Assembly: GCA_003246255.1 (NCBI GenBank)
Contig: QKAX01000173.1
Coordinates: 1 to 62,563, forward strand
Length of the DNA: 62,563 nucleotides
Source: Demequina lutea
Lineage (GTDB): Bacteria; Actinomycetota; Actinomycetes; Actinomycetales; Demequinaceae
Direction of reading: 5' to 3'
Shown: piece after piece, positions 1-62,563 of the stretch
Layout of the letters: each line of letters opens with the position of its first letter
Numbering within the stretch: the first letter of the stretch is position 1
The notes under the pieces: generated by a model
The model's input: the letters and a program-made list of their open reading frames with translations, nothing else
Databases searched by the model: none
Told to the model about the DNA's origin: nothing
Translations under genes and position numbers: made by a program

Positions 1-74
1 GCTGCTTCCGCGATGCTCAGGTCGCCTTCGACGACCGCGAGCACGATCACTAACCGCTTGTCCTCATCGCCCAT
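1..74 (-). CDS. N-terminus of a transposase-like HTH protein (cut by window edge)
   Basis: Only the first 24 complete codons lie in the window, reading leftwards from ATG at 74. The peptide begins MGDEDKRLVIVLAVVEGDLS and continues SIAEA, which looks like the start of a helix-turn-helix of the kind that opens IS481/IS3-type transposases. A TTA codon, rare in this GC-rich DNA, fits foreign origin. The TGTC/GACA-rich repeats just upstream resemble an insertion-sequence end. The family is inferred from a very short stretch; an ordinary HTH regulator is possible. Confidence 0.35.
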   Translation of the reverse strand, partial: MGDEDKRLVIVLAVVEGDLSIAEA

Positions 75-90
75 GCACCATCATCGGGAC

Positions 91-144
91 TGTCAGAGAT
101 GTCCCGACACATCTGCCGCACATGTCCTGACATCAGACACTGTC
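91..144. repeat. Clustered TGTC/GACA inverted repeats, probable IS end
   Basis: Two similar palindromes, ATGTCCCGACACAT (99-112) and ATGTCCTGACAT (122-133), are flanked by further TGTC tetramers at 91 and 141. Such clusters are typical of the termini and promoter regions of IS481-like elements. They sit directly upstream of the truncated transposase-like frame. The far end of the element is outside the window. Confidence 0.4.
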
Positions 145-160
145 CCCGCTACCACTCGAC

Positions 161-190
161 GAAGGCCCGGACCTGATGGCCCGGGCCTTT
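161..190. terminator. Intrinsic terminator hairpin
   Basis: Arms AAGGCCCGG (162-170) and CCGGGCCTT (181-189) enclose a 10-base loop. It lies 26 bases beyond the stop of the leftward cyclic-di-GMP gene and probably ends that transcript. It also insulates that gene from the IS remnant. Confidence 0.7.
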
Positions 191-215
191 GTGTTGTGGT
201 CACCGAGCGGCGGCG

Positions 216-3200
216 TCACGCCCTGCGCTGTTGCATCGGCACCAGGTGGCGCGCGAGGGGAGTGCGCGAGCCGCCCTCAAGCTTGTCGCACAGCGCAGCG
301 ATCTCATCCAGCGGCACAGGCTTGCTGAACAGGTAACCCTGCGCGAGCTCGCAGCCGTGACGCAGCACGCGCTGCGCGGCAGTCTCCGTCTCCACGCCCT
401 CGGCCACCACCTCGATGCCCAGAGCGTCGGCCATGCCGATCACTGCCTTGACCACCGCGTCCTTGCGCTCATCACGGCCGGCAGGTGAGATGAAGGTCCT
501 GTCGATCTTGAGGATGTCCACCGGCATCTCCGTGAGGCGCGCCAGCGAGGAGTAGCCCGTGCCGATGTCGTCGAGCGCGATGCGGACCCCCAGCCGGCGC
601 AGCGCTTCGAGATCGTCCACGAGGGACGGGCTCATGGTGGGCATGAACGTCTCGGTGAGCTCCAGCACCAGGTTGTCGGGCGCCAGTCCCGAGTCCTCAA
701 GCGCCACGCACACGGCGTCGGTGAACCGGCCGGTGCTGAGCTGGCGGCCCGACACGTTCACGTGGACAGAGATGGCGCGGCCCCCCGCGCGGCGCGCGAG
801 ACCCGCGGCGAAGTCGCACGAGTCCCGCAATACCTGCAGACCCACGTTGACCATGAGACCAGTGGACTCAAGGGTCTCGAGGAACGCCTCGGGGGAGAGC
901 AAGCCCTTCGTGGGGTGGTCCCACCGCAACAGCGTCTCGATCGCGACCACCTTGCCCGACGGCAGATCGACCACCGGCTGGCCAAACAGCACGAACTCGC
1001 CTGCCTCCACGGCGCGGGAGAACTCCGGCACCAACTGAGTGGTCTGGTGGGACTTCTCATCCAGCGCGTCGTCGTAGGAGTGGGACCGGTTCTTCCCCGC
1101 CCGCTTGGCCACGTACATGGCTGCGTCGGCCTGCGCCAACAGCGAGTCCTGGTCCATCGTGTCCGTCGCCAGTGCGTAGCCAATGGACACGCCAAGGTGG
1201 TGCTGTCCGTGGGGCGTGATGACCGGCTCCTCGAGCGACGCGATGAGCCGCTCGGCGACGTGCCGCAAGGTGCCGTTCCCCGCCACGTCCACCGCCACCA
1301 CTGCGAACTCGTCGCCGCCCATGCGGGCCAGAGTGTCGTGGGGGCGGATGATCGCGGCGAAGCGCTCGGCAACGAGCTTGAGCACGGCGTCGCCTTCGGG
1401 GTGGCCGTATGCGTCGTTGACGTCCTTGAACCCATCGAGATCGCAGAACAGCACGCCCAGCGCCTTGCCGGGCCGCCGTGTGAGCGATTGGAGCGCCACG
1501 GTGAGGCGATCGCGCAGGAGCACGCGGTTGGGCAGGCCAGTGAGCTCGTCGTGCAGCGCCTGGTGCACCAGTTCCGCCTCGGCCTGCTTGCGCGCCGTGA
1601 TGTCCTCGACGAGGCACAGCAGCTTGACGTCCGACTCCACCTCGGGGTCCAGCAGGCGCACCGACATGGTGCCCCACTTGAGGGCGCCCTGCTCGGTCAC
1701 GAACCGCACCTCGAACGTCGCCGTCGGGACGTCGCCGTCGCCCACCGCGTGCGCCCAGCTCTCGAACGTCGCGACATCGGGCAGGTGGACGAGACTGTCG
1801 AGGAACCGGCTGCGAAGGTCTACCTCGTCAAGTCCGGTGAACACCTCAGCGGTGGTGTTTGTCTCGACGATCTCGCCGCCCGCGCTCCAATCGACGATGA
1901 ACATCGCCACAGGGGCCGTATCAAAAGCTGTCCTGAAGCGGCGTTCAGACGTGGCGAGCCGCTGCTCGGCCTCCGCCTGCTGCGTGACGTCTGACGCCAC
2001 CACCAGGAAACCGCCACTCGTGGTGGGCGTGATGGTCACGTCGACCACCACGCGCTCGTCGTTGGCATCTACCCACAGGCAGCGGCCGGTCTCGTTCATG
2101 CCCTCGCGAGCCATGGTCGCGTGCATGTCGTGGGGCGTCGTGCCGTGCGCCCGTGCCTTGGTCGCCAGGTTGTTGTAATCGTGCAACGCGGAGATGTGGA
2201 GCCCCACAAAGTGATCATTCGGCAGCATGAGCATGCGGGTGGCGCCCTCGTTGGCAAACCTGATGATGCCCTCGGAGTCGCAGGCCAGCAATGCCTGCTG
2301 CGTCGTGGCCGAGATCATCTCGGAGTATTCGCGGTGGGCCTCGCCGAGCTCCTCGGTCGAGGCGCGCTCCGCCGTCACATCGCGCGCCGTCAGCACGGCG
2401 CCGCCCTCCCATTGCGTGCCCTCGCCGCCGCGCAGGGGCGAGGTGGCCATGGAGATGGTCCGCACGGCACCGGTGACGCGATCCGTCACCACCACGTCGG
2501 TGTCGGGGGTGGTCTCGCCCGCGAGCGCGCGCGCCACTGGATGCGTCGCCACCGTGATCGTGTCCTCTGCCCCTGGGTAGCGCACCTCGAACCGCACGTC
2601 CCACTCGTCGTCGGCCACGCACGCGGGCGTGGAGTCGGGGAACAGCCGGTACGACGCAGGGTTGCGGAACAGTGCACGCCCGTCAGCGCCGTAGACGGAG
2701 ATGGCGTCGGAGCTTGAGCGCAACACCGAGTCGAGGAGGTGGGCCTCGGCCTCGGACGCGCGACGCGCCTCGAGTGCGGCGCGCTGCGATGATCGCAGCG
2801 CCTCCTTCTGCATCACCACAGCCCACGAGACTCCGGCAAGCACCACGCCGAGGAGTTGCACCCGCATGGACCGGATCGAGGGATCCAGGCTGCTGAACGG
2901 GCCGCTTCCGTGCAGGGTGAAGAGCGTCGCCAGGCTGCTGGCCAGCAGCAGCGGCGGGACAGTTGCCTGCGCGCCAAAGCGAAGAGCCGCCCAGAGCGTG
3001 GGCACGAGGACGACGAAGGCGAGCGGCAGGCTGCTCTCGTTCCCAAACACCGTGACATGGGTGGCGAACGTCGCCGTCAGCACCGCGGCGTACTCAAAGG
3101 GACGCCGGGAGATCTCGCGCCACAGCCCGTCATCACGTTCCTCGTGGGTGCGCATGACGAGGATCGCTGGCAGCACCACAAAGGTTCCCGCGGCGTTGCG

Positions 3201-3698
3201 CATGAACCAGCTGAGGAACAGCGGCAGTGGGTCCGCTCCGGTGGTGGTAACCGCCGCGAGCGGTCCCATCCCGAGCGCAAGCGCCGGTCCAACGACGCTT
3301 GCGGCGCCGAGCGCCAACATGTCGCGCAGGTTCCTCACGCGGCGCCATTCGGTGGACGACCAGTGACGATGGAGGGCGCGCAAAGTCCACAGCGTCGCCA
3401 GGCCTTGCAGGGCGTTGCTTGCACCGAACGCGAGGCCTAGCAGTGCGCCTGTTCCCGTGGCAAAGTTGAGGACACCCGACCCGACAAAGATGAGGGCAGC
3501 GGCGATGGAGACAAGGCGAGTTCGGCGCGAGACCCACACGAGCCAGGCCGCGCCCACTCCCGCCGCGGGCCACACCAAGGAGATGCCGCTCGCCGCGTCG
3601 GCGGTGAGACGCCCGGCCGCCACCGCGACGGCATATGCGACGGCGAATCCGCCCATGACAAGCCACGTGCGCTCCGCTTCGCGCCCCCTGGACGTCAC
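216..3698 (-). CDS. MASE1-PAS-GGDEF-EAL cyclic-di-GMP turnover protein
   Basis: Predicted inner-membrane diguanylate cyclase/phosphodiesterase of 1160 residues. The N-terminal ~300 residues form a MASE1-type sensor (ISLVWPAAGVG plus several membrane helices). About three PAS-like repeats follow (~320-700), then GGDEF (GGDEF near residue 794, preceded by RPHD, an intact I-site at the canonical five-residue spacing), then EAL (written ETL near 921, with DDIGTGYSSL and EVVAEGVET). Both catalytic signatures look intact. GTG at 3698 is chosen because GGGAGAGGAG lies five bases upstream; a GTG at 3740 would add 14 residues. A paralogue of nearly equal length lies divergently at 3915. Whether cyclase or phosphodiesterase activity dominates cannot be told from sequence. 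Confidence 0.92.
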   Translation of the reverse strand: MTSRGREAERTWLVMGGFAVAYAVAVAAGRLTADAASGISLVWPAAGVGAAWLVWVSRRTRLVSIAAALIFVGSGVLNFATGTGALLGLAFGASNALQGLATLWTLRALHRHWSSTEWRRVRNLRDMLALGAASVVGPALALGMGPLAAVTTTGADPLPLFLSWFMRNAAGTFVVLPAILVMRTHEERDDGLWREISRRPFEYAAVLTATFATHVTVFGNESSLPLAFVVLVPTLWAALRFGAQATVPPLLLASSLATLFTLHGSGPFSSLDPSIRSMRVQLLGVVLAGVSWAVVMQKEALRSSQRAALEARRASEAEAHLLDSVLRSSSDAISVYGADGRALFRNPASYRLFPDSTPACVADDEWDVRFEVRYPGAEDTITVATHPVARALAGETTPDTDVVVTDRVTGAVRTISMATSPLRGGEGTQWEGGAVLTARDVTAERASTEELGEAHREYSEMISATTQQALLACDSEGIIRFANEGATRMLMLPNDHFVGLHISALHDYNNLATKARAHGTTPHDMHATMAREGMNETGRCLWVDANDERVVVDVTITPTTSGGFLVVASDVTQQAEAEQRLATSERRFRTAFDTAPVAMFIVDWSAGGEIVETNTTAEVFTGLDEVDLRSRFLDSLVHLPDVATFESWAHAVGDGDVPTATFEVRFVTEQGALKWGTMSVRLLDPEVESDVKLLCLVEDITARKQAEAELVHQALHDELTGLPNRVLLRDRLTVALQSLTRRPGKALGVLFCDLDGFKDVNDAYGHPEGDAVLKLVAERFAAIIRPHDTLARMGGDEFAVVAVDVAGNGTLRHVAERLIASLEEPVITPHGQHHLGVSIGYALATDTMDQDSLLAQADAAMYVAKRAGKNRSHSYDDALDEKSHQTTQLVPEFSRAVEAGEFVLFGQPVVDLPSGKVVAIETLLRWDHPTKGLLSPEAFLETLESTGLMVNVGLQVLRDSCDFAAGLARRAGGRAISVHVNVSGRQLSTGRFTDAVCVALEDSGLAPDNLVLELTETFMPTMSPSLVDDLEALRRLGVRIALDDIGTGYSSLARLTEMPVDILKIDRTFISPAGRDERKDAVVKAVIGMADALGIEVVAEGVETETAAQRVLRHGCELAQGYLFSKPVPLDEIAALCDKLEGGSRTPLARHLVPMQQRRA

Positions 3699-3775
3699 GC
3701 GCGCTCCTCTCCCGGATTCGTGCTGGTCGCTCCCGTGCACCGGAGTTCACCGGGCGCACCGGATGCCCCATCGGC

Positions 3776-3799
3776 AGTTCTCAGTCAACTCTGAGAACT
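3776..3799. promoter_or_regulatory. 9-bp inverted repeat between divergent cyclic-di-GMP genes
   Basis: Perfect arms AGTTCTCAG (3776-3784) and CTGAGAACT (3791-3799) are separated by six bases. The repeat lies in the ~216-bp region from which both MASE1-GGDEF-EAL genes are transcribed outward. There is no T-run, so an operator is more likely than a terminator. The binding protein is unknown. Confidence 0.5.
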
Positions 3800-3914
3800 T
3801 GGCGCTATCTGCGCGATTTCCCAGCGTTCTTCCTGGCGGGCGAACGGGTTCGTCCGATAGGAAGGACACCAAAGGCCGCGCGCAGGGACGGGGCCGCCGA
3901 TGAGGGAGCCATCA

Positions 3915-6900
3915 GTGGGAGTTCGAGTGGGACGCGCGGTGCGCGCGACGCTCGTGACCCATGCGCCCTTTGCGGCGGGCTATGTGCTCGCGATGTGGGT
4001 GGGTCGCCTGACGGCGCCCATGGGCAACAACGTGTCTCTGGTCTGGCCGGCCGCAGGAGTGGGTGCGCTATGGATCCTCTTCGCCGCACGGCGTCGCCAC
4101 AGCGTGCCGTTCGCCGCCGCGGCGCTGGGTGGCGCGGCGCTGCTTGGCAACGCGCTCACTGGTAGCGGTTGGGTGCTGGCGGCGGTGTTTGCCACCGGCA
4201 ACGCGGTCCAGGCACTACTGACCCTGTTCCTGTTCAGGTGGTGGCAGCGCATGCAGGCACGTCGCACGTGGTGGCGCCTGCGCAGCGTGGGCGATGTGGC
4301 GAGGCTCGGCGGATCCGTGGTCGCCGCCACTGTCGTGGCCGCGCTGATGGGGCCGGTGGCCGTCACTCTTCAGACCGGCGCGGACTACGCCGCACTTGCC
4401 TCCGTGTGGGTGCTGCGCAACGTGGTGGGCAGCCTGTGGATCGTGCCGCTCGTGGTGAGGCTCTTCGACGACGGACTGCCCCAGGCGTCGCGCCCGTGGA
4501 ACGCGTTCAAGGCTCACGCCGTGGAGGTGGGCGCGCTCGCCGGCGCGAGCGTGGTGGTGTACACGCTGGTGTACGGCTCCCAGACGGCGTTCGTGTTGTC
4601 CTTTGTGCCGATCTCGCTCAGCCTGTGGGCGGCAATGCGGCTTGACACGACCCTGGTGGGACTCCATAGCGTCTTTGTCGCGTTCGCCATCACGCTGCCC
4701 ACCGTCCTCGGCAGCGGGCCCTTCGATGGTTTCTCCAGCGAAGACGGAGCCCTGCTCGCGCAGCTGTGGATCTTTGCGACCTTGGTGTTCACGTGGCTCA
4801 TCTCGACGCAGCGCACGGAACTTGCCGCACTCCTCGCGGAGGTCCAGCGCGAGCGCGAGCAGAGCGCGCAACAGGCCGAGTTGCTGGGAGCCGTGTTCGG
4901 AGCGACAGCCGACGCCATCACCGTGTTCGACGCCTATGGCAAGCCCTTCATGCGCAACGACGCGAGCATGCTGATGTTCGCGGGTTCGGACACCGACATC
5001 TCGCCCGTCCACGCGGACAGCGAACGGTCCCGCGCGCGCTTCCTCGGCCGTGATCGGTTCTACAGCCTCGACCCCGAGCATGCGCTGGTGCCGGCCGAGA
5101 TGCCGTTGCCGCGAGCCCTCGCCGGCGAAGTGGTGATGGACCAGGAGGTGGGCTTCGTCCCGGCGCATAGTGATGCTGAGAGGGTGCTCACCCTGAGTGC
5201 CTTTCCCATGCCCGCCGTGGCCGGCCAGGACGGCGGCGCGGTGGTGCTTGCGCGCGACGTGACGGGCGTCTACGCCCAGCAGGACGCGATTCGCAGGGCT
5301 CGCGACGACTACGAGATGTTGCTGGCAGCCGCCACCGAACAGGCGATCCTCGCGTGCGACGCGAGCGGCGTGATCCGGCTCGCAAACGCCGGCGCGGAGA
5401 ACGTGCTGGGCCTGAGCGAGGCGCAGCTGCGAGGCACCTCGATCCTGTCCCTGCACGATCCTTATGACCTGGTGGTCGCGGCGGCGGAACATCGCGTGAG
5501 CGTGGAGGATCTTCACGTGCACCTCGCCGACTCGCACCGCAAGGCGTCGCGCAGGTGGGTCATGGCAACGCCTGGCGCCAAGGTGGTGGCCATGACAGTG
5601 ACCAAGACCCCGGATGGTGGCTTCTTGTGCGTCGCCTCCGATGTCACTGCGCAGGTGGAGAGCGAGGCGCGCCTCCAGGACTCGGAGGCGCGGTTCCGGC
5701 ATGCCTTCGATACAGCTCCCGTGAGCATGTTCATCGTGGGCTTGGAGGGCGACGACAGGGGCCGTGTGCTGGAGTGCAATTCCACCTCGCTCGCCTTCCT
5801 CGATCGCGATCGCGACGGCATCGTGGGGGAGGAGCTGGACGCGTTCGCCTACGGTGACGATGCCGCGGGCGTGCACCGTTGGGTGGCCGCGTGTGCAGAG
5901 GGCCATAAGGACCACGTGCGCGCCGAGGTGCGCTTCTCGCAGCCGAGCAGCGCGCCGGCCTGGGGCCTCATCTCCGCCTCGGTGGTGGACTCGGGCCTGG
6001 GTGCGGCGGGAGCCGCTGGCCGCTACCTCATGGTGCTGGTCGAGGACGTCACGGCGCGCAAGGCCGCCGAGGATGCGCTCGTGCGGCAGGCGTTGCACGA
6101 CGACCTCACGGGGCTGCCCAACCGCGTGCTTCTGAACGACCGGCTCGAGTTCGCACTCCGTGCGATTGTGCTGGAACCCGAGCTGAGCGTCGGCGTGTTG
6201 TTCTGCGACCTCGACGGCTTCAAGGACATCAACGACGCCTACGGCCACGGCGTGGGCGACGAGGTGCTGCGTGAGGTGGCCCGCCGGTTCGAGGAGGCCA
6301 TCGGCCCTCACGACACCGTGGCTCGCCTGGGCGGCGACGAGTTCGCGATCGTGTGTCCCGACATTGACGACCCTGCGCGCCTGCGCGACATCGCGCAACG
6401 CCTGCTCGACTCGCTTCGTGAGACCGTCAAGTCCACGCGCGGTGACCATCACGTGGGGGTCTCCATTGGCATCACGTGGGGGGACAGGGACGCCGACGAA
6501 GAGGTGTTGCTGTCGCAAGCCGACGCCGCGATGTATGAGTCGAAGCGTCAGGGCAAGAACTGCTTCCACATGTACGACGAGGCGCTGCATGCGCGGAGCC
6601 TGCGCTCGTCCCAGTTGATGCCCGAGTTGATCGCCGCTCATGAGAACCGCGAGTTCATCGTGTTTGGTCAGCCTGTCGTGTCTCTCGAGACCGGGCTCGT
6701 CGTCGCCATCGAGACGCTCATGCGGTGGCGGTCGCCCACGCGGGGGCTCGTGCCACCGGGTGAGTTCCTCGACGTGCTCGAGACGAGCTCGCTCATGGTG
6801 CCCGTGGGGTCGTACGTGTTGGACGAGTCGTGCCGCATCGCTGCGGCCTGGCCCCCCGCTCCAGACGGCTCCCATCCGCTGGTGCACGTCAACGTCTCGG

Positions 6901-7427
6901 GCAAGCAGCTCGCCGCCGGAGGCTTCGTGGACGTGGTGCTTGGCGCGCTGCGACGTCATCGTCTCTCCGCCGACCGCCTGGTGATTGAGCTCACCGAGAC
7001 GCACATGCCGCATCTCACTCTCGAGTTGCTGGAGGACCTCGTCGCGCTGCGCGAGAAGGGCGTCAAGATCGCTCTCGACGACCTCGGCACTGGCTACTCG
7101 TCGCTCGCGCGCCTCACAGAGTTGCCCATCGACGTGCTCAAGATCGATAGGGCATTCGTCCAGGGCATGGGGTCCGACGATCGCTGCGACGCTGTGGTGC
7201 GCGCGGTGGTGGGCATGGCAGATGCGATGGGAGTCGATGTGGTGGCCGAGGGCGTCGAGCGCTCCGATCAGGCCGCCGAGCTTGCCCGGCTGGGGTGTGC
7301 CTATGCACAGGGATTCATGTACGCAAAGCCGTACCCCGAGGACCTCCTTGCCAATGCCGTGGGCACCACCTTTGACGTCATCACCGGCGCGCCGCTGCGC
7401 GGTCATGACGTGTCAACATCGGTCTAG
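3915..7427 (+). CDS. MASE1-PAS-GGDEF-EAL cyclic-di-GMP turnover protein (paralogue)
   Basis: Membrane-bound c-di-GMP protein of 1170 residues with the architecture of its divergent neighbour: MASE1 (VSLVWPAAGVG near the N-terminus), three PAS-like segments (~330-710), GGDEF (motif near 806) and EAL (IETLMRW near 932, DDLGTGYSSL, DVVAEGVER). Unlike the neighbour, the residues before GGDEF read GPHD instead of RxxD, so the product-inhibition I-site lacks its arginine. GTG at 3915 is preferred over ATG at 3900: it has GAGGGAG six bases upstream and gives an N-terminus aligned with the paralogue (34 versus 33 residues to the shared GRLTA). The pair most simply reflects a divergent duplication of one gene. 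Confidence 0.92.
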   Translation: MGVRVGRAVRATLVTHAPFAAGYVLAMWVGRLTAPMGNNVSLVWPAAGVGALWILFAARRRHSVPFAAAALGGAALLGNALTGSGWVLAAVFATGNAVQALLTLFLFRWWQRMQARRTWWRLRSVGDVARLGGSVVAATVVAALMGPVAVTLQTGADYAALASVWVLRNVVGSLWIVPLVVRLFDDGLPQASRPWNAFKAHAVEVGALAGASVVVYTLVYGSQTAFVLSFVPISLSLWAAMRLDTTLVGLHSVFVAFAITLPTVLGSGPFDGFSSEDGALLAQLWIFATLVFTWLISTQRTELAALLAEVQREREQSAQQAELLGAVFGATADAITVFDAYGKPFMRNDASMLMFAGSDTDISPVHADSERSRARFLGRDRFYSLDPEHALVPAEMPLPRALAGEVVMDQEVGFVPAHSDAERVLTLSAFPMPAVAGQDGGAVVLARDVTGVYAQQDAIRRARDDYEMLLAAATEQAILACDASGVIRLANAGAENVLGLSEAQLRGTSILSLHDPYDLVVAAAEHRVSVEDLHVHLADSHRKASRRWVMATPGAKVVAMTVTKTPDGGFLCVASDVTAQVESEARLQDSEARFRHAFDTAPVSMFIVGLEGDDRGRVLECNSTSLAFLDRDRDGIVGEELDAFAYGDDAAGVHRWVAACAEGHKDHVRAEVRFSQPSSAPAWGLISASVVDSGLGAAGAAGRYLMVLVEDVTARKAAEDALVRQALHDDLTGLPNRVLLNDRLEFALRAIVLEPELSVGVLFCDLDGFKDINDAYGHGVGDEVLREVARRFEEAIGPHDTVARLGGDEFAIVCPDIDDPARLRDIAQRLLDSLRETVKSTRGDHHVGVSIGITWGDRDADEEVLLSQADAAMYESKRQGKNCFHMYDEALHARSLRSSQLMPELIAAHENREFIVFGQPVVSLETGLVVAIETLMRWRSPTRGLVPPGEFLDVLETSSLMVPVGSYVLDESCRIAAAWPPAPDGSHPLVHVNVSGKQLAAGGFVDVVLGALRRHRLSADRLVIELTETHMPHLTLELLEDLVALREKGVKIALDDLGTGYSSLARLTELPIDVLKIDRAFVQGMGSDDRCDAVVRAVVGMADAMGVDVVAEGVERSDQAAELARLGCAYAQGFMYAKPYPEDLLANAVGTTFDVITGAPLRGHDVSTSV

Positions 7428-7529
7428 CGGGTCGCGGGACCTCTGGGCCGCTGGGCCCGTAGGACCGTCCCGCCAGCGCGAGTACGCTGGTCCCTCGTGT
7501 GCGCCGGATGTGCGCCGCGGGAGGCACAG

Positions 7530-8912
7530 ATGATTGACACCGCCACGCAGGGGACTGCACGCCTGGGGACGCGCTGGTGGCAGGGGCGCACGACGCTCCT
7601 CATCGCCTTCGCTTTCTCCGTGATGGCAGACCCCGTCTCCTCGGTGGCCTATGCGATCGAGGCGGCGCTCCACGCGCTTGACGGCAGGCTTCACCTGCTG
7701 GTTCCCGCCATGGTGGTCGTGGTGTTCATCGTGGCTCTCGTCGTCGCGTCGTATCACCATCTCGTGGCGCGCTTCCCGGAGGGCGGCGGCTCCGCGGCCG
7801 CGACCGGGAGTGCCTTTGGCGAAGGCCTCTCGTTTGTCCCCATGGGCGCGTTGGTGGTCGACTTTGTGCTCACCATCTCCATCTCGGTGGCTGCCGGCGC
7901 CTCGGCGATCGTCTCGTATGTGCCGGCGCTCGCCCCCTATCGCCTGTTGCTCGCTCTTGGCCTGCTGTGCGTGGTCGCGTTTCTGATGCGCTTTGGCCAC
8001 CTTGGCCGTGCGGTGTTTGCGCTGCTGACCATCGTGTTTGTGGTCATCGCCGTGGTGGTGCTGGTCTCCACGCTGGACGAACCTGCTGGCGTCGCACCGG
8101 CAGAGCCCGGCCTGCTGCACGGCGCGCCCCTCACAGTGATGCTCGCGTTCCCCGTGGCGATGGCGCTCGCGACGGGAGTCGAGGCGCCGTCCTCGGCGAT
8201 CGCGCAATTGGCGCAGCTCGACGACGCGGGCCGCCGCTCGTTTGGCCGCTGGGCGCTGTGGCTCACGCTGGGCATCGTGGGCACGCTGACCATCGGGCTT
8301 GCGATGGCCGCCGTGCACCTTGGCGTCGGTCTTCCCGGCGACGACTCGACGATGATGGCCGATCTGGCGCGCGCGGGCTCGTCCCATGGCGTGTTCACTG
8401 CCTTCCAGGCTGCGACAGCGCTCCTGCTGCTCTCTGCCGCCAGCTCGTCATTCCAAGCTGGACCGGGCCTCCTCAAGGCGCTTGCGCGGGGCGACAACTC
8501 GCGCCACGGAGTGCTCCCCGAGTGGCTGGGCCGCACCAATGCGCACCATGTGCCGATGGCGGGCGTCTTCGTGTTCTTTGGTGCCTCCGCGCTCGTGGTG
8601 ACGGCCGCCGGCGCGGCCGAGCAGCGCCTCGTGCTGTTCTACGCGGTCGCCGTGTTCGTCTCGTTCCTCATGGGCCTCCTGGCGATGGCAAAGTTTGCAT
8701 GGCACGACAGGGAGCCGTTCTGGGTGGCGCTCAACCTTGTCGCCGCATTGGCTGTCGCATTCACGCTCGTGGCCAACTCGTTGCGGCCCGCCGCGCTCGG
8801 CTCGCTGGGCGCGACTCTGCTCGTGGGCGGCGGCCTCTATCTCGCATGGGTGCGAGCCGGGAAGCCGCGCGGCGCATCACGCGCCGTCGCGGAGGCCGAA
8901 TCCGACGAGTAG
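7530..8912 (+). CDS. APC-superfamily amino-acid permease
   Basis: Hydrophobic protein of 460 residues with about 12 membrane helices, resembling amino-acid/polyamine/organocation (APC) permeases: an early DPVSSVAYAIEAAL stretch in helix 1, then FPEGGGSAAATGSAFG. The substrate is not deducible. ATG at 7530 is chosen because GGGAGG lies six bases upstream. An in-frame GTG at 7497 follows a TACGCT -10-like box by eight bases, so 7497 may instead be close to the transcription start. A second APC permease follows at 8984 on the same strand but appears to have its own promoter. Confidence 0.8.
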   Translation: MIDTATQGTARLGTRWWQGRTTLLIAFAFSVMADPVSSVAYAIEAALHALDGRLHLLVPAMVVVVFIVALVVASYHHLVARFPEGGGSAAATGSAFGEGLSFVPMGALVVDFVLTISISVAAGASAIVSYVPALAPYRLLLALGLLCVVAFLMRFGHLGRAVFALLTIVFVVIAVVVLVSTLDEPAGVAPAEPGLLHGAPLTVMLAFPVAMALATGVEAPSSAIAQLAQLDDAGRRSFGRWALWLTLGIVGTLTIGLAMAAVHLGVGLPGDDSTMMADLARAGSSHGVFTAFQAATALLLLSAASSSFQAGPGLLKALARGDNSRHGVLPEWLGRTNAHHVPMAGVFVFFGASALVVTAAGAAEQRLVLFYAVAVFVSFLMGLLAMAKFAWHDREPFWVALNLVAALAVAFTLVANSLRPAALGSLGATLLVGGGLYLAWVRAGKPRGASRAVAEAESDE

Positions 8913-8983
8913 TCACCGGCTGTTCACCCGACAGTTGCGCGGCCGTGGGTGACTCTGCGCCGTCGCCGCACTACTCTGCGAGC

Positions 8984-10231
8984 GTGACCACCGCCGCGCC
9001 CTCCTCGCGTCGCCTCGGCGTCGTCGGAGCCACTGGCGTGGGCGTGGGCTCGATGCTTGGCGCGGGCGTGTTCGCCGTGTGGGCGCCCGCGGCGGCGGCG
9101 GCGGGATCGTGGCTTGTGGGCTCCGTCGCTCTGGCCGCCTGCGTGGCGGCGATCAACGCCTTCTCCACGGCGCAGCTGGCGGCCCTTCACCCGGTTGCGG
9201 GGGGTGTGTACACCTACGGCACGCGCGAGCTCGGGCCCGTGTGGGGATTTGTGGCGGGAATTGGCTTTGTGCTGGGCAAGACTGCCTCGGTGGCCGCGAT
9301 GGCGCTCACGATCGGCGCCTATGCGTGGCCCGATCTGGCGCGACCCATCGCGGGAGCGGCAGTGCTCGCTGCGTGGCTACTGAACGCACGCGGAGTGACC
9401 CGCACGGCGGCGGCAGCCACTGCTATCGCCGCGACGGTGCTGGTGGGTTTGGGGATCGTGAGCGGGGCCGCATGGTCGGTACCCGAGGTTCGAGACGCGG
9501 CGCCGCAGGGAGGGATCGGGGGCCTCCTCGAGGCGGCTGCTCTCGTGTTCTTCGCGTTCGCAGGTTATGCGCGGCTCGCCACGCTGGGCGAAGAGGTGCG
9601 GGACCCCCGCCGCACCATCCCGCGGGCCATCGCGGCCGCGATGGTGGTGGTAGTGACCGCCTATCTTGTCCTCGCCGCCACGCTTCAGCACTCTCCCGGC
9701 ATCGTGGCGCTCGCAGGGTCACGCGCGCCGATTGTCGAGGCGGTCGGGTCATCCGCTCGCTCATGGAGCGCCGGCATCGGGGCGCTGGCTGCTCTCGCCG
9801 CGGGCGGCGCCATGCTCGCCCTGCTTGCGGGCCTCGGCCGCACGTCGATGGCGATGGCGCGCGAGGGCGACCTTCCTCGCGTGCTAGCCCACACCAACCG
9901 ATCCGGCGTGCCGGCGCTCGCGGAAGGCGCCTCGGCCATCGCCGCCGTGGGCCTCGCGTGGTGGGGCGAGCTCGGCTTTGCGCTCGCGATGTCGAGCGCG
10001 GCGGTGCTCACGTACTACGGCGTGGCGAACGCCGCGGCATTCGCCGCCGCTCGCCGAGGAGGCGGATTCGCCGTTCCTCGAGTGGTCTCCGCGCTGGGCG
10101 TGGTGCTGTGCGCCGCGCTCGCGCTGTCGCTGCGACCGGGCGCGGTGGCGATGGCCGCTGCCGCCTGCGTGCTGGCCCTGATGGTGCGTGCGGTGCTGCG
10201 CGCGGAATCGCGGCGTCGCCGGGCGCGTTGA
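8984..10231 (+). CDS. APC-family amino-acid permease
   Basis: Predicted 415-residue amino-acid transporter. The first helix has GATGVGVGSMLGAGVFAVW, the glycine-rich substrate-site helix of APC permeases, followed by HPVAGGVYTY and an FAFAGYARLATLGEEVRDP segment, both typical of the family. About 12 helices are visible. GTG at 8984 is chosen because TACTCT ends exactly six bases upstream, the spacing of a leaderless transcript; the open frame continues far upstream, but that part overlaps the previous permease. Not obviously related in substrate to the permease at 7530. Confidence 0.82.
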   Translation: MTTAAPSSRRLGVVGATGVGVGSMLGAGVFAVWAPAAAAAGSWLVGSVALAACVAAINAFSTAQLAALHPVAGGVYTYGTRELGPVWGFVAGIGFVLGKTASVAAMALTIGAYAWPDLARPIAGAAVLAAWLLNARGVTRTAAAATAIAATVLVGLGIVSGAAWSVPEVRDAAPQGGIGGLLEAAALVFFAFAGYARLATLGEEVRDPRRTIPRAIAAAMVVVVTAYLVLAATLQHSPGIVALAGSRAPIVEAVGSSARSWSAGIGALAALAAGGAMLALLAGLGRTSMAMAREGDLPRVLAHTNRSGVPALAEGASAIAAVGLAWWGELGFALAMSSAAVLTYYGVANAAAFAAARRGGGFAVPRVVSALGVVLCAALALSLRPGAVAMAAAACVLALMVRAVLRAESRRRRAR

Positions 10232-10263
10232 CGCTCACATCGTCGAGCCAGGGAGGTCCCGTC

Positions 10264-10545
10264 ATGAAGGCAACATGGAACGGTCGCATCATCGCCGAGT
10301 CCGCCGTCACTGAGGTGGTGGAGGGCAACCATTACTTCCCCCGAGAGTCCATCAAGCCCGAGTTCTACCGCGAGTCAGCCACCACCTCGGAGTGCCCGTG
10401 GAAGGGCCACGCCGAGTACTTTGATGTGCTCGTCGACGGCGAGGTCAATGCGGATGCCGCCTGGCATTACGACGCGCCGAAGGACGCGGCCAAGCAGATC
10501 GCCGGGCACGTTGCCTTCTGGCGAGGAGTGGTCGTCTCGGAGTAG
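10264..10545 (+). CDS. DUF427 domain protein
   Basis: Small cytoplasmic protein of 93 residues matching DUF427: MKATWNGRIIAES at the N-terminus, NHYFPRESI, CPWKGHAEYFDV and AWHYDAPKD. These are the conserved blocks of this widespread family, whose biochemical role is not established. ATG at 10264 has GGGAGG nine bases upstream. A 7-bp inverted repeat (10543-10549 with 10560-10566) joins its stop codon to that of the convergent gene and may act as a weak shared terminator. Confidence 0.85.
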   Translation: MKATWNGRIIAESAVTEVVEGNHYFPRESIKPEFYRESATTSECPWKGHAEYFDVLVDGEVNADAAWHYDAPKDAAKQIAGHVAFWRGVVVSE

Positions 10546-10563
10546 CCGCCGCTCGGATCGCGG

Positions 10564-10938
10564 CTAGGCGCCCACGGCGGCCGTGGCGGCAAGCCAACCC
10601 AGCGCGCCAGCGCCGATCCCGGCGAGTCCCGTCACCGCCAGATAGCCGATCGCGGCTGAGGCCTTGCGCTTCCACAGCACCACGGCATCGACCGCGAGCG
10701 TGGAGAACGTGGTGAGTCCGCCGGCGATGCCGCCACCCACCACCACGGACGCGAAGCCGCCAAGGTGACCACGATCCACGAGCGCCACTGTGGCTCCCAG
10801 GAGCGCGGTGCCGAGCACGTTGGCGAGCAGCGTGGGCCACGGGTACGGGTGGGCGCCTCGCAGCGTGCTGAGCCAGTACCTCAGCATCGCGCCAGCCCCA
10901 CAACCCGCTGCGGCGGCGGCCAACTCAAGTGGAGTCAC
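10564..10938 (-). CDS. crcB: Fluoride exporter FluC/CrcB (subunit 2)
   Basis: Four-helix fluoride channel subunit, 124 residues. Family signatures are TLLANVLGTALLGA in the first half and GGLTTFSTLAVD in the second. CrcB/FluC proteins work as dimers that expel F- ions; many actinobacteria encode two adjacent genes that may form a heterodimer. Its GTG start overlaps the stop of the upstream crcB by four bases (GTGA at 10935-10938), so the two are translationally coupled. No fluoride riboswitch was recognised upstream of the operon. Confidence 0.9.
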   Translation of the reverse strand: MTPLELAAAAAGCGAGAMLRYWLSTLRGAHPYPWPTLLANVLGTALLGATVALVDRGHLGGFASVVVGGGIAGGLTTFSTLAVDAVVLWKRKASAAIGYLAVTGLAGIGAGALGWLAATAAVGA

Positions 10939-11372
10939 GCTCGTGCCCCCGGGTCCTCGCCCATGACCTCGTCCTCGAGTTCGCGGGCAGTGAGGCGACG
11001 CTCGCGCGCCCCGCGGCTCAGGGCGAGCTTGTCGCCTCCCAGCCAGCCGAGGCCGGCGCCCGCGGCGCAGACCGCGAGAGCGATCACGAGCAACGTGCCG
11101 GCCTGCACGGGGGCATCGGGATGGGGGGCAGCCATCGACGAGAAGGTGGTGAACCCGCCCATGAAGCCGGGGCCCACCAGCGGGAGCCAGCGCGGCGCGA
11201 CGTGGGAAGAGAACCATCCCATCACCACGCCCAACAGCAGCGAGCCCACCGCGTTGATGGCGAGAATGTCCCACGCCCAGTGGTGCGTGGGGATCGCGGC
11301 GTCGATCGCGAGGCGCGTCGCGCCGCCCGCGGCCGCTCCTACAAAGACGAGGCCGTAGACCCGCGTGGTCAC
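10935..11372 (-). CDS. crcB: Fluoride exporter FluC/CrcB (subunit 1)
   Basis: FluC-type channel of 145 residues with INAVGSLLLGVVMG and GFMGGFTTFSSMAA, the pore-lining asparagine and TTFS motifs of the family. An acidic/basic C-terminal tail of ~35 residues (RERRLTARELEDEVMGEDPG) extends beyond the fourth helix. GTG at 11372 overlaps the stop of the upstream DUF2505 gene (GTGA); an alternative GTG at 11387 would add five residues. It forms a coupled three-gene leftward operon with 11369-11878 and 10564-10938. Confidence 0.9.
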   Translation of the reverse strand: MTTRVYGLVFVGAAAGGATRLAIDAAIPTHHWAWDILAINAVGSLLLGVVMGWFSSHVAPRWLPLVGPGFMGGFTTFSSMAAPHPDAPVQAGTLLVIALAVCAAGAGLGWLGGDKLALSRGARERRLTARELEDEVMGEDPGARA

Positions 11373-11878
11373 CGCGCGGCGAGCCACTCGTCGGCCGCCG
11401 CCAGTTCCGCAGGAAGTGCTTCCTGAATTGCGTTCGCAATGGCACGTTCCACGACGGCCCCTACCAGCGGTACCGACGCCTGGACGTCGCCCGCGAGTCC
11501 GAAGGCGGTGCCGCCATCGGCCAGGGGCTTGAGGACGACGGCGCCGCGCGCGTGGCCGGGCGCGCCCGCGATCTCAATCGCGAAGGTGCCCTCACGGTCG
11601 GTCGGATCGCCGTTGAACTCCGCTGCGGCCCACGCCTCGGTGTAGCGCACGGTGATCTGCGAACCGACCATGGCGCGGAACTCTGGGGGAATGGTCGTTG
11701 ACGGCAACGTGCGGCGGAGCGCAAGGGTGAAGGAGCCGTCATCCTGGTGGTCCACGAGCACGTCGAAGTCCTGCGCGCCCGTTGCGCGGGCACGTTGCGC
11801 ATTGAACTCCTCGTTGCTGAGCATCGCCACCACCTCGTCGACGCTTGCGTCAAACCGGTGCTCGAAGGTGATCTTCAT
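11369..11878 (-). CDS. DUF2505 family protein
   Basis: Soluble protein of 169 residues beginning MKITFEHRFDASVDEVVAML, the START/SRPBCC-like fold entry typical of DUF2505, an actinobacterial family of unknown ligand. ATG at 11878 is preceded by AGAGGAGGG. It is first in a leftward operon with the two crcB genes, with a four-base overlap at 11369-11372. Nothing in the sequence links it chemically to fluoride, so the pairing may be positional only. Confidence 0.8.
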   Translation of the reverse strand: MKITFEHRFDASVDEVVAMLSNEEFNAQRARATGAQDFDVLVDHQDDGSFTLALRRTLPSTTIPPEFRAMVGSQITVRYTEAWAAAEFNGDPTDREGTFAIEIAGAPGHARGAVVLKPLADGGTAFGLAGDVQASVPLVGAVVERAIANAIQEALPAELAAADEWLAAR

Positions 11879-11946
11879 GGCCCTCCTCTTGCCGCATCCA
11901 GCGTATCGCGGCGGCCAGACGGCCGTGCGCCTCCTAGGCTTGTCCC

Positions 11947-13395
11947 GTGGCCACGCTTCGCGAAATTGCATCCCAGTACGGGCAGATGTCCGACGTCGAG
12001 TCCGAGTGGTTGTCCGAGGTGGTTGCCGACTGGCAGATCATCGCCGACCTCTCATTCGCTGACCTCGTGCTGTGGAGGCGCGTCGACAACGGCTTTGTGG
12101 CGATGGCGCATTGCCGTCCGTCGACAGGACCCACCGTGCATCAGGAGGAGGTCGTGGGTACTCGGGCCGCCGCCGGCCGCATCGCCCACCTCGAGGCCGC
12201 GTACAGGACTCGCGAGATTGTGGTCTCGCGTGAGCCTCGCTGGGACGAGACCTATGCCGTGCGCGAGGAGGCCTTGCCGGTGGTCATGCGCAACAACGAG
12301 GTGGTCGCCGTGCTGACGCGCGAGGCCTCGATGGCGGCGCTGAGGTCCTCGAGCCGCCTGGAGATCAACTACAAGGGCGCTGCCGACGATCTGCTCCGCA
12401 TGATCACGCGCGGCGAGTTCCCGGTGCACACCTCGGTGACGGGGCCCAAGCGCGGCGCCCCGCGCGTGGGCGATGGCGTGGTGCGTTTGGATGCACAGGG
12501 CGTGGTCACGTACGCGAGCCCCAACGCGCTGTCCTGCTTCCACCGCCTGGGCGTGACGGGCTCGCTCATGCACCGCTCGCTGCCTCGCGTGGTGGCGGCG
12601 ATGGTCAACGACCGCGGCCAGGTCGACGAGACGCTCGCGATGGTCACGGCTGGACGTGCAGCATGGCGCACGGACGTCGAGGCGAACGGCGCCGCCCTGT
12701 CGCTGCGCGCGATCCCTGTCACGGAGCGCGGGGCGCGAGTGGGCGCCGTGCTGCTGTGCCGCGACGTGAGCGAGCTCCGCCGTCGTGAGCGGGAGTTGCT
12801 CACGAAGGACGCGACCATCCGCGAGATCCACCACCGCGTGAAGAACAACCTGCAGACGGTGGCGGCGCTGCTGCGCCTCCAGTCGCGACGCGTCGAGGCG
12901 CCCGAGGCCAAGGAGGCGCTCGCCGAGGCGATGCGACGTGTCTCGACCATCGCGATGGTGCACGAGACGCTGTCTGGCACCCTCGACGAGCTGGTGCACT
13001 TTGACGACCTCGTGGCCCGATCGGCGCGCATGGCAGCCGACGTCGCGTCGCCAGGCGTGCAGGTCAAGATTGTGCGCGAGGGCGACTTTGGGATGATCCC
13101 GGCGCAGTACGCCTCATCGCTTGCGTTGGTGATGACCGAGCTGGTGACGAATGCCGTAGAGCACGGCTTCGAGGGCCGCGAGCACGGCACGATCGTGATC
13201 GCGGCCGAGCGCGACGGTCAGGTGCTGCGCGCCTCGATCCGCGACGACGGCAAGGGCATCACGGTGGAGCCCTCCGGCCTGGGCTCCCAAATTGTGCGCA
13301 CCCTCGTCACCAACGAGCTTCACGGCACTATCGAGTGGACCACCATTGATGGAGGCTCGGAGGTGCGCATCGAGGCGACTGTCGACTCGGAGTAG
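11947..13395 (+). CDS. pdtaS: PdtaS-type sensor histidine kinase
   Basis: Soluble histidine kinase of 482 residues. It has a GAF-like N-terminal domain (~1-150), a PAS domain (~165-280), a HisKA_2 dimerisation helix with the phospho-acceptor in EIHHRVKNNLQ (H296), and a HATPase domain (MTELVTNAVEHGF N-box, DDGKGI G-box). This layout and the HRVKNN signature match PdtaS (Mycobacterium Rv3220c), which signals to the RNA-binding antiterminator PdtaR. Convergent placement next to a WhiB1-type gene repeats the mycobacterial order Rv3219-Rv3220c. A TAGGCT box ends six bases before GTG 11947, predicting a leaderless mRNA. No pdtaR gene lies in the window. Confidence 0.85.
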   Translation: MATLREIASQYGQMSDVESEWLSEVVADWQIIADLSFADLVLWRRVDNGFVAMAHCRPSTGPTVHQEEVVGTRAAAGRIAHLEAAYRTREIVVSREPRWDETYAVREEALPVVMRNNEVVAVLTREASMAALRSSSRLEINYKGAADDLLRMITRGEFPVHTSVTGPKRGAPRVGDGVVRLDAQGVVTYASPNALSCFHRLGVTGSLMHRSLPRVVAAMVNDRGQVDETLAMVTAGRAAWRTDVEANGAALSLRAIPVTERGARVGAVLLCRDVSELRRRERELLTKDATIREIHHRVKNNLQTVAALLRLQSRRVEAPEAKEALAEAMRRVSTIAMVHETLSGTLDELVHFDDLVARSARMAADVASPGVQVKIVREGDFGMIPAQYASSLALVMTELVTNAVEHGFEGREHGTIVIAAERDGQVLRASIRDDGKGITVEPSGLGSQIVRTLVTNELHGTIEWTTIDGGSEVRIEATVDSE

Positions 13396-13417
13396 CGGCG
13401 CCCGCTCAGACTCGCAA

Positions 13418-13477
13418 GCAACGACAACGGCCCCCGCACCCTCCCGAGGGAGAGGCGGGGGCCGTCGACGTCGTTGC
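13418..13477. terminator. Large bidirectional terminator between pdtaS and whiB1
   Basis: An inner stem pairs ACGGCCCCCGC (13427-13437) with GCGGGGGCCGT (13455-13465). An outer stem pairs GCAACGAC (13418-13425) with GTCGTTGC (13470-13477). It lies between two convergent genes and should stop both transcripts. Confidence 0.8.
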
Positions 13478-13488
13478 TGTCGTGTGCC

Positions 13489-13743
13489 TTACTTGGCCGC
13501 GCGGCGCGCACGGGCGGCGCGACGCTTGAGCGAGCGGCGCTCGTCCTCCGACAGGCCACCCCACACACCAGAATCCTGGTTGTGTTCCATGGCCCACGCG
13601 AGGCACGTCTCGCGCACGCCGCACGAGTTGCACACGATCTTGGCCTTCTCGATCTGCACAAGCGCTGGACCCGTGTTGCCCACGGGGAAGAACAGCTCGG
13701 GGTCGTCGACGTCAAGGCATGCTGCGCGGTCGCGCCAATCCAT
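13489..13743 (-). CDS. whiB1: WhiB1-type iron-sulfur transcription regulator
   Basis: Protein of 84 residues, the same length as mycobacterial WhiB1. Four cluster cysteines are visible (C9, C38, C41, C47), with the GVWGG turn at 59-63 and a basic C-terminal tail for DNA binding. WhiB proteins carry a 4Fe-4S cluster that reacts with O2 or NO and bind the primary sigma factor. The N-terminus MDWRDRAACLDVDDPELFFP is diagnostic of the WhiB1 group. ATG at 13743 is preceded by AAGGAG six bases away. The long upstream region (to 13899) suggests regulated transcription. Confidence 0.92.
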   Translation of the reverse strand: MDWRDRAACLDVDDPELFFPVGNTGPALVQIEKAKIVCNSCGVRETCLAWAMEHNQDSGVWGGLSEDERRSLKRRAARARRAAK

Positions 13744-13828
13744 GAGGTCTCCTTACAAAAGAAAAAGGCGGCGGTCCAGGTGATGGTGGACTCGCCGCGT
13801 CGTCGCGGATCTGACGTCCATGTTCGCA

Positions 13829-13838
13829 TTGTTAACAA
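13829..13838. promoter_or_regulatory. Palindrome in the whiB1 upstream region
   Basis: TTGTTAACAA is a perfect 10-bp palindrome in the divergent region between whiB1 and the small membrane protein gene. On the minus strand a TTGTCA (13844-13849) with a GAACAT 17 bases later is a possible whiB1 promoter, and the palindrome falls in its spacer. Assignment is tentative. Confidence 0.3.
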
Positions 13839-13899
13839 CAGATGACAAGGGTCTACTCCTGTAACCTCGCGCATAATTCGCTAAGAGAGGTTGGAGACG

Positions 13900-14310
13900 A
13901 TGCACAAACCCCGTGGGGCATACGCCGTGCTCGACGCGATCGCGCTCGTTCTGCTGGCTCTCGAGACGCTCGCGGTGGCGGTGATTGCGGTCGGTTACGC
14001 CGTGTACGCCCTGCTTGAGCGCGATTTCTCCGGTTTGGGATGGTCTCTGGCCGCGGTGGCCGCGATCATGGCGGCCGGCCTCGGCATCTTCACCTGGGGT
14101 TTTGCCGGGAACAAGCGTTTCGCCCTTGGCGGAGTGGTCACGTGGCAGCTGATGCAGGCGAGCGTGGGCGTGTGGCTTCTCGGCTCGATCCCCGCCGTGG
14201 GCTTGATGCTCGTGGTGGCGGCAGCGCTCGCCGCGTGGTCAGCTGTGCGCCGGCAAGTGGCGCGGGGCCGCGCCCCTCTCAGCTCGGACGCCGAGGGCCC
14301 GGCGGCGTAG
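13900..14310 (+). CDS. Small four-helix membrane protein, unknown function
   Basis: Protein of 136 residues with four predicted membrane helices (roughly 12-35, 47-67, 77-95, 98-117) and a short polar tail. I do not recognise the family. ATG at 13900 is chosen with GGAG/AGAGG just upstream; a TTG at 13891 is in frame. A CATAAT -10-like hexamer sits at 13872-13877. Its last 32 bases overlap the 3' end of the convergent FHA gene, so the two transcripts are antisense to each other there. Confidence 0.6.
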   Translation: MHKPRGAYAVLDAIALVLLALETLAVAVIAVGYAVYALLERDFSGLGWSLAAVAAIMAAGLGIFTWGFAGNKRFALGGVVTWQLMQASVGVWLLGSIPAVGLMLVVAAALAAWSAVRRQVARGRAPLSSDAEGPAA

Positions 14311-16183
14311 TCGCAGCCTCGTCTCGCCAGCGTTGGATCGCGGCGTCGCAGAGCCAGGTGCCGGGCGGGGGATCACCGCGTCCCGGCCATGCCGGCGGGG
14401 TGGCAGTGGCGATCGCGTCCGCGATGCGCGCCTCGCGCAGCTCGCCGGCGTGCCGCACCCATGCGTGTCCGCGCGACAGTGAGGTGCCAGGCGACGCGGC
14501 GCCCGTGAGGTCGGAGGCATGCTGCGGTTCGGCGTCGTCGAGCGCCACAAGCCACTCGGCGGCAGCGAGCGTCGCCGCCGAATAGACGCCCGAGGAACGC
14601 GACGAGGCAACCGCGGCTCTGCACGGTGGGGCGCCTGGCCCGCCGAGCAGCAGCCGGTCGAGGGCCTCGGCCGCGTCGCGTGCGAGCGCGTCTGCGTCGT
14701 CAACGATCACGAGTGGCCTACCCCCTGACCTTGCTAGGGCGGCGGCCGCCTCGAAGGCGGTGCGCGCCTCGCGCGGAGTCGCGGCGACAGCGACATGGTC
14801 AAGGCGCGCGATGCGCTGCAGCGCGCCGCGCTCGATGTCTCCCACGACAAAGAGGCGCAGCATGTCCGGCGGCTCGGACCATGCGCTCGTGCCCGCGATG
14901 ATCTCCATCAGCGCTCCGCGTGAGCGGGACGTGGAGCCGACCGCGAGGAGGGTCCACGCTCGCCGTGGCACGATCCATGGCTCGCCGGACGCTGACCACA
15001 CACCGACCTGCATGGGCGCTGGGGTCGAGCCCTCTCGGGAGGGCTCCAGGCAGAGGTCGGCCCACCGTGGCGGCCAAGTGGGCGGGCTCCCGGCCCTTGC
15101 GACAGCCCGCGCGAGCCTCTCCGCTGCCGCACGGCTCACATGGCATGGGTCGAGCGTCACCGTGCTGTCGCCGACGCGCAGCTCCCACTCCTCGTCCCGC
15201 GCCTCGAGCGCCGCCCCGCCATCGACGGGACCGCCATCGACGGGACCGCCATCGACGGCGTCGCCGTCAGCGAGGCGGCACGCGGGTGAGGCATCGTTCG
15301 GAAGCCACCGGAGCCATGACTCGTCGGGCCGCGCGTCGCTGGGCGCGATGCCGCGCGCCAGCACCACCGCACGCCACGCCTCGAGGGCCTTCGGCCCGCT
15401 GACCATCACGCCGCCACCCCACCACTGGGGCTCCGTGCGCCTGGCGGCTCTGGCCTCCGGCTCGAGGTGAAGGAAGCGAGCGCGAGCGCGCTCGGCAGGT
15501 GCTGTCGGATCCGGCACTGTGAGGTCCGGCACTGTGAGGTCGGGCGCCGTCGGACCAGCCGCATGGGCGTGGTCATGCGCGCGGCCGGTCGCTGCGGTGG
15601 CGAACCGGCTCCAGAAGGCGGCTCCCAGCCGCGACAGCATGCCTTGTGCGAGCGGTGCACGCTGAGGGGCATCAGTGCGGAACTCGACGACGGCGCGACC
15701 CACCGCCACGCGGTCGCCGTTCGCAAGGCGCGCGAATCCCGCCGTGCGGCCACGGCGCCCCGACTCGACGCGGGTCAGGCCATTCACGCTGCCCAGGTCC
15801 AGCAGCCGCGCGCCGGTGGCAGTGGGCACGACGCGTGCGTGGCGCGCGCTCACGGAGGCATCGCGAAAGCCTGGAGTGGAGCATCCGAGCACGGCGGGGC
15901 CGGCAACCCGCACCTCGTGGCCGGCGTCCGGCCCCGCAACGCTCACGAGTCGCGGCCCGTTCCAGCCCCACGCGGAGGCGTCCGGGAGCGCCGTCAGCAG
16001 CGCCGCATGCCCCACCTCGGCCGAGTCGATCCGCGCGTGCGGGGCGACGCGGCGCTCGCCGTGCCACACCTCACGTGGCGGCACGCCTGCAGCGGCGAGG
16101 GCATCGGCGATCGTGGCGTCGGTGCCGCAACTGATGTCCGCCTCGGCGGAGCCAGTGAGGCACGCGGAGATGGTGACAATCAC
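14279..16183 (-). CDS. FHA-domain protein with degenerate FtsK/EccC-like ATPase region
   Basis: Protein of 634 residues. An N-terminal ubiquitin-like segment (~1-75) is followed by an FHA phosphothreonine-binding domain (~80-170, with SVSARHARVV and DLGSVNGL). A linker contains DLTVPDLTVPD repeats, and the C-terminal region resembles one ATPase module of FtsK/SpoIIIE/EccC proteins. Where such modules have GxxGxGK(S/T), this one has AVGSTSRSRGALM near residue 413, with no P-loop lysine. A Walker-B-like LVIVDDADAL survives near 490. A second in-frame repeat reads DGGPVDGGPVDGG. Start is GTG 16183. Role unknown; a scaffold reading Ser/Thr kinase marks is an inference. No type VII secretion neighbours are present. 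Confidence 0.65.
   Translation of the reverse strand: MIVTISACLTGSAEADISCGTDATIADALAAAGVPPREVWHGERRVAPHARIDSAEVGHAALLTALPDASAWGWNGPRLVSVAGPDAGHEVRVAGPAVLGCSTPGFRDASVSARHARVVPTATGARLLDLGSVNGLTRVESGRRGRTAGFARLANGDRVAVGRAVVEFRTDAPQRAPLAQGMLSRLGAAFWSRFATAATGRAHDHAHAAGPTAPDLTVPDLTVPDPTAPAERARARFLHLEPEARAARRTEPQWWGGGVMVSGPKALEAWRAVVLARGIAPSDARPDESWLRWLPNDASPACRLADGDAVDGGPVDGGPVDGGAALEARDEEWELRVGDSTVTLDPCHVSRAAAERLARAVARAGSPPTWPPRWADLCLEPSREGSTPAPMQVGVWSASGEPWIVPRRAWTLLAVGSTSRSRGALMEIIAGTSAWSEPPDMLRLFVVGDIERGALQRIARLDHVAVAATPREARTAFEAAAALARSGGRPLVIVDDADALARDAAEALDRLLLGGPGAPPCRAAVASSRSSGVYSAATLAAAEWLVALDDAEPQHASDLTGAASPGTSLSRGHAWVRHAGELREARIADAIATATPPAWPGRGDPPPGTWLCDAAIQRWRDEAATTPPGPRRPS
15216..15258. 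repeat. 15-bp tandem repeat inside the FHA gene
   Basis: CCGCCATCGACGGGA is repeated head to tail, nearly three copies. It encodes repeated DGGPV on the minus strand. The unit is a multiple of three, so copy-number change keeps the frame. Confidence 0.85.
15511..15540. repeat. Second 15-bp tandem repeat inside the FHA gene
   Basis: Two perfect copies of CCGGCACTGTGAGGT are followed by a diverged third. They encode a repeated LTVPD linker on the minus strand between the FHA domain and the ATPase-like region. Confidence 0.85.
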
Positions 16184-16250
16184 CCGCCCACGGTGACGGT
16201 GGCAGGGGCGGCGCGCCCGGCGTCGCGCCCGTGCCTGTGGAGAGAGTTCC

Positions 16251-18341
16251 CTACGGAGACGTGGGGGCGACGGGCTCCACCGAACCGTCAGGCTGCACTA
16301 TGCCCGCGTACCACGTGACGGTCTCTCGGGCATTGACGCGAGGCATGTGTTGCAGCGCGTACTCGCCCCGGTACATCAGCGCGTCGATGATGGGAGGCGC
16401 GTCCGCAGCCGCGCCGACGAGCGCCGGGTCTTGCGTCAGCACGATGGGCGCCTCGCCCCAAATCTGCGCCATCTGAGCCAGCGCCTCCGGCTCCGGGTCG
16501 ACCAGGGCGAGCACCTCAGGCACGTCGCACATGACCCGAATCGTCCCAAAGTACTGTGACCTGCCCGCGAGCACCACAGGCCTGCCGTCGATCACGTCGC
16601 ACAGCTCGGCCGAGATCCCGAGCGCGCCATACTGCTCGATTGACCACACGTAGACAGCTGGCGCGACGGGGTACTCATCGCCCGGCTTCACCGAGATCCA
16701 CGTGGTCATGGGCAGCGCCAGCATCGCAAAGCCAGCCCAGGCGGGCGCCCGCAAGTCCCATGCCGGCCACCTCTCCACGATCCGCGCGGCGACCCACCAC
16801 GCGCCTACGCCAGCGGCGATCGCGAGCCCGGGCATCGTGATCGGCTCAAAGCGACGAATCGCCCACAGCTGATCCGGGATGATCTCGGGGGTCACCACGT
16901 ACATGGCCGTGGGGGCCGCGACGGCGCCGAGGAACGCGAAGCCCTCTGCATTGCCGTGCACGGCCCGATACGCGAGCACCCCAAGGCCCACGGCGGCCAG
17001 CGCCATCAGCGGCCACGTGTAGTAGTACGACATCCAGGTGAGGGTGCTCTCGCCGTACGTGCGGGAGGGGTCGATGGGCAGGTCGGCGAGGCGCTGGAAC
17101 GCCTCCACGACCGAGTTGGCGAAAGTGTCGGTGTCTGACTCGGTGCCGCGACGCGCCACCATCCACAGTGGTCGCGAGGCCAGCACGGCCACGGCGGCGG
17201 CTGTTCCCCAGCCGGCGATTGATGCGACGTGTGTGCGGTGCCTTCCCACCCAGGCCGCTGTGCGAGCGTGGCGACGGGGCCCCCACACCAGCGCGACGAT
17301 CACCACCACGGCGAGTCCCGCGCAGTACACGGCGCCGACGACGAGGGCTTGGTCGCCCAGGCGCGCGAGGTACGCGTGTGACCAGCGGTACAGCGAGGCA
17401 TAGCCTGCGGCCAGCACCAGCACCTGCGGCACGATGAACGACGGCAGCAGTCGGCGCGCCTTGGGACTGCGGGCGACGGCGGCGAGCCCGATGCCCATCA
17501 GCACTCCCACGGCATAGGCGGCACCGTCGATCCTCACCAGCGCGGTGGCTCCCGACGCGATTCCTGCGGCGATCATCGGCCCGTGCCGGCGGGTGGAGAG
17601 CCCGCGCCACGCCCACGACACCGCCGCGACGATGAGCAGCAGCGTGAGCGGCTCGCTATAGGGGGAGCGGCTGAGCCCGATGTGCGACACGGTGAGGGCG
17701 AAGGCCCCGGCCGACGCGGCGGCAGCAGCCGGCTTCATCATGCGGCGCGCGAGAGCGAAGACAGCAAGCACTCCTACGCCGCCCACGATGGCGTTGAAGG
17801 CGAGCACGCCGTGCACACCGGCCAGCCAGCCGCCCACCGAGAGCAGCGCGGGCAGCGCCTTCGCCCCCTGCGGCTGGATGACGTCGCCATAGATGTTCCA
17901 CGCCTCCCACGCATCGGGAATGACGTTCGCCTGAGTTGCCGCGGCCTCGACGCCGCCCAGCGAGGGGATGTCTGTCGACGGATGGTCGATGAGCCAGATC
18001 CCGCTGAGGGCCAGGAAGCCGGGATCGCGCGACACGACGATGTACTGCGACGACAGCGCAATGCCCAGCACCGTCCACGCCGCCGCACCGCCGACCACCC
18101 AGAGCGCCGCGCGGCGGGCAGCGAGGCCCGCCACCGCGATCGGCGGCACCGCGCGCCACAAGAGCCAACCGACGACAAGTGCCAGCGGCAGCGTGGTCCA
18201 CGGACGGTGGATGCCGAGCGAGACGGTGGCGCTCGCGGCGAGCGAGAGCGCGACGAGGCCCAGGACAGCCGCCTCAGGGGCTCGTGCAATCCACGTGGGC
18301 GGGCTGCTGCGGCGCGACGCGCGATGCGAAGGGGTCGTCAC
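16251..18341 (-). CDS. Multi-spanning GT-C-like membrane protein
   Basis: Integral membrane protein of 696 residues with about 12 helices, then a ~150-residue extracytoplasmic C-terminal domain. A first-loop acidic motif (VSRDPGFLALSGIWLIDHPS) followed by a long external loop resembles GT-C glycosyltransferases (family 39/PMT-like) that use polyprenyl-phosphate sugars. No specific substrate can be named. GTG at 18341 is supported by TAGTGT exactly six bases upstream, which predicts a leaderless transcript. It is divergent from the two-component regulator at 18422 across an 80-bp gap. Confidence 0.65.
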   Translation of the reverse strand: MTTPSHRASRRSSPPTWIARAPEAAVLGLVALSLAASATVSLGIHRPWTTLPLALVVGWLLWRAVPPIAVAGLAARRAALWVVGGAAAWTVLGIALSSQYIVVSRDPGFLALSGIWLIDHPSTDIPSLGGVEAAATQANVIPDAWEAWNIYGDVIQPQGAKALPALLSVGGWLAGVHGVLAFNAIVGGVGVLAVFALARRMMKPAAAAASAGAFALTVSHIGLSRSPYSEPLTLLLIVAAVSWAWRGLSTRRHGPMIAAGIASGATALVRIDGAAYAVGVLMGIGLAAVARSPKARRLLPSFIVPQVLVLAAGYASLYRWSHAYLARLGDQALVVGAVYCAGLAVVVIVALVWGPRRHARTAAWVGRHRTHVASIAGWGTAAAVAVLASRPLWMVARRGTESDTDTFANSVVEAFQRLADLPIDPSRTYGESTLTWMSYYYTWPLMALAAVGLGVLAYRAVHGNAEGFAFLGAVAAPTAMYVVTPEIIPDQLWAIRRFEPITMPGLAIAAGVGAWWVAARIVERWPAWDLRAPAWAGFAMLALPMTTWISVKPGDEYPVAPAVYVWSIEQYGALGISAELCDVIDGRPVVLAGRSQYFGTIRVMCDVPEVLALVDPEPEALAQMAQIWGEAPIVLTQDPALVGAAADAPPIIDALMYRGEYALQHMPRVNARETVTWYAGIVQPDGSVEPVAPTSP

Positions 18342-18421
18342 GTCGGCACACTATCAATCCAGCGTGCGGCACCCCGCGCTCACGTCGTTGCAAACTTGCG
18401 GTGCGCGGGTAAGGTGGGCCC

Positions 18422-19096
18422 ATGGCGAGAATTGTCTTGGTCGAAGATGACCCGACCATTTCAGAACCCTTGACCCGCGCTTTGGGCCGCGAGGGCTACG
18501 AGGTGGAGTGGCACGGAACCGGTCAAGGCGGAGCGGGAGCAGCCGCAGGCGCAGACCTCGTGATCCTCGACCTTGGGCTTCCCGATATGGACGGCGTCGA
18601 TGTGGCGCGCCGCGTGCGCGACCAGGGCCTCACAGTGCCCATCCTGATGTTGACGGCTCGGGCGGACGAGGTGGACCTCGTGGTGGGTCTCGACGCCGGC
18701 GCCGATGACTACGTCACCAAGCCCTTCAGGCTCGCCGAGTTGCTGGCGAGGGTCCGTGCGCTGTTGCGCAGGCGGGGCGAGAATGACCCGTCGGGCGAGC
18801 TCGAGGCGGGAGGCGTGCGCGTCGATGTCGCGGGTCACCGCGCGTACCTCGACGAGGCGGAGCTGCAGCTGAGCGGCAAGGAGTTTGACCTGCTGCAGGT
18901 GCTCGTGGCCCACGCGGGCCAGGTCGTGTCGCGCGAGCACCTCATGCGTGAGGTGTGGGACGCGGATCCCCACGCGCCATCCAAGACGCTCGACATGCAC
19001 GTCTCGTGGCTGCGCCGCAAGCTCGGCGACGACGCCGCCAAGCCGCGTTTCATCACCACTGTGCGCGGCATGGGCTTCCGCTTCGAGAACGACTAG
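18422..19096 (+). CDS. OmpR-family response regulator
   Basis: DNA-binding response regulator of 224 residues. The receiver domain has acidic pair E8/D9-D10, phospho-acceptor D50 (ILDLGLPDMDG) and the K of YVTKPF. The C-terminal winged helix (~125-224) ends in TTVRGMGFRFE. A TAAGGT -10 box ends six bases before ATG 18422, so the mRNA is probably leaderless. The cognate kinase starts three bases after the stop. It is distinct from MtrA, encoded at 39469; the target genes are unknown. Confidence 0.9.
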   Translation: MARIVLVEDDPTISEPLTRALGREGYEVEWHGTGQGGAGAAAGADLVILDLGLPDMDGVDVARRVRDQGLTVPILMLTARADEVDLVVGLDAGADDYVTKPFRLAELLARVRALLRRRGENDPSGELEAGGVRVDVAGHRAYLDEAELQLSGKEFDLLQVLVAHAGQVVSREHLMREVWDADPHAPSKTLDMHVSWLRRKLGDDAAKPRFITTVRGMGFRFEND

Positions 19097-19099
19097 CCG

Positions 19100-20419
19100 G
19101 TGCGTCGGCGCGTCCTGGGGGCCACGCTCTCCGCACTCGCGGTGGCGATGGTCCTGCTGGGCATCCCCCTTGCTGTCTTCGCGTTCCAACTTGTTCGTGA
19201 CGACGCGCTGCGGGAGCTTGACGCGCGCACCTCCACGGCCGCGCGAGCGATCGAGGTGCGCTTCCTCTCTGGCGAGACCCTCGACGAGTCGATTCTTGAG
19301 AACTACATCGGTACAGCGCAGGGAGCGCCTCGCCACATTGCTGTGAGGCTCCCCGACGGCACCGAGTTGGCTGCGGGCGATGAGCCGTCACCCTCGTATC
19401 GAGGCTCCTATGCCACGGATTCAGGCGTGATCGTGTTGATGTCGGCAGCGCGTGCCGACATCTTCTGGGAGGCCACGCGGGCCGTGGGGCTCGTGCTCGC
19501 CGTTGGCGTCGTGGCTGTCGTCGCCGGGGTCACCATGGCGTCGTGGCAGGCGAACCGTCTCGCCGCGCCCCTCGTGTATCTGGCCGCCTCGGCCGAGCAG
19601 ATCGGCGCGGGTCAGACGAGGCCAAAGGTGCGCGCCTCGGGTGTCGAGGAGATCGACCTCGTGGCCGAGGAGCTTGTGAGGTCGGCCGACCGCATGGCGG
19701 CGAGGCTGAGCGCCGAGCGCCAGTTCGCGGCCGACGCGTCGCACCAGTTGCGCACGCCGCTCACGGCCCTCAGCATGCGGCTCGAGGAGATCTCCGCGCT
19801 CACCACCCAGGATGACGTGCGTGCTGAGGCCGAGGCGTCGCTCGAGCAGATCGAGAGGCTCACTGGCGTGGTGGACGAGCTGCTCGGCCGCACGCGCAGG
19901 GCGCTCGGCTCGGGCACTGAGCTGGTGTTGCTGGACGAGGTGTTCACGCAGCAGCGTGCCGAGTGGGCGCGGGCGTTCGCGCAGGCTGGACGCGAGTTGG
20001 TGATCGCGCCTACCGAGGCGACTGTGTTCGCCACGCCGGGGGGCTTGTCTCAGGTGCTCGCGACGCTGATCGAGAACTCGCTTCACCACGGTGGGGGAAC
20101 CACCACCGTGATTGCCCGCGAGTCGGGAGCCAACCATGCGACAGTGATCGAGGTGGCCGACCACGGTCAGGGTGTGCCCGATGATCTCGCCGGTCGCATC
20201 TTTGAACGCGCGGTGACGTCAGGCAAGGGCACGGGGCTGGGCCTGGCCCTCGCTCGCGACCTGGTCACCGCAGACGGCGGCAGGCTCGAGCTCTCGCAGC
20301 GAGTGCCGGCCATCTTCTCGGTGTTTCTGCAGGGAGTGCCGCGCATGGTGGATCTCAACACTGTGGTGCCGCACGGCCGCTCCCGCAAGCGCCGCGGCCG
20401 CGACGGGTCGGACGCCTAG
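19100..20419 (+). CDS. Membrane sensor histidine kinase
   Basis: Histidine kinase of 439 residues: N-terminal helix (~8-30), a short extracytoplasmic sensor (~31-125), a second helix (~130-152), HAMP (~155-205), HisKA with ASHQLRTPL (H215), and HATPase with N-box IENSLHHG, G1 DHGQGVPD and G2 GKGTGLGLALARDL. GTG at 19100 follows the regulator stop by three bases, so the two are co-transcribed. Its last four bases overlap the convergent gtrA-like stop. The small sensor domain suggests an envelope signal, which I cannot specify. Confidence 0.9.
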   Translation: MRRRVLGATLSALAVAMVLLGIPLAVFAFQLVRDDALRELDARTSTAARAIEVRFLSGETLDESILENYIGTAQGAPRHIAVRLPDGTELAAGDEPSPSYRGSYATDSGVIVLMSAARADIFWEATRAVGLVLAVGVVAVVAGVTMASWQANRLAAPLVYLAASAEQIGAGQTRPKVRASGVEEIDLVAEELVRSADRMAARLSAERQFAADASHQLRTPLTALSMRLEEISALTTQDDVRAEAEASLEQIERLTGVVDELLGRTRRALGSGTELVLLDEVFTQQRAEWARAFAQAGRELVIAPTEATVFATPGGLSQVLATLIENSLHHGGGTTTVIARESGANHATVIEVADHGQGVPDDLAGRIFERAVTSGKGTGLGLALARDLVTADGGRLELSQRVPAIFSVFLQGVPRMVDLNTVVPHGRSRKRRGRDGSDA

Positions 20420-20937
20420 CTGGCCTCGACGTCGGAGCTCGTGACGGACGGGGGACCCGCCGCATCCGACGTGCGTGCAAAAACGAAGAGCGAGAAGCCC
20501 ACGTAGCGCGCCACGGTCCCCAGGCCGATGCCAACGAGGCTCGACAGATTGTCGGCCCACCACGACGTCCATCCGAGGCCGTGGTGGGTGAGCGCCACGG
20601 CACCCGCCTCGAGCAGCAGCGCCACCCCGTTCACGGCGCCGAAGAGCGCGAGCTCCTTTGCAGGCGTGTGCCTGCGCCGACCGCGGTAGGTCCACCCCCG
20701 ATGCGCGATCCACGCGAAGACGATGGACGCGAGCGTCGCGATCACCTTTGCCGTCACCACGCGGTCGTCGTCTCCTGCCACGGCCGCAGCGGGGGAGAGG
20801 GGGCCGAGGCGCAGCGCGTTGAAGACTCCCAGGTTGACCACGATGCCGGCGACGCCCACCGTGCCAAAGCGCGCGAGGAGGCCCGCGCGGGCGCGCAACC
20901 ATGCGACGGCACGGTGCGTGAGCGAGCTGGTGGTCAC
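20416..20937 (-). CDS. GtrA-family membrane protein
   Basis: Protein of 173 residues with four helices matching GtrA: LLARFGTVGVAGIVVNLGVFNAL at the first helix, ATLASIVFAWIAHRGWTYRG, and VARYVGFSLFVF at the end. GtrA proteins are thought to flip or assist polyprenyl-linked sugars for cell-surface glycans. A GtrA gene also neighbours purK and purE in mycobacteria (Rv3277-Rv3276c-Rv3275c). GTG at 20937 is chosen; TAGGCT ends eight bases before it. It is divergent from purK with a 34-bp gap. Confidence 0.82.
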   Translation of the reverse strand: MTTSSLTHRAVAWLRARAGLLARFGTVGVAGIVVNLGVFNALRLGPLSPAAAVAGDDDRVVTAKVIATLASIVFAWIAHRGWTYRGRRRHTPAKELALFGAVNGVALLLEAGAVALTHHGLGWTSWWADNLSSLVGIGLGTVARYVGFSLFVFARTSDAAGPPSVTSSDVEAS

Positions 20938-20971
20938 GAGCCCCGAGCCTAGTCGCCGGTAGGTTAGGACC

Positions 20972-22111
20972 ATGACGCGCGTTGCTGTGGTGGGTGGCGG
21001 CCAATTGGCCAGGATGATGGCGCCGGCGGCGACTGCCATGGGAGTGACGCTGCGGGTGCTCGTGGAGTCCGCGGACGTCTCGGCGGCGCTCGCGGCGCAC
21101 GAGACGGTGGTGGGCCTGCCTGGTGACGACGAGGCCGTGCGCGCCCTGCTTGCCGAGCCGCGCCCCGACGCGGTCACGTGGGAGCACGAGCACATCCCGG
21201 ATTCGCTGTTCGCGATTGCCGATGAGCTGGGCGTCCCCTCTCGGCCGGGTCGCGAGGCGCTGCTGTACGCGCGCGACAAGATCGCGATGCGCGAGCGGCT
21301 GGACGCGCTGGGCCTGCCTAGCCCTGCGTGGCGCGTCGTGGAGACTGAGGACGACGTCGCCGACTTCCTGTCGGTGCACGGCGGCGCAGGCGTGCTCAAG
21401 ACGGCGCGCGGCGGCTACGACGGCAAGGGTGTGAGGATCGTGCGCCACCCGGCTGACGCGTCGGACTGGCTCGCGGCCGCGGCCGACGGCGGTCCCCGGC
21501 TGCTGATCGAAGAGAAGGTCGCCTACGATCGCGAGGTCGCGATGCAGGTGGCTCGCCGCCCCCAGGGAGAGGTGCGCGCGTGGCCGCTCGTGGAGTCGAT
21601 TCAGCGCGACGGCGTGTGCTCCGAGGTGATCGCGCCCGCACCGGAGCTCACGCCGGAGCTGCAGCACGAGGCCGAGCGCATCGCGCGGCTGATTGCGACC
21701 GAGCTCGACGTGACGGGAGCGCTCGCGGTGGAGATGTTCCAGGTCGGCGGTCGGCTGCTCATCAACGAACTCGCGATGCGGCCTCACAACTCGGGACACT
21801 GGACCATTGAGGGAGCCGTCACCAGCCAGTTTGAGCAGCACCTGCGCGCGGTGCTGGACTGGCCGCTGGGCGGCACCGCAGCACTCGCGCCCGTGACAGT
21901 GATGGCGAATGTGCTGGGCGGAGCGCGCGAGGACCTGCTGGGCGCGTGGCCGGGCGTGCCGGACGCCGATGCCAAGGTGCACCTGTACGGCAAGGGAGTG
22001 CGCGCCGGCCGCAAGGTGGGGCACGTGACGCTCATGGGAGACGCCGTGGATGCGACGCGCAAGCGTGCGGCGGAGGTCGCCGCGTGGATCAGGGACGGAG
22101 GCGACGCATGA
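20972..22111 (+). CDS. purK: N5-carboxyaminoimidazole ribonucleotide synthase PurK
   Basis: ATP-grasp enzyme of 379 residues that makes N5-CAIR from AIR, bicarbonate and ATP in purine synthesis. The N-terminus [13 protein letters not shown], the conserved [19 protein letters not shown] (ATP loop) and [17 protein letters not shown] are diagnostic. TAGGTT ends six bases before ATG 20972, so the purKE mRNA is probably leaderless. The stop overlaps the purE ATG by ATGA, giving translational coupling with the next enzyme of the pathway. Confidence 0.97.
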
Positions 22112-22608
22112 GCGCGCTCGTGGGGCTCGTGATGGGCTCGGACTCGGACTGGAACGTGATGAGCCTCGCCGCGCAGGCGCTGGACGAGCTGGGCATCCCG
22201 TACGAGAAGGACGTGGTGTCGGCACACCGCATGCCCCAGACGATGATCGACTACGGCAAGAGCGCCGAGGAGCGCGGCTTGCGCGTGATCATCGCTGGCG
22301 CGGGAGGTGCCGCGCACCTGCCCGGCATGCTGGCGTCGGTGACGCCGCTGCCGGTGATCGGCGTGCCGGTCCCCCTCAAGTATCTGGACGGCATGGACTC
22401 GCTGCTGAGCATCGTGCAGATGCCCGCGGGCGTGCCCGTGGCGACGGTGTCCATCGCGGGGGCGCGCAATGCAGGCCTGCTGGCCGCGCGCATCCTGGGA
22501 GCTGGAGAGGGCGAGTTTGCGGCGACCCTGCGCCGTCGCATGCGCGATTTCCAGGCGGAGCTCCAGGCCCAGGCCGAGGCGAAGGGTGCGGCGCTGCGCG
22601 AGCTGTAG
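22108..22608 (+). CDS. purE: N5-CAIR mutase PurE
   Basis: Class I PurE of 166 residues converting N5-CAIR to CAIR. It shows [10 protein letters not shown], the active-site SAHRMP, and [18 protein letters not shown] 22108 overlaps the purK stop by four bases. A strong terminator at 22642-22677 ends the two-gene operon. Confidence 0.97.
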
Positions 22609-22641
22609 CGCGCGTGCGGCACCCGACGGCCCCAGAATCGA

Positions 22642-22677
22642 CGAGAGGCCCCCTCCGTGACCGGAGGGGGCCTCTCG
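22642..22677. terminator. Bidirectional terminator after purE and the LCP gene
   Basis: A 16-bp stem pairs CGAGAGGCCCCCTCCG (22642-22657) with CGGAGGGGGCCTCTCG (22662-22677) around a four-base loop. It lies between two convergent genes. Confidence 0.85.
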
Positions 22678-22691
22678 CGCGTTGGTGGGGC

Positions 22692-23945
22692 TCAGCCCAC
22701 GTTGCAGGTGTTCAGGATGCCGTCCTGGCTGTTGGGGTCCACCGAGGCGGACGTGGCGACGGCACCCGCCGCGGCGGGGCCCGCGTTGGCCACCTGCTGC
22801 GCAGGTGCGACGGGGCCATCGGCGGCCGCCGTCGCCGCCGCCTCGTTGGCAGGCGAAGCCGACTGCGAGTCGAGCAGGGGCGCGATGGGCTGGTCGGTCG
22901 CGAGGGCGCTCCAGACCGCGTCCGCGGCTGACGTGAATTGCACGCGGTTGGGGTCCGCGGGGTACGTGCCGATGGGCGCCGTCGCCATCACGATTCCGGC
23001 GCTCGGGTCGAGGTTGCGCAGCGAGAACCCCAGGCCCGCCACGTAGGTGAGGTCACCCATCTGCGGGTCAACCGTGAGCGAATCGGCGACCGCGCCCAAG
23101 AAGTTGGTGATGTCCTGCGGCCGATACAGCATCTCGGCGCTCAGCACTTTCTTGGCCATGTTCTTGAGGAACTCCTGTTGGCGATCGATCCTGTCCAGGT
23201 CCGAGCCTGACACATTCGCCCCGTGGCGCATGCGCACGTAGCTGATGGCCTGAGAGCCGTTCAGCACCTGCGGTCCGGGCTGGAGGTACGTGCCCGAGTA
23301 GGGGTCCGCGTACTCGACGGGGATGCACATAGGCACGCCGCCGATAGCGTCGACCATGTCCCGGAAGCCGGCGAAGTCAATCACGGCGAAGTGGTCGATG
23401 TAGATGTCGGAGAAGCCCTCGACGGTCTTGATGACGCACGCGGCGCCGTCGGAGTTTGAGCCGTGCGCCGCGCCGTTGGCGAACGCGGTGTTGAACTGGC
23501 CGAACCAGCCGCGCTGCGAGGTGCCATCCGAGCGATCGCAGTCGGCGATCTGCACCATGGTGTCGCGCGGGATGGAGACCAGCTCGACGCGTGTCCTATC
23601 GGCCGAGATGTGCATCAGCAGGGTTGTGTCGTTGCGGAGGCCTGCCTCCTCGCCGCCGATGGCGGCGTTCTCGCCGGAGCGATCGTCCGATCCCATCAGC
23701 AGGATGTTCACTGCCTTGCCGGCCGCGCCGTCCACGGGGTTGGCCACGATGTCGGGACGGTCGGGCCCCAGCAGCGGCGAGATGTCCTCTGTGGTGATGC
23801 GCGACTCGAGCTGCGCCGCGTACGTCTGCGTGAAGACGGCACCGAATGCCGCGGCCCCCAGCACTGTGAACGCGAGGTATTTGAGCACGGGGTGGCCCGT
23901 GTGCTTGGTCGCGTGGCGCGCACGCACGTACTGGGTCTCGCTCAT
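22692..23945 (-). CDS. LytR-CpsA-Psr (LCP) family cell-wall ligase
   Basis: Membrane-anchored LCP protein of 417 residues: a short cytoplasmic start, one helix (~22-42), then an external LCP domain with ILLMGSDDRS, RNDTTLLMH, VSIPRDTMV and SYVRMRHGANVSGSDLDRIDRQQEFL. These enzymes move polyprenyl-phosphate-linked glycans onto peptidoglycan. The C-terminal ~60 residues are Ala/Pro-rich and end LNTCNVG. ATG 23945 is chosen for its MSETQ start; upstream in-frame starts exist. A TACACT box near 23984 on this strand is a plausible -10. Divergent from whiB2, in an envelope-gene neighbourhood resembling Rv3257c-Rv3277. Confidence 0.93.
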   Translation of the reverse strand: MSETQYVRARHATKHTGHPVLKYLAFTVLGAAAFGAVFTQTYAAQLESRITTEDISPLLGPDRPDIVANPVDGAAGKAVNILLMGSDDRSGENAAIGGEEAGLRNDTTLLMHISADRTRVELVSIPRDTMVQIADCDRSDGTSQRGWFGQFNTAFANGAAHGSNSDGAACVIKTVEGFSDIYIDHFAVIDFAGFRDMVDAIGGVPMCIPVEYADPYSGTYLQPGPQVLNGSQAISYVRMRHGANVSGSDLDRIDRQQEFLKNMAKKVLSAEMLYRPQDITNFLGAVADSLTVDPQMGDLTYVAGLGFSLRNLDPSAGIVMATAPIGTYPADPNRVQFTSAADAVWSALATDQPIAPLLDSQSASPANEAAATAAADGPVAPAQQVANAGPAAAGAVATSASVDPNSQDGILNTCNVG

Positions 23946-24085
23946 TCGCGGCAACTCCCATCTGGCTGGCAGTGTCATAGTGTAGGGCGCGTTGCCCCAC
24001 ACCCCAGGAACGCGCGCGATCGCGGAACGGTTGGGGTGCGACCCCGGTTCCCATGCGACATTCCTCACCGTGAGTTACCGTTGAC

Positions 24086-24114
24086 TTGACGGGGCGGGAT
24101 TACACGAGTGTAAT
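24086..24114 (+). promoter_or_regulatory. whiB2 promoter overlapped by a 16-bp palindrome
   Basis: TTGACG (24086-24091), a 17-base spacer and TGTAAT (24109-24114) form a near-consensus sigma-70-type promoter pointing at whiB2. A perfect inverted repeat, ATTACAC (24099-24105) and GTGTAAT (24108-24114) with two bases between, covers the spacer and the -10. That placement suggests a repressor operator. Confidence 0.65.
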
Positions 24115-24160
24115 TCTGTGCAAACGGGGCGATCCCCGCGGCGATTCGGAGGACGGGCAC

Positions 24161-24475
24161 ATGTGGAATCTTTACGGGGAGTCCCTGCCGTCCGACGCGA
24201 CCACCCGCGTAGAGATCGCGCCCGTCGTTGACATCTTCGCTGCCGACGAGGACGGTCCGCTCTCGTGGCAGGACCGCGCGCTGTGCGCCCAGACTGACCC
24301 CGAGGCCTTCTTCCCCGAGAAGGGCGGCTCGACTCGCGAGGCCAAGAAGGTGTGCCAGTCGTGCGATGTGAAGTCTGAGTGCCTCGACTACGCACTTGCC
24401 CACGACGAGCGTTTTGGCATTTGGGGTGGACTGTCTGAGCGCGAGCGTCGCAAGCTCAAGCGCCGCGCGGTCTAG
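24161..24475 (+). CDS. whiB2: WhiB2/WhmD-type iron-sulfur regulator
   Basis: WhiB protein of 104 residues with cluster cysteines C42, C65, C68 and C74, the GIWGG turn (86-90) and basic tail ERERRKLKRRAV. The core WQDRALCAQTDPEAFFPEKG and KKVCQSCDV are nearly those of mycobacterial WhmD/WhiB2, which controls septation and cell division. ATG 24161 has GGAGG eight bases upstream; the open frame extends to 24086, but that part overlaps the promoter. It is followed after 27 bases by the large GT2 membrane protein. Confidence 0.93.
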   Translation: MWNLYGESLPSDATTRVEIAPVVDIFAADEDGPLSWQDRALCAQTDPEAFFPEKGGSTREAKKVCQSCDVKSECLDYALAHDERFGIWGGLSERERRKLKRRAV

Positions 24476-24502
24476 GTTGCGGCTGCCTGATCCGAGCGCC
24501 CC

Positions 24503-27500
24503 ATGAGCACGCCCTTTGTCAGGGCCGTGCTGGTCACCGACGGTAGAACCGATCACCTGCCCGCATTCTTCGCCGCGTTTGAGGCCGTCGCCGAGGTCCC
24601 ACCCCGGCTTGAGGTCGTGCTGGTCAACGGCGCCGAAGTAGACATCCCTGCGTCGTTGGCGGTCACGATTGCGCGCATCGACTCGTCCTCCTACGCGGAG
24701 TCCCTCACCGCGATCGTCGGCTCCACGGCGCCGCGCGAGGGTGAACTGCTGTGGTTGCTGCACGACGACTCGGCGCCATCGCCCGGCATGCTCGACGCGC
24801 TCGTCGCCGCCTCGGCCAAGCGTCCCCGGGCCGCCGTCATCGGGCCGGCGCACGTGCGATGGACGGATAGCTCGCGCCTCATCTCGCTGGGCACCACCGT
24901 GTCACGCGTGGGAGCGCGCCGCGTGGGCCTTGTCGTCGAGGACGATATCAATCAGGGCCAGCACGACTGGCGCGAGGACGTCATGGCGGTGTCGCTCGCC
25001 GGTGCGCTCGTGCGAAGGGACGCGTGGGACGCGCTTGGCGGTCTTGACGCCGGCTACCGCGGCTACGGCGACAGCCTTGAGTTGTGTCGACGTGCGTGGG
25101 CGGCCGGGTGGGACGTGGTGGTGGTACCGCACGCACTGCTGAGGCATGCACAGGACGGCCTGCACGGACTCCGCACCGGGCACGGCGATCGTGCGTCCAC
25201 GCACGCGACGCGACGCACCAGCGAGTGGCATCACGCGCTCGCCTGGGCCCCGTGGTGGGCCTCCCTCTTTGTTGCGGTCCTGATCCCCCTCAGTGCGTTG
25301 GCGCGGTTCCCCATCCGCATCGCGCAAAACGTGCCGCGTGTGGCGTTCGCCGAGTTGGCTGTGCCGTTCCTGGTCCTGACCCGCGCGGCGTCGATCGCCT
25401 CGACTGTGCGTGGACGCTACCGCGCCAAGGCGACCGGGCGCATCGACTCGAGGCTCTTTGCCTCCGCACGGCAGGTGGTGGACGCGGTCCGGCAGCGTGA
25501 GTTGGGGAGTCTTGAGCGCTCCAGAGCGGCACGCGCGCAGAGCGAGATGGTGCGAGCTGAGGCCGAGCGTGCGGCGGGCCGGCAGCGCCTGGGGCTGTGG
25601 GTCACGGTGGTGGTGGCCGCGGCGGCTGCCGTCGCGCTTTCCGCCCGCTGGGTGGGCGAGGTCGGCTCCGGCGCCATGCTCTCGGCGCCGGGCCTCGGCG
25701 CGAGCGATGTGTCCCTCGGCACTGTGTGGGCGCGGACCTGGACCGGATGGTCTGACACGGGCCTCGGCGGGCCCGGCATCGACGGTGCCTTCGCGGGCCT
25801 CATGCTTCCCCTGGCGCTGGTGCCCGGTGGCATGCGGGTGGGGATCGCCGTGCTCCTTAGTGCCGCACCGCTCGCGGCCGCCCTGTGGGGGTGGTGGGCG
25901 GCGGGCCACGCCACCCGCGGTCCGTGGATTCGCGTGGCCGCGGCCGTGGTGTGGGCGCTGTGGCCCCCGTTCCTCGCGGCGATAGCAGACGGCAGAGTGG
26001 GCCCGGTCTTGGCCCACCTCGCCCTCGCTGCGGCGGCTATTGCGGCCGCTCGCGCGACCGGCTGGCGCAGGGGCGAGTTGATTGGCGGCGGTGAGGAGCT
26101 CGCGCCGCCAGCGCCGTCCGCCTCGGCGAGCCTGGCCGGCGCGCTCGCCCTCACAGTCGCCACGATCGCGCAACCCGTGCTGCTCTTGCCTGTGGTGCTG
26201 CTTGTCGCCGTGCTGGGCGCGCGCGCAGGCCGATTGCGGTGGCGCGTGTGGAGCATGGCGGGCGTCCCGCTCATGCTGGGAGCGCCGGGCCTCGTGGCCG
26301 CCGCACGCCACCTTGACGCGCCCACGGTAGCGCTCTCGATCATTGCGCGGGAGCCAGGCCCCGGCGCGACATTCGAGGGCAGCATCTGGATGACGGCCCT
26401 CGGCGCGGCCGATCCGGCCAGATGGGCGGGCGACCTACGCGCGGCCTGGCCGCTTGGCGTGGCGGCCGCAGGCGTCGTCGCGGTGCTTGCTGTGGCAGGC
26501 CTCGCGTCGCGCAGGGCCGCCAGGCCGGCCTCCTGGGGTCTCGCCATCGCCGGACTGGGCGTGGGGGTGTCAGCATGGTCGGCAAGCGCCACCGCCGCCT
26601 GGGCGGATGGCGCTGGACACGGCGCCATATCTGGCTGGCCGGGCACGGGCTCCTCGCTGGTCGCCCTCGGAGGGTTGATCGCAGCGCTCTCAGCTCATGG
26701 CGCGGCCCTGCCACGTGTGGGCGCCAGGTTTGCCGTGGCACGCACTGTAGGGGCAGCCGCCGCGACCCTTGCCGTCGGTGCAAGCCTTGGCGCGACAGTC
26801 ATGATGGCCTTGCCCTCGTCGCCGCGAGGATCCCTCACCACTGCCGACCCCCATGTGCTTCCGCTGGCTGTGCCCCTCGACCAGTCGGGGGCTGCGCGGC
26901 AGCGCGTCCTCGTCCTTGCCGATGCCGGGGGCACCGTCTCGTACGACGTGCTCACCACCGACGGCGACACCCTGCTTGTCGGTCGCGCGGATGTAGGCCC
27001 CGACGGCGCCCCGCTGGACGGAGGGGGAGCCACCGTGGGGATCGACGCGCTCGCCGAGGCCGTCGCTGCGGCGAGCGTCTCGGGTGCCGCCGACTTGTCG
27101 CCGTTCGTTGCGTGGGGCATCGGCACCATCGTCGTGGCACCTGGCGGTGACAGGATTGCCGGCGCTCTCGACCAGAACGGCCAGGTTTCCCTCGCCGGAG
27201 GTTCCGAACGCGGCAGGACCTACCGGCTCAACGATGGTGGAGTCGAGCGCGCGTGGATCGAGGCACCCGATGGCGAGGCGTCGCCACTCGAGTCGGGTGC
27301 CACGTGGGGCGAGACCGCTGCGGTGCCGGCGGGCGGCGGCACCTTGGTCATTGCCGTCCCGGCCTCGGCTGGATGGACGGCGCAGGCCGACGGGGTCGAG
27401 CTCGAGCCGATTGACGATGTGTGGGGACGGGCATCGTTCGCGGTGCCGGCGGGGGCGCAGCACGTGAACTACTCGTACCGCGACCCGCTGCAGCGATGGT

Positions 27501-27583
27501 GGTGGTGGGCGAGCGCCTTCGCGCTCGCGTGGGCGCTCGTTGGCTCGGTGCCGCTCAGGCGCTCCAAGGAGGTGACTGCATGA
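24503..27583 (+). CDS. GT2 glycosyltransferase fused to a large membrane domain
   Basis: Protein of 1026 residues. The N-terminal ~230 residues are a family-2 glycosyltransferase (LLWLLHDDSAPSPGML with the DXD-like HDD at 87-89; GYGDSLELCRRAWAAGW as the acceptor-side motif). About 12 membrane helices follow from ~245, and a C-terminal soluble part (~780-1000) is probably external, ending in a final helix. Very large GT2-membrane fusions of this kind recur beside whiB2 and DUF5719 genes in actinobacteria and are assumed to build envelope glycans. No clear Shine-Dalgarno precedes ATG 24503. The stop overlaps the next gene (ATGA). Confidence 0.8.
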   Translation: MSTPFVRAVLVTDGRTDHLPAFFAAFEAVAEVPPRLEVVLVNGAEVDIPASLAVTIARIDSSSYAESLTAIVGSTAPREGELLWLLHDDSAPSPGMLDALVAASAKRPRAAVIGPAHVRWTDSSRLISLGTTVSRVGARRVGLVVEDDINQGQHDWREDVMAVSLAGALVRRDAWDALGGLDAGYRGYGDSLELCRRAWAAGWDVVVVPHALLRHAQDGLHGLRTGHGDRASTHATRRTSEWHHALAWAPWWASLFVAVLIPLSALARFPIRIAQNVPRVAFAELAVPFLVLTRAASIASTVRGRYRAKATGRIDSRLFASARQVVDAVRQRELGSLERSRAARAQSEMVRAEAERAAGRQRLGLWVTVVVAAAAAVALSARWVGEVGSGAMLSAPGLGASDVSLGTVWARTWTGWSDTGLGGPGIDGAFAGLMLPLALVPGGMRVGIAVLLSAAPLAAALWGWWAAGHATRGPWIRVAAAVVWALWPPFLAAIADGRVGPVLAHLALAAAAIAAARATGWRRGELIGGGEELAPPAPSASASLAGALALTVATIAQPVLLLPVVLLVAVLGARAGRLRWRVWSMAGVPLMLGAPGLVAAARHLDAPTVALSIIAREPGPGATFEGSIWMTALGAADPARWAGDLRAAWPLGVAAAGVVAVLAVAGLASRRAARPASWGLAIAGLGVGVSAWSASATAAWADGAGHGAISGWPGTGSSLVALGGLIAALSAHGAALPRVGARFAVARTVGAAAATLAVGASLGATVMMALPSSPRGSLTTADPHVLPLAVPLDQSGAARQRVLVLADAGGTVSYDVLTTDGDTLLVGRADVGPDGAPLDGGGATVGIDALAEAVAAASVSGAADLSPFVAWGIGTIVVAPGGDRIAGALDQNGQVSLAGGSERGRTYRLNDGGVERAWIEAPDGEASPLESGATWGETAAVPAGGGTLVIAVPASAGWTAQADGVELEPIDDVWGRASFAVPAGAQHVNYSYRDPLQRWWWWASAFALAWALVGSVPLRRSKEVTA

Positions 27584-28911
27584 CGCGGTCCATCATCGCG
27601 CGCCTCGTCGCCGGGGCATCGGTCGCTGCGGGTGCGGCGGCTCTTGCCTACGCCTCGACCCCGGACATCAGTGCCGCGCAGCCCCGATCGTTCGACGTGC
27701 CCACCCCGGCCCCTGTGGTCGGTTGCCCTGGTCAGCAGGCGGTCCCGGTGGGGGACGTGGGCGCTGGCGGTGAGCTCGGCTCGGCTCCTACCGATAGATC
27801 GTTCCAGCTCTGGACCCCCACCGAGGGGGTGGCGGCCGGCGACGGATTCGTGGCGCAGGCGGCGGTGGGCGTGCAGATGGAGCGCATTGGAGACGGTGAC
27901 ATCGAGGGGTGGTCGGCGCTCACGTGTGGCCAGCCGCAGTTCGACCAGTGGCTTGTGGGAGGCGCGACAACGCTCGGGTCGAGCGCGCGCCTGGTGCTCA
28001 CCAACCCCTCGGCGGCCCCCACCGAGGCGACCATCACCGTGTACGGCGCGCTGGGCCAGGTCGAGGACTCGGCGGTGGTGCCAGTGGCGCCCGGTCAGCA
28101 GGCCGATCGGCTGCTCGAGGGCGTGGCGCTTGAGCAACCGTCCATCGTGGTGCGGGTGCAGGCGTCTGGGCCCGGCGTGGTGGCTGCTGTTCAGGACTCC
28201 CGGCTCGACGGCTTCCAGCCGGCCGGCACCTCGTGGGTCGGGGCGAGCGACCTGGCTCAGCAACTCGTTGTTCCCGCCATGGGGCTGGGCGCCGCCGACG
28301 CCACGTCGACCCTCCGCATGCTGGCCCCCGAGGGCGCGACGGTGGACCTCACCCTCGTGTCGCAGCAGGGGATTGAGGCCTGGTCGACGGGGGAGGCGCT
28401 CACGTTGGAACCGGGCGAGGTGACAGATATTGCCGTGCCCGCCGGCGTGCTCGGAGCTCTCGAGATCGAGGCCGACGCGCCGGTGGTCGCGGCCGCCATG
28501 ACCTCGGTACCGCGTGCAGTGGCCGAGGGCCTCGAGGGCGACGTCGCCGCCGACATCACCTGGGTGCCGGCCCGGCGCGGCGGTGAGCGGGAGCAGATAG
28601 GCGTGGTGCCAGTCGACGGTGCGCGGCTCGCCGTCTACTCGCCGTTTGGCACGACAGCGGTGTTTACCGATGCTGGCGGAGCCGAGGTGGCATCGGCGTC
28701 GATACCCGCACGCACCGTGCAGTGGGTGGAGGTCGACGCCGCTCCCGGCACGGTGATCTCGTCGACGGCGGATGTGTCGTGGGTGTTCATCGCGACGAGT
28801 GACGAGGGCTATGTCGCGTCAGCGTCGCCGTCGAGCGTGGGTGTGGAGGCGCTGTCGGCGAGCGTGATCACGGCGCCATATCCGTCGCCCGACTACTCGT
28901 CGCGGCCGTAG
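27580..28911 (+). CDS. DUF5719 exported protein
   Basis: Protein of 443 residues with an N-terminal signal or anchor helix (RLVAGASVAAGAAALAYAS) and a repetitive beta-rich exterior domain (RLVLTNPSAAPTEATITVYG, VVVRVQASGPGVVAAVQDSR) typical of DUF5719. Its function is not known. AAGGAGGTGA five bases before ATG 27580 is one of the strongest ribosome sites in the window, and the start overlaps the stop of the GT2 gene. The pair is therefore a coupled unit likely to act on the same surface glycan. The 3' end overlaps the convergent Rv3259-like gene by 19 bp. Confidence 0.8.
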   Translation: MTRSIIARLVAGASVAAGAAALAYASTPDISAAQPRSFDVPTPAPVVGCPGQQAVPVGDVGAGGELGSAPTDRSFQLWTPTEGVAAGDGFVAQAAVGVQMERIGDGDIEGWSALTCGQPQFDQWLVGGATTLGSSARLVLTNPSAAPTEATITVYGALGQVEDSAVVPVAPGQQADRLLEGVALEQPSIVVRVQASGPGVVAAVQDSRLDGFQPAGTSWVGASDLAQQLVVPAMGLGAADATSTLRMLAPEGATVDLTLVSQQGIEAWSTGEALTLEPGEVTDIAVPAGVLGALEIEADAPVVAAAMTSVPRAVAEGLEGDVAADITWVPARRGGEREQIGVVPVDGARLAVYSPFGTTAVFTDAGGAEVASASIPARTVQWVEVDAAPGTVISSTADVSWVFIATSDEGYVASASPSSVGVEALSASVITAPYPSPDYSSRP

Positions 28912-29294
28912 TCCGGGTCCACCTCGTCGGGCCTCATGCTCAGCAGGTGCGCCACCTGCTCCGCCAGAATGTCGCGGACAAGGCCCGGGATGTCGTCCGA
29001 GCCCGCACGCTGCTCAAGCGGGCGGCGGTACAGCACAATGCGCGTGGGCGCGCCAAATTCGCCAGGGAAGACACGTCCGAGCGGCACCCCGGATTCCCAC
29101 GGAGCCGGGTCCGAGGGCGGCACGTCCTCGACGCCAAACTCGACGCGACCCCAGTGTTCGCCCCAGCGGCTGCCGAGGCGCTCGGAGAGTTCGCCCACCA
29201 GTTCGTCAAAGCGCTCGGCGCGCGTTCGATAGCCGGGCAACGCCGGGGGAAGCAAGGGTCGCCGCATGCCCCGGCCGTGCGCGTCTCTCCTCAT
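28893..29294 (-). CDS. Rv3259-like metallopeptidase-family protein with altered zinc motif
   Basis: Protein of 133 residues related to the small zincin-like family (Mycobacterium Rv3259) encoded between whiB2 and the DUF3499 gene in many actinobacteria. Features: RAERFDELVGELSERL, VEFGVEDVPPSD, and RIVLYRRPLEQRA. Where zincins carry HExxH, this protein reads EQVAH at 112-116, so the first histidine and the catalytic glutamate are absent. TAGGGT ends six bases before ATG 29294 on the minus strand, predicting a leaderless transcript and supporting the start. Whether any member of this branch is an active peptidase is doubtful. Confidence 0.75.
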   Translation of the reverse strand: MRRDAHGRGMRRPLLPPALPGYRTRAERFDELVGELSERLGSRWGEHWGRVEFGVEDVPPSDPAPWESGVPLGRVFPGEFGAPTRIVLYRRPLEQRAGSDDIPGLVRDILAEQVAHLLSMRPDEVDPDYGRDE

Positions 29295-29364
29295 GAGGCG
29301 ACCCTAGCGCGAGGCGTCGGCGTGGTGGCGCGACTGACGCGGAAGGCCCGGGTACCGTCGTGGT

Positions 29365-29733
29365 GTGATCGTGTCCCGCCAGTGTTCCAAGACGGCCTGC
29401 TCGCGCCCTGCGGCGGCGACGCTCACGTATGTGTACGCGGACTCGACAGTGGTGGTGGGTCAGTTGTCCACTCACGCCGAGCCGCACAGCTACGACCTGT
29501 GCGCGCAGCACGCGCAGTCCTTCACCGCCCCGCGCGGCTGGGACGTGGTCCACATCCACCAGGAGTACGAGGAGCGCGGCCCGTCCGAGGACGATCTCGA
29601 TGCGCTGGCGCGGGCTGTCCGCGAGGCCGGCAGGCAGCCGGTGGCGCCTGAGCTGCCAGCGGTTCAGCCATCGCCTCCGCTCGCCTCTGAGCCCCGCCGC
29701 GGACACCTGCGCGTGGTGGGCACGGACGTCTGA
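29365..29733 (+). CDS. DUF3499 family protein
   Basis: Protein of 122 residues homologous to mycobacterial Rv3258c. The N-terminal half carries RQCSKTACSRPAAATLTYVYA and YDLCAQHAQSFTAPRGWDVV, with cysteines and a histidine spaced as in a small zinc-binding fold. The C-terminal half is Pro/Ala-rich and variable. TACCGT ends six bases before GTG 29365, so the mRNA is probably leaderless, which favours this start over GTG 29371. Function unknown; the order with Rv3259-like and manB is conserved in actinobacteria. Confidence 0.88.
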   Translation: MIVSRQCSKTACSRPAAATLTYVYADSTVVVGQLSTHAEPHSYDLCAQHAQSFTAPRGWDVVHIHQEYEERGPSEDDLDALARAVREAGRQPVAPELPAVQPSPPLASEPRRGHLRVVGTDV

Positions 29734-29767
29734 CCCGAACGCCCTCGGCGGAGGCTAGGCTATCCGC

Positions 29768-31183
29768 GTGACGTACCCCGATCTCAGTTCCCTGATCAAG
29801 TCGTACGACGTGCGTGGCGTCGTGGGTGAGGACCTCACCCTCGATGTGGCCACAGCCGTCGGCGCCGCCTTTGCCGATGCCATCGTGTTGCCCGAGGGCG
29901 AGACGCGAGTGGTGATTGGCCACGACATGCGCGACAGCTCGCCCGGCCTCACCGACGCGGTGGTGGACGGCCTCACGAGCCGCGGCGTGGACGTGGTGAA
30001 GATGGGGCTGACGTCCACTGACGGCCTGTACTTTGCCTCGGGGCACCTGAACCTGCCGGGCGTGATGATCACGGCGAGCCACAACCCCGCCGCCTACAAC
30101 GGCATGAAGATGTGCCGCTCGCGTGCGAGGGCCGTGGGAGAGAACTCGGGCCTCGGCGATGTGCGCGAGGTGACAGCCCGCTACCTGGTGGACGGCTGGG
30201 AGCGCGCCGACGCCGCCGGTACCGTGACGGAGCAGCCGCTCATCACCGCGTACGCCGAGTTCCTGCGCGGCCTGGTGCCGCTGGAGAACGGCCGACCGCT
30301 GAAGGTGGTGGTGGACGCCGCGAACGCGATGGGCGGCTACACAGTGCCGATCGTGCTGGGCACCGAGGGCGGCCTCGAGGCGCTGCCGCTCGAGATTGTT
30401 CCGCTGTACTTCGAGCTCGATGGCACGTTCCCCAACCACGAGCCCAACCCGCTCGAGGAAGAGAACCTGCGCGACCTGCAGGCGGCCGTGAAGGCCCATG
30501 GCGCCGACATCGGCCTCGCCTTCGACGGCGACGCCGACCGCTGCTTCGTCGTGGACGAGCGTGGCGAGGTGGTGCGGGCATCGGCCATCACCGCGCTCGT
30601 GGGCCTGCGCGAGGCCGAGCTGGAGAAGGCCGCGGGACGTACCCCCAACGTCGTCTACAACACCGTCTCGTCGATGGCGGTGCCGGAGTTGCTCGGCGAG
30701 GCGGGCGCCACCACGTGGCGCTCCAAGGTGGGGCACTCGAACGTCAAGGCCATCATGGCGCGCGAGGACGCGGTCTTTGGTGGCGAGCACTCGGCCCACT
30801 TCTACTTCCGCAACTTCTGGTACGCCGATTCGGGCATGCTCGCGGCGATGCACGTGCTGGCGGCGCTTGGCGAGTCCGATGCCCCGTTGTCGCAGCTGCT
30901 CGAGGCGTACGACCCGTATCCGGCGTCGGGCGAGATCAACTCCGTCGTGGCGGACGTGCAGGAGGCCCTCAGCCGCGTGGTGGCGTCATTCTGGACCGAA
31001 GGCGTCGACATGGACGACGTGGACGGCGTGAGGCTGTCGCACTGGGAGTCCGAGCCCAAGTGGTGGATCTCTGTGCGCCCCAGCGGCACGGAGCCGCTGC
31101 TGCGGCTGAACGTGGAGGCCGCAGATCGCGTCACGATGGAGCGCATCCGTGACGAGGCGCTCGCGGTGATTCGGGAGGGCTAA
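29768..31183 (+). CDS. manB: Phosphomannomutase/phosphoglucomutase
   Basis: Alpha-D-phosphohexomutase of 471 residues that interconverts hexose 6- and 1-phosphates, feeding GDP-mannose and other envelope sugars. Catalytic serine loop TASHNPAAYNGMK (S104), metal loop DGDADR (from D253), sugar loop GGEHSAHFYFRN and phosphate loop RPSGTEPLLRL are all present. TAGGCT ends six bases before GTG 29768, predicting leaderless translation. The CDF transporter starts immediately after the stop, so both share a transcript. Mycobacterial counterpart: Rv3257c (pmmA/manB). Confidence 0.95.
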   Translation: MTYPDLSSLIKSYDVRGVVGEDLTLDVATAVGAAFADAIVLPEGETRVVIGHDMRDSSPGLTDAVVDGLTSRGVDVVKMGLTSTDGLYFASGHLNLPGVMITASHNPAAYNGMKMCRSRARAVGENSGLGDVREVTARYLVDGWERADAAGTVTEQPLITAYAEFLRGLVPLENGRPLKVVVDAANAMGGYTVPIVLGTEGGLEALPLEIVPLYFELDGTFPNHEPNPLEEENLRDLQAAVKAHGADIGLAFDGDADRCFVVDERGEVVRASAITALVGLREAELEKAAGRTPNVVYNTVSSMAVPELLGEAGATTWRSKVGHSNVKAIMAREDAVFGGEHSAHFYFRNFWYADSGMLAAMHVLAALGESDAPLSQLLEAYDPYPASGEINSVVADVQEALSRVVASFWTEGVDMDDVDGVRLSHWESEPKWWISVRPSGTEPLLRLNVEAADRVTMERIRDEALAVIREG

Positions 31184-32104
31184 GTGTCAACCGAGGGTGG
31201 GAACAAGGCCGTTGTCGCGGCGCTGAGTGCGAACCTTGGCATCGGCGTCACCAAGTTCGCGGCATTCCTGCTGACGGGAGCCTCGTCGATGCTGGCGGAG
31301 TCGATCCACTCGGTCGCCGACTCCGGCAACCAGGTGCTGCTCCTTGTGGGCGGGCGCAAGGCCCGCAAGGAGGCCACCCCGGACCACCCGTTCGGCTTCT
31401 CGCGCTACCGGTACTACTACGCGTTCCTGGTGGCGGTGGTGCTGTTCACCCTCGGTGGACTGTTCGCTCTCTATGAGGCGTGGCACAAGTTCCAGCACCC
31501 GGAGCCCATCGAGTCGTGGCACTGGGTGCCGATCGTGGTGCTGCTGGTGGGCATCGCGCTCGAGGGGATGTCCTTCAGGACTGCCGTCAAGGAGTCGAAC
31601 CCGCTGCGCGGCAACCAGAGCTGGCTGACCTTCATCCGCCGGTCGCGCTCGCCGGAACTGCCAGTCATCTTGCTCGAGGACTTCGGCGCGCTCGTGGGCC
31701 TCGTGTTCGCGCTGCTGGGCGTGGGGCTCACCCTTGTCACCGGCAACGGCATGTGGGACGCCGCAGGCACGGGCATGATCGGCCTATTGCTGGTGGTCAT
31801 CGCCGTGGTGTTGGCGCGCGAGACGCGCGAGATGCTGCTGGGCGAGTCCGCAACGGCCGACGACGTGGCAAAGATCCGCACGGCGCTCGCCGAGGCTGGC
31901 TATCCCGACGTCATCCACCTTCGCACCATGCACCTCGGCCCCGACGACATCCTCGTGACAGTTAAGGTGGGCGCTCAGGGCGTCGAGACGCTCACGGAGC
32001 TCGCCGATCGGACCGACGACGCCGAGTCGCGGATTCGCGCCGCGGTGCCGGCTGCGCGGCTCATCTTCATCGAGCCCGACGTGAGGCACGCCACCACCAC
32101 GTAG
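31184..32104 (+). CDS. Cation diffusion facilitator transporter
   Basis: CDF-family divalent metal exporter of 306 residues with six predicted helices. The helix-2 metal motif HSVAD (ESIHSVADSGNQ) is intact. At the helix-5 position, where Zn exporters often have HxxxD, the sequence is LLEDFGALVG, so the metal preference may differ. GTG 31184 directly abuts the manB stop with no spacer. A C-terminal cytoplasmic domain (~210-306) is present. The metal (Zn, Mn or other) cannot be assigned, and coupling to a mutase that needs Mg is probably incidental. Confidence 0.85.
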   Translation: MSTEGGNKAVVAALSANLGIGVTKFAAFLLTGASSMLAESIHSVADSGNQVLLLVGGRKARKEATPDHPFGFSRYRYYYAFLVAVVLFTLGGLFALYEAWHKFQHPEPIESWHWVPIVVLLVGIALEGMSFRTAVKESNPLRGNQSWLTFIRRSRSPELPVILLEDFGALVGLVFALLGVGLTLVTGNGMWDAAGTGMIGLLLVVIAVVLARETREMLLGESATADDVAKIRTALAEAGYPDVIHLRTMHLGPDDILVTVKVGAQGVETLTELADRTDDAESRIRAAVPAARLIFIEPDVRHATTT

Positions 32105-32138
32105 CCGGCGGTTCGGCGCGTCGTCGGCTTGCTGAGCG

Positions 32139-32963
32139 CTAGTTCTCGACGTCCTGGATGCCGTAGGGCAGGCGCGAGAGGCGCAGCGTCTCGGCGTGGT
32201 TGATCTGGTCGGCTCGCACGCCGGCCGCATACTCGCGGTCTCGGCGGGAGGCCAGCACTGCCGCAAGGAACGTCTCGGGGTGCGTGCCAGCCGGGGGCGC
32301 TGGAGCCACGTACTCGCCCACGCGGGCGGCAAGGTCGAGCCCAAAGCGCATGCGTGACTCGTGCGACATCTGCGCGGCGCGGCCAAGGAACAGCCTGGCA
32401 GTGAGCGCGAGGCCGTCCGGGAGCCTGCGCATGTCGGCTGTTGAGGCCCACTCGGCGAGGCCGAACGGCATCACGATGGGCGGCAACGCCGTCCGCCCGC
32501 CACGCGTGCGCATGGAGTACGTGCCCACCAGCATGTCGCCCAGCCGCTTTCCCCGCTCCGAGAGGAACGACGCGGTGGCCGCCACCATCCCGAGCGTCAT
32601 GTAGATCTCCAGCAGCCCCACGAGGGCACGGCCAAACGCGTAGCGCGCGGAGATGGGGCCACCATCGTCGCGCACGATGCGCAGGCCCACGGCAATGCGG
32701 CCGATGCTGCGCCCACGAGTGAGGGTCTCCACTGTGGCGGGCACCACGACAAACCACAGCACGGTGAGCGAGATGGCGATCGCGCGACCCAGCGCCGCGT
32801 TCGACACGGCAATGAGGGGGTTGATGAGGGAAGCAAGCACGGAGTAGGTGACGAGCATGACGATGCCGTCGATCGCGCCCGAGGCGACACGCATCACCAC
32901 GGATGCTGCCCCGGCATCGATCTCGACGCCCTCGCCCAGGATGATGTTGTCGTTGACGGCCAC
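32139..32963 (-). CDS. RDD-family membrane protein
   Basis: Protein of 274 residues: an RDD domain (~20-150) with three or four helices, including AIDGIVMLVTYS and TRGRSIGRIAVGLRIVRDDG, then a soluble C-terminal tail (~170-274). Function unknown. GTG 32963 has AGGAGGT three bases upstream. It lies divergent to the SpoIIM gene; the same pairing occurs near Rv3694c-Rv3695 in mycobacteria and leads into the MoxR/DUF58 cluster. Confidence 0.85.
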   Translation of the reverse strand: MAVNDNIILGEGVEIDAGAASVVMRVASGAIDGIVMLVTYSVLASLINPLIAVSNAALGRAIAISLTVLWFVVVPATVETLTRGRSIGRIAVGLRIVRDDGGPISARYAFGRALVGLLEIYMTLGMVAATASFLSERGKRLGDMLVGTYSMRTRGGRTALPPIVMPFGLAEWASTADMRRLPDGLALTARLFLGRAAQMSHESRMRFGLDLAARVGEYVAPAPPAGTHPETFLAAVLASRRDREYAAGVRADQINHAETLRLSRLPYGIQDVEN

Positions 32964-32992
32964 GTGACCTCCTCATGTGGCAGGCTACCTGA

Positions 32993-33988
32993 GTGGACAT
33001 CGATGCGTTCTCCGCCGTACGGGAGACAAAGTGGCGCCGACTTGAGCAGCTCAGCAGGGCACGCTCGCGCTCCGGTGCCGAGGCCGATGAGATGACGCGC
33101 CTGTACAGGTCAGCGGCGAGCGACCTTGCGACCGTGCGTTCGGCCGCGCCCGAGCCCGCGCTCGTGACGCGGCTCTCCATGCTGCTCGCGGGCTCGCGCG
33201 TGTGGCTGACGGGCGCGCGCCACATCCGTTCCGGCGACATCGGCCGCATGTTAACCCTCTCGCTGCCCGCCGCGCTCTACCGCGTGCGCTGGTGGGGAGT
33301 GGTCACCTCGCTGATAGTGGTGGTGCTCGCGTGGGTCGCGGGTTACTACACGCTGCACCATCCGGACGCGCTCAACCTGGTGGGGGATGCGCAGACGCGG
33401 CAGACGATCGCTGACGAGGAGTTCGCGAGCTACTACACCGAGTACGACAACACGAGCTTTGCCGCCACGGTGTTCACCAACAACGCGCTGCTCGCTGCCC
33501 AGTGCATCGCGTTCGGAGTGACCGGCGTGTATCCGCTGATCCTGCTGTACAACACTGTGCTGCAGATTGGCGTGGCGGGGGCCGTCATGGCCGAGCACGA
33601 TGCACTCGACATCTTCTTCCAGCTTCTCGCCCCCCACGGGCTGCTGGAGCTCAGCGCCGTGTTCATGGCCGCTGGCGCCGGCCTGCGCGTGTTCTGGACG
33701 CTCCTGGTGCCGGGCGGCCGTCCCCGCGGCGAGGCGCTCTCAGAGGTCTTCCGCACGCTGCTGCTCGTCGCGTTCGGTCTGGCCATGACCCTGTTCGTGT
33801 CGGGCCTGCTCGAGGGCTACGTCACGCCGTCCACGATGCCGTGGCTCGCGAAGGTCATCATCGGCGCGCTGGCGTGTGCCGCGTTCTGGGTGTGGGTCTT
33901 CGTGGGTGGTCGAAGCGCGATGCGTCGCGGCTTCACCGGCGATGACAACAAGGAGTTCACCGCCGAGGTGGCGCCGTACGCGGCATAG
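32993..33988 (+). CDS. SpoIIM-family membrane protein
   Basis: Protein of 331 residues of the stage II sporulation protein M family: a cytoplasmic N-terminal ~100 residues, then about five helices with FTNNALLAAQCIAFGVTGVYP and a large hydrophobic C-terminal half. In non-spore-formers its role is unclear; in mycobacteria (Rv3694c) it neighbours the same RDD, DUF58 and MoxR genes. CAGGCT ends six bases before GTG 32993, fitting the leaderless pattern. It is the only rightward gene inside this cluster. Confidence 0.88.
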   Translation: MDIDAFSAVRETKWRRLEQLSRARSRSGAEADEMTRLYRSAASDLATVRSAAPEPALVTRLSMLLAGSRVWLTGARHIRSGDIGRMLTLSLPAALYRVRWWGVVTSLIVVVLAWVAGYYTLHHPDALNLVGDAQTRQTIADEEFASYYTEYDNTSFAATVFTNNALLAAQCIAFGVTGVYPLILLYNTVLQIGVAGAVMAEHDALDIFFQLLAPHGLLELSAVFMAAGAGLRVFWTLLVPGGRPRGEALSEVFRTLLLVAFGLAMTLFVSGLLEGYVTPSTMPWLAKVIIGALACAAFWVWVFVGGRSAMRRGFTGDDNKEFTAEVAPYAA

Positions 33989-34012
33989 CGGCACCCGCTC
34001 GCCCCTCGGCGG

Positions 34013-35305
34013 CTACAGCCTGCCCGATGCCTTGAGCGCCAGATAGATATCAGCCAGTCGCGGCGCAAGATCGTCGGGGAGCGCCTCGACCACCTCGGCC
34101 CCGCCCTGACGGATGCGCGCCGCCACGGCGTCGCGCTCGAGGCCCGCACGCGCCGCTGCGGCGGCCGTGTAGACCTCTTCGACCGATCCGCGGCCGGCAA
34201 TCATGGCGTCTTCTTCGGGGTCGCTCACCGACGCCACGACCACCTGGTGATGGCGCTGCAGCGTGGCGATGGCCTGCAAGGCACCCGAGTCCATCAGTGA
34301 CTCGTCGAGCGTGGTGAGAAGCACCACGAGTGCCCGCTGCGACAGACGCTCGCTCGCAAGGCGTACCAGCGCCGACCAGTCTGTCTCTGCCAACACGGGT
34401 TCAACGGGGGCGAGGGCCGATGCCAGCACAGGCATCAGCGCCGCATCGGACGGGCCTTGAGCACGGGCTCGCTCCACACGATCGAACGCGGTGACCTGCA
34501 CGCGGTCGCCCGCGCGGGAGGCGAGCGCGCTGAGCAGCAGACACGCCTCCATGCTTGCCTCGATGCGCGGCGCACCGCCCACACGAGAGGCCGAGAGGCG
34601 TCCGGTGTCGAGCACGATGAACACGCGGCGGTCGCGCTCGGGCCGGTAGGTGCGCACCACGACGTCGGCGCGGCGACCGGTGGCTCGCCAGTCGATAGTC
34701 CTGACGTCGTCGCCAATCACGTACTCGCGCAGCGAGTCGAACTCCGTGCCGGCGCCGCGCATCATGACGGGGCTCAGCCCGTCGAGCTCGCGTAGGCGCG
34801 CGAGGCGAGCGGGCAGGTGCTTGCGCGAGGCGAACTCGGGCAGCACGCGCAACACGGTATCCACCGGCAATGACTTCTGGCGCCCCGCGAGCCGCAACGG
34901 GCCCTCGATGCGCAAGGTGACGGCGGAGCCCTCCCGCAGGCCGCGTCGGCGCGGCGTCAGCGGCGTGACAAAGCGCGTCATCTCCCCGCTGCTGAGCGCG
35001 AAGCGGTGACGATTGGGCCCGGCCCCCGCCGAGGGGGCCCACGCGTCGCGAACTGCGCCTCGCGCGCGTCGGCCCGAGAGGTTTGCCACTGTCACTGTGG
35101 ACGCGGTGCTCTCGGTGAGGCGCACCGAAGACGGCACCTCACGGCGGACTCCGAGCGACCTCGTAGGCGGTGCGAGCAGCGCGTCGAGCAGCGCCAACGC
35201 GAGCACGCACAGCACCCACAGCCAGGCCACGCCGCGATCAGCGAGCAGGAACGCCGGCACCGCCCCTAGGGCCGCGAGGAGCGCCGTCCAACCAGTGATG
35301 TACAT
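34013..35305 (-). CDS. DUF58 (VWA-like) membrane-anchored protein
   Basis: Protein of 430 residues: two N-terminal helices (~1-45), a beta-rich segment, then the DUF58 signature GTEFDSLREYVIGDDVRTIDW and a VWA-like domain (VFIVLDTGRLSAS). DUF58 proteins accompany MoxR AAA+ ATPases, as here (MoxR stop four bases upstream), and are thought to be MoxR partners or substrates in envelope assembly. ATG 35305 follows the MoxR gene without a promoter, so this is the last gene of a leftward operon starting near 39361. Confidence 0.9.
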   Translation of the reverse strand: MYITGWTALLAALGAVPAFLLADRGVAWLWVLCVLALALLDALLAPPTRSLGVRREVPSSVRLTESTASTVTVANLSGRRARGAVRDAWAPSAGAGPNRHRFALSSGEMTRFVTPLTPRRRGLREGSAVTLRIEGPLRLAGRQKSLPVDTVLRVLPEFASRKHLPARLARLRELDGLSPVMMRGAGTEFDSLREYVIGDDVRTIDWRATGRRADVVVRTYRPERDRRVFIVLDTGRLSASRVGGAPRIEASMEACLLLSALASRAGDRVQVTAFDRVERARAQGPSDAALMPVLASALAPVEPVLAETDWSALVRLASERLSQRALVVLLTTLDESLMDSGALQAIATLQRHHQVVVASVSDPEEDAMIAGRGSVEEVYTAAAAARAGLERDAVAARIRQGGAEVVEALPDDLAPRLADIYLALKASGRL

Positions 35306-35309
35306 GGGC

Positions 35310-36358
<1,049 letters not shown>

Positions 36359-36362
<4 letters not shown>

Positions 36363-37567
36363 GACCGGTGTACCTCACTCTCTAGGGCGTCGATCTGATC
36401 GATCAACGTCATCATCTGTGACTCGTTCTGCGGCGCGGGGCCGTACAGCAGAGACGCGACAACGTCGCGGTGTCGGCCGGTGGCGCGCACGATCGCGTTC
36501 ACGAGCACCTCGCTGTCGGAGGAACGTCCGACGCCAAGCCTGCGTCCCATGCGCACTGCTGCGGCCGCCCGCAGGGACGCGGCGGCGCGCCCGGTCGCTC
36601 CGGCCGCACGGTAGAGGCGCGCCCGTCCGCGTGTGGCCTCGGAGGCCCTGATCACCACTGGCAGCGGCTCGCGCACGAGCGCGCCGAAGCGCCGCGCCCG
36701 CCACACGGCGACAAACACGAGCGCGAGCGCGAGCGCGTAGAAGGCGTTTCCGGTGCCGGGGGGCAGGAAGTCCGCCGAGGGGTCCACGTCGGGAGGCGAG
36801 TAGTCGCCGGCCCTCGACCAGGTGAGGAACGAGCCGTCGGTGAACGAACCGAGGTACCAGACGGCCTTGTCATGGCCGCCGATGAGGTGCAGGCCCAGCG
36901 CCGCGTTCCCCTCGTCGAGCACGGAGCCATTCGTGAGACTCTCGGGGCTCGCGAAGAACGTGACGTCTCCCTGGCCCTCGCGGTGCACCGCCACATACGC
37001 GGCCGAGCCCTCCGACTCGAAGCACGTGGAGGCGTCTTCAGGTGCTCCCACATAGGCACGCCCGTCGGTGGAGACGGATCCGGCTGCCGCGGCGGCGCGG
37101 CTCGTGCACGCGGCGGTGAGGGTAGTGGCGCCGCTCATGACCGTTGCGAAGCTGTCGCTGAGCTCGGCCTGCAGCGCCGCGCTGTCGCCCAGCACCACGA
37201 TCGGACCCGGGTACGCCAAAATCGATTGCGCCTGGAGGTCGAACAGATCGGCTCCACTCGCGATCACGAGGGTCGTGCCCATGGGATCGCCAATGTTGGC
37301 CGCCTGCAGCTCGCTGATCTGTCGCAGTGCGACGCCCCGCTCGCGCGCCACCTCGGCGAGCGCCATCACGCCGTTTGCGTCCGGGTTGTGGATCGACAGG
37401 TCCGTGTAATCCCTATCGGAGCGGGTGAGACCCACCGCCACCAGGGCCACCACAAAGAAGCCGACAACGAGCATGACACCTCGCGACGACCTGAGCCGCG
37501 CCCCGACGCCCGGACCCCGCGCGACGCGCACGTAGTCCTGGGCGGCTCCTGAGTCGGTCATCGTCAC
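36359..37567 (-). CDS. DUF4350 membrane protein
   Basis: Protein of 402 residues: a helix near 31-48, an external DUF4350 domain (SDRDYTDLSIHNPDANGVMALAEV..., GTTLVIASGAD), a second helix near 270-288 and a basic cytoplasmic tail. Orthologous in position to Rv3691. It overlaps both neighbours by four bases (GTGA), so it is translated together with DUF4129 and MoxR. Biochemical role unknown. Confidence 0.88.
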
Positions 37568-38217
37568 AGGCGCACCGTCGCCTTCACGCTGGCGGATGTC
37601 ACCTGGAGCTGGCGCAGTCGCTGGTCTGCGGCAGACGAGCCATGTGCGTGGCCGTAGCGCACGCCGTCGAACAGATCCGCCGCCCAGTCGAAGTCCGCCC
37701 CCAGGTGAGGGGCAGCGGCGCCGGCTGCCATCGCGAATTCGTACGCGGTCATGCCGGGCACCACCGGCACCCAGCCGGCCTCTTCGATAGAGCGCACGAT
37801 AGCCCTAAATCTCTCCACGACGGCGGCGTCCCAATCGCCAGCCCTGGCCGCATCGTCGGCGGCGTGGAGCATCGCCTCGGCGGTGCGCTCGTCGTCGTCA
37901 AAGACCGCAGCCGAGGCCTTGCGCCGCCGAGACGGGCGCAGCGGACCGAGCAGCAAGAAGAGGACGACGGCAATCACGAGCGCCACCACCACGATGCCGA
38001 CCACAGAGCCAGGAACGCCCCAGAGGCCGGCCTGGCCGGTGCCAGCGTCGATGCCGTTCAGGATCCGCTCCACGAGGCGATTGAGCCATGCCCACACGGA
38101 GTCGAGCCACGACTGGCCACCCGAGGAGTAGACGTCCTTGTCCAGCTCGTCCCGCAGCCACTGGCGCGCGGTGTCGGGGTCGGGCGTGAGCGGCGGCTCC
38201 CAGTGCAGTGCTGCCAC
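37564..38217 (-). CDS. DUF4129 membrane protein
   Basis: Protein of 217 residues: an external N-terminal ~65 residues (PPLTPDPDTARQWLRDELDK), one strong helix (~72-94), then a cytoplasmic DUF4129 domain (AVVERFRAIVRSIEEAGWVPVVPGMTAYEFA). Matches Rv3690 in position. GTG 38217 begins one base after the end of the upstream membrane-protein gene. Function unknown. Confidence 0.88.
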   Translation of the reverse strand: MAALHWEPPLTPDPDTARQWLRDELDKDVYSSGGQSWLDSVWAWLNRLVERILNGIDAGTGQAGLWGVPGSVVGIVVVALVIAVVLFLLLGPLRPSRRRKASAAVFDDDERTAEAMLHAADDAARAGDWDAAVVERFRAIVRSIEEAGWVPVVPGMTAYEFAMAAGAAAPHLGADFDWAADLFDGVRYGHAHGSSAADQRLRQLQVTSASVKATVRL

Positions 38218-38218
38218 G

Positions 38219-39361
38219 CTAGAGCCCCGACCCTGGAGAACTCGCGTGGTGGGCCTCGGCCGCGCGCGCCATGTCGAACGCGAGTCCCTCCTTGCGGAAC
38301 CTCATGTCCAGGTACACGAGCGCCTGCGCCGAGCCAGCGAAGGAGTACTGCACCACCACGCTCGCGAGCATGGAGAGCACGAACACGGCGATGAAGGCGG
38401 CGGCGAGGGTCACGTCGCTCTGCGGGCCGGCGATGCTCACAGCAAGGCCAACGAACTGTGCGCCAAAGCTAAAGACCTGCTGGATCGCGTAGTTGATGGC
38501 CATGATGACCACCACGATCAGAATGGTCCACCAGAACCGCCCGGGCACCAGCTTGATGGCGCGGCGCATCGCCACGATGGGGCCCCTGCGCTCCAGCACA
38601 ATCACGCCGCGCGCCACGATCAGGTAGACCATCACGACAGCGGCTGCCGGGAGCACCAGGAGGAGCACGAGCGCGAGCGTGACAAAGATGCTCATGCCCG
38701 TCCCGCCCGCCGCGATGTCGACGATCACCGGGGTGACGGCGAGCGCATACACGAGCATGACGGCGCCGCCCATCATGGCCGTGACTCCCAGCAGCGACCA
38801 GAACCGTGCCAGGGTCTGCTTGAGGGCGTCGCCCATCGACACCTTGACGCCGAGCGCCGCCTGCGCGACTCCGGGGATCACCACGGCGGAGGAGAGCAGG
38901 TCCGAGAGGATCCACATCACCACAGCGAGGGCCGCCGCCACGATCGTCTCCGGCGCGGGCCTGAAGTCCGCTGAGGCGTACATGAAGAAGTCGGCAACGC
39001 CGCCGTCCATCACTGCCAGCCAGATCGCCGCGGCCGTCACTGCTGTGGAGGCAAGGAACATGATCAAGGGGGCGCCCACGATCGCGCCCCGGTTGAACCT
39101 CATGGCCTTGAACGGCACTGTCAGGAAGTCGCCAAAGGGCAGCGGGCGCAGCGCCACGATGCCGGGTTGCCATGAGCGGTAGGTGAGCGGCGCGGCCGCC
39201 GCCTGCGCGACAGTGCCGGCGGGGCCAACGGGGCCAACGGGGCCGACGGGGTGAGAGGCGGGTGGCGGCGGCGGGGCGCCCCAGCCGGCGGGGGGCGCGG
39301 GCCGCACAGGCTCGCTACCAGGTGCGGCCCAGTCTCCGCGCGGCTGTTGTGGCTCCGTCAC
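38219..39361 (-). CDS. Multi-helix membrane protein (GDPD membrane-domain-like)
   Basis: Protein of 380 residues: a Pro/Gly-rich cytoplasmic N-terminus with repeated GPV (encoded by 9-bp repeats near 39223-39250), then about six helices. SWQPGIVALRPLPFGDFLTVPFKAMRFNRGAIVG is the typical entry of the membrane domain often annotated as glycerophosphoryl-diester-phosphodiesterase membrane domain; no catalytic domain is present. GTG 39361 has GAGGAGG upstream. It is the first gene of the leftward MoxR operon and divergent from mtrA across 107 bp. Confidence 0.75.
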   Translation of the reverse strand: MTEPQQPRGDWAAPGSEPVRPAPPAGWGAPPPPPASHPVGPVGPVGPAGTVAQAAAAPLTYRSWQPGIVALRPLPFGDFLTVPFKAMRFNRGAIVGAPLIMFLASTAVTAAAIWLAVMDGGVADFFMYASADFRPAPETIVAAALAVVMWILSDLLSSAVVIPGVAQAALGVKVSMGDALKQTLARFWSLLGVTAMMGGAVMLVYALAVTPVIVDIAAGGTGMSIFVTLALVLLLVLPAAAVVMVYLIVARGVIVLERRGPIVAMRRAIKLVPGRFWWTILIVVVIMAINYAIQQVFSFGAQFVGLAVSIAGPQSDVTLAAAFIAVFVLSMLASVVVQYSFAGSAQALVYLDMRFRKEGLAFDMARAAEAHHASSPGSGL

Positions 39362-39468
39362 TGCCCCTCCTCGCTTTTGTGGCTATCCTGCCATGCCGCG
39401 ACACGCAGACGGCGTGCCGGTGCGGCCCGTCGCGGTGGCGGAAACGGGCGGCGTGGCAAGATGGCGCT

Positions 39469-40152
39469 ATGACAGCCAAGATCCTGGTGGTCGACGACGA
39501 TCCTTCCGTGGCGGAGATGACCGGCATCGTGTTGCGTGCCGATGGCTTTGACCCGGTGTTCTGCGATCACGGTGACCGCGCCCTGGACGTGTTCCGTGCC
39601 GAGCAGCCCGACGTGGTGCTGCTCGACCTGATGCTGCCTGGCAAGAGCGGCATCGACATCTGCCGCGAGTTGCGCGCTGAGTCGGGCGTCCCCATCATCA
39701 TGCTGACGGCGAAGTCGGACACTGTGGACGTGGTGCTGGGACTCGAGTCGGGTGCCGACGACTACATCCCCAAGCCGTTCAAGCCGCGCGAACTCATTGC
39801 GCGCGTACGGGCGCGCCTGCGCAGGAACGACAACGCGACCCCCGCGATTGTTCGCATCGGGGACCTGGAGATCGATGTCACTGGCCACCGTGTGATGCGC
39901 GATGGCGAGGTGATTCAGCTCACGCCGCTTGAGTTTGATGTGCTCGTCACGCTCGCACGCAGCCCTGGCCAGGTGTTCACGCGCGAGGTGCTACTGGAGG
40001 ACGTGTGGGGCTACCGCCACGCCGCCGATACTCGCCTCGTCAACGTCCACATTCAGCGCCTGCGCGCCAAGGTGGAGCGCGACCCCGAGAACCCAGAGAT
40101 TGTGCTGACAGTGCGCGGCGTGGGCTACAAGGCGGGTGGCCCCACCCCGTGA
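39469..40152 (+). CDS. mtrA: Response regulator MtrA
   Basis: OmpR-family regulator of 227 residues. The receiver has D9-D11, D53 (LLDLMLPGKSG) and K in YIPKPFKP; the winged helix ends LTVRGVGYKAG. The sequence and the mtrA-mtrB-lpqB order identify MtrA, an actinobacterial regulator of cell-wall metabolism, division and osmotic response. CAAGAT ends six bases before ATG 39469, a weak leaderless -10. The stop overlaps the mtrB start (GTGA). Confidence 0.96.
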   Translation: MTAKILVVDDDPSVAEMTGIVLRADGFDPVFCDHGDRALDVFRAEQPDVVLLDLMLPGKSGIDICRELRAESGVPIIMLTAKSDTVDVVLGLESGADDYIPKPFKPRELIARVRARLRRNDNATPAIVRIGDLEIDVTGHRVMRDGEVIQLTPLEFDVLVTLARSPGQVFTREVLLEDVWGYRHAADTRLVNVHIQRLRAKVERDPENPEIVLTVRGVGYKAGGPTP

Positions 40153-41780
40153 GGCAACGCGTGCGCGCCGTAGCGGCGGCCCTGGCCGCCCCACTGCGCG
40201 TGCTCTACACCAAGTGGACGCACTCCATGATGGTGCGCGTCATCACGTCCACCCTGGTGGTGGGCCTGACGGCTGTCGCCGCCCTGGGTGCGTACGTCAC
40301 CACCGAGATCCGCGACGGACTGGTGGACAAGCGCGTCGACCGCATCTTGGCGGAGGCGGCGCGCGATGTGGAAGGCACCCAGCAGACCATCGACGCCTCT
40401 ACCGCCGAGACCCCGGGCGATCTGCAGGCTCTCGTCTATGCGCAGTTCATTGCGCTCAGCAGGCTTGGCGGCGACGGCCGCAGCATCGTGTGGCTGCGCG
40501 CGCCGGGCAACGACTCCAACGTGGTGCTCACGCCGCCGGGGACTGACCAGCGACTCGTGCCGATGATCACCACCCAGCTTCGCCAGGCGCTCGAGCCGGG
40601 AGGCAGCCAGTTCTGGCAGTTCGCGTCGATGCCGGATACGGGTGTGCCAGCCGTGGTGGTGGGTGCGCCCATCGACCTGCGCGCGGCCGGGGACTACGAG
40701 CTCTACTTCATTTATTCGCTCGCCGACGAGCAGGACACCCTTGGCCTCATCCAGCGGGTGCTGGCCCTGGGGGCTGCGGTGCTCGTGGGGCTCGTGCTCT
40801 TCATGACCTGGACTGTGACGCTGCAAGCCGTGCGCCCTGTGCGAGCGGCCGCCCGCATCGCGGCACGGTTGGCAGACGGTCACCTCACCGAACGCATGCG
40901 CGTGGTGGGCAACGACGAGATGGCCACGCTCGCACGCACCTTCAACGAGATGGCCGGCTCGCTGCAGCGGCAGATCAACCGCATGGAGGATCTCTCGCGC
41001 CTGCAGCGCCGCTTCGTGTCCGACGTGTCGCACGAGTTGCGCACGCCGCTCACCACCATTCGCATGGCCTCCGACGTGCTGCACGATGCGCGAGACGGGT
41101 TCGAGCCGGCTGTCGCGAGATCTGCGGAACTGCTCGCGATGCAGCTCGATCGCTTCGAGGCGCTGCTCGCCGACCTCCTCGAGATCTCGCGCATCGATGC
41201 AGGCGCCGCGCAGCTCGACTTCGAGGAGCATGACCTCGCGGACATTGCGCGCGACCAAATCGAGGGGCTCTACGTGGCCGCTAGTGATCAGGGCGTGCAG
41301 TTGCGCCTGTGGGTGCAAGCCGGCAGCCACGTGGCGTCGATGGACGCCCCGCGCGTGGGGCGCATCGTGCGCAACCTGCTCTCCAACGCGATCGAGCACG
41401 CGCAGGGCGGCCCTGTCGACGTGGCCGTCGCGTCGACCGAGCGCACGGTGGCAGTGGTGGTGAGGGACTACGGCGTCGGTCTCTCGGAGTCACAGGTGTC
41501 GCGAGTGTTTGATCGCTTCTGGCGTGCGGACCCCGCCCGTGCCCGCACCATGGGAGGCACCGGCCTCGGCCTGTCCATCTCGCGCGAGGACGCGCAGCTT
41601 CACGACGGCGCTCTTGAGGCGTGGGGGCGTCCGGGCGAGGGCGCGGCGTTCCGGCTGATGCTGCCAGCCGGGTCTCGTGGGCTCGGCGTGCGCGAGCCGC
41701 TACCGCTCACCATGAGCGAGGCGGACTTTGAGCGTGTGGGCGAACGCGTGCCGCTCGCGGCCGAGGCGGTGGGGCTGTGA
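40149..41780 (+). CDS. mtrB: Sensor histidine kinase MtrB
   Basis: Membrane kinase of 543 residues: first helix ~35-58, an external sensor (~59-200), second helix ~203-225, HAMP (~226-280), HisKA DVSHELRTPL (H295), and HATPase with LLSNAIEHA, RDYGVGLSE and GGTGLGLSIS. It phosphorylates MtrA, and LpqB modulates it. GTG 40149 overlaps the mtrA stop, and its own stop overlaps the lpqB start by four bases, so the three genes are one coupled unit. Confidence 0.96.
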   Translation: MRQRVRAVAAALAAPLRVLYTKWTHSMMVRVITSTLVVGLTAVAALGAYVTTEIRDGLVDKRVDRILAEAARDVEGTQQTIDASTAETPGDLQALVYAQFIALSRLGGDGRSIVWLRAPGNDSNVVLTPPGTDQRLVPMITTQLRQALEPGGSQFWQFASMPDTGVPAVVVGAPIDLRAAGDYELYFIYSLADEQDTLGLIQRVLALGAAVLVGLVLFMTWTVTLQAVRPVRAAARIAARLADGHLTERMRVVGNDEMATLARTFNEMAGSLQRQINRMEDLSRLQRRFVSDVSHELRTPLTTIRMASDVLHDARDGFEPAVARSAELLAMQLDRFEALLADLLEISRIDAGAAQLDFEEHDLADIARDQIEGLYVAASDQGVQLRLWVQAGSHVASMDAPRVGRIVRNLLSNAIEHAQGGPVDVAVASTERTVAVVVRDYGVGLSESQVSRVFDRFWRADPARARTMGGTGLGLSISREDAQLHDGALEAWGRPGEGAAFRLMLPAGSRGLGVREPLPLTMSEADFERVGERVPLAAEAVGL

Positions 41781-43495
41781 GGAAGCGACTGGCGGCCGTG
41801 ATGGTCGCGCTTGCGCTCGCGGGATGCGCGACGATCCCCACCGATGGTCCTGTCAAGGCGGGCGACGCCGACGTGGCGCAGGCGGGCGACTTTGTGCCGC
41901 TGCTGCAGGGACCGGAGCCGGACGCCTCCGCGCAGGCGATCGTGCTGGGCTTTCTCGGCGCCTCGGCGGGCGGCTCGGTGCAAGGCTTCGAGAAGGCGCG
42001 CGAATACCTCAGTCCCGCGGCGCAGGCGGCGTGGGATCCGCTCTCGCAGGTCACCATCTACGACTCGCGGCAGGTGGAGCCGAGCTTCGACGAGGCGACC
42101 GGCACGTTCGTGTACCGCGTGCCGGTGGCGGCCACTGTGGACTCGTCGGGAGTGATGACCGAGGCCTCGTCGGATGTGCAGGCCGACGTCACCTTCCGGG
42201 TCTCCCAGGATGAGTTTGGCCAGAACCGCATCTCGAGCCTGGCGGACGGCATCGTCATGTCGGCGGCCGATTTTGAACGGTTCTTCCGCCCCATTCGCCT
42301 GTATTACGCAGCGAGCGATGGCTCCACGATGGTGCCGGAACTGCGGTGGTTCGCAGCGAATGACCAAATCGCGACGGCCGCGACGCGCGAACTTATCCAG
42401 GGACCCTCCGCGTGGCTTGCCGACGCCGTGGTCACGGGCTTCCCTGCGGGCTCGGCGCTTGACGTGGATGCTGTCCTCGTGGCGGATGGCATGGCCGCCG
42501 TGGATCTCGCGGCGGGCTCGGCTGGCGACGCGGCTCAGCGCGTGTTGGCGGCTGATCAGGTAGCGCTCACCCTGAAACAGATTTCGGCAGTGCAAGAGGT
42601 CGAGGTGACGGTGGGCGGCTCTCCGCTGGTGCCCGACGACTCGACTGTGTTGCAGCCTGCGGTGTTGCCGGACGAGAACGCGGCCGTCATCGCCGACGGT
42701 CGGCTGGGCCTCTTTGACGGCACGTCGGTCACGGTGACCTCTCCCGATGCCGGCGTGGTGCCCGCTGGCGCGTCGCACCTTGCCATGGCGTACGACGGCA
42801 CCACGGTGGCGATGCTCGTGAACGGTGCGGTGGTGGTCTCGAGAGTGCTCGCCGACTCCGGCCCGCTGGTGGCGTTCGATGACGCGACTCCGGCGCTCGT
42901 GGATCCAGTCACTGTGCCCACCTCGCCTGTCTTGCAGGGGGCCAACCTGGTGGGCCCGTCCTTCGACACCTCCGAGTGGCTCTGGTCCACCGAGTCGAGG
43001 TCGGACGGCATTGTGTGGGCGTCTCTCATCGGCGGCGAGCCCGTGCAGCTCGACGCGGCGTGGCTCGCGGGGCGCGAGGTGCAGGCGCTCTCGGTCTCGC
43101 GCGATGGATCCCGTCTTGCGGTGCTGAGCCGCGCGACCGGCACCGTGCAGACTCTCGAGGTGGCCGCGATCTATCGCGACGCGTCGGGAGTTCCGCTTGG
43201 CCTCGGCGCTCCGCTCGAGATGTCGCCCTCGGTGCCCATGTCGATCGACGTGGCGTGGGCAGACGAGGTGTCGCTGGTGACGCTGGGGACGGACGCTGGG
43301 CAGGTGCTGCAGGAGGTCGTGGGCGGGTGGACCACCATCGAGGCGGCACCGCTGCCGGCCGGATCGTCGTTCACCGCGCGCAACGGCGCGCGCACGCTCG
43401 TGGCGGTCGAGTCCGACGGTACGCTCGTAGTGAGGGCTGGCACCACGTGGTCGCCTGTCGCGGAGCGCATCGCAGACGTCGCGTACGAGGGCTAG
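41777..43495 (+). CDS. lpqB: Lipoprotein LpqB
   Basis: Lipoprotein of 572 residues with lipobox LALAGC (C17 lipidated). An N-terminal LpqB/GerMN region (~30-280) is followed by a C-terminal beta-propeller-like domain (~300-572). LpqB interacts with the external part of MtrB and tunes its signalling. Placement directly after mtrB with a GTGA overlap is the standard actinobacterial arrangement. Confidence 0.95.
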   Translation: MRKRLAAVMVALALAGCATIPTDGPVKAGDADVAQAGDFVPLLQGPEPDASAQAIVLGFLGASAGGSVQGFEKAREYLSPAAQAAWDPLSQVTIYDSRQVEPSFDEATGTFVYRVPVAATVDSSGVMTEASSDVQADVTFRVSQDEFGQNRISSLADGIVMSAADFERFFRPIRLYYAASDGSTMVPELRWFAANDQIATAATRELIQGPSAWLADAVVTGFPAGSALDVDAVLVADGMAAVDLAAGSAGDAAQRVLAADQVALTLKQISAVQEVEVTVGGSPLVPDDSTVLQPAVLPDENAAVIADGRLGLFDGTSVTVTSPDAGVVPAGASHLAMAYDGTTVAMLVNGAVVVSRVLADSGPLVAFDDATPALVDPVTVPTSPVLQGANLVGPSFDTSEWLWSTESRSDGIVWASLIGGEPVQLDAAWLAGREVQALSVSRDGSRLAVLSRATGTVQTLEVAAIYRDASGVPLGLGAPLEMSPSVPMSIDVAWADEVSLVTLGTDAGQVLQEVVGGWTTIEAAPLPAGSSFTARNGARTLVAVESDGTLVVRAGTTWSPVAERIADVAYEG

Positions 43496-43590
43496 CCGCG
43501 CGTCGTCCCCGGGCGGCGCAGCGGGCACTCGTCCACCGGGCTCGTGGCGCGTGGATGCCCTCGCGGTGCCGCGCACCACAGTCTGGGTCC

Positions 43591-44331
43591 ATGACGCCTC
43601 AGCATCCGCTCGTCGCCGCGGCGCGGGACCTTGCCCGCCTGGTGGTCCCCGTCGCGTGCCCGGGCTGCGGTGCGCGAGACGTGTTGTGGTGCGACGATTG
43701 CGCCGCGCCGTGGTGGGAGCCGCCGCTCAGATCCGAGTCGTCGGCCCCGCGGCTTGCCACGTGGGATGGGGCGCCCCTGCCGGTGTGGGCGATAGCGCCG
43801 CTTGAGGGCAGTGCCCACTCGCTGGTGGTGGCGTGGAAGGACGGGGGACGGCGCGACCTCGACGTCTTCTTCTGCGACGCGATGCGACGTCAGGCGCTCC
43901 ATGTTGCCCCGGCGCTACGGGGGCTGGGGCGAGTCGCTGTGGTGCCGGTGCCTTCGCGGAGAGCGTCAGTCGCGCGGAGGGGTGCGGACCTCCCGGCGAT
44001 GCTCGCACGCGCCGCGGCCGAGGGGCTTGTCGCGGGCGGTCTGCAGGCCGCGATGCTGCGGGTGTTGAGCATCGGCGCGGGGGAGCAGCGGGGCGCAAGC
44101 GCTCGCGCGCGGTGGCGCCAGGCCTCCAGCGTCAGGCTCGCCGGGCCGGGGCTGGCTCGCCGCGCGCGCACGGCGGGCGCGGCGATTCTTGTGGACGATG
44201 TGCTCACCACCGGGGCCACGATGGCGGCCGCGGCGCGGGCGCTCGACGTGGGACTTCTCACAGTTGCCGCAGGATTCTGCCTGGCGGCCGCGCCGTCACT
44301 TGGCGCGCGGCGGCATGTCACAGTAACGTAA
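43591..44331 (+). CDS. ComF-like phosphoribosyltransferase-family protein
   Basis: Protein of 246 residues: an N-terminal zinc-ribbon-like CPGCGARDVLWCDDC (~23-37) and a C-terminal type I PRTase fold with the PRPP loop AILVDDVLTTGATM. The family is related to ComF/GntX proteins of DNA-uptake pathways but is found in many non-competent actinobacteria, next to lpqB and hpf (Rv3242c-Rv3241c). CAGTCT ends six bases before ATG 43591, which supports this start over the long upstream frame lying inside lpqB. Substrate unknown. Confidence 0.88.
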   Translation: MTPQHPLVAAARDLARLVVPVACPGCGARDVLWCDDCAAPWWEPPLRSESSAPRLATWDGAPLPVWAIAPLEGSAHSLVVAWKDGGRRDLDVFFCDAMRRQALHVAPALRGLGRVAVVPVPSRRASVARRGADLPAMLARAAAEGLVAGGLQAAMLRVLSIGAGEQRGASARARWRQASSVRLAGPGLARRARTAGAAILVDDVLTTGATMAAAARALDVGLLTVAAGFCLAAAPSLGARRHVTVT

Positions 44332-44375
44332 AGAAACGACCGCAAGGGTCGCACCTTCTGAAGTGGGAAGGGGTG

Positions 44376-44441
44376 ATGCCAACGGCGCGAAGAGGCGCCT
44401 TGTTCCACCCCGACATGCCGCGCCATAGCGGCACCATCTGA
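44376..44441 (+). CDS. Possible 21-codon leader ORF before hpf
   Basis: ATG 44376 is preceded by GGGAAGGGG and opens a 21-residue frame, MPTARRGALFHPD...GTI. Its TGA (44439-44441) abuts and shares one base with the AAGGAG of hpf. This is the layout of a translated leader that could control access to the hpf ribosome site. The 5' region also has a small hairpin (CGACC/GGTCG from 44338). No homology is claimed, and chance cannot be excluded. Confidence 0.35.
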   Translation: MPTARRGALFHPDMPRHSGTI

Positions 44442-44454
44442 AGGAGCAGTTGAC

Positions 44455-45096
44455 ATGGACATTTCCATCGTGGGACGTCACACCCGGGTGAGCGACGACA
44501 TGCGCGAGCGCATCGAGTCCAAGATGGCCAAGATTGAGGCGCTCGCGCCCAAGGCCTCGCGGGTAGACGTCCATGTCGTCCATGAACGCAACCCCAAGCT
44601 AGCGGCGGACTCCGAGCGCATCGAGATCACCCTGTACGACCGTACGGTGATTCGCGCCGAGGCCTCCGCCGACGACCGCGTCGCGGCCCTCGAGCTGGCG
44701 GCCGCGCGTATCGGCGAGCAGCTGCGCAGGCTTCGCGAGCGTCACGCTCACCGTCATCAGGGCAAGCCGGGTCTTCACGCAGTGGTGAAGGCCGAGGCCT
44801 CCGCCGGTGCCACCCCCGTCGAGAGCGTCGAGCAGTGGGAGGGCCAGCCGGACTCCGCCGTGCGGGAGATTCCGCTCGACGGCACTCCCATCGTGATCCG
44901 ATCCAAGACCCACGCCGCCCAGCCCATGTCGGTTGCCGATGCGATCGACCAGATGGAGCTCGTGGGCCACGACTTCTTCCTGTTCATCGACTCGGAGTCG
45001 GGGCTGCCGAGCGCTGTGTACCGCCGCCGCGGCTGGACCTACGGCGTGATCCACCTCGACCAAGAGGCCGAAATGGAGGAGCGCGAGAGCGCATAG
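44455..45096 (+). CDS. hpf: Long ribosome hibernation promoting factor HPF
   Basis: Long-form HPF of 213 residues. The N-terminal ribosome-binding domain (~1-100, MDISIVGRHTRVSDDMRERIESKM) occupies the tRNA/mRNA sites; the C-terminal dimerisation domain (~150-205, DQMELVGHDFFLFIDSESGLPSAVYRRRGWTYGVI) pairs two ribosomes into 100S particles. AAGGAG lies eight bases before ATG 44455. A 120-base leader without a coding gene, except the possible ORF at 44376, suggests post-transcriptional control. The mycobacterial counterpart sits between comF-like and secA genes. Confidence 0.96.
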   Translation: MDISIVGRHTRVSDDMRERIESKMAKIEALAPKASRVDVHVVHERNPKLAADSERIEITLYDRTVIRAEASADDRVAALELAAARIGEQLRRLRERHAHRHQGKPGLHAVVKAEASAGATPVESVEQWEGQPDSAVREIPLDGTPIVIRSKTHAAQPMSVADAIDQMELVGHDFFLFIDSESGLPSAVYRRRGWTYGVIHLDQEAEMEERESA

Positions 45097-45135
45097 CCAT
45101 CCACTGACGCGCGAGGGCGTCACTGACTTCTCACC

Positions 45136-45176
45136 CGCGAACGGGGGCTCGGCCGGTGGTCGGGCCCCCGTTCGCG
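45136..45176. terminator. Intrinsic terminator after hpf
   Basis: A 13-bp stem pairs CGCGAACGGGGGC (45136-45148) with GCCCCCGTTCGCG (45164-45176). It separates hpf from the downstream transporter. Confidence 0.8.
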
Positions 45177-45195
45177 CGCCCTCTAGAGTGCGCTT

Positions 45196-46083
45196 GTGCG
45201 AACTCGTGACTTCTTTGCCGTGGTGGTGGCCGCGAGCCTATGGGGCGGCGGCGGCGTGGTGGGTCTCAAGCTCGCCGAGCACGCGGGCATTCATCCGCTG
45301 TCGGTGGCCATGTGGCGCATGCTCGTGGGAGGACTCACGCTGGTGGTCGCCCTCGCGGTGTCAGGGCGGCTCAGGTTTCGTTTGGGGCGTGCCGCGTGGA
45401 CTCGCATTCTCCTCACCGGCGCGCTGACAGCGCTGTTCGAGGCAGGCTACTTCACGGCGATCGCGATCGCGTCGGTGGGACTCGCGACGCTTATCGGCAT
45501 CGGCTCTGCGCCCGTGTTCGTGGCGCTCTTCGACTGGCTCGTGCGTCACGAGCGTGCCGATCGCCTGACGCTCGCAGCGCTCGTGCTCGCATTGGCGGGC
45601 CTCACTCTCTTGCTGTCGGGTTCACTCGACATGGGAGGCAATGGCGCGTGGGGTGCAGTGATCGCGCTGGCAAATGGCGCCGTCTTTGGCGCGATCACGG
45701 TGGTCAACCGCACCCCGGTGCCAGGCCTCGACCCCGTGCCGCTGACGGGCCTTGGCTTCACTGCTGGAGGCCTGTTGCTTGTCCCCGTGGCCCTGATCCC
45801 CGGCATCGGCGCCCCGTCCGATGCCGTGGGCTGGGGGTGGACGCTGCTGCTGGGCATCGCGATCACCGCGCTCGCGTACGTCGCGTACCTGACAGGGCTC
45901 AGAACTGTCCCGCCGTTCGTTGCCACCATCGTGGCGCTCCTCGAACCGCTCATCGCGGCGCTGCTCGGGGCCCTTGTGCTCGGGGAGCGGCTAGGGGTGG
46001 TCGGTATGGTGGGCGGCGCACTTCTTGGAACGGCCGTGGTCTTGTTGCGCCCTCAGCGTGACGAACCCGAGTCGATCCACTGA
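45196..46083 (+). CDS. EamA/DMT-family transporter
   Basis: Ten-helix drug/metabolite transporter superfamily protein, 295 residues, as two EamA repeats (~5-140 and ~150-285). Signatures: VVVAASLWGGGGVVGLKLA at the first helix and FVATIVALLEPLIAALLGALVLGERL near the end. Substrate unknown. TAGAGT ends six bases before GTG 45196, so the mRNA is probably leaderless. It sits between hpf and secA, which are usually adjacent, so it may be an insertion. Confidence 0.88.
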   Translation: MRTRDFFAVVVAASLWGGGGVVGLKLAEHAGIHPLSVAMWRMLVGGLTLVVALAVSGRLRFRLGRAAWTRILLTGALTALFEAGYFTAIAIASVGLATLIGIGSAPVFVALFDWLVRHERADRLTLAALVLALAGLTLLLSGSLDMGGNGAWGAVIALANGAVFGAITVVNRTPVPGLDPVPLTGLGFTAGGLLLVPVALIPGIGAPSDAVGWGWTLLLGIAITALAYVAYLTGLRTVPPFVATIVALLEPLIAALLGALVLGERLGVVGMVGGALLGTAVVLLRPQRDEPESIH

Positions 46084-46131
46084 ACACCTAGGATGGTGGG
46101 CGGCCCCACGCAGGAAGGCGGGACAAGCATC

Positions 46132-49023
<2,892 letters not shown>

Positions 49024-49040
49024 CCCCGCGCTCGACGCGA

Positions 49041-49073
49041 CGAACGCCCCGGCCCCGACGGCCGGGGCGTTCG
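49041..49073. terminator. Intrinsic terminator after secA
   Basis: A 14-bp stem pairs CGAACGCCCCGGCC (49041-49054) with GGCCGGGGCGTTCG (49060-49073) around a five-base loop. It lies between secA and the convergent Rv3235-like gene and can serve both. Confidence 0.85.
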
Positions 49074-49086
49074 CGCTTTCCCCCTC

Positions 49087-49542
49087 CTAGCCGATCTCCA
49101 TCACTGTGATCAGCCAGCGTCCCCCCAGCGCCTCGAGGCGCATCGCGATCGCATGCACCCTTTCTCCCTCGGTGGCCACCACTGACGCCTCGACAGCGGT
49201 GGCGCTGACGCGGCACAGCCGCACGCGCGCGATGCCGATCTCTCCGAGTGGCTCGTACCCCGCGCGCCGAGAGACCGAGCGCTGCTGCAGCAGATTCTCG
49301 CGAATGCCTGGCTCGACCCAACGGGTGAGCTGCTCCACGCCGTCGGCGCCTAGTGCGACTGCCAGCGCCGTGCGAGCCACAGTGCACACCAGCGCAGTGG
49401 GGTCGCCTAGCGTGGTGGTCCTCGCGCGATAGGCGGCGGGCACGATGGCCGGGGGCGCGGTGACTCGCATCCCTCGGAGCGGTGCTAGGGCCGCGGGCGC
49501 GGGCGCGCCGTCACGCGGAATCGCGTGCGCAACGGCGCTCAT
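49087..49542 (-). CDS. Rv3235-family protein
   Basis: Protein of 151 residues of the small actinobacterial Rv3235 family, commonly encoded just beyond secA. Conserved parts are the helix VARTALAVALGADGVEQLTRWVEPGIRENL and the beta strands VRLCRVSATAVEASVVATEGERVHAIAMRLE near the C-terminus. Function unknown; the fold suggests a small protein-binding domain. ATG 49542 overlaps the stop of the upstream LysM gene by four bases, so the two are translationally coupled. Confidence 0.8.
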   Translation of the reverse strand: MSAVAHAIPRDGAPAPAALAPLRGMRVTAPPAIVPAAYRARTTTLGDPTALVCTVARTALAVALGADGVEQLTRWVEPGIRENLLQQRSVSRRAGYEPLGEIGIARVRLCRVSATAVEASVVATEGERVHAIAMRLEALGGRWLITVMEIG

Positions 49543-50270
49543 CGGGCCACCTCCGCGGGGATCACGAGAGCGAGGCCGGGATGAATGAGTCCCGGGTCAG
49601 CGCCGATCGCCTCGCGGTTGGCGTCGTAGATCGTGTGCCACGCGGCAGTGATCTCGGGGTCGGTCGCGTCATTCCCGATCATGTGCTGGGCGATGCGCCA
49701 CAAAGAGTCACCCTGTTGCACCACATAGGAGTCGGCGGGCGGTTCCTGTGTCGGAGGTCGTGGTACAGGGTCGACTGGGGGTTGGGGGGCCTCTGGCTGG
49801 GGGGTCACGGTCATGGTGCCGGCGGCCGAGCCCCACCCAGCGTCCGGTGCTGGCGGCGCGACATCGACTGGTTGCTCCGCTGCTGCGTGTGCGCCGGCGC
49901 CCCACCCGGCCGTGGGCGCGCCGGTCTCCATCGCGAGCGCAGGCGCCGCGAGGCCCGAGGTGAGCCCCACGCCCCAGGCGAGAGCGACGAGTCGACGCCA
50001 CGCGACAGGCGCGAGGCCGCGAGGCAGCGCCCGCCGCCCTCTGCTGGCCGCGCCGGAGAGCGCGATCGCCAGGGCGGTGAGCGTGAGGTAGGCCGCCACC
50101 GCGGTGCCCAGCGCTGACGCGCCAAGGGCGATCGCGTCGTCGACCTCCCATACCCGCGGCCACGTCAAGGCGAGGTGCCACGCGTGGCGCCCCAACGCCC
50201 AGCCCGCGGCCGGAACCGCCAGTGTCGTGATCCGTGCGGCGAGCCGCGCGACCCGCAATCCGATCCTCAT
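49539..50270 (-). CDS. LysM-domain membrane protein
   Basis: Protein of 243 residues with two or three N-terminal helices (~18-36, ~45-68, ~85-105), a Pro-rich spacer and a C-terminal LysM domain (SYVVQQGDSLWRIAQHMIG...LIHPGLALVIPAE). LysM binds peptidoglycan or chitin-like glycans, so the domain should face the wall. ATG 50270 is chosen; the in-frame upstream extension overlaps the palindromic promoter region. Coupled to the Rv3235-like gene downstream. Confidence 0.82.
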   Translation of the reverse strand: MRIGLRVARLAARITTLAVPAAGWALGRHAWHLALTWPRVWEVDDAIALGASALGTAVAAYLTLTALAIALSGAASRGRRALPRGLAPVAWRRLVALAWGVGLTSGLAAPALAMETGAPTAGWGAGAHAAAEQPVDVAPPAPDAGWGSAAGTMTVTPQPEAPQPPVDPVPRPPTQEPPADSYVVQQGDSLWRIAQHMIGNDATDPEITAAWHTIYDANREAIGADPGLIHPGLALVIPAEVAR

Positions 50271-50293
50271 GTGGTGTCCCCTCGACGTCTTCG

Positions 50294-50316
50294 GCATCAT
50301 TTGATGCAGTTTGATG
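50294..50316. promoter_or_regulatory. TTTGATG half-site cluster between LysM gene and 50395 gene
   Basis: The palindrome GCATCATTTGATGC (50294-50307) is followed by another TTTGATG at 50310-50316, ten bases (one helical turn) after the matching half-site at 50300. It lies in a divergent intergenic region and looks like a multi-site operator. The regulator is unknown. Confidence 0.4.
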
Positions 50317-50394
50317 AGGTTAGATCTACACCAGTACACTTTGGTTGTCCACCGGAAGGCCCCGCCAAGTGCTCGACGTCGCTACGGTGGGGGC

Positions 50395-50910
50395 ATGAGA
50401 TGGGGGGAACTCTTCGCCGACCTCGAGGCTCAGATGGAGGCGGCCGAACGCGCCAGTTTCTTGGCTGACGTGCAAGATCTGACGCGCTCCGAGCGCGCGG
50501 GCGTGGAGCTTGCCGCGAGAGTGATGCACGCTCACGGCACCACGGTGGCCATCACCACGCGCGATGGAGAGACAGTCCACGGCATCGTGGTGGACTCCGC
50601 GACGCAATGGATTCTGATGGGGAAGACGGGGCCCCAGACCCTCGTGCCGGTGCGCGCAGTGGTCCAGATCGGCGGGCTCGGCCCCCGCACCGCGGCCGTG
50701 GGGGACGTGTCGCGCAAGTTGGGGATCGGTCACGTGTTGCGCGCGCTCGCTCGGGATCGCGCGCGTGTGGTGGTCGAGACCGGCGCCACGGCCGTGCAGG
50801 GCCTCATTGGCGGCGTCGGCGCCGACTATGTGGAGGTGGCCACCGGAATGGAAGCGATGACTCTCGTGCCGTTTGACGCGATCATGCGCGTACGGCAGGC
50901 CGCCGCGTAG
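50395..50910 (+). CDS. Conserved protein of unknown function
   Basis: Soluble protein of 171 residues: an N-terminal helical part (LFADLEAQMEAAERASFLADVQDL), then beta-rich repeats (TTVAITTRDGETVHGIVVDSATQWILM; RVVVETGATAVQGLIGGVGADYVEV) suggestive of two small Sm-like barrels. I do not recognise a named family. TACGGT ends six bases before ATG 50395, predicting leaderless translation and supporting this start over upstream frames. Similar proteins occur near LysM/HTH/SAF clusters in actinobacteria, by my recollection only. Confidence 0.6.
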   Translation: MRWGELFADLEAQMEAAERASFLADVQDLTRSERAGVELAARVMHAHGTTVAITTRDGETVHGIVVDSATQWILMGKTGPQTLVPVRAVVQIGGLGPRTAAVGDVSRKLGIGHVLRALARDRARVVVETGATAVQGLIGGVGADYVEVATGMEAMTLVPFDAIMRVRQAAA

Positions 50911-50948
50911 CGCCTGGTTGGCCTCCGCGTCGGGTGGTGCTGCCCGGG

Positions 50949-51164
50949 TTAGCCCTCAGCTTGCCCAGCGTCGATGCGTGCGCGCGTCGCCTGGTACTGG
51001 CGCGCGATGTAGTTCTCGAGCTCCGTGGCCTCGACGCGCCACTGCCCGCGCCCACCCACCTGGATGGCGGGCAGCTCGCCCGAGCGCACCAGGGCGTAGG
51101 CCTGCGGCGAGGAGATGTTCAGGACCTCCTGAACATCTGGAAGCGTGAGGAAGCGCGGACTCAT
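50949..51164 (-). CDS. Excisionase-type HTH DNA-binding protein
   Basis: Protein of 71 residues with a MerR-like/HTH_17 winged helix (LTLPDVQEVLNISSPQAYALVRSGELPAIQVGGRGQWRVEATELENYI). Despite the excisionase label of the family, chromosomal copies of this size act as small transcription factors (compare BldC in Streptomyces); no phage genes surround it. ATG 51164 is chosen. The target is unknown. Convergent with the 50395 gene. Confidence 0.82.
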   Translation of the reverse strand: MSPRFLTLPDVQEVLNISSPQAYALVRSGELPAIQVGGRGQWRVEATELENYIARQYQATRARIDAGQAEG

Positions 51165-51269
51165 GCCGCCATTGTGACACCGGGTGCTGACGCGCGAAAG
51201 TTCTCCACAGCCGAGTGGCGGCATCGGGCCTGGTAGGGCACGATGGGCGCGACGAGAAGGGGGACTCGG

Positions 51270-51893
51270 ATGGCTGACGCACCCGTAGCGGGCAGGCTTC
51301 GCAGGCCGGGGTGGAAGGATCCGCGGCTGCTCGGAGGGCTGTTGCTTATTGCGCTCTCGGTGGCGGGCGTGACGTCTGTGGTGAGCGCCGCGGACCGCAC
51401 GGTGCCGTACTTCGCGGCGAGTCGCACGCTCACTCCGGGCACTGTGCTCGGCGAGGGCGACGTGGTCGTGGTCCACGTGGCGGTGGCCGGAGGCGCGTAT
51501 GTCCAGGCGGAGGACGCGCCCTGGGGCCAGGTGGTGACGCGCACTGTGGGCTCCGGCGAACTGGTGCCGATCCGCGCTCTCGCGGAGGCCGATGACTTTG
51601 ACGGGCGTGCGATCGCCGTCACGACCGCGCAGCCACTGGCGACAGGCGTTGTCCCCGGCTCGTTCGTGGACGTGTACCTGACGCGCGAGGGTCCCACGGG
51701 CGAGCCCGTCACCGAGCTCGTGGTGGACTCCCTAGTGGTCGAGTCCATCGACGAGGCGGCCGGTGCCTTCGCCAGTTCCGACGCCGAGACCGTGTACCTG
51801 GTAGTGCCGTTGGCTCAAGTCGAGACGTTGCTCGACGCCGTGGCGACGCACGGCGAGATCTCGGTGGTGGGTATCGCGGGGGCGCACTCGTGA
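51270..51893 (+). CDS. SAF-domain (CpaB/RcpC-like) protein
   Basis: Protein of 207 residues: one N-terminal helix (~24-44) and an external SAF domain (YFAASRTLTPGTVLGEGDVVVVHV) as in CpaB/RcpC proteins that support Flp-pilus secretion. ATG 51270 has AAGGGGG seven bases upstream; ATG 51243 is an alternative. The stop overlaps the CpaE-like gene (GTGA). No Flp pilin, secretin or TadA/B/C genes are in the window. Confidence 0.75.
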   Translation: MADAPVAGRLRRPGWKDPRLLGGLLLIALSVAGVTSVVSAADRTVPYFAASRTLTPGTVLGEGDVVVVHVAVAGGAYVQAEDAPWGQVVTRTVGSGELVPIRALAEADDFDGRAIAVTTAQPLATGVVPGSFVDVYLTREGPTGEPVTELVVDSLVVESIDEAAGAFASSDAETVYLVVPLAQVETLLDAVATHGEISVVGIAGAHS

Positions 51894-53155
51894 CGGTGCG
51901 GGTGCTGATCGCCGTGAGCGGTGCGCGCGAGGTCCCGGTGGCGGCCGCGCTGGGTGCGGCGCGGGGAATTGACGTTGCCCGACGCTGTGCCGACCTGAGC
52001 GAGGCGGTTGCCGCGGCGTCGGCTGGTGTGGGATCAGTGGTGGTGCTCTCAGAACAGGCGTCGCTTGATCGCGGCGTCTTGGGCGAGTTCGCGGCAGCCG
52101 GGGTGGCCGTGGTGGGCGCGCCCGCTGGGCCGGACGCCGCCGAACAGCTGCGCAGCCTCGGCCTGCGGGACCTCATTCCCCACGACGCTGATGCCGACGC
52201 TGTGGTGGCCATTGTCGAGCGCGTCGCGCAGTCGTTGCCCGAGGCGATCCCCCTGGTGCCGCCTGCCGTGCAGCAGTCCCACGGCAGCGAGGGCATGGTG
52301 GTGGCTGTCTGGGGCCCAGCCGGAGCGCCAGGACGCACCACAGTGGCGCTCAACCTTGCATACGAGTTGGGGCCGCTTTGTGGCGCGCTGCTCGTGGATG
52401 CTGACACGTACGGCGGCGCGGTTGGTCAGGCAATTGGGCTCGCTGACGAGGCTCCCGGGCTCGCGGCAGTGGCGCGGGCCTCGCTGATGGGAACTCTCGG
52501 CACCGAGGTGGTCACGCGGCACACGGTCGCTGCCGGCAAGGGGCTGCAGGTGCTCACCGGCATCACGCGATCGGACCGCTGGCCCGAGCTTCCCGCCGCG
52601 GCGCTTGATCCACTGTGGGACGTCGCGCGGCAGATGGCGCCTGTCACCGTGGTCGATGTGGGCTTCTCGTTGGAGCGCGACGAGGTGCTGCAGTACGACA
52701 CTCGCGCGCCGCAGCGCAATGGCGCGACACTCTCCGCACTCGCGGCTGCCGACCTTGTGGTGGCGGTGGGCGCCGCGGATCCGCTCGGTATGCAGCGCCT
52801 GGTTCACGGACTCCAGGCGCTCGACGAGGTAGCGCACTCCGATGCCACGCCGCGGCTCGTGGTGGTCAACAAGGTGAGGGCCTCCGTCACTGGGCCTCGC
52901 CCTCGCCAGGCAGTCGCGGATCTGCTGCGCCGCTACGCGGGTGTGGAGCGCACATGGGTGGTGCCGTGGGACCAGCCAGGGTGCGATGCGGCCACGCTGA
53001 CCGGCCAAGCACTTGCCGAGAGAGTGCCACGGTCACCGGCACGCCGAGCCATCCAGGCGCTCGCGCAGGAGATCGTGTCCGGGGCGGCCTTCGCACGCGG
53101 TGACCAGCGCGCCGCCTCGCCTGCACCGTACCGCGGGGCCACACTGGAGCCATGA
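51890..53155 (+). CDS. CpaE/TadZ-like MinD-family protein with altered P-loop
   Basis: Protein of 421 residues: an N-terminal receiver-like domain (~1-115), then a MinD/CpaE-like ATPase fold. The deviant Walker A reads GPAGAPGRT (142-150), so the invariant lysine is an arginine (R149); a LLVDADTYGG Walker A' follows. Relatives localise Flp-pilus machinery or act in septum placement (Rv3660c-type Ssd). It overlaps both neighbours by four bases (SAF gene before, DUF6912 after), which makes one operon. With R149, ATP hydrolysis may be weak or absent. Confidence 0.75.
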   Translation: MTVRVLIAVSGAREVPVAAALGAARGIDVARRCADLSEAVAAASAGVGSVVVLSEQASLDRGVLGEFAAAGVAVVGAPAGPDAAEQLRSLGLRDLIPHDADADAVVAIVERVAQSLPEAIPLVPPAVQQSHGSEGMVVAVWGPAGAPGRTTVALNLAYELGPLCGALLVDADTYGGAVGQAIGLADEAPGLAAVARASLMGTLGTEVVTRHTVAAGKGLQVLTGITRSDRWPELPAAALDPLWDVARQMAPVTVVDVGFSLERDEVLQYDTRAPQRNGATLSALAAADLVVAVGAADPLGMQRLVHGLQALDEVAHSDATPRLVVVNKVRASVTGPRPRQAVADLLRRYAGVERTWVVPWDQPGCDAATLTGQALAERVPRSPARRAIQALAQEIVSGAAFARGDQRAASPAPYRGATLEP

Positions 53156-53583
53156 GGGTCTACATCCCCGCCACCATCGACGAGCTGGCCCTGCAAACAT
53201 CGGGCCAGTGGGAGCCCGGGCGCGCCTACGCGGTCACGGACCAGCTGCGCGACGAGGCCTCCGATTTTGACGACGACGAGCTGGTAGAGGCGGCGATCGA
53301 TGCCGCCGCCATGACGTCTGGCCTCGAGCTCGGTTCGCGCGTGCGCGTGGTCATCGCCGCCGATGTCTCCCGCGCCGATGCCGCGCCGGACCCCGCCACG
53401 CACCCCGCCGCGGTCACGCTCGTGGGCCGCTTGGAGACGGCATCGGTCGCGTGCGTGTTCCTTGACGAGGACGACGTGGAGGCCGATGTCGCGGCCGCGC
53501 GGGACGGGGACGAGGAGGCGTATGAGCGCCTCGCGGAGCGCACGCTGCTCTGGTACGACCTGCGCGAGGTGCTGCCGGCCTAG
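53152..53583 (+). CDS. DUF6912 family protein
   Basis: Protein of 143 residues beginning MRVYIPATIDELA, rich in acidic residues, with YDLREVLP at the C-terminus, as in the actinobacterial DUF6912 family. No function is established. ATG 53152 overlaps the CpaE-like stop (ATGA), so it is translated with the SAF and CpaE-like proteins. Confidence 0.78.
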   Translation: MRVYIPATIDELALQTSGQWEPGRAYAVTDQLRDEASDFDDDELVEAAIDAAAMTSGLELGSRVRVVIAADVSRADAAPDPATHPAAVTLVGRLETASVACVFLDEDDVEADVAAARDGDEEAYERLAERTLLWYDLREVLPA

Positions 53584-53607
53584 GACGCTGCCCGCCCTTT
53601 TGCCGCC

Positions 53608-54399
53608 CTACGCGAGGCGCGCGAGCACCTGCTCGTGGAGCAGCCCGTTGGTGGCCAGCGCGCTGGTGCCAAAGGGACCTGGCGTGCCGTCCAGGCTGGT
53701 GAACACGCCGCCGGCCTCGGTGACGATGGGCACCAGGGCCGTCATGTCGTGCAGCGCGAGCTCGGGCTCGGCGGCGATGTCCATCACGCCCTCGGCCACG
53801 AGCATGTAGCTCCAGAAGTCGCCGAATGCGCGCGTGCGCCGCGCCTCGGCCTTGAGCGCGGCCCACGCCTCGCCGCGGCCCTCTGCGATCCACTCCGAAT
53901 CCTCGGAGTACGAGATCGAGGCGTCCGCGAGGGTGGCCACCTGCGACACGTGGATGCGGCGCGGATCGGCGGGGTATCCGTGCACTCGCGTGATCGCCCA
54001 CGCGCCGCCGCCCTGGGAGGCGTACCAGCGTCGGCCCACGGCCGGGGCGCAGACCACGCCCACCACCACGTCGTCGCCGTCTACGAGGCCAATCAGGGTG
54101 CCCCACGACGGCACGCCGCGCACAAAGTTCTTGGTGCCGTCGATGGGGTCGATCACCCAGCGTCGGCCGTTCTCCGCGGCGGCGGCGTAGCCGTACTCCT
54201 CGCCCTGGATCGCGTCCTCGGGGCGCTCGGCGGCGAGGATGTCGCGCACCAGGCGCTCGGCGCCGCGGTCGATGGCCGTGACGGGGGTGTCGTCGGGCTT
54301 GAACTCCACGGCAAAGGCGCCCAGCGAGCCCGCGATGGTGAGGGCGTCCACCTCGTCGGCGATGCGAAGGGCAAGGGCGAGATCAGCGTCGTAGGCCAT
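53608..54399 (-). CDS. hisN: Histidinol-phosphatase, inositol-monophosphatase family
   Basis: IMPase-fold phosphatase of 263 residues. Metal-binding motifs are GEEYG (~70-74) and WVIDPIDGTKNF (~87-98); the late ALHDMTALVPIVTEAGG site is also present. Actinobacteria use an IMPase-type HisN for the penultimate step of histidine synthesis, and the closest family members carry that name; an inositol phosphatase role is the alternative. TACGCT ends six bases before ATG 54399 on the minus strand, so the transcript is probably leaderless. Confidence 0.85.
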   Translation of the reverse strand: MAYDADLALALRIADEVDALTIAGSLGAFAVEFKPDDTPVTAIDRGAERLVRDILAAERPEDAIQGEEYGYAAAAENGRRWVIDPIDGTKNFVRGVPSWGTLIGLVDGDDVVVGVVCAPAVGRRWYASQGGGAWAITRVHGYPADPRRIHVSQVATLADASISYSEDSEWIAEGRGEAWAALKAEARRTRAFGDFWSYMLVAEGVMDIAAEPELALHDMTALVPIVTEAGGVFTSLDGTPGPFGTSALATNGLLHEQVLARLA

Positions 54400-54526
54400 G
54401 CGGCCAGCGTAGTGGTGGGCGTGGCGGGAGCGGCTAGCCGTGTGCCGACGCGCGAGCGAAGAGTTGCTGTGACTAGGGTTGAGCGCAGCGGCCCCGTCGG
54501 TTCGGTCGCGTGTCCGTGGGGGTGAG

Positions 54527-54976
54527 ATGAACAACAGCGTTCCGAAGGCCGGCCGTTGGAGCCAGCGTGAGATGCGGGAGAGGGCCCGGTTCAGCTACTT
54601 GAGTTTTGACTGGCCGGAGCCCGTCTCGATCGCATCTAAGGGCTACGTGGGCACTGGTGGAGTCTGGTGCCTCGCTGCCCGCTCCACGCTTGAGATTGTT
54701 GCGACGCTGTCAGCGTTCCCGGGCCTGCGGCATTGGAGCGCACGCTCGGTCGTCTACGTCGGACGCTCCGCAAGCTCGATGATCGCGGTTCGGCTACGCC
54801 CCACATGGATCCAGCCGCCGGGGGAGGCCAAAGAGCTGTGGAGAGTGCCTCTAGCCGCGGTGCGAATGCCGGACCGTGCGGTGGGAAACTTCTCGCTCGT
54901 CGACTTTGACGGCCACCCAGTGTGGGTTCCCACCGACGAGATCGACAGCCTGCTCGCAGGACGTCGTACGGCGTGA
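54527..54976 (+). CDS. Orphan protein, unknown function
   Basis: Protein of 149 residues that I do not recognise. It is basic and Trp-rich, with KGYVGTGGVWCLAARSTLEIVATLSAF, WIQPPGEAKELWRVPLAAVRMPD and DFDGHPVWVPTDEIDSLL; the strand pattern suggests a small beta-rich fold. ATG 54527 has GGGGGTGAG directly upstream; the frame is open from 54479. Its codon use looks less GC-biased than its neighbours. With the Fic-like gene it interrupts the hisN-rsgA interval, so it may be acquired DNA. Confidence 0.5.
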   Translation: MNNSVPKAGRWSQREMRERARFSYLSFDWPEPVSIASKGYVGTGGVWCLAARSTLEIVATLSAFPGLRHWSARSVVYVGRSASSMIAVRLRPTWIQPPGEAKELWRVPLAAVRMPDRAVGNFSLVDFDGHPVWVPTDEIDSLLAGRRTA

Positions 54977-55247
54977 CGAACCTGTAGGGGGAGCAGCGGT
55001 AGATCCCCGCGGTTCTGTGAGAACCAACGTAAGGGCCGAAGCGGCACCAAGAGGGATCCGAAAGCCGGCTGCGGGGACGGCACCACAACGGCCTCCCAGG
55101 GCTTCCTGGAGAATCTCTGGCCCCTGACGCATGGGCACAGTTATGTGAGCCACAGTCTCTCGACACTTCATTGAGCACGCGCGTACTATTCCGAGTTAAG
55201 ACTAGAAACCGGAATATAGAACACGAGTTCCCGAGAGGCGGTGCGAC
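54977..55247. other. 271-bp non-coding stretch with an inverted repeat upstream of the Fic-like gene
   Basis: No gene is visible. A small hairpin (GGTTCT/AGAACC) lies at 55011-55025. The last ~80 bases are AT-rich for this genome and contain TATTCCG (55187-55193) and CGGAATA (55210-55216), with centres 23 bp apart (two helical turns). A TTGAGC at 55171 could be a -35. This looks like the promoter/operator of the Fic-like gene. Confidence 0.4.
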
Positions 55248-56414
55248 ATGGCAGTTCTGGCCCCCGTGCGCACGGAGCCTCGAGACTGGAACATCGAGGG
55301 CCACTGGGATCCGGGGCCGCACCGCTACGACGCCGCTGTGGCATCGCCCCTGGCCGACGCGGACCTGCTCGTGTCCGAGCATCCGGCGGCCGCGTGCGCC
55401 GACGCTGCCCTCGATCTTGCCCTGCTGGACCGGGGCCCGAGCGCGGCCGCTCCCGAGGCCGCGCGGCTGGTTCTACGAGCCGAGGCCATCGCATCGCACC
55501 TGCTAAACAGTCACTCGTTCACCCCGCGGCAGGTCGCCGCGGCGGAGGCCGGCCAGTCGACCACCGCGCAGGCAAGGGCCATCGCGAAGGAGCAACGCCG
55601 CCTCGAGGAGCACCTCGACGCCTCCCGCAGGGCTGTCAGTCTGGGTGCCATCGCCCTCGCCTACGCGCCCCCGCGCCGCATGGCGTCAGGGCAGCTCGCC
55701 GCTGCCGCCTACAGGTCCACGCAGACCTGGCGGGGGGGCACCGAGATGTGGCCGCGCGGCGCCGACTATGTCCCCCCGCATCCTGCACGGATCGCGGAGG
55801 CGATGGACGATCTTGTCGAATTCGCCTCTAGAACCGACATCGACCCCATCGCGCAGGCCGCCGTCGCATGTGGGCAGATCAGGACCCTCGACCCCTTCCC
55901 CAAAGGCGCCGACAGGGTGGGCCGCGCCGTCCTGCAAGGAGTCCTTCGCTTTCGGGGCGCCCACCGCGCCCTCGTGCCGCCAGTCTCGGCGGCGCTCCTC
56001 GCCGCAGGCGGCACGCACGACGCCGCGTGGCGGGCGCTGCGCGGAGGCGACCCCGACTTCATCGTCGGCCTGGTAGCGCGAGCCGTGAGCCGCGCGTCGA
56101 ACGAGGCCGCGCGCTGGCTGCCCGAGGTGCTCGCACTGCCCGAAGCCTGGGCCAAGCAGGCCAAGCCCCGCGCCAAGTCGGCGGCGGCGACCCTGCTGCC
56201 GCACCTCGTGGGCCAACCGGTGGTCACCACCGAGACCGTCATGGAGCTCACGGGTGCGTCGCAGTCCAGCGCGTACGGCGCGATCGCCAAGTTGGCCGAG
56301 TCCGGGGTGCTTACGCGCGTGAGCCCCACGCGCCGGGATACAGCGTGGGCGGCGATGGACGTGTACGACGCGACGTTCGCCCTGGTCGAGCGGCTCGCTG
56401 ACCCGCGACGCTAG
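55248..56414 (+). CDS. Fic-fold protein with degenerate catalytic and inhibitory motifs
   Basis: Protein of 388 residues with the layout of Fic-family AMP-transferases fused to a C-terminal winged helix (~300-388, TVMELTGASQSSAYGAIAKLAESGVL). The active loop, normally HPFxxGNGRxGR, reads LDPFPKGADRVGR: aspartate (D215) replaces the catalytic histidine, lysine the metal-binding acid, and Ala-Asp the Asn-Gly. The inhibitory helix motif (S/T)xxxE(G/N) corresponds to SHLLNS (83-88), without the glutamate. It is therefore probably not an AMPylator; a DNA-binding or nucleotide-sensing regulator is an inference. ATG 55248 has GAGAGG upstream. It ends six bases from the convergent rsgA stop. Confidence 0.75.
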   Translation: MAVLAPVRTEPRDWNIEGHWDPGPHRYDAAVASPLADADLLVSEHPAAACADAALDLALLDRGPSAAAPEAARLVLRAEAIASHLLNSHSFTPRQVAAAEAGQSTTAQARAIAKEQRRLEEHLDASRRAVSLGAIALAYAPPRRMASGQLAAAAYRSTQTWRGGTEMWPRGADYVPPHPARIAEAMDDLVEFASRTDIDPIAQAAVACGQIRTLDPFPKGADRVGRAVLQGVLRFRGAHRALVPPVSAALLAAGGTHDAAWRALRGGDPDFIVGLVARAVSRASNEAARWLPEVLALPEAWAKQAKPRAKSAAATLLPHLVGQPVVTTETVMELTGASQSSAYGAIAKLAESGVLTRVSPTRRDTAWAAMDVYDATFALVERLADPRR

Positions 56415-56420
56415 CGCCCG

Positions 56421-57437
56421 CTAGTACGTCTCGGCGGCCAGGCGCGAGGTGAGCAGGCGGCGGATCGAGTCGAGCTTGATGGCGCGCTCGGGCGATCCCT
56501 CGGCCCACGAGTCGAGCTCGCAGCCGTCGGCCGCGCTCAGGTGCTGGCAGCCGCGCGGGCAGTGTTCTGCCTCGTAATCGGCCACATCGGGGAACGCGAG
56601 CAGCATGTGCTCGGGGTCCACGTGCGCCAGCCCAAAGGACCTGACGCCCGGGGTGTCGATGATCCAGCCGCCGCCCGGCACCTCCAGCATCAGCGAGGAC
56701 GTGGACGTGTGCCGCCCGCGCCCCGTGACGTCGTTGACGCGGCCCACGGCGCGATCGGCATTGGGCACCAGGGCGTTCACCAGCGTGGACTTGCCCACGC
56801 CCGACGGCCCCACGAACACCGTGCGCAGATCCCGCAACTGGTTCTGTAGCAGGGCAAATCCTGGATCCGCGGCAGGGCCGCCCTCGCGCTTCACTGACAC
56901 CTCAATGACCGTCACGCCCAGCGGCTCGTACAGCGCGCGCAGCGGGTCGGCCGAGGCCAGATCGCCCTTGGTGACCACCAGCACGGCGTCCAGGCCGGCG
57001 TCAAAACCTGCCACCAGCGCGCGGTCAATCACGCGAGGGTTGGGCTCTGGATCCGCGGCGGCGGCCACAAATGCCAGCTGATGCGCATTCGCCACGACGA
57101 CGCGCTCGGTGGTGTCGCTGTCATCCGCGGTCCTTCGCAGCGCCGACGCCCGTTCCTCCCGGCGCACGATCCTCGCCAGCGTGTCGGGCTTGCCGCTCAC
57201 GTCGCCCACCAGGCCCACCACATCGCCCACCACGAGCCCGCGGCGGCCCAACTCGCGCGCCTTCACCGCGGTGACCACCACGTCGTCCACATGGACCGTG
57301 TAGCGGCCCCTATCCACAGAAATGACGGTGCCGGCTACCGCGTCCTCGTGCGCGGGGCGACGCTTGGAGCGCGGCCTGGAACCCCTGCCAGGGCGTACCT
57401 TGGCGTCGGACTCGTCGTAGTGGCCCCAGTCGCTCAC
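56421..57437 (-). CDS. rsgA: Ribosome small-subunit GTPase RsgA
   Basis: Circularly permuted GTPase of 338 residues for late 30S maturation: an N-terminal OB fold (~40-105, VISVDRGRYTVHVDDV), G4 VVTKGDL, G1 VGPSGVGKSTLVNAL, G3 IIDTPGVRSFG, and a C-terminal zinc region CPRGCQHLSAADGC. GTG 57437 overlaps the aroA stop (GTGA at 57434-57437). An aroA-rsgA pair is widespread in actinobacteria (Rv3227-Rv3228 region). Confidence 0.95.
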   Translation of the reverse strand: MSDWGHYDESDAKVRPGRGSRPRSKRRPAHEDAVAGTVISVDRGRYTVHVDDVVVTAVKARELGRRGLVVGDVVGLVGDVSGKPDTLARIVRREERASALRRTADDSDTTERVVVANAHQLAFVAAAADPEPNPRVIDRALVAGFDAGLDAVLVVTKGDLASADPLRALYEPLGVTVIEVSVKREGGPAADPGFALLQNQLRDLRTVFVGPSGVGKSTLVNALVPNADRAVGRVNDVTGRGRHTSTSSLMLEVPGGGWIIDTPGVRSFGLAHVDPEHMLLAFPDVADYEAEHCPRGCQHLSAADGCELDSWAEGSPERAIKLDSIRRLLTSRLAAETY

Positions 57438-58789
57438 GCGCCGAGCATGCCCTTCCACATGGCGGGGAACTCCGGCATGGTCTTGGAGGTGGTGCCCACA
57501 TTCAGCACGTCAACGCCCGGCACGCGCAGGCCGATCACGGCGGCAAACGTGGCCATGCGGTGATCGTGATACGTCTCCATGACGGCGCCGGTCAAACCGG
57601 CATCGTCCCTGGCAGGATCGGGTGCGCCGTTGAATAGCAGCGACGTCTCACCCGCCTCGCACCAGCCGCCCAGGCGCTTGATCTCGGCGGCGATGGCGGC
57701 CAGGCGGTCCGTCTCGTGCCCGCGCAGGTGTCCAATGCCGTTGAGGGTGCTCGGGCCGTCCGCCAGCGCGCACAGGGCGGCGATGGTGGGGGTGATCTCG
57801 CCAGCCGGGCCTAGGTCTGCCGTGATCGCGCGCACGGTGCCGTTGCCGGTGACCGACATGACGTCGCCCTCGAGCGTGCACGTGGCGCCCATGCGCTCAA
57901 GAATCTGGGGGAACAGCGCGCCAGGCTGGGTGGTCGTGGCGGGCCAACCCGGGATGCGCACGGTGCCGCCGGCCACGAGCGCCGCCGCCATGAACGGGCC
58001 TGCGTTGCTGAGGTCCGGCTCCACGCGCACGTCGCTGAGCGTCAGCGCGCCGGGGTGCACCACCCACGTGCGCTCGTTGGGCTGATCCACGCGGATCCCG
58101 GCTTCGCGCAGCGCCTCACATGTCATGTCGATGTGCGGCAGGCTGGGCAGCAGCTGGCCCGTGTGGCGCACAGTGAGGCCCTGAGGCAGTCGTGGCGCCA
58201 CCAGCAGCAGCGCCGTCACAAACTGCGAGGAGCTGGACGAATCCAGCGCCACCTCGGCCGGAACAGTGGCCGGGGGAGTGACTGTGAACGGCAGCGTGCC
58301 GCGACCCTCATCGTCCACCACGGCGCCCAGCTCGCGCAGCGCCTCGAGCAGCGGGCCCATGGGGCGCACGCGTGCGCCCTCGTCGCCGTCAAAGGTGACG
58401 GGCCTGGTATCTCCCGCAATGCCGGCCAGCAGCACCAGCGGCGGCACAAAGCGCATCACGGTGCCGGCGAGGCCACAGTCGATGTGCACTCCACCCCGCA
58501 GCGGGCCGGGGGTGATGGTCCACGAACCATCGGCCCCGTCCGTCGTGACCCCCACGCCCAGGGCGCGAAGCGCGTCCATCATCAGCTGCGAATCGCGCGA
58601 GATGAGGCCGCCGCGCACGGTGACCGGAGCATCGGCAAGCGCGGCGAGCAGCAGATAGCGGTTTGTCAGCGACTTAGAGCCGGGCACCTCCACCGTCGCG
58701 TCGAGCGGCGCGGAGCCGTGAATGGGAGCCGAAACGGGGGCAGGCCACACCTGGCCGGGGCCGACGCCCGGCTCGAGGGGCGTGCTCAC
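57434..58789 (-). CDS. aroA: 3-phosphoshikimate 1-carboxyvinyltransferase (EPSP synthase)
   Basis: Shikimate-pathway enzyme of 451 residues that joins PEP to shikimate-3-phosphate. VPGSKSLTNRYLLLAALA (substrate loop), CGLAGTVMRF, DGDEGARVRPMGPLLEAL, LDSSSSSQFVTALLL and ETYHDHRMATFAAVIGL are conserved. The usual GNAGT loop is GLAGT here. GTG 58789 overlaps the DoxX-gene stop (GTGA), and its stop overlaps rsgA, giving a coupled doxX-aroA-rsgA operon. Confidence 0.95.
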   Translation of the reverse strand: MSTPLEPGVGPGQVWPAPVSAPIHGSAPLDATVEVPGSKSLTNRYLLLAALADAPVTVRGGLISRDSQLMMDALRALGVGVTTDGADGSWTITPGPLRGGVHIDCGLAGTVMRFVPPLVLLAGIAGDTRPVTFDGDEGARVRPMGPLLEALRELGAVVDDEGRGTLPFTVTPPATVPAEVALDSSSSSQFVTALLLVAPRLPQGLTVRHTGQLLPSLPHIDMTCEALREAGIRVDQPNERTWVVHPGALTLSDVRVEPDLSNAGPFMAAALVAGGTVRIPGWPATTTQPGALFPQILERMGATCTLEGDVMSVTGNGTVRAITADLGPAGEITPTIAALCALADGPSTLNGIGHLRGHETDRLAAIAAEIKRLGGWCEAGETSLLFNGAPDPARDDAGLTGAVMETYHDHRMATFAAVIGLRVPGVDVLNVGTTSKTMPEFPAMWKGMLGA

Positions 58790-59343
58790 GCGGCCTTGCG
58801 AGCGGCCCAGCCGCGCAGACCGGGAGCCTCGCGGCGTGCCTCCACCTTGCGCTGAGCCGCCTTGCTCTTGACCTCGGCGGCCTTGGCCTTCGCCTTTGCC
58901 TTGCGGGCCTTCTTGCGCTGCACGTGACGCACTGAGTGGCCTGCGGAGGCGGCGATCATGGCGCCTCCCATGAGGGACAGGTTCTTGAGGAACTCCTCGG
59001 TGGCGGCATCGCGCTCGGGGCCCTCGGGGAGCTTCCAGAACGGCGTCGTGGAGGCCACAGTGAGGCCCGCGAGCGCCGTCAGGGCAAGGCCCGCAGTGCG
59101 CGGCGTGCGCGAGAACGCCAGCACGGTGGCTGCTGCGGCGGTGGCGGCGCCGTGCACGCGCACCACGTCCTCCACGCCCACGCCCTCGATGCCCGCCTCC
59201 TTGAGTGCGGGCGTCACCTTGTCCAGCAGGGGACCCACGGTGGGCTCCGCGGCGGCGGCGCGCACCTGAGGCTCCAGGGCGTCGCGCACACCCCCATACA
59301 CAAACCACGAGGCGAGCAGCGGGCGAGCGAGCGCACGAATCAT
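58786..59343 (-). CDS. DoxX-family membrane protein with Lys/Ala-rich tail
   Basis: Protein of 185 residues: a DoxX core of about four helices (~1-135, [19 protein letters not shown]), then a highly basic C-terminal tail of ~45 residues ([18 protein letters not shown]). DoxX proteins are membrane proteins often linked to redox homeostasis, which suits the neighbouring SigR-RsrA switch. TAGGCT ends six bases before ATG 59343 on the minus strand, a leaderless start. It lies divergent to sigR; the sigR promoter begins ~70 bases away. Confidence 0.8.
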
Positions 59344-59411
59344 GCCTTCAGCCTACCCATTCGCGCTGAGGCGTCCACGGGAGAGGTCCCGCCGACAACA
59401 CGCGGGCCTCG

Positions 59412-59437
59412 GGAATGGCGCGCGCGTAGGCGGCGTT
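59412..59437 (+). promoter_or_regulatory. SigR-type promoter upstream of sigR
   Basis: GGAAT at 59412-59416 is followed after exactly 18 bases by GTT at 59435-59437. This matches the established SigR/SigH consensus GGAAT-N18-GTT and implies autoregulation. The expected start site falls at or just before an in-frame ATG at 59447. Confidence 0.75.
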
Positions 59438-59521
59438 TGGCCTCTCATGACAGTTACCGAATCGGCGTCAACTCGCACGCGGTCCGGCCTGCAGTCACAA
59501 GGGCCGGTACGCTCGCTCACG

Positions 59522-60097
59522 ATGAGCGAAAAGACCAACCTCGATTTCGAGGCCGAAGCGCTGTCCTACATGGACCAGTTGTACGCCGCTGCGCTGCGTA
59601 TGACTCGCAATGGCGCCGACGCCGAAGACCTTGTTCAGGAGACCTTTGCCAAGGCCTTCGCTGCGCAAGACAAGTTCACGCCTGGTACCAACCTGAAGGC
59701 CTGGCTGTATCGCATCCAGACAAACGCCTTCATCAACACGTACCGCAAGAAGCAGCGTGAGCCCAAGCGCACCGATGCCGACACGGTGGAGGACTGGCAG
59801 CTTGCTGCCGCGGCCGAGCACCAGTCCGCCGGTCTTGCGTCGGCCGAGGAGGCCGCGCTCGACGCCCTGGGCGACGACGCCATTCGTGACGCACTTGCAG
59901 AACTGTCGGACGACTTCCGCATGGCTGTGTACCTCAGCGATGTCGAAGGCTTCGCCTACAAGGAGATCGCGGAAATCATGGATACCCCCGTGGGAACCGT
60001 GATGTCTCGTCTGCACCGCGGCCGCAAGCTGCTGCGCGAGAAGCTGCGTGATTACGCGGCAGAGCGCGGCATCTATGACCGCAAGGCGGAGGCGTGA
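59522..60097 (+). CDS. sigR: ECF sigma factor SigR (SigH), thiol-oxidative stress
   Basis: Group 4 sigma factor of 191 residues: region 2 with [17 protein letters not shown] and [19 protein letters not shown], region 4 with [35 protein letters not shown]. An RsrA-like anti-sigma gene follows, as in Streptomyces sigR and mycobacterial sigH. ATG 59522 gives the standard length, and TACGCT ends eight bases upstream. An in-frame ATG at 59447, just after a SigR-type promoter, would add 25 residues. This parallels the unstable long isoform of Streptomyces, and both products may exist. Confidence 0.93.
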
Positions 60098-60157
60098 TGG
60101 ATACGAACGTCTGTCCACAGGCAGCAGGGGGCCGAGTGGCAGCTGAGGAGGTGAATT

Positions 60158-60403
60158 ATGCCGAAGCGACAGTGTGAAGAAGCGCTGACAAAGCTCTTTG
60201 AGTACATCGATGGGGAGCTCTCCGATGAGGAGCTGCTGCGCATCGGTGCACACCTGAAGGAGTGCCCGCCGTGCGAGGCTGAGCATCGGATCAATGAGAA
60301 GATCCGCCTGCTGGTGTCGAAGGCGAACGGGGAGTCAGCCCCGCATCAGCTGCGCGAGCGCGTGCTGAGCACTATTCAGATGGCTCGCACCGAAGCCACG
60401 TAG
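60158..60403 (+). CDS. rsrA: Zinc redox anti-sigma factor RsrA
   Basis: ZAS-family anti-sigma factor of 81 residues. Zinc-site residues C6, H32, C36 and C39 keep the spacing of Streptomyces RsrA, with the H-x3-C-x2-C motif HLKECPPC. Disulfide formation under oxidation releases zinc and frees SigR. AGGAGGTGA before ATG 60158 is a strong ribosome site, which should keep RsrA abundant relative to SigR. Separated from sigR by 60 bases and ended by the hairpin at 60463. Confidence 0.95.
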   Translation: MPKRQCEEALTKLFEYIDGELSDEELLRIGAHLKECPPCEAEHRINEKIRLLVSKANGESAPHQLRERVLSTIQMARTEAT

Positions 60404-60462
60404 CGCCCGGCGCCGGCCCGCCCGGTTTCAGAGGTTTTACCAGGCATTTCTTGCCTGACGAA

Positions 60463-60506
60463 CACGAAGGCCCGCGTCCGTGATGGACGCGGGCCTTCGT
60501 GTTTTT
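60463..60506. terminator. Terminator between rsrA and the bL37 gene
   Basis: A 17-bp stem (60463-60479 with 60485-60501) with a five-base loop is followed by TTTTT on the + strand. A second small hairpin, CAGGCA/TGCCTG at 60441-60457, lies just before it. It ends sigR-rsrA and probably also the convergent bL37 transcript. Confidence 0.9.
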
Positions 60507-60527
60507 CGGGGTCGAAGCCCCGCAGGC

Positions 60528-60602
60528 TTAGGCGTTGGGACGCTTGCCGTGGTTGGCGCCGGATCCGGCGCGCGACTTGCGCTTGCGGCCGCGCTTGCTC
60601 AT
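60528..60602 (-). CDS. Ribosomal protein bL37
   Basis: A 24-codon gene read leftwards from ATG 60602 to TAA at 60528. The peptide starts MSKRGRKRKSRAGSG and ends ANHGKRPNA, matching the tiny actinobacterial 50S protein bL37 first seen in mycobacterial ribosome structures. GGGAG lies five bases upstream on the minus strand. In mycobacteria bL37 is likewise encoded near sigH. It is often missed in annotation because of its size. Confidence 0.88.
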   Translation of the reverse strand: MSKRGRKRKSRAGSGANHGKRPNA

Positions 60603-60775
60603 GGTGTCTCCCTAGGAATCTGCTACTGCGACCCTCCATCATACAAGCGCGAGCGGTTCTCGCTACCCGCATCCCGTCAGAGGATCCGTGAGGGGTGCGG
60701 CTCAGCACTCTTTCCGCGCACATCTGCACCACGTAGGCTCTCAAGAGACGCCCACATACTGCCGATGGAGGTTTC

Positions 60776-61864
60776 GTGAGCGACCAGCCTGTGTCCGTGA
60801 TTCCGCTGCTGCACGCCCTTGCGTCCACGGGCGGATCAGACCTGCATTGCAAGGTGGGCTCAGCGCCCCGCATTCGTGTCGACGGACGTTTGCGTAAGTT
60901 GCAGATGCCGCCGCTGCGTCCCGAGGACACGCGCAACATGGTGGCGCAGGTGCTGCCCGAGGACCTCGTCGCGCAGTTCAGGGACATTCACGAGGCTGAC
61001 TTCGCCTTCTCGCTCTCTGGCGTGGGTCGCTTTCGCGTCAACGCGTACGTGGCGCGCGGCACCGACTCGCTGGTGTTTCGCCGTGTCGCAGTGGGCGCGG
61101 AGCCGATGGAGGACCTTGGCATTCCGCCTGTGGTGGCCGAGCTGGCGCTCGAGCCGCGCGGCCTGGTGCTGGTGACGGGTCCCACGGGTTCCGGAAAGAC
61201 CACCACCCTGGCCTCGATGGTTGACCTCATCAACACCTACCGCGAGGTCAACATCATCACGATCGAGGACCCGATCGAGGTGCTGCACACGGACAAGAAG
61301 GCGATCATCTCGCAGCGCGAGGTGCGGTCAGACACCCTCGACTTCTCCAATGCGCTCCGCGGCGCGATGCGTCAGGATCCGGACGTGATCCTGATTGGCG
61401 AGATGCGCGACATCGAGACTGTGCGCGCGGCGCTCTCTGCAGCCGAGACGGGTCACCTGGTGCTCGCGACGCTTCACACAGTGGACGCGCCCGACACGAT
61501 CAACCGCATCGTGGACTTCTTCACGCCTCACGAGCAGGGCCAGATCCGCGCGACCTTGGCGCAGACGCTGCGTGGCATCGTGTCTCAGCGCCTGGTGCGT
61601 CGTGCGGGAGGAGAGGGGCGCGCACTGGTGGCGGAGGTGATGATCAACCACGGACGCACCGCCGAGGCCATCGTCGATCCATCGACGCAGCCCCCCATTG
61701 TGGACCTCATCGCCGAGGGCGAGTACTACAAGATGCAGACCTTCGACCAGCACCTGTACTCGCTGGTGGCCGACGGCGTCGTCACCTTTGAGGACGCGAT
61801 TTCGATCGCGTCCCGCCCTCAGGACCTGACGGTCGCCTTGCGTAGCGCGGGCGTCATCCAGTAG
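60776..61864 (+). CDS. pilT: PilT-type twitching ATPase
   Basis: Hexameric retraction ATPase of 362 residues. N-terminal PAS-like domain (GGSDLHCKVGSAPRIRVDG), Walker A GPTGSGKTTT (135-142), acidic box IITIEDPIEVLH, Walker B DPDVILIGEMRD and histidine box TGHLVLATLHT are all intact. PilT disassembles type IV pili for twitching or DNA uptake. No pilin, pilB, pilC or pilQ gene is in the window, so it is a lone copy here. GTG 60776 has GGAGG upstream, with TAGGCT at 60734 a likely -10. Confidence 0.9.
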   Translation: MSDQPVSVIPLLHALASTGGSDLHCKVGSAPRIRVDGRLRKLQMPPLRPEDTRNMVAQVLPEDLVAQFRDIHEADFAFSLSGVGRFRVNAYVARGTDSLVFRRVAVGAEPMEDLGIPPVVAELALEPRGLVLVTGPTGSGKTTTLASMVDLINTYREVNIITIEDPIEVLHTDKKAIISQREVRSDTLDFSNALRGAMRQDPDVILIGEMRDIETVRAALSAAETGHLVLATLHTVDAPDTINRIVDFFTPHEQGQIRATLAQTLRGIVSQRLVRRAGGEGRALVAEVMINHGRTAEAIVDPSTQPPIVDLIAEGEYYKMQTFDQHLYSLVADGVVTFEDAISIASRPQDLTVALRSAGVIQ

Positions 61865-61873
61865 GTCATCGCA

Positions 61874-61906
61874 GGCCCGCCGCGCCAGTGCGCGTGGCGG
61901 GCCTTT
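61874..61906 (+). terminator. Intrinsic terminator after pilT
   Basis: Stem GGCCCGCC (61874-61881) with GGCGGGCC (61896-61903), followed by TTT. It starts nine bases after the pilT stop. Confidence 0.75.
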
Positions 61907-62264
61907 GCGCGCCCGGGGCCTCGACGTCAGCCGGGCATCGGGCAGTTGCTGGCCGGCGCCGCGCGGCGCGCCTGCCGCCTCGCCACGCCAAAAGACCGAT
62001 TTACCAGGTACGACGGTGTCGCGTTGATATGGTGATGCTGGGCGCTCGGGATGCTCACAGTGCGGCAAGCGTCTGCGACTGCCATGACGACGCTGCGGCA
62101 CTGACAGCGCCGGCCTCGATCGCGCGGGGTGCTAGCGGACGCTAATGCCCGGGAGAGCTCTTGCTGCCGCGGCGTCAGTGGTCAAGCTGGGCAATGCTAC
62201 CTAAGTCCTACCGGGGTGCGATCGATGTAGCATTGTGGTGGGAGTCGAGTAGTACTCTGGTCGC
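61907..62264. other. Non-coding stretch between pilT and the toxin-antitoxin module
   Basis: I see no convincing gene in these 358 bases. Short open frames exist (for example 62029-62145) but lack a ribosome site and any recognisable motif. The last 40 bases hold the antitoxin promoter and its palindrome. The stretch may be a remnant of the insertion that brought the module. Confidence 0.5.
62247..62257 (+). promoter_or_regulatory. Antitoxin promoter with overlapping palindrome
   Basis: TACTCT (62253-62258) ends six bases before ATG 62265, so the transcript is probably leaderless. The palindrome GAGTAGTACTC (62247-62257) overlaps this -10 and is well placed for autorepression by the RHH antitoxin. 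Confidence 0.5.
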
Positions 62265-62549
62265 ATGGCAACTGTGAAATTGAGCATCAGCCTCAGTGAC
62301 GAGGATGTGGATTTCATTGACGCGTGGGCGCTCCAATCGGGGCTTGGCTCGCGATCCGCAGTGGTGCAGCGTGCGCTTGCGCGGCTGCGAGCAGGTGACA
62401 TGCTGAGCGACTATGCCGACGCATGGGACGAGTGGAGCGCAGAAGGCGACCACGAGTCGTGGGATGCCGCAAGTGGCGATGGTGCGGGCTCGCATGCCGC
62501 GGCGCGAGCACAGGGAAGCACGCCTGGCGTCCCCGCGGACGGCCGCTGA
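62265..62549 (+). CDS. Ribbon-helix-helix antitoxin
   Basis: Protein of 94 residues: an RHH DNA-binding domain (~1-45, TVKLSISLSDEDVDFIDAWALQSGLGSRSAVVQRALARLR), then an acidic, flexible C-terminal region (~50-94) of the kind that wraps around and inhibits a toxin. The stop overlaps the ATG of the next gene (TGATG). This is the layout of a type II toxin-antitoxin pair; RHH antitoxins usually repress their own promoter. Confidence 0.8.
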   Translation: MATVKLSISLSDEDVDFIDAWALQSGLGSRSAVVQRALARLRAGDMLSDYADAWDEWSAEGDHESWDAASGDGAGSHAAARAQGSTPGVPADGR

Positions 62550-62563
62550 TGCGCCGCGGCGAG
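62549..62563 (+). CDS. Start of probable MazF/PemK-type toxin (cut by window end)
   Basis: Only five codons are in the window: MRRGE. This is the usual beginning of MazF/PemK endoribonuclease toxins, and the one-base stop/start overlap with an RHH antitoxin supports it. The family is an inference from context; the rest lies outside the window. Confidence 0.45.

What the first reader, a model, noticed from the sequence alone, without database searches (positions are those of the whole stretch)
55248..56414. Fic-fold protein that has lost both the catalytic and the autoinhibitory signature
Seen: the HPFxxGNGR loop reads DPFPKGADR (D215-R223), and the (S/T)xxxE(G/N) inhibitory motif reads SHLLNS (83-88), while PF, G, the final R/GR and a C-terminal winged helix remain. 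Known: Fic AMP transfer needs the loop histidine, and the inhibitory glutamate exists to restrain it. Joint loss suggests selection for a non-AMPylating role, perhaps a ligand-gated DNA-binding regulator. Pseudo-Fic proteins are little studied, so this may be an undescribed branch.
Basis: partly seen in the sequence, partly recalled or inferred. Interest (0 to 1): 0.72.

Follow-up and report, generated by a model that had tools for sequence, protein, structure and literature searches.

The report
Dead Fic enzyme keeping DNA-binding half
A bacterial protein with the fold of a protein-tagging toxin enzyme has lost, together with its two known orthologues, the residues needed for the reaction and for its safety catch, but keeps its DNA-binding end and a mirror-image site in front of its own gene, so it probably survives as a regulator rather than as an enzyme.

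Summary
Window 55248-56414 encodes an intact 388-aa Fic protein (model pLDDT 91; closest solved structure 7cb8, Z 46) reading DPFPKGADR and SHLLNS. It is not a lone copy: two syntenic Demequina orthologues (46% and 44% identical, beside rsgA) read QPFTSGNGR and QPFAGGNGR, with SCRIDG and SGALDA. In 46 of 46 counted relatives the catalytic His, Mg-binding Asp and inhibitory Glu are kept; all three orthologues lack them. They form one clade (100/100) on a tree built without those columns.

Flap, helices 3-4 and winged helix stay conserved. A dyad lies 28-31 nt before all three start codons. Long palindromes of this layout precede many active relatives too (16 of 48 stretches against 0-2 in four control sets). 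This predicts self-repression, as shown for CccR, whose catalytic-His mutant still represses. Best reading: a non-AMPylating, self-regulating DNA-binding pseudo-Fic.

Against: the window copy evolves fast, its dyad alone is not significant, and no second target was found. Non-catalytic Fic proteins are known as a kind (BepC, AvrB, Doc clade D2): a new variant of a known kind.

The parts
55248..56414 (+). pseudo-Fic gene, 388 aa, Fic domain plus C-terminal winged helix
   Evidence: ORF; PF02661 37.2 bits; AF2 model and 7cb8 match
55494..55511 (+). degenerate inhibitory motif SHLLNS (83-88); Glu87 replaced by Asn
   Evidence: E87 46 of 46 in counted relatives, D in both orthologues
55710..55781 (+). 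flap (target-docking hairpin) region, residues 155-178, with clade-specific Trp168 and Thr160
   Evidence: W168 and T160 in 3 of 3 orthologues and 0 of 46 relatives; 'flap' assigned by alignment and recall
55890..55916 (+). degenerate Fic loop DPFPKGADR (215-223)
56160..56402 (+). C-terminal winged helix, residues 305-385; probable recognition helix 339-351
   Evidence: DSSP of model; whole-length match to 7cb8 and SoFic 3zcn; weak Pfam hits to AbiEi_4/TrmB below cut-off
55187..55216 (.). dyad TATTCCG-N16-CGGAATA, candidate operator, 31 nt before ATG
   Evidence: same-spaced dyads before both orthologues; not significant on its own
55160..55189 (+). sigma-70-like promoter TCGACA-N18-TACTAT whose second hexamer overlaps the left arm of the dyad
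   Evidence: consensus scan, 9 of 12
56421..57458 (-). rsgA (ribosome GTPase), convergent neighbour, also beside both orthologues
   Evidence: PF03193
53608..54534 (-). inositol-monophosphatase-like (hisN-like) gene on the other side
   Evidence: PF00459; next to rsgA in 18 of 30 rsgA loci

Best explanation
A pseudo-Fic: a class II, SoFic/CccR-type Fic-winged-helix protein whose Demequina lineage lost AMP transfer and the autoinhibitory Glu, but kept the scaffold, the flap, the winged helix and the promoter dyad. It most likely works as a dimeric DNA-binding repressor of its own promoter, in which the dead Fic body serves dimerisation and perhaps binding of a partner at the flap. Shown: losses, fold, clade, retained regions, dyads. 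Inferred: loss of activity, DNA binding, self-repression, any partner.
For: Clade-wide loss of His215, Asp219, Glu212 and inhibitory Glu87 (3 of 3 against 0 of 46). One clade, 100/100, on a tree without loop and inhibitory columns. Purifying selection between the two orthologues: dN 0.233, dS 0.979. In the orthologue pair, flap 0.87, helices 3-4 0.83 and winged helix 0.72 identity match the seven active sisters (0.80, 0.78, 0.75), while the inhibitory stretch falls to 0.48 against 0.95. Where the two orthologues agree, the window differs in 12 of 50 columns of flap and helices 3-4 but in 39 of 68 of loop and following helices, p 3.5e-4. Dyads with 16-nt gap at -28/-31 in 3 of 3 genes; 10 of 14 arm columns invariant against 27 of 82 others, p 0.015, post hoc. 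Family-wide palindromes: best dyad >=9/10 in 16 of 48 upstream stretches against 2/46, 0/45, 2/50, 2/50 in controls and a shuffle mean of 0.4. CccR precedent.
Against: The window dyad alone is not significant (73 of 300 shuffles as good; p~0.19). The pseudo-clade sites score 7, 6 and 7 of 10, below many active relatives, and an automatic scan chose another site for G039. The window branch is long (1.32 against 0.26 and 0.32). The window-derived pattern finds no second convincing target, and with up to 3 mismatches it does not find G034's own site. A link between recognition helix and site vanishes for distant pairs (rho -0.09, p 0.11).
Confidence: 0.5

Rival explanations
1. Decay: the gene is on the way out, the enzyme being lost first, and the window copy is further along than the QPF orthologues.
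For: Window end branch 1.32. Three-point arithmetic by hand gives a window-side dN/dS of about 0.6 against about 0.2 and 0.3 for the orthologues. N221, G222, H208 and F211 are also lost in the window copy alone. In the rsgA tree's five-member clade two members lack the gene (none found in G012 and G033). Outer arms of the dyad are eroded.
Against: Intact 388-codon frame; in a substitution-only simulation at 0.71 changes per site 1 of 500 (GC 0.70) or 34 of 500 (GC 0.86) runs stay open. The orthologue pair is under purifying selection. Changes in the window copy are unevenly spread.
Confidence: 0.22
2. Non-catalytic binding partner or decoy: the conserved flap and Fic body bind a target or an active Fic paralogue and block it.
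For: Flap conserved with clade-specific Trp168. Active HPF paralogues exist in the same genome. Fic-Fic neutralisation is described in C. fetus and non-catalytic binding in BepC.
Against: No Fic neighbour in the three loci. The inhibitory Glu that would silence a partner in trans is lost. Paralogue L002 has its own, different dyad.
Confidence: 0.15
3. Altered or residual chemistry with Gln or Asp in place of His.
For: Both orthologues keep GNGR. Authors of PMC4454073 argue that the His-to-Gln Doc clade D2 may not be dead. Lys219 sits where BepC has Lys.
Against: All three lack the Asp/Glu metal ligand and Glu212; the window copy also has A221 and D222 in the anion-binding loop.
Confidence: 0.1

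Closest known systems
CccR, Fic-HTH protein of Yersinia pseudotuberculosis (PMC9755527; abstract, passages, section 10 part 1 of 2, Discussion seen)
   Same: Class II Fic body plus C-terminal HTH; represses its own promoter through 10-bp inverted repeats near -35/-10; catalytic-His mutant still represses in recipient cells
   Different: CccR is an active AMPylase with intact inhibitory motif; its repeats are 26 bp apart, here 14-16; DNA binding here is predicted only
SoFic family (3eqx/3zcn; PADLOC SoFic) and 7cb8 of Mycobacterium marinum
   Same: Fold over the whole length (Z 33.7 and 46.4); PADLOC SoFic E 1.8e-29
   Different: 7cb8 keeps the loop HPFTDGNGR; SoFic is taken as an active-type member (recalled). 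Here His, Asp/Glu and inhibitory Glu are lost
CbFic2 of Coxiella burnetii (PMC10628234; passages seen)
   Same: Fic plus winged HTH, DNA binding changes the oligomeric state
   Different: Active AMPylase and deAMPylase, HPFDDGNGR
BepC and AvrB (PMC7842960; passages seen)
   Same: Fic body used without catalysis; BepC has Lys at the position of window Lys219
   Different: Secreted effectors acting on eukaryotic hosts; BepC keeps His and GNGR; no winged helix (recalled)
Doc clade D2, Qx[F|Y]x[D|E][G|V]NKR (PMC4454073; section 6 seen)
   Same: His to Gln fixed in a clade, as in the two orthologues
   Different: Single-domain Doc proteins that keep the acidic residue; not Fic-winged-helix

Membership tests
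Fic/Fido superfamily (fold) | Pfam Fic above the curated cut-off | tested here: met
   37.2 bits against 24
Fic/Fido superfamily (fold) | Fic fold | tested here: met
   pLDDT 91.4; 7cb8 Z 46.4 over 376 residues
Active Fic AMPylase | HPFx[D/E]GN[G/K]R loop with catalytic His | tested here: not met
   DPFPKGADR; orthologues QPF
Active Fic AMPylase | AMP transfer | not testable with these tools
   needs an assay
Class II autoinhibited Fic | N-terminal (S/T)xxxE(G/N) | tested here: not met
   SHLLNS; orthologues SCRIDG and SGALDA; a helix is predicted at 69-86
Fic-winged-helix autorepressor (CccR type) | C-terminal winged helix | tested here: met
   whole-length matches to 7cb8 and 3zcn; secondary structure 312-384
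Fic-winged-helix autorepressor (CccR type) | inverted repeat in own promoter | tested here: inconclusive
   same-spaced dyads in 3 of 3 orthologues and strong palindromes in the family, but single-locus significance is lacking
Fic-winged-helix autorepressor (CccR type) | binds and represses own promoter as a dimer | not testable with these tools
   needs EMSA and a reporter

The most novel reading that the evidence does not exclude
Actinomycete class II Fic-winged-helix genes are one-gene toxin-repressor units that police their own promoters through 34-bp palindromes (10-bp arms, 14-nt gap), and in Demequina one branch has thrown away the enzyme and its safety catch while keeping the repressor half: an enzyme-to-transcription-factor transition caught beside its active sisters.
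Probability: 0.4. Interest if true: 0.66.

Novelty: new variant of a known kind. Interest (0 to 1): 0.52.

Why it matters
Class II Fic proteins are said to be 80% of Fic proteins with almost nothing known of their function (CccR paper, Discussion). A natural clade that lost catalysis but kept the DNA-binding end separates the two halves by evolution, and gives a clean partner for the CccR His mutant. The predicted family-wide palindromes make self-repression directly testable in many harmless actinomycetes.

Tried and rejected
Rejected: a lone decaying copy (two orthologues share the loss); phage origin (no match in 50,697 phage records); plasmid relatives are below 60% identity (53 records); regulation of the active paralogue L002 (different dyad); a regulon (pattern searches: apart from the own promoter, hits in G000 are few, 3 further and 1, and were not followed up); a recognition-helix code (partial Mantel r 0.19, 1 of 2000, but no relation in 328 distant pairs; of the 33 loci, six rows were dropped there, L005, L013, L020, L024, L028 and L048, and the three pseudo-Fic sites were set by hand; L005 came back with its hand-set site). 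The search for related loci with one sequence found nothing. The dyad was first seen by eye in printed sequence and, so its tests are post hoc. Anatomical names (flap, recognition helix, anion-binding loop, Mg ligand) rest on alignment and recall.

Full report
What is there. Window 55248-56414 (+) is an open frame of 388 codons. Pfam sees Fic (37.2 bits, cut-off 24), PADLOC sees SoFic (E 1.8e-29), and the best PDB sequence match is 7cb8 (E 5.1e-40), titled a FIC-domain protein from Mycobacterium marinum in complex with CDP. AlphaFold2 on an alignment of 17 sequences gave mean pLDDT 91.4 and pTM 0.90; Foldseek and VIA-align put 7cb8 first (TM 0.90; Z 46.4, 376 residues, rmsd 2.3) and SoFic 3zcn next by Z (33.7). 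So the Fic fold and winged helix are secure.

The loss is clade-wide. The window genome belongs with Demequina: a close orthologue lies in record JASBTB010000142.1, Demequina sp. BWSM_2. Among 47 genomes of the family 16 have a match to the protein. Two matches stand out, G034 (L004, 46%) and G039 (L005 = L055, 44%), both beside rsgA as in the window. Their loops read QPFTSGNGR and QPFAGGNGR and their inhibitory motifs SCRIDG and SGALDA. An order-wide search (396 genomes, 240 with a match, 30 loci requested) brought the nearest outside relatives, L027-L033, all HPF.DGNGR with SS.IE[DE]. From 55 loci I left out four duplicates and one short fragment (L040), leaving 50 rows. In 46 of the 47 others (L003 not counted), His215, Asp219, Asn221, Gly222, Glu212 and inhibitory Glu87 are invariant; the three orthologues read D/Q/Q, K/S/G, A/N/N, D/G/G, R/L/L and N/D/D. 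L006 and L042 read HAF and are counted as keeping His. On a tree without the loop and inhibitory columns the three are one clade (100/100) next to seven active sisters (100/98); the tool warns that the window row is a long branch.

Is it kept by selection? Between the two orthologues identity is 67.5%, dN 0.233, dS 0.979; window against them dN 0.53-0.58 with dS near 1.2; rsgA of the same pairs dN 0.09-0.19. By hand from these figures the window side has dN/dS of about 0.6, the others about 0.2 and 0.3: relaxed, not flat. Constraint is uneven: where the orthologues agree, the window differs in 12 of 50 columns of flap and helices 3-4, 19 of 58 of the winged helix, but 39 of 68 of loop and following helices (p 3.5e-4 and 0.007). 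A substitution-only simulation leaves the frame open in 1 of 500 or 34 of 500 runs, depending on base composition, so the open frame alone is weak evidence. In the rsgA tree (quick method, 30 loci) the gene occurs in three of a five-member clade (99), absent from G012 and G033: accessory, probably inherited with losses. The rsgA-hisN interval is a variable site: hisN-like gene next to rsgA in 18 of 30 loci, larger or different inserts in G033, G037 and G012.

What is new in the flap. Thr160 and Trp168 are in 3 of 3 orthologues and 0 of 46 relatives, so the clade changed a surface that docks targets in known Fic proteins (role recalled and as stated in PMC7842960 passages).

A dyad before the gene. 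31 nt before the ATG lies TATTCCG-N16-CGGAATA, overlapping a sigma-70-like second hexamer. G039 has TGTTCCG-N16-CGGAATA and G034 TAATCTG-N16-CAGAATA, both 28 nt before the ATG; in G034 the centre of both arms changed together. Of 14 arm columns 10 are invariant against 27 of 82 others (p 0.015). These tests are post hoc, and each site alone is not significant. A genome search with the window-derived pattern (up to 3 mismatches) finds 2 places in G000, the promoter being the best, 2 in G039, the promoter being the best, and 1 in G034, not its promoter; a looser pattern finds G034's own site among five and misses G039's.

The same layout in the family. Many active relatives carry long palindromes, such as TAAGCGAGAA-N14-TTCTCGCTTA (L027) and CTTGTTCCGA-N14-TCGGAACAAG (L034). 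Best dyad of at least 8/10: 33 of 49 loci against a shuffle mean of 4.5 (maximum 9); at least 9/10: 16 against 0.4 (maximum 2). In real control stretches at least 9/10 occurs in 2/46, 0/45, 2/50 and 2/50, against 16/48 upstream; even gaps of about 6-16 are raised, odd ones not, with the peak at 14. Among 29 loci under 70% identical, exact 7-bp arms with gap 16 occur in 7 against a shuffle mean of 0.63 (maximum 4). Some automatic picks are GC-rich and far from the start and may be chance. A recognition-helix code is not robust.

How it most likely works. CccR, a Fic-HTH protein, represses its own promoter by binding AGATAATCAT-N26-ATGATAATCT as a dimer; its regulatory and toxic activities are separable, and a strain making the catalytic-His mutant still represses a reporter in recipient cells (section 10 part 1). 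CbFic2 changes oligomeric state on DNA (passages). I infer that the Demequina protein is the natural counterpart of that His mutant: a self-regulating DNA-binding protein with a dead Fic body. Nucleotide binding is unlikely in the window copy (A221, D222) and open in the QPF orthologues (GNGR kept). What it does beyond its own promoter is unknown; the changed flap suggests a partner.

Comparison and novelty. Non-catalytic use of a Fic body is known (BepC experimentally, AvrB; passages) and a His-to-Gln Doc clade is described (section 6). Ten paper searches of an open-licence library showed me no Fic-winged-helix pseudoenzyme and no Demequina Fic paper; most subscription papers are not in it. 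Hence: new variant of a known kind.

Noticed in passing
L034 upstream of its fic gene: Three interleaved N16 dyads (TGTTCCG/CGGAACA, AGTCGGA/TCCGACT, TATTCCG/CGGAATA), i.e. alternating half-sites; sisters L028, L030, L032 and L033 show similar arrays. Suggests cooperative binding of several dimers.
   Followed up: partly
rsgA-hisN interval: window 54535-56420; L086, L087, L088, L089: Variable site in Demequina: Fic here, a DUF222-HNH protein in G037, long or different inserts in G033, G012 and G034; two adjacent ORFs in L086 3505-5666 look like an IS21-type pair by eye.
   Followed up: partly
L006 and L042: HAFTDGNGR: loop Pro replaced by Ala in two related Fic proteins with His kept; L006 lies beside a transposase-like ORF by eye.
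   Followed up: no
window 54479-54976: ORF between hisN-like gene and pseudo-fic, no Pfam match, not found in the six neighbour regions searched.
   Followed up: no
L116 1465-1836 (G000:C116): Fourth Fic-domain match of the genome, 123 aa, Doc-like by eye (ALSDGNKR).
   Followed up: no
window 59342-60403: ECF-type sigma factor ORF followed by a small anti-sigma-like ORF, by eye.
   Followed up: no
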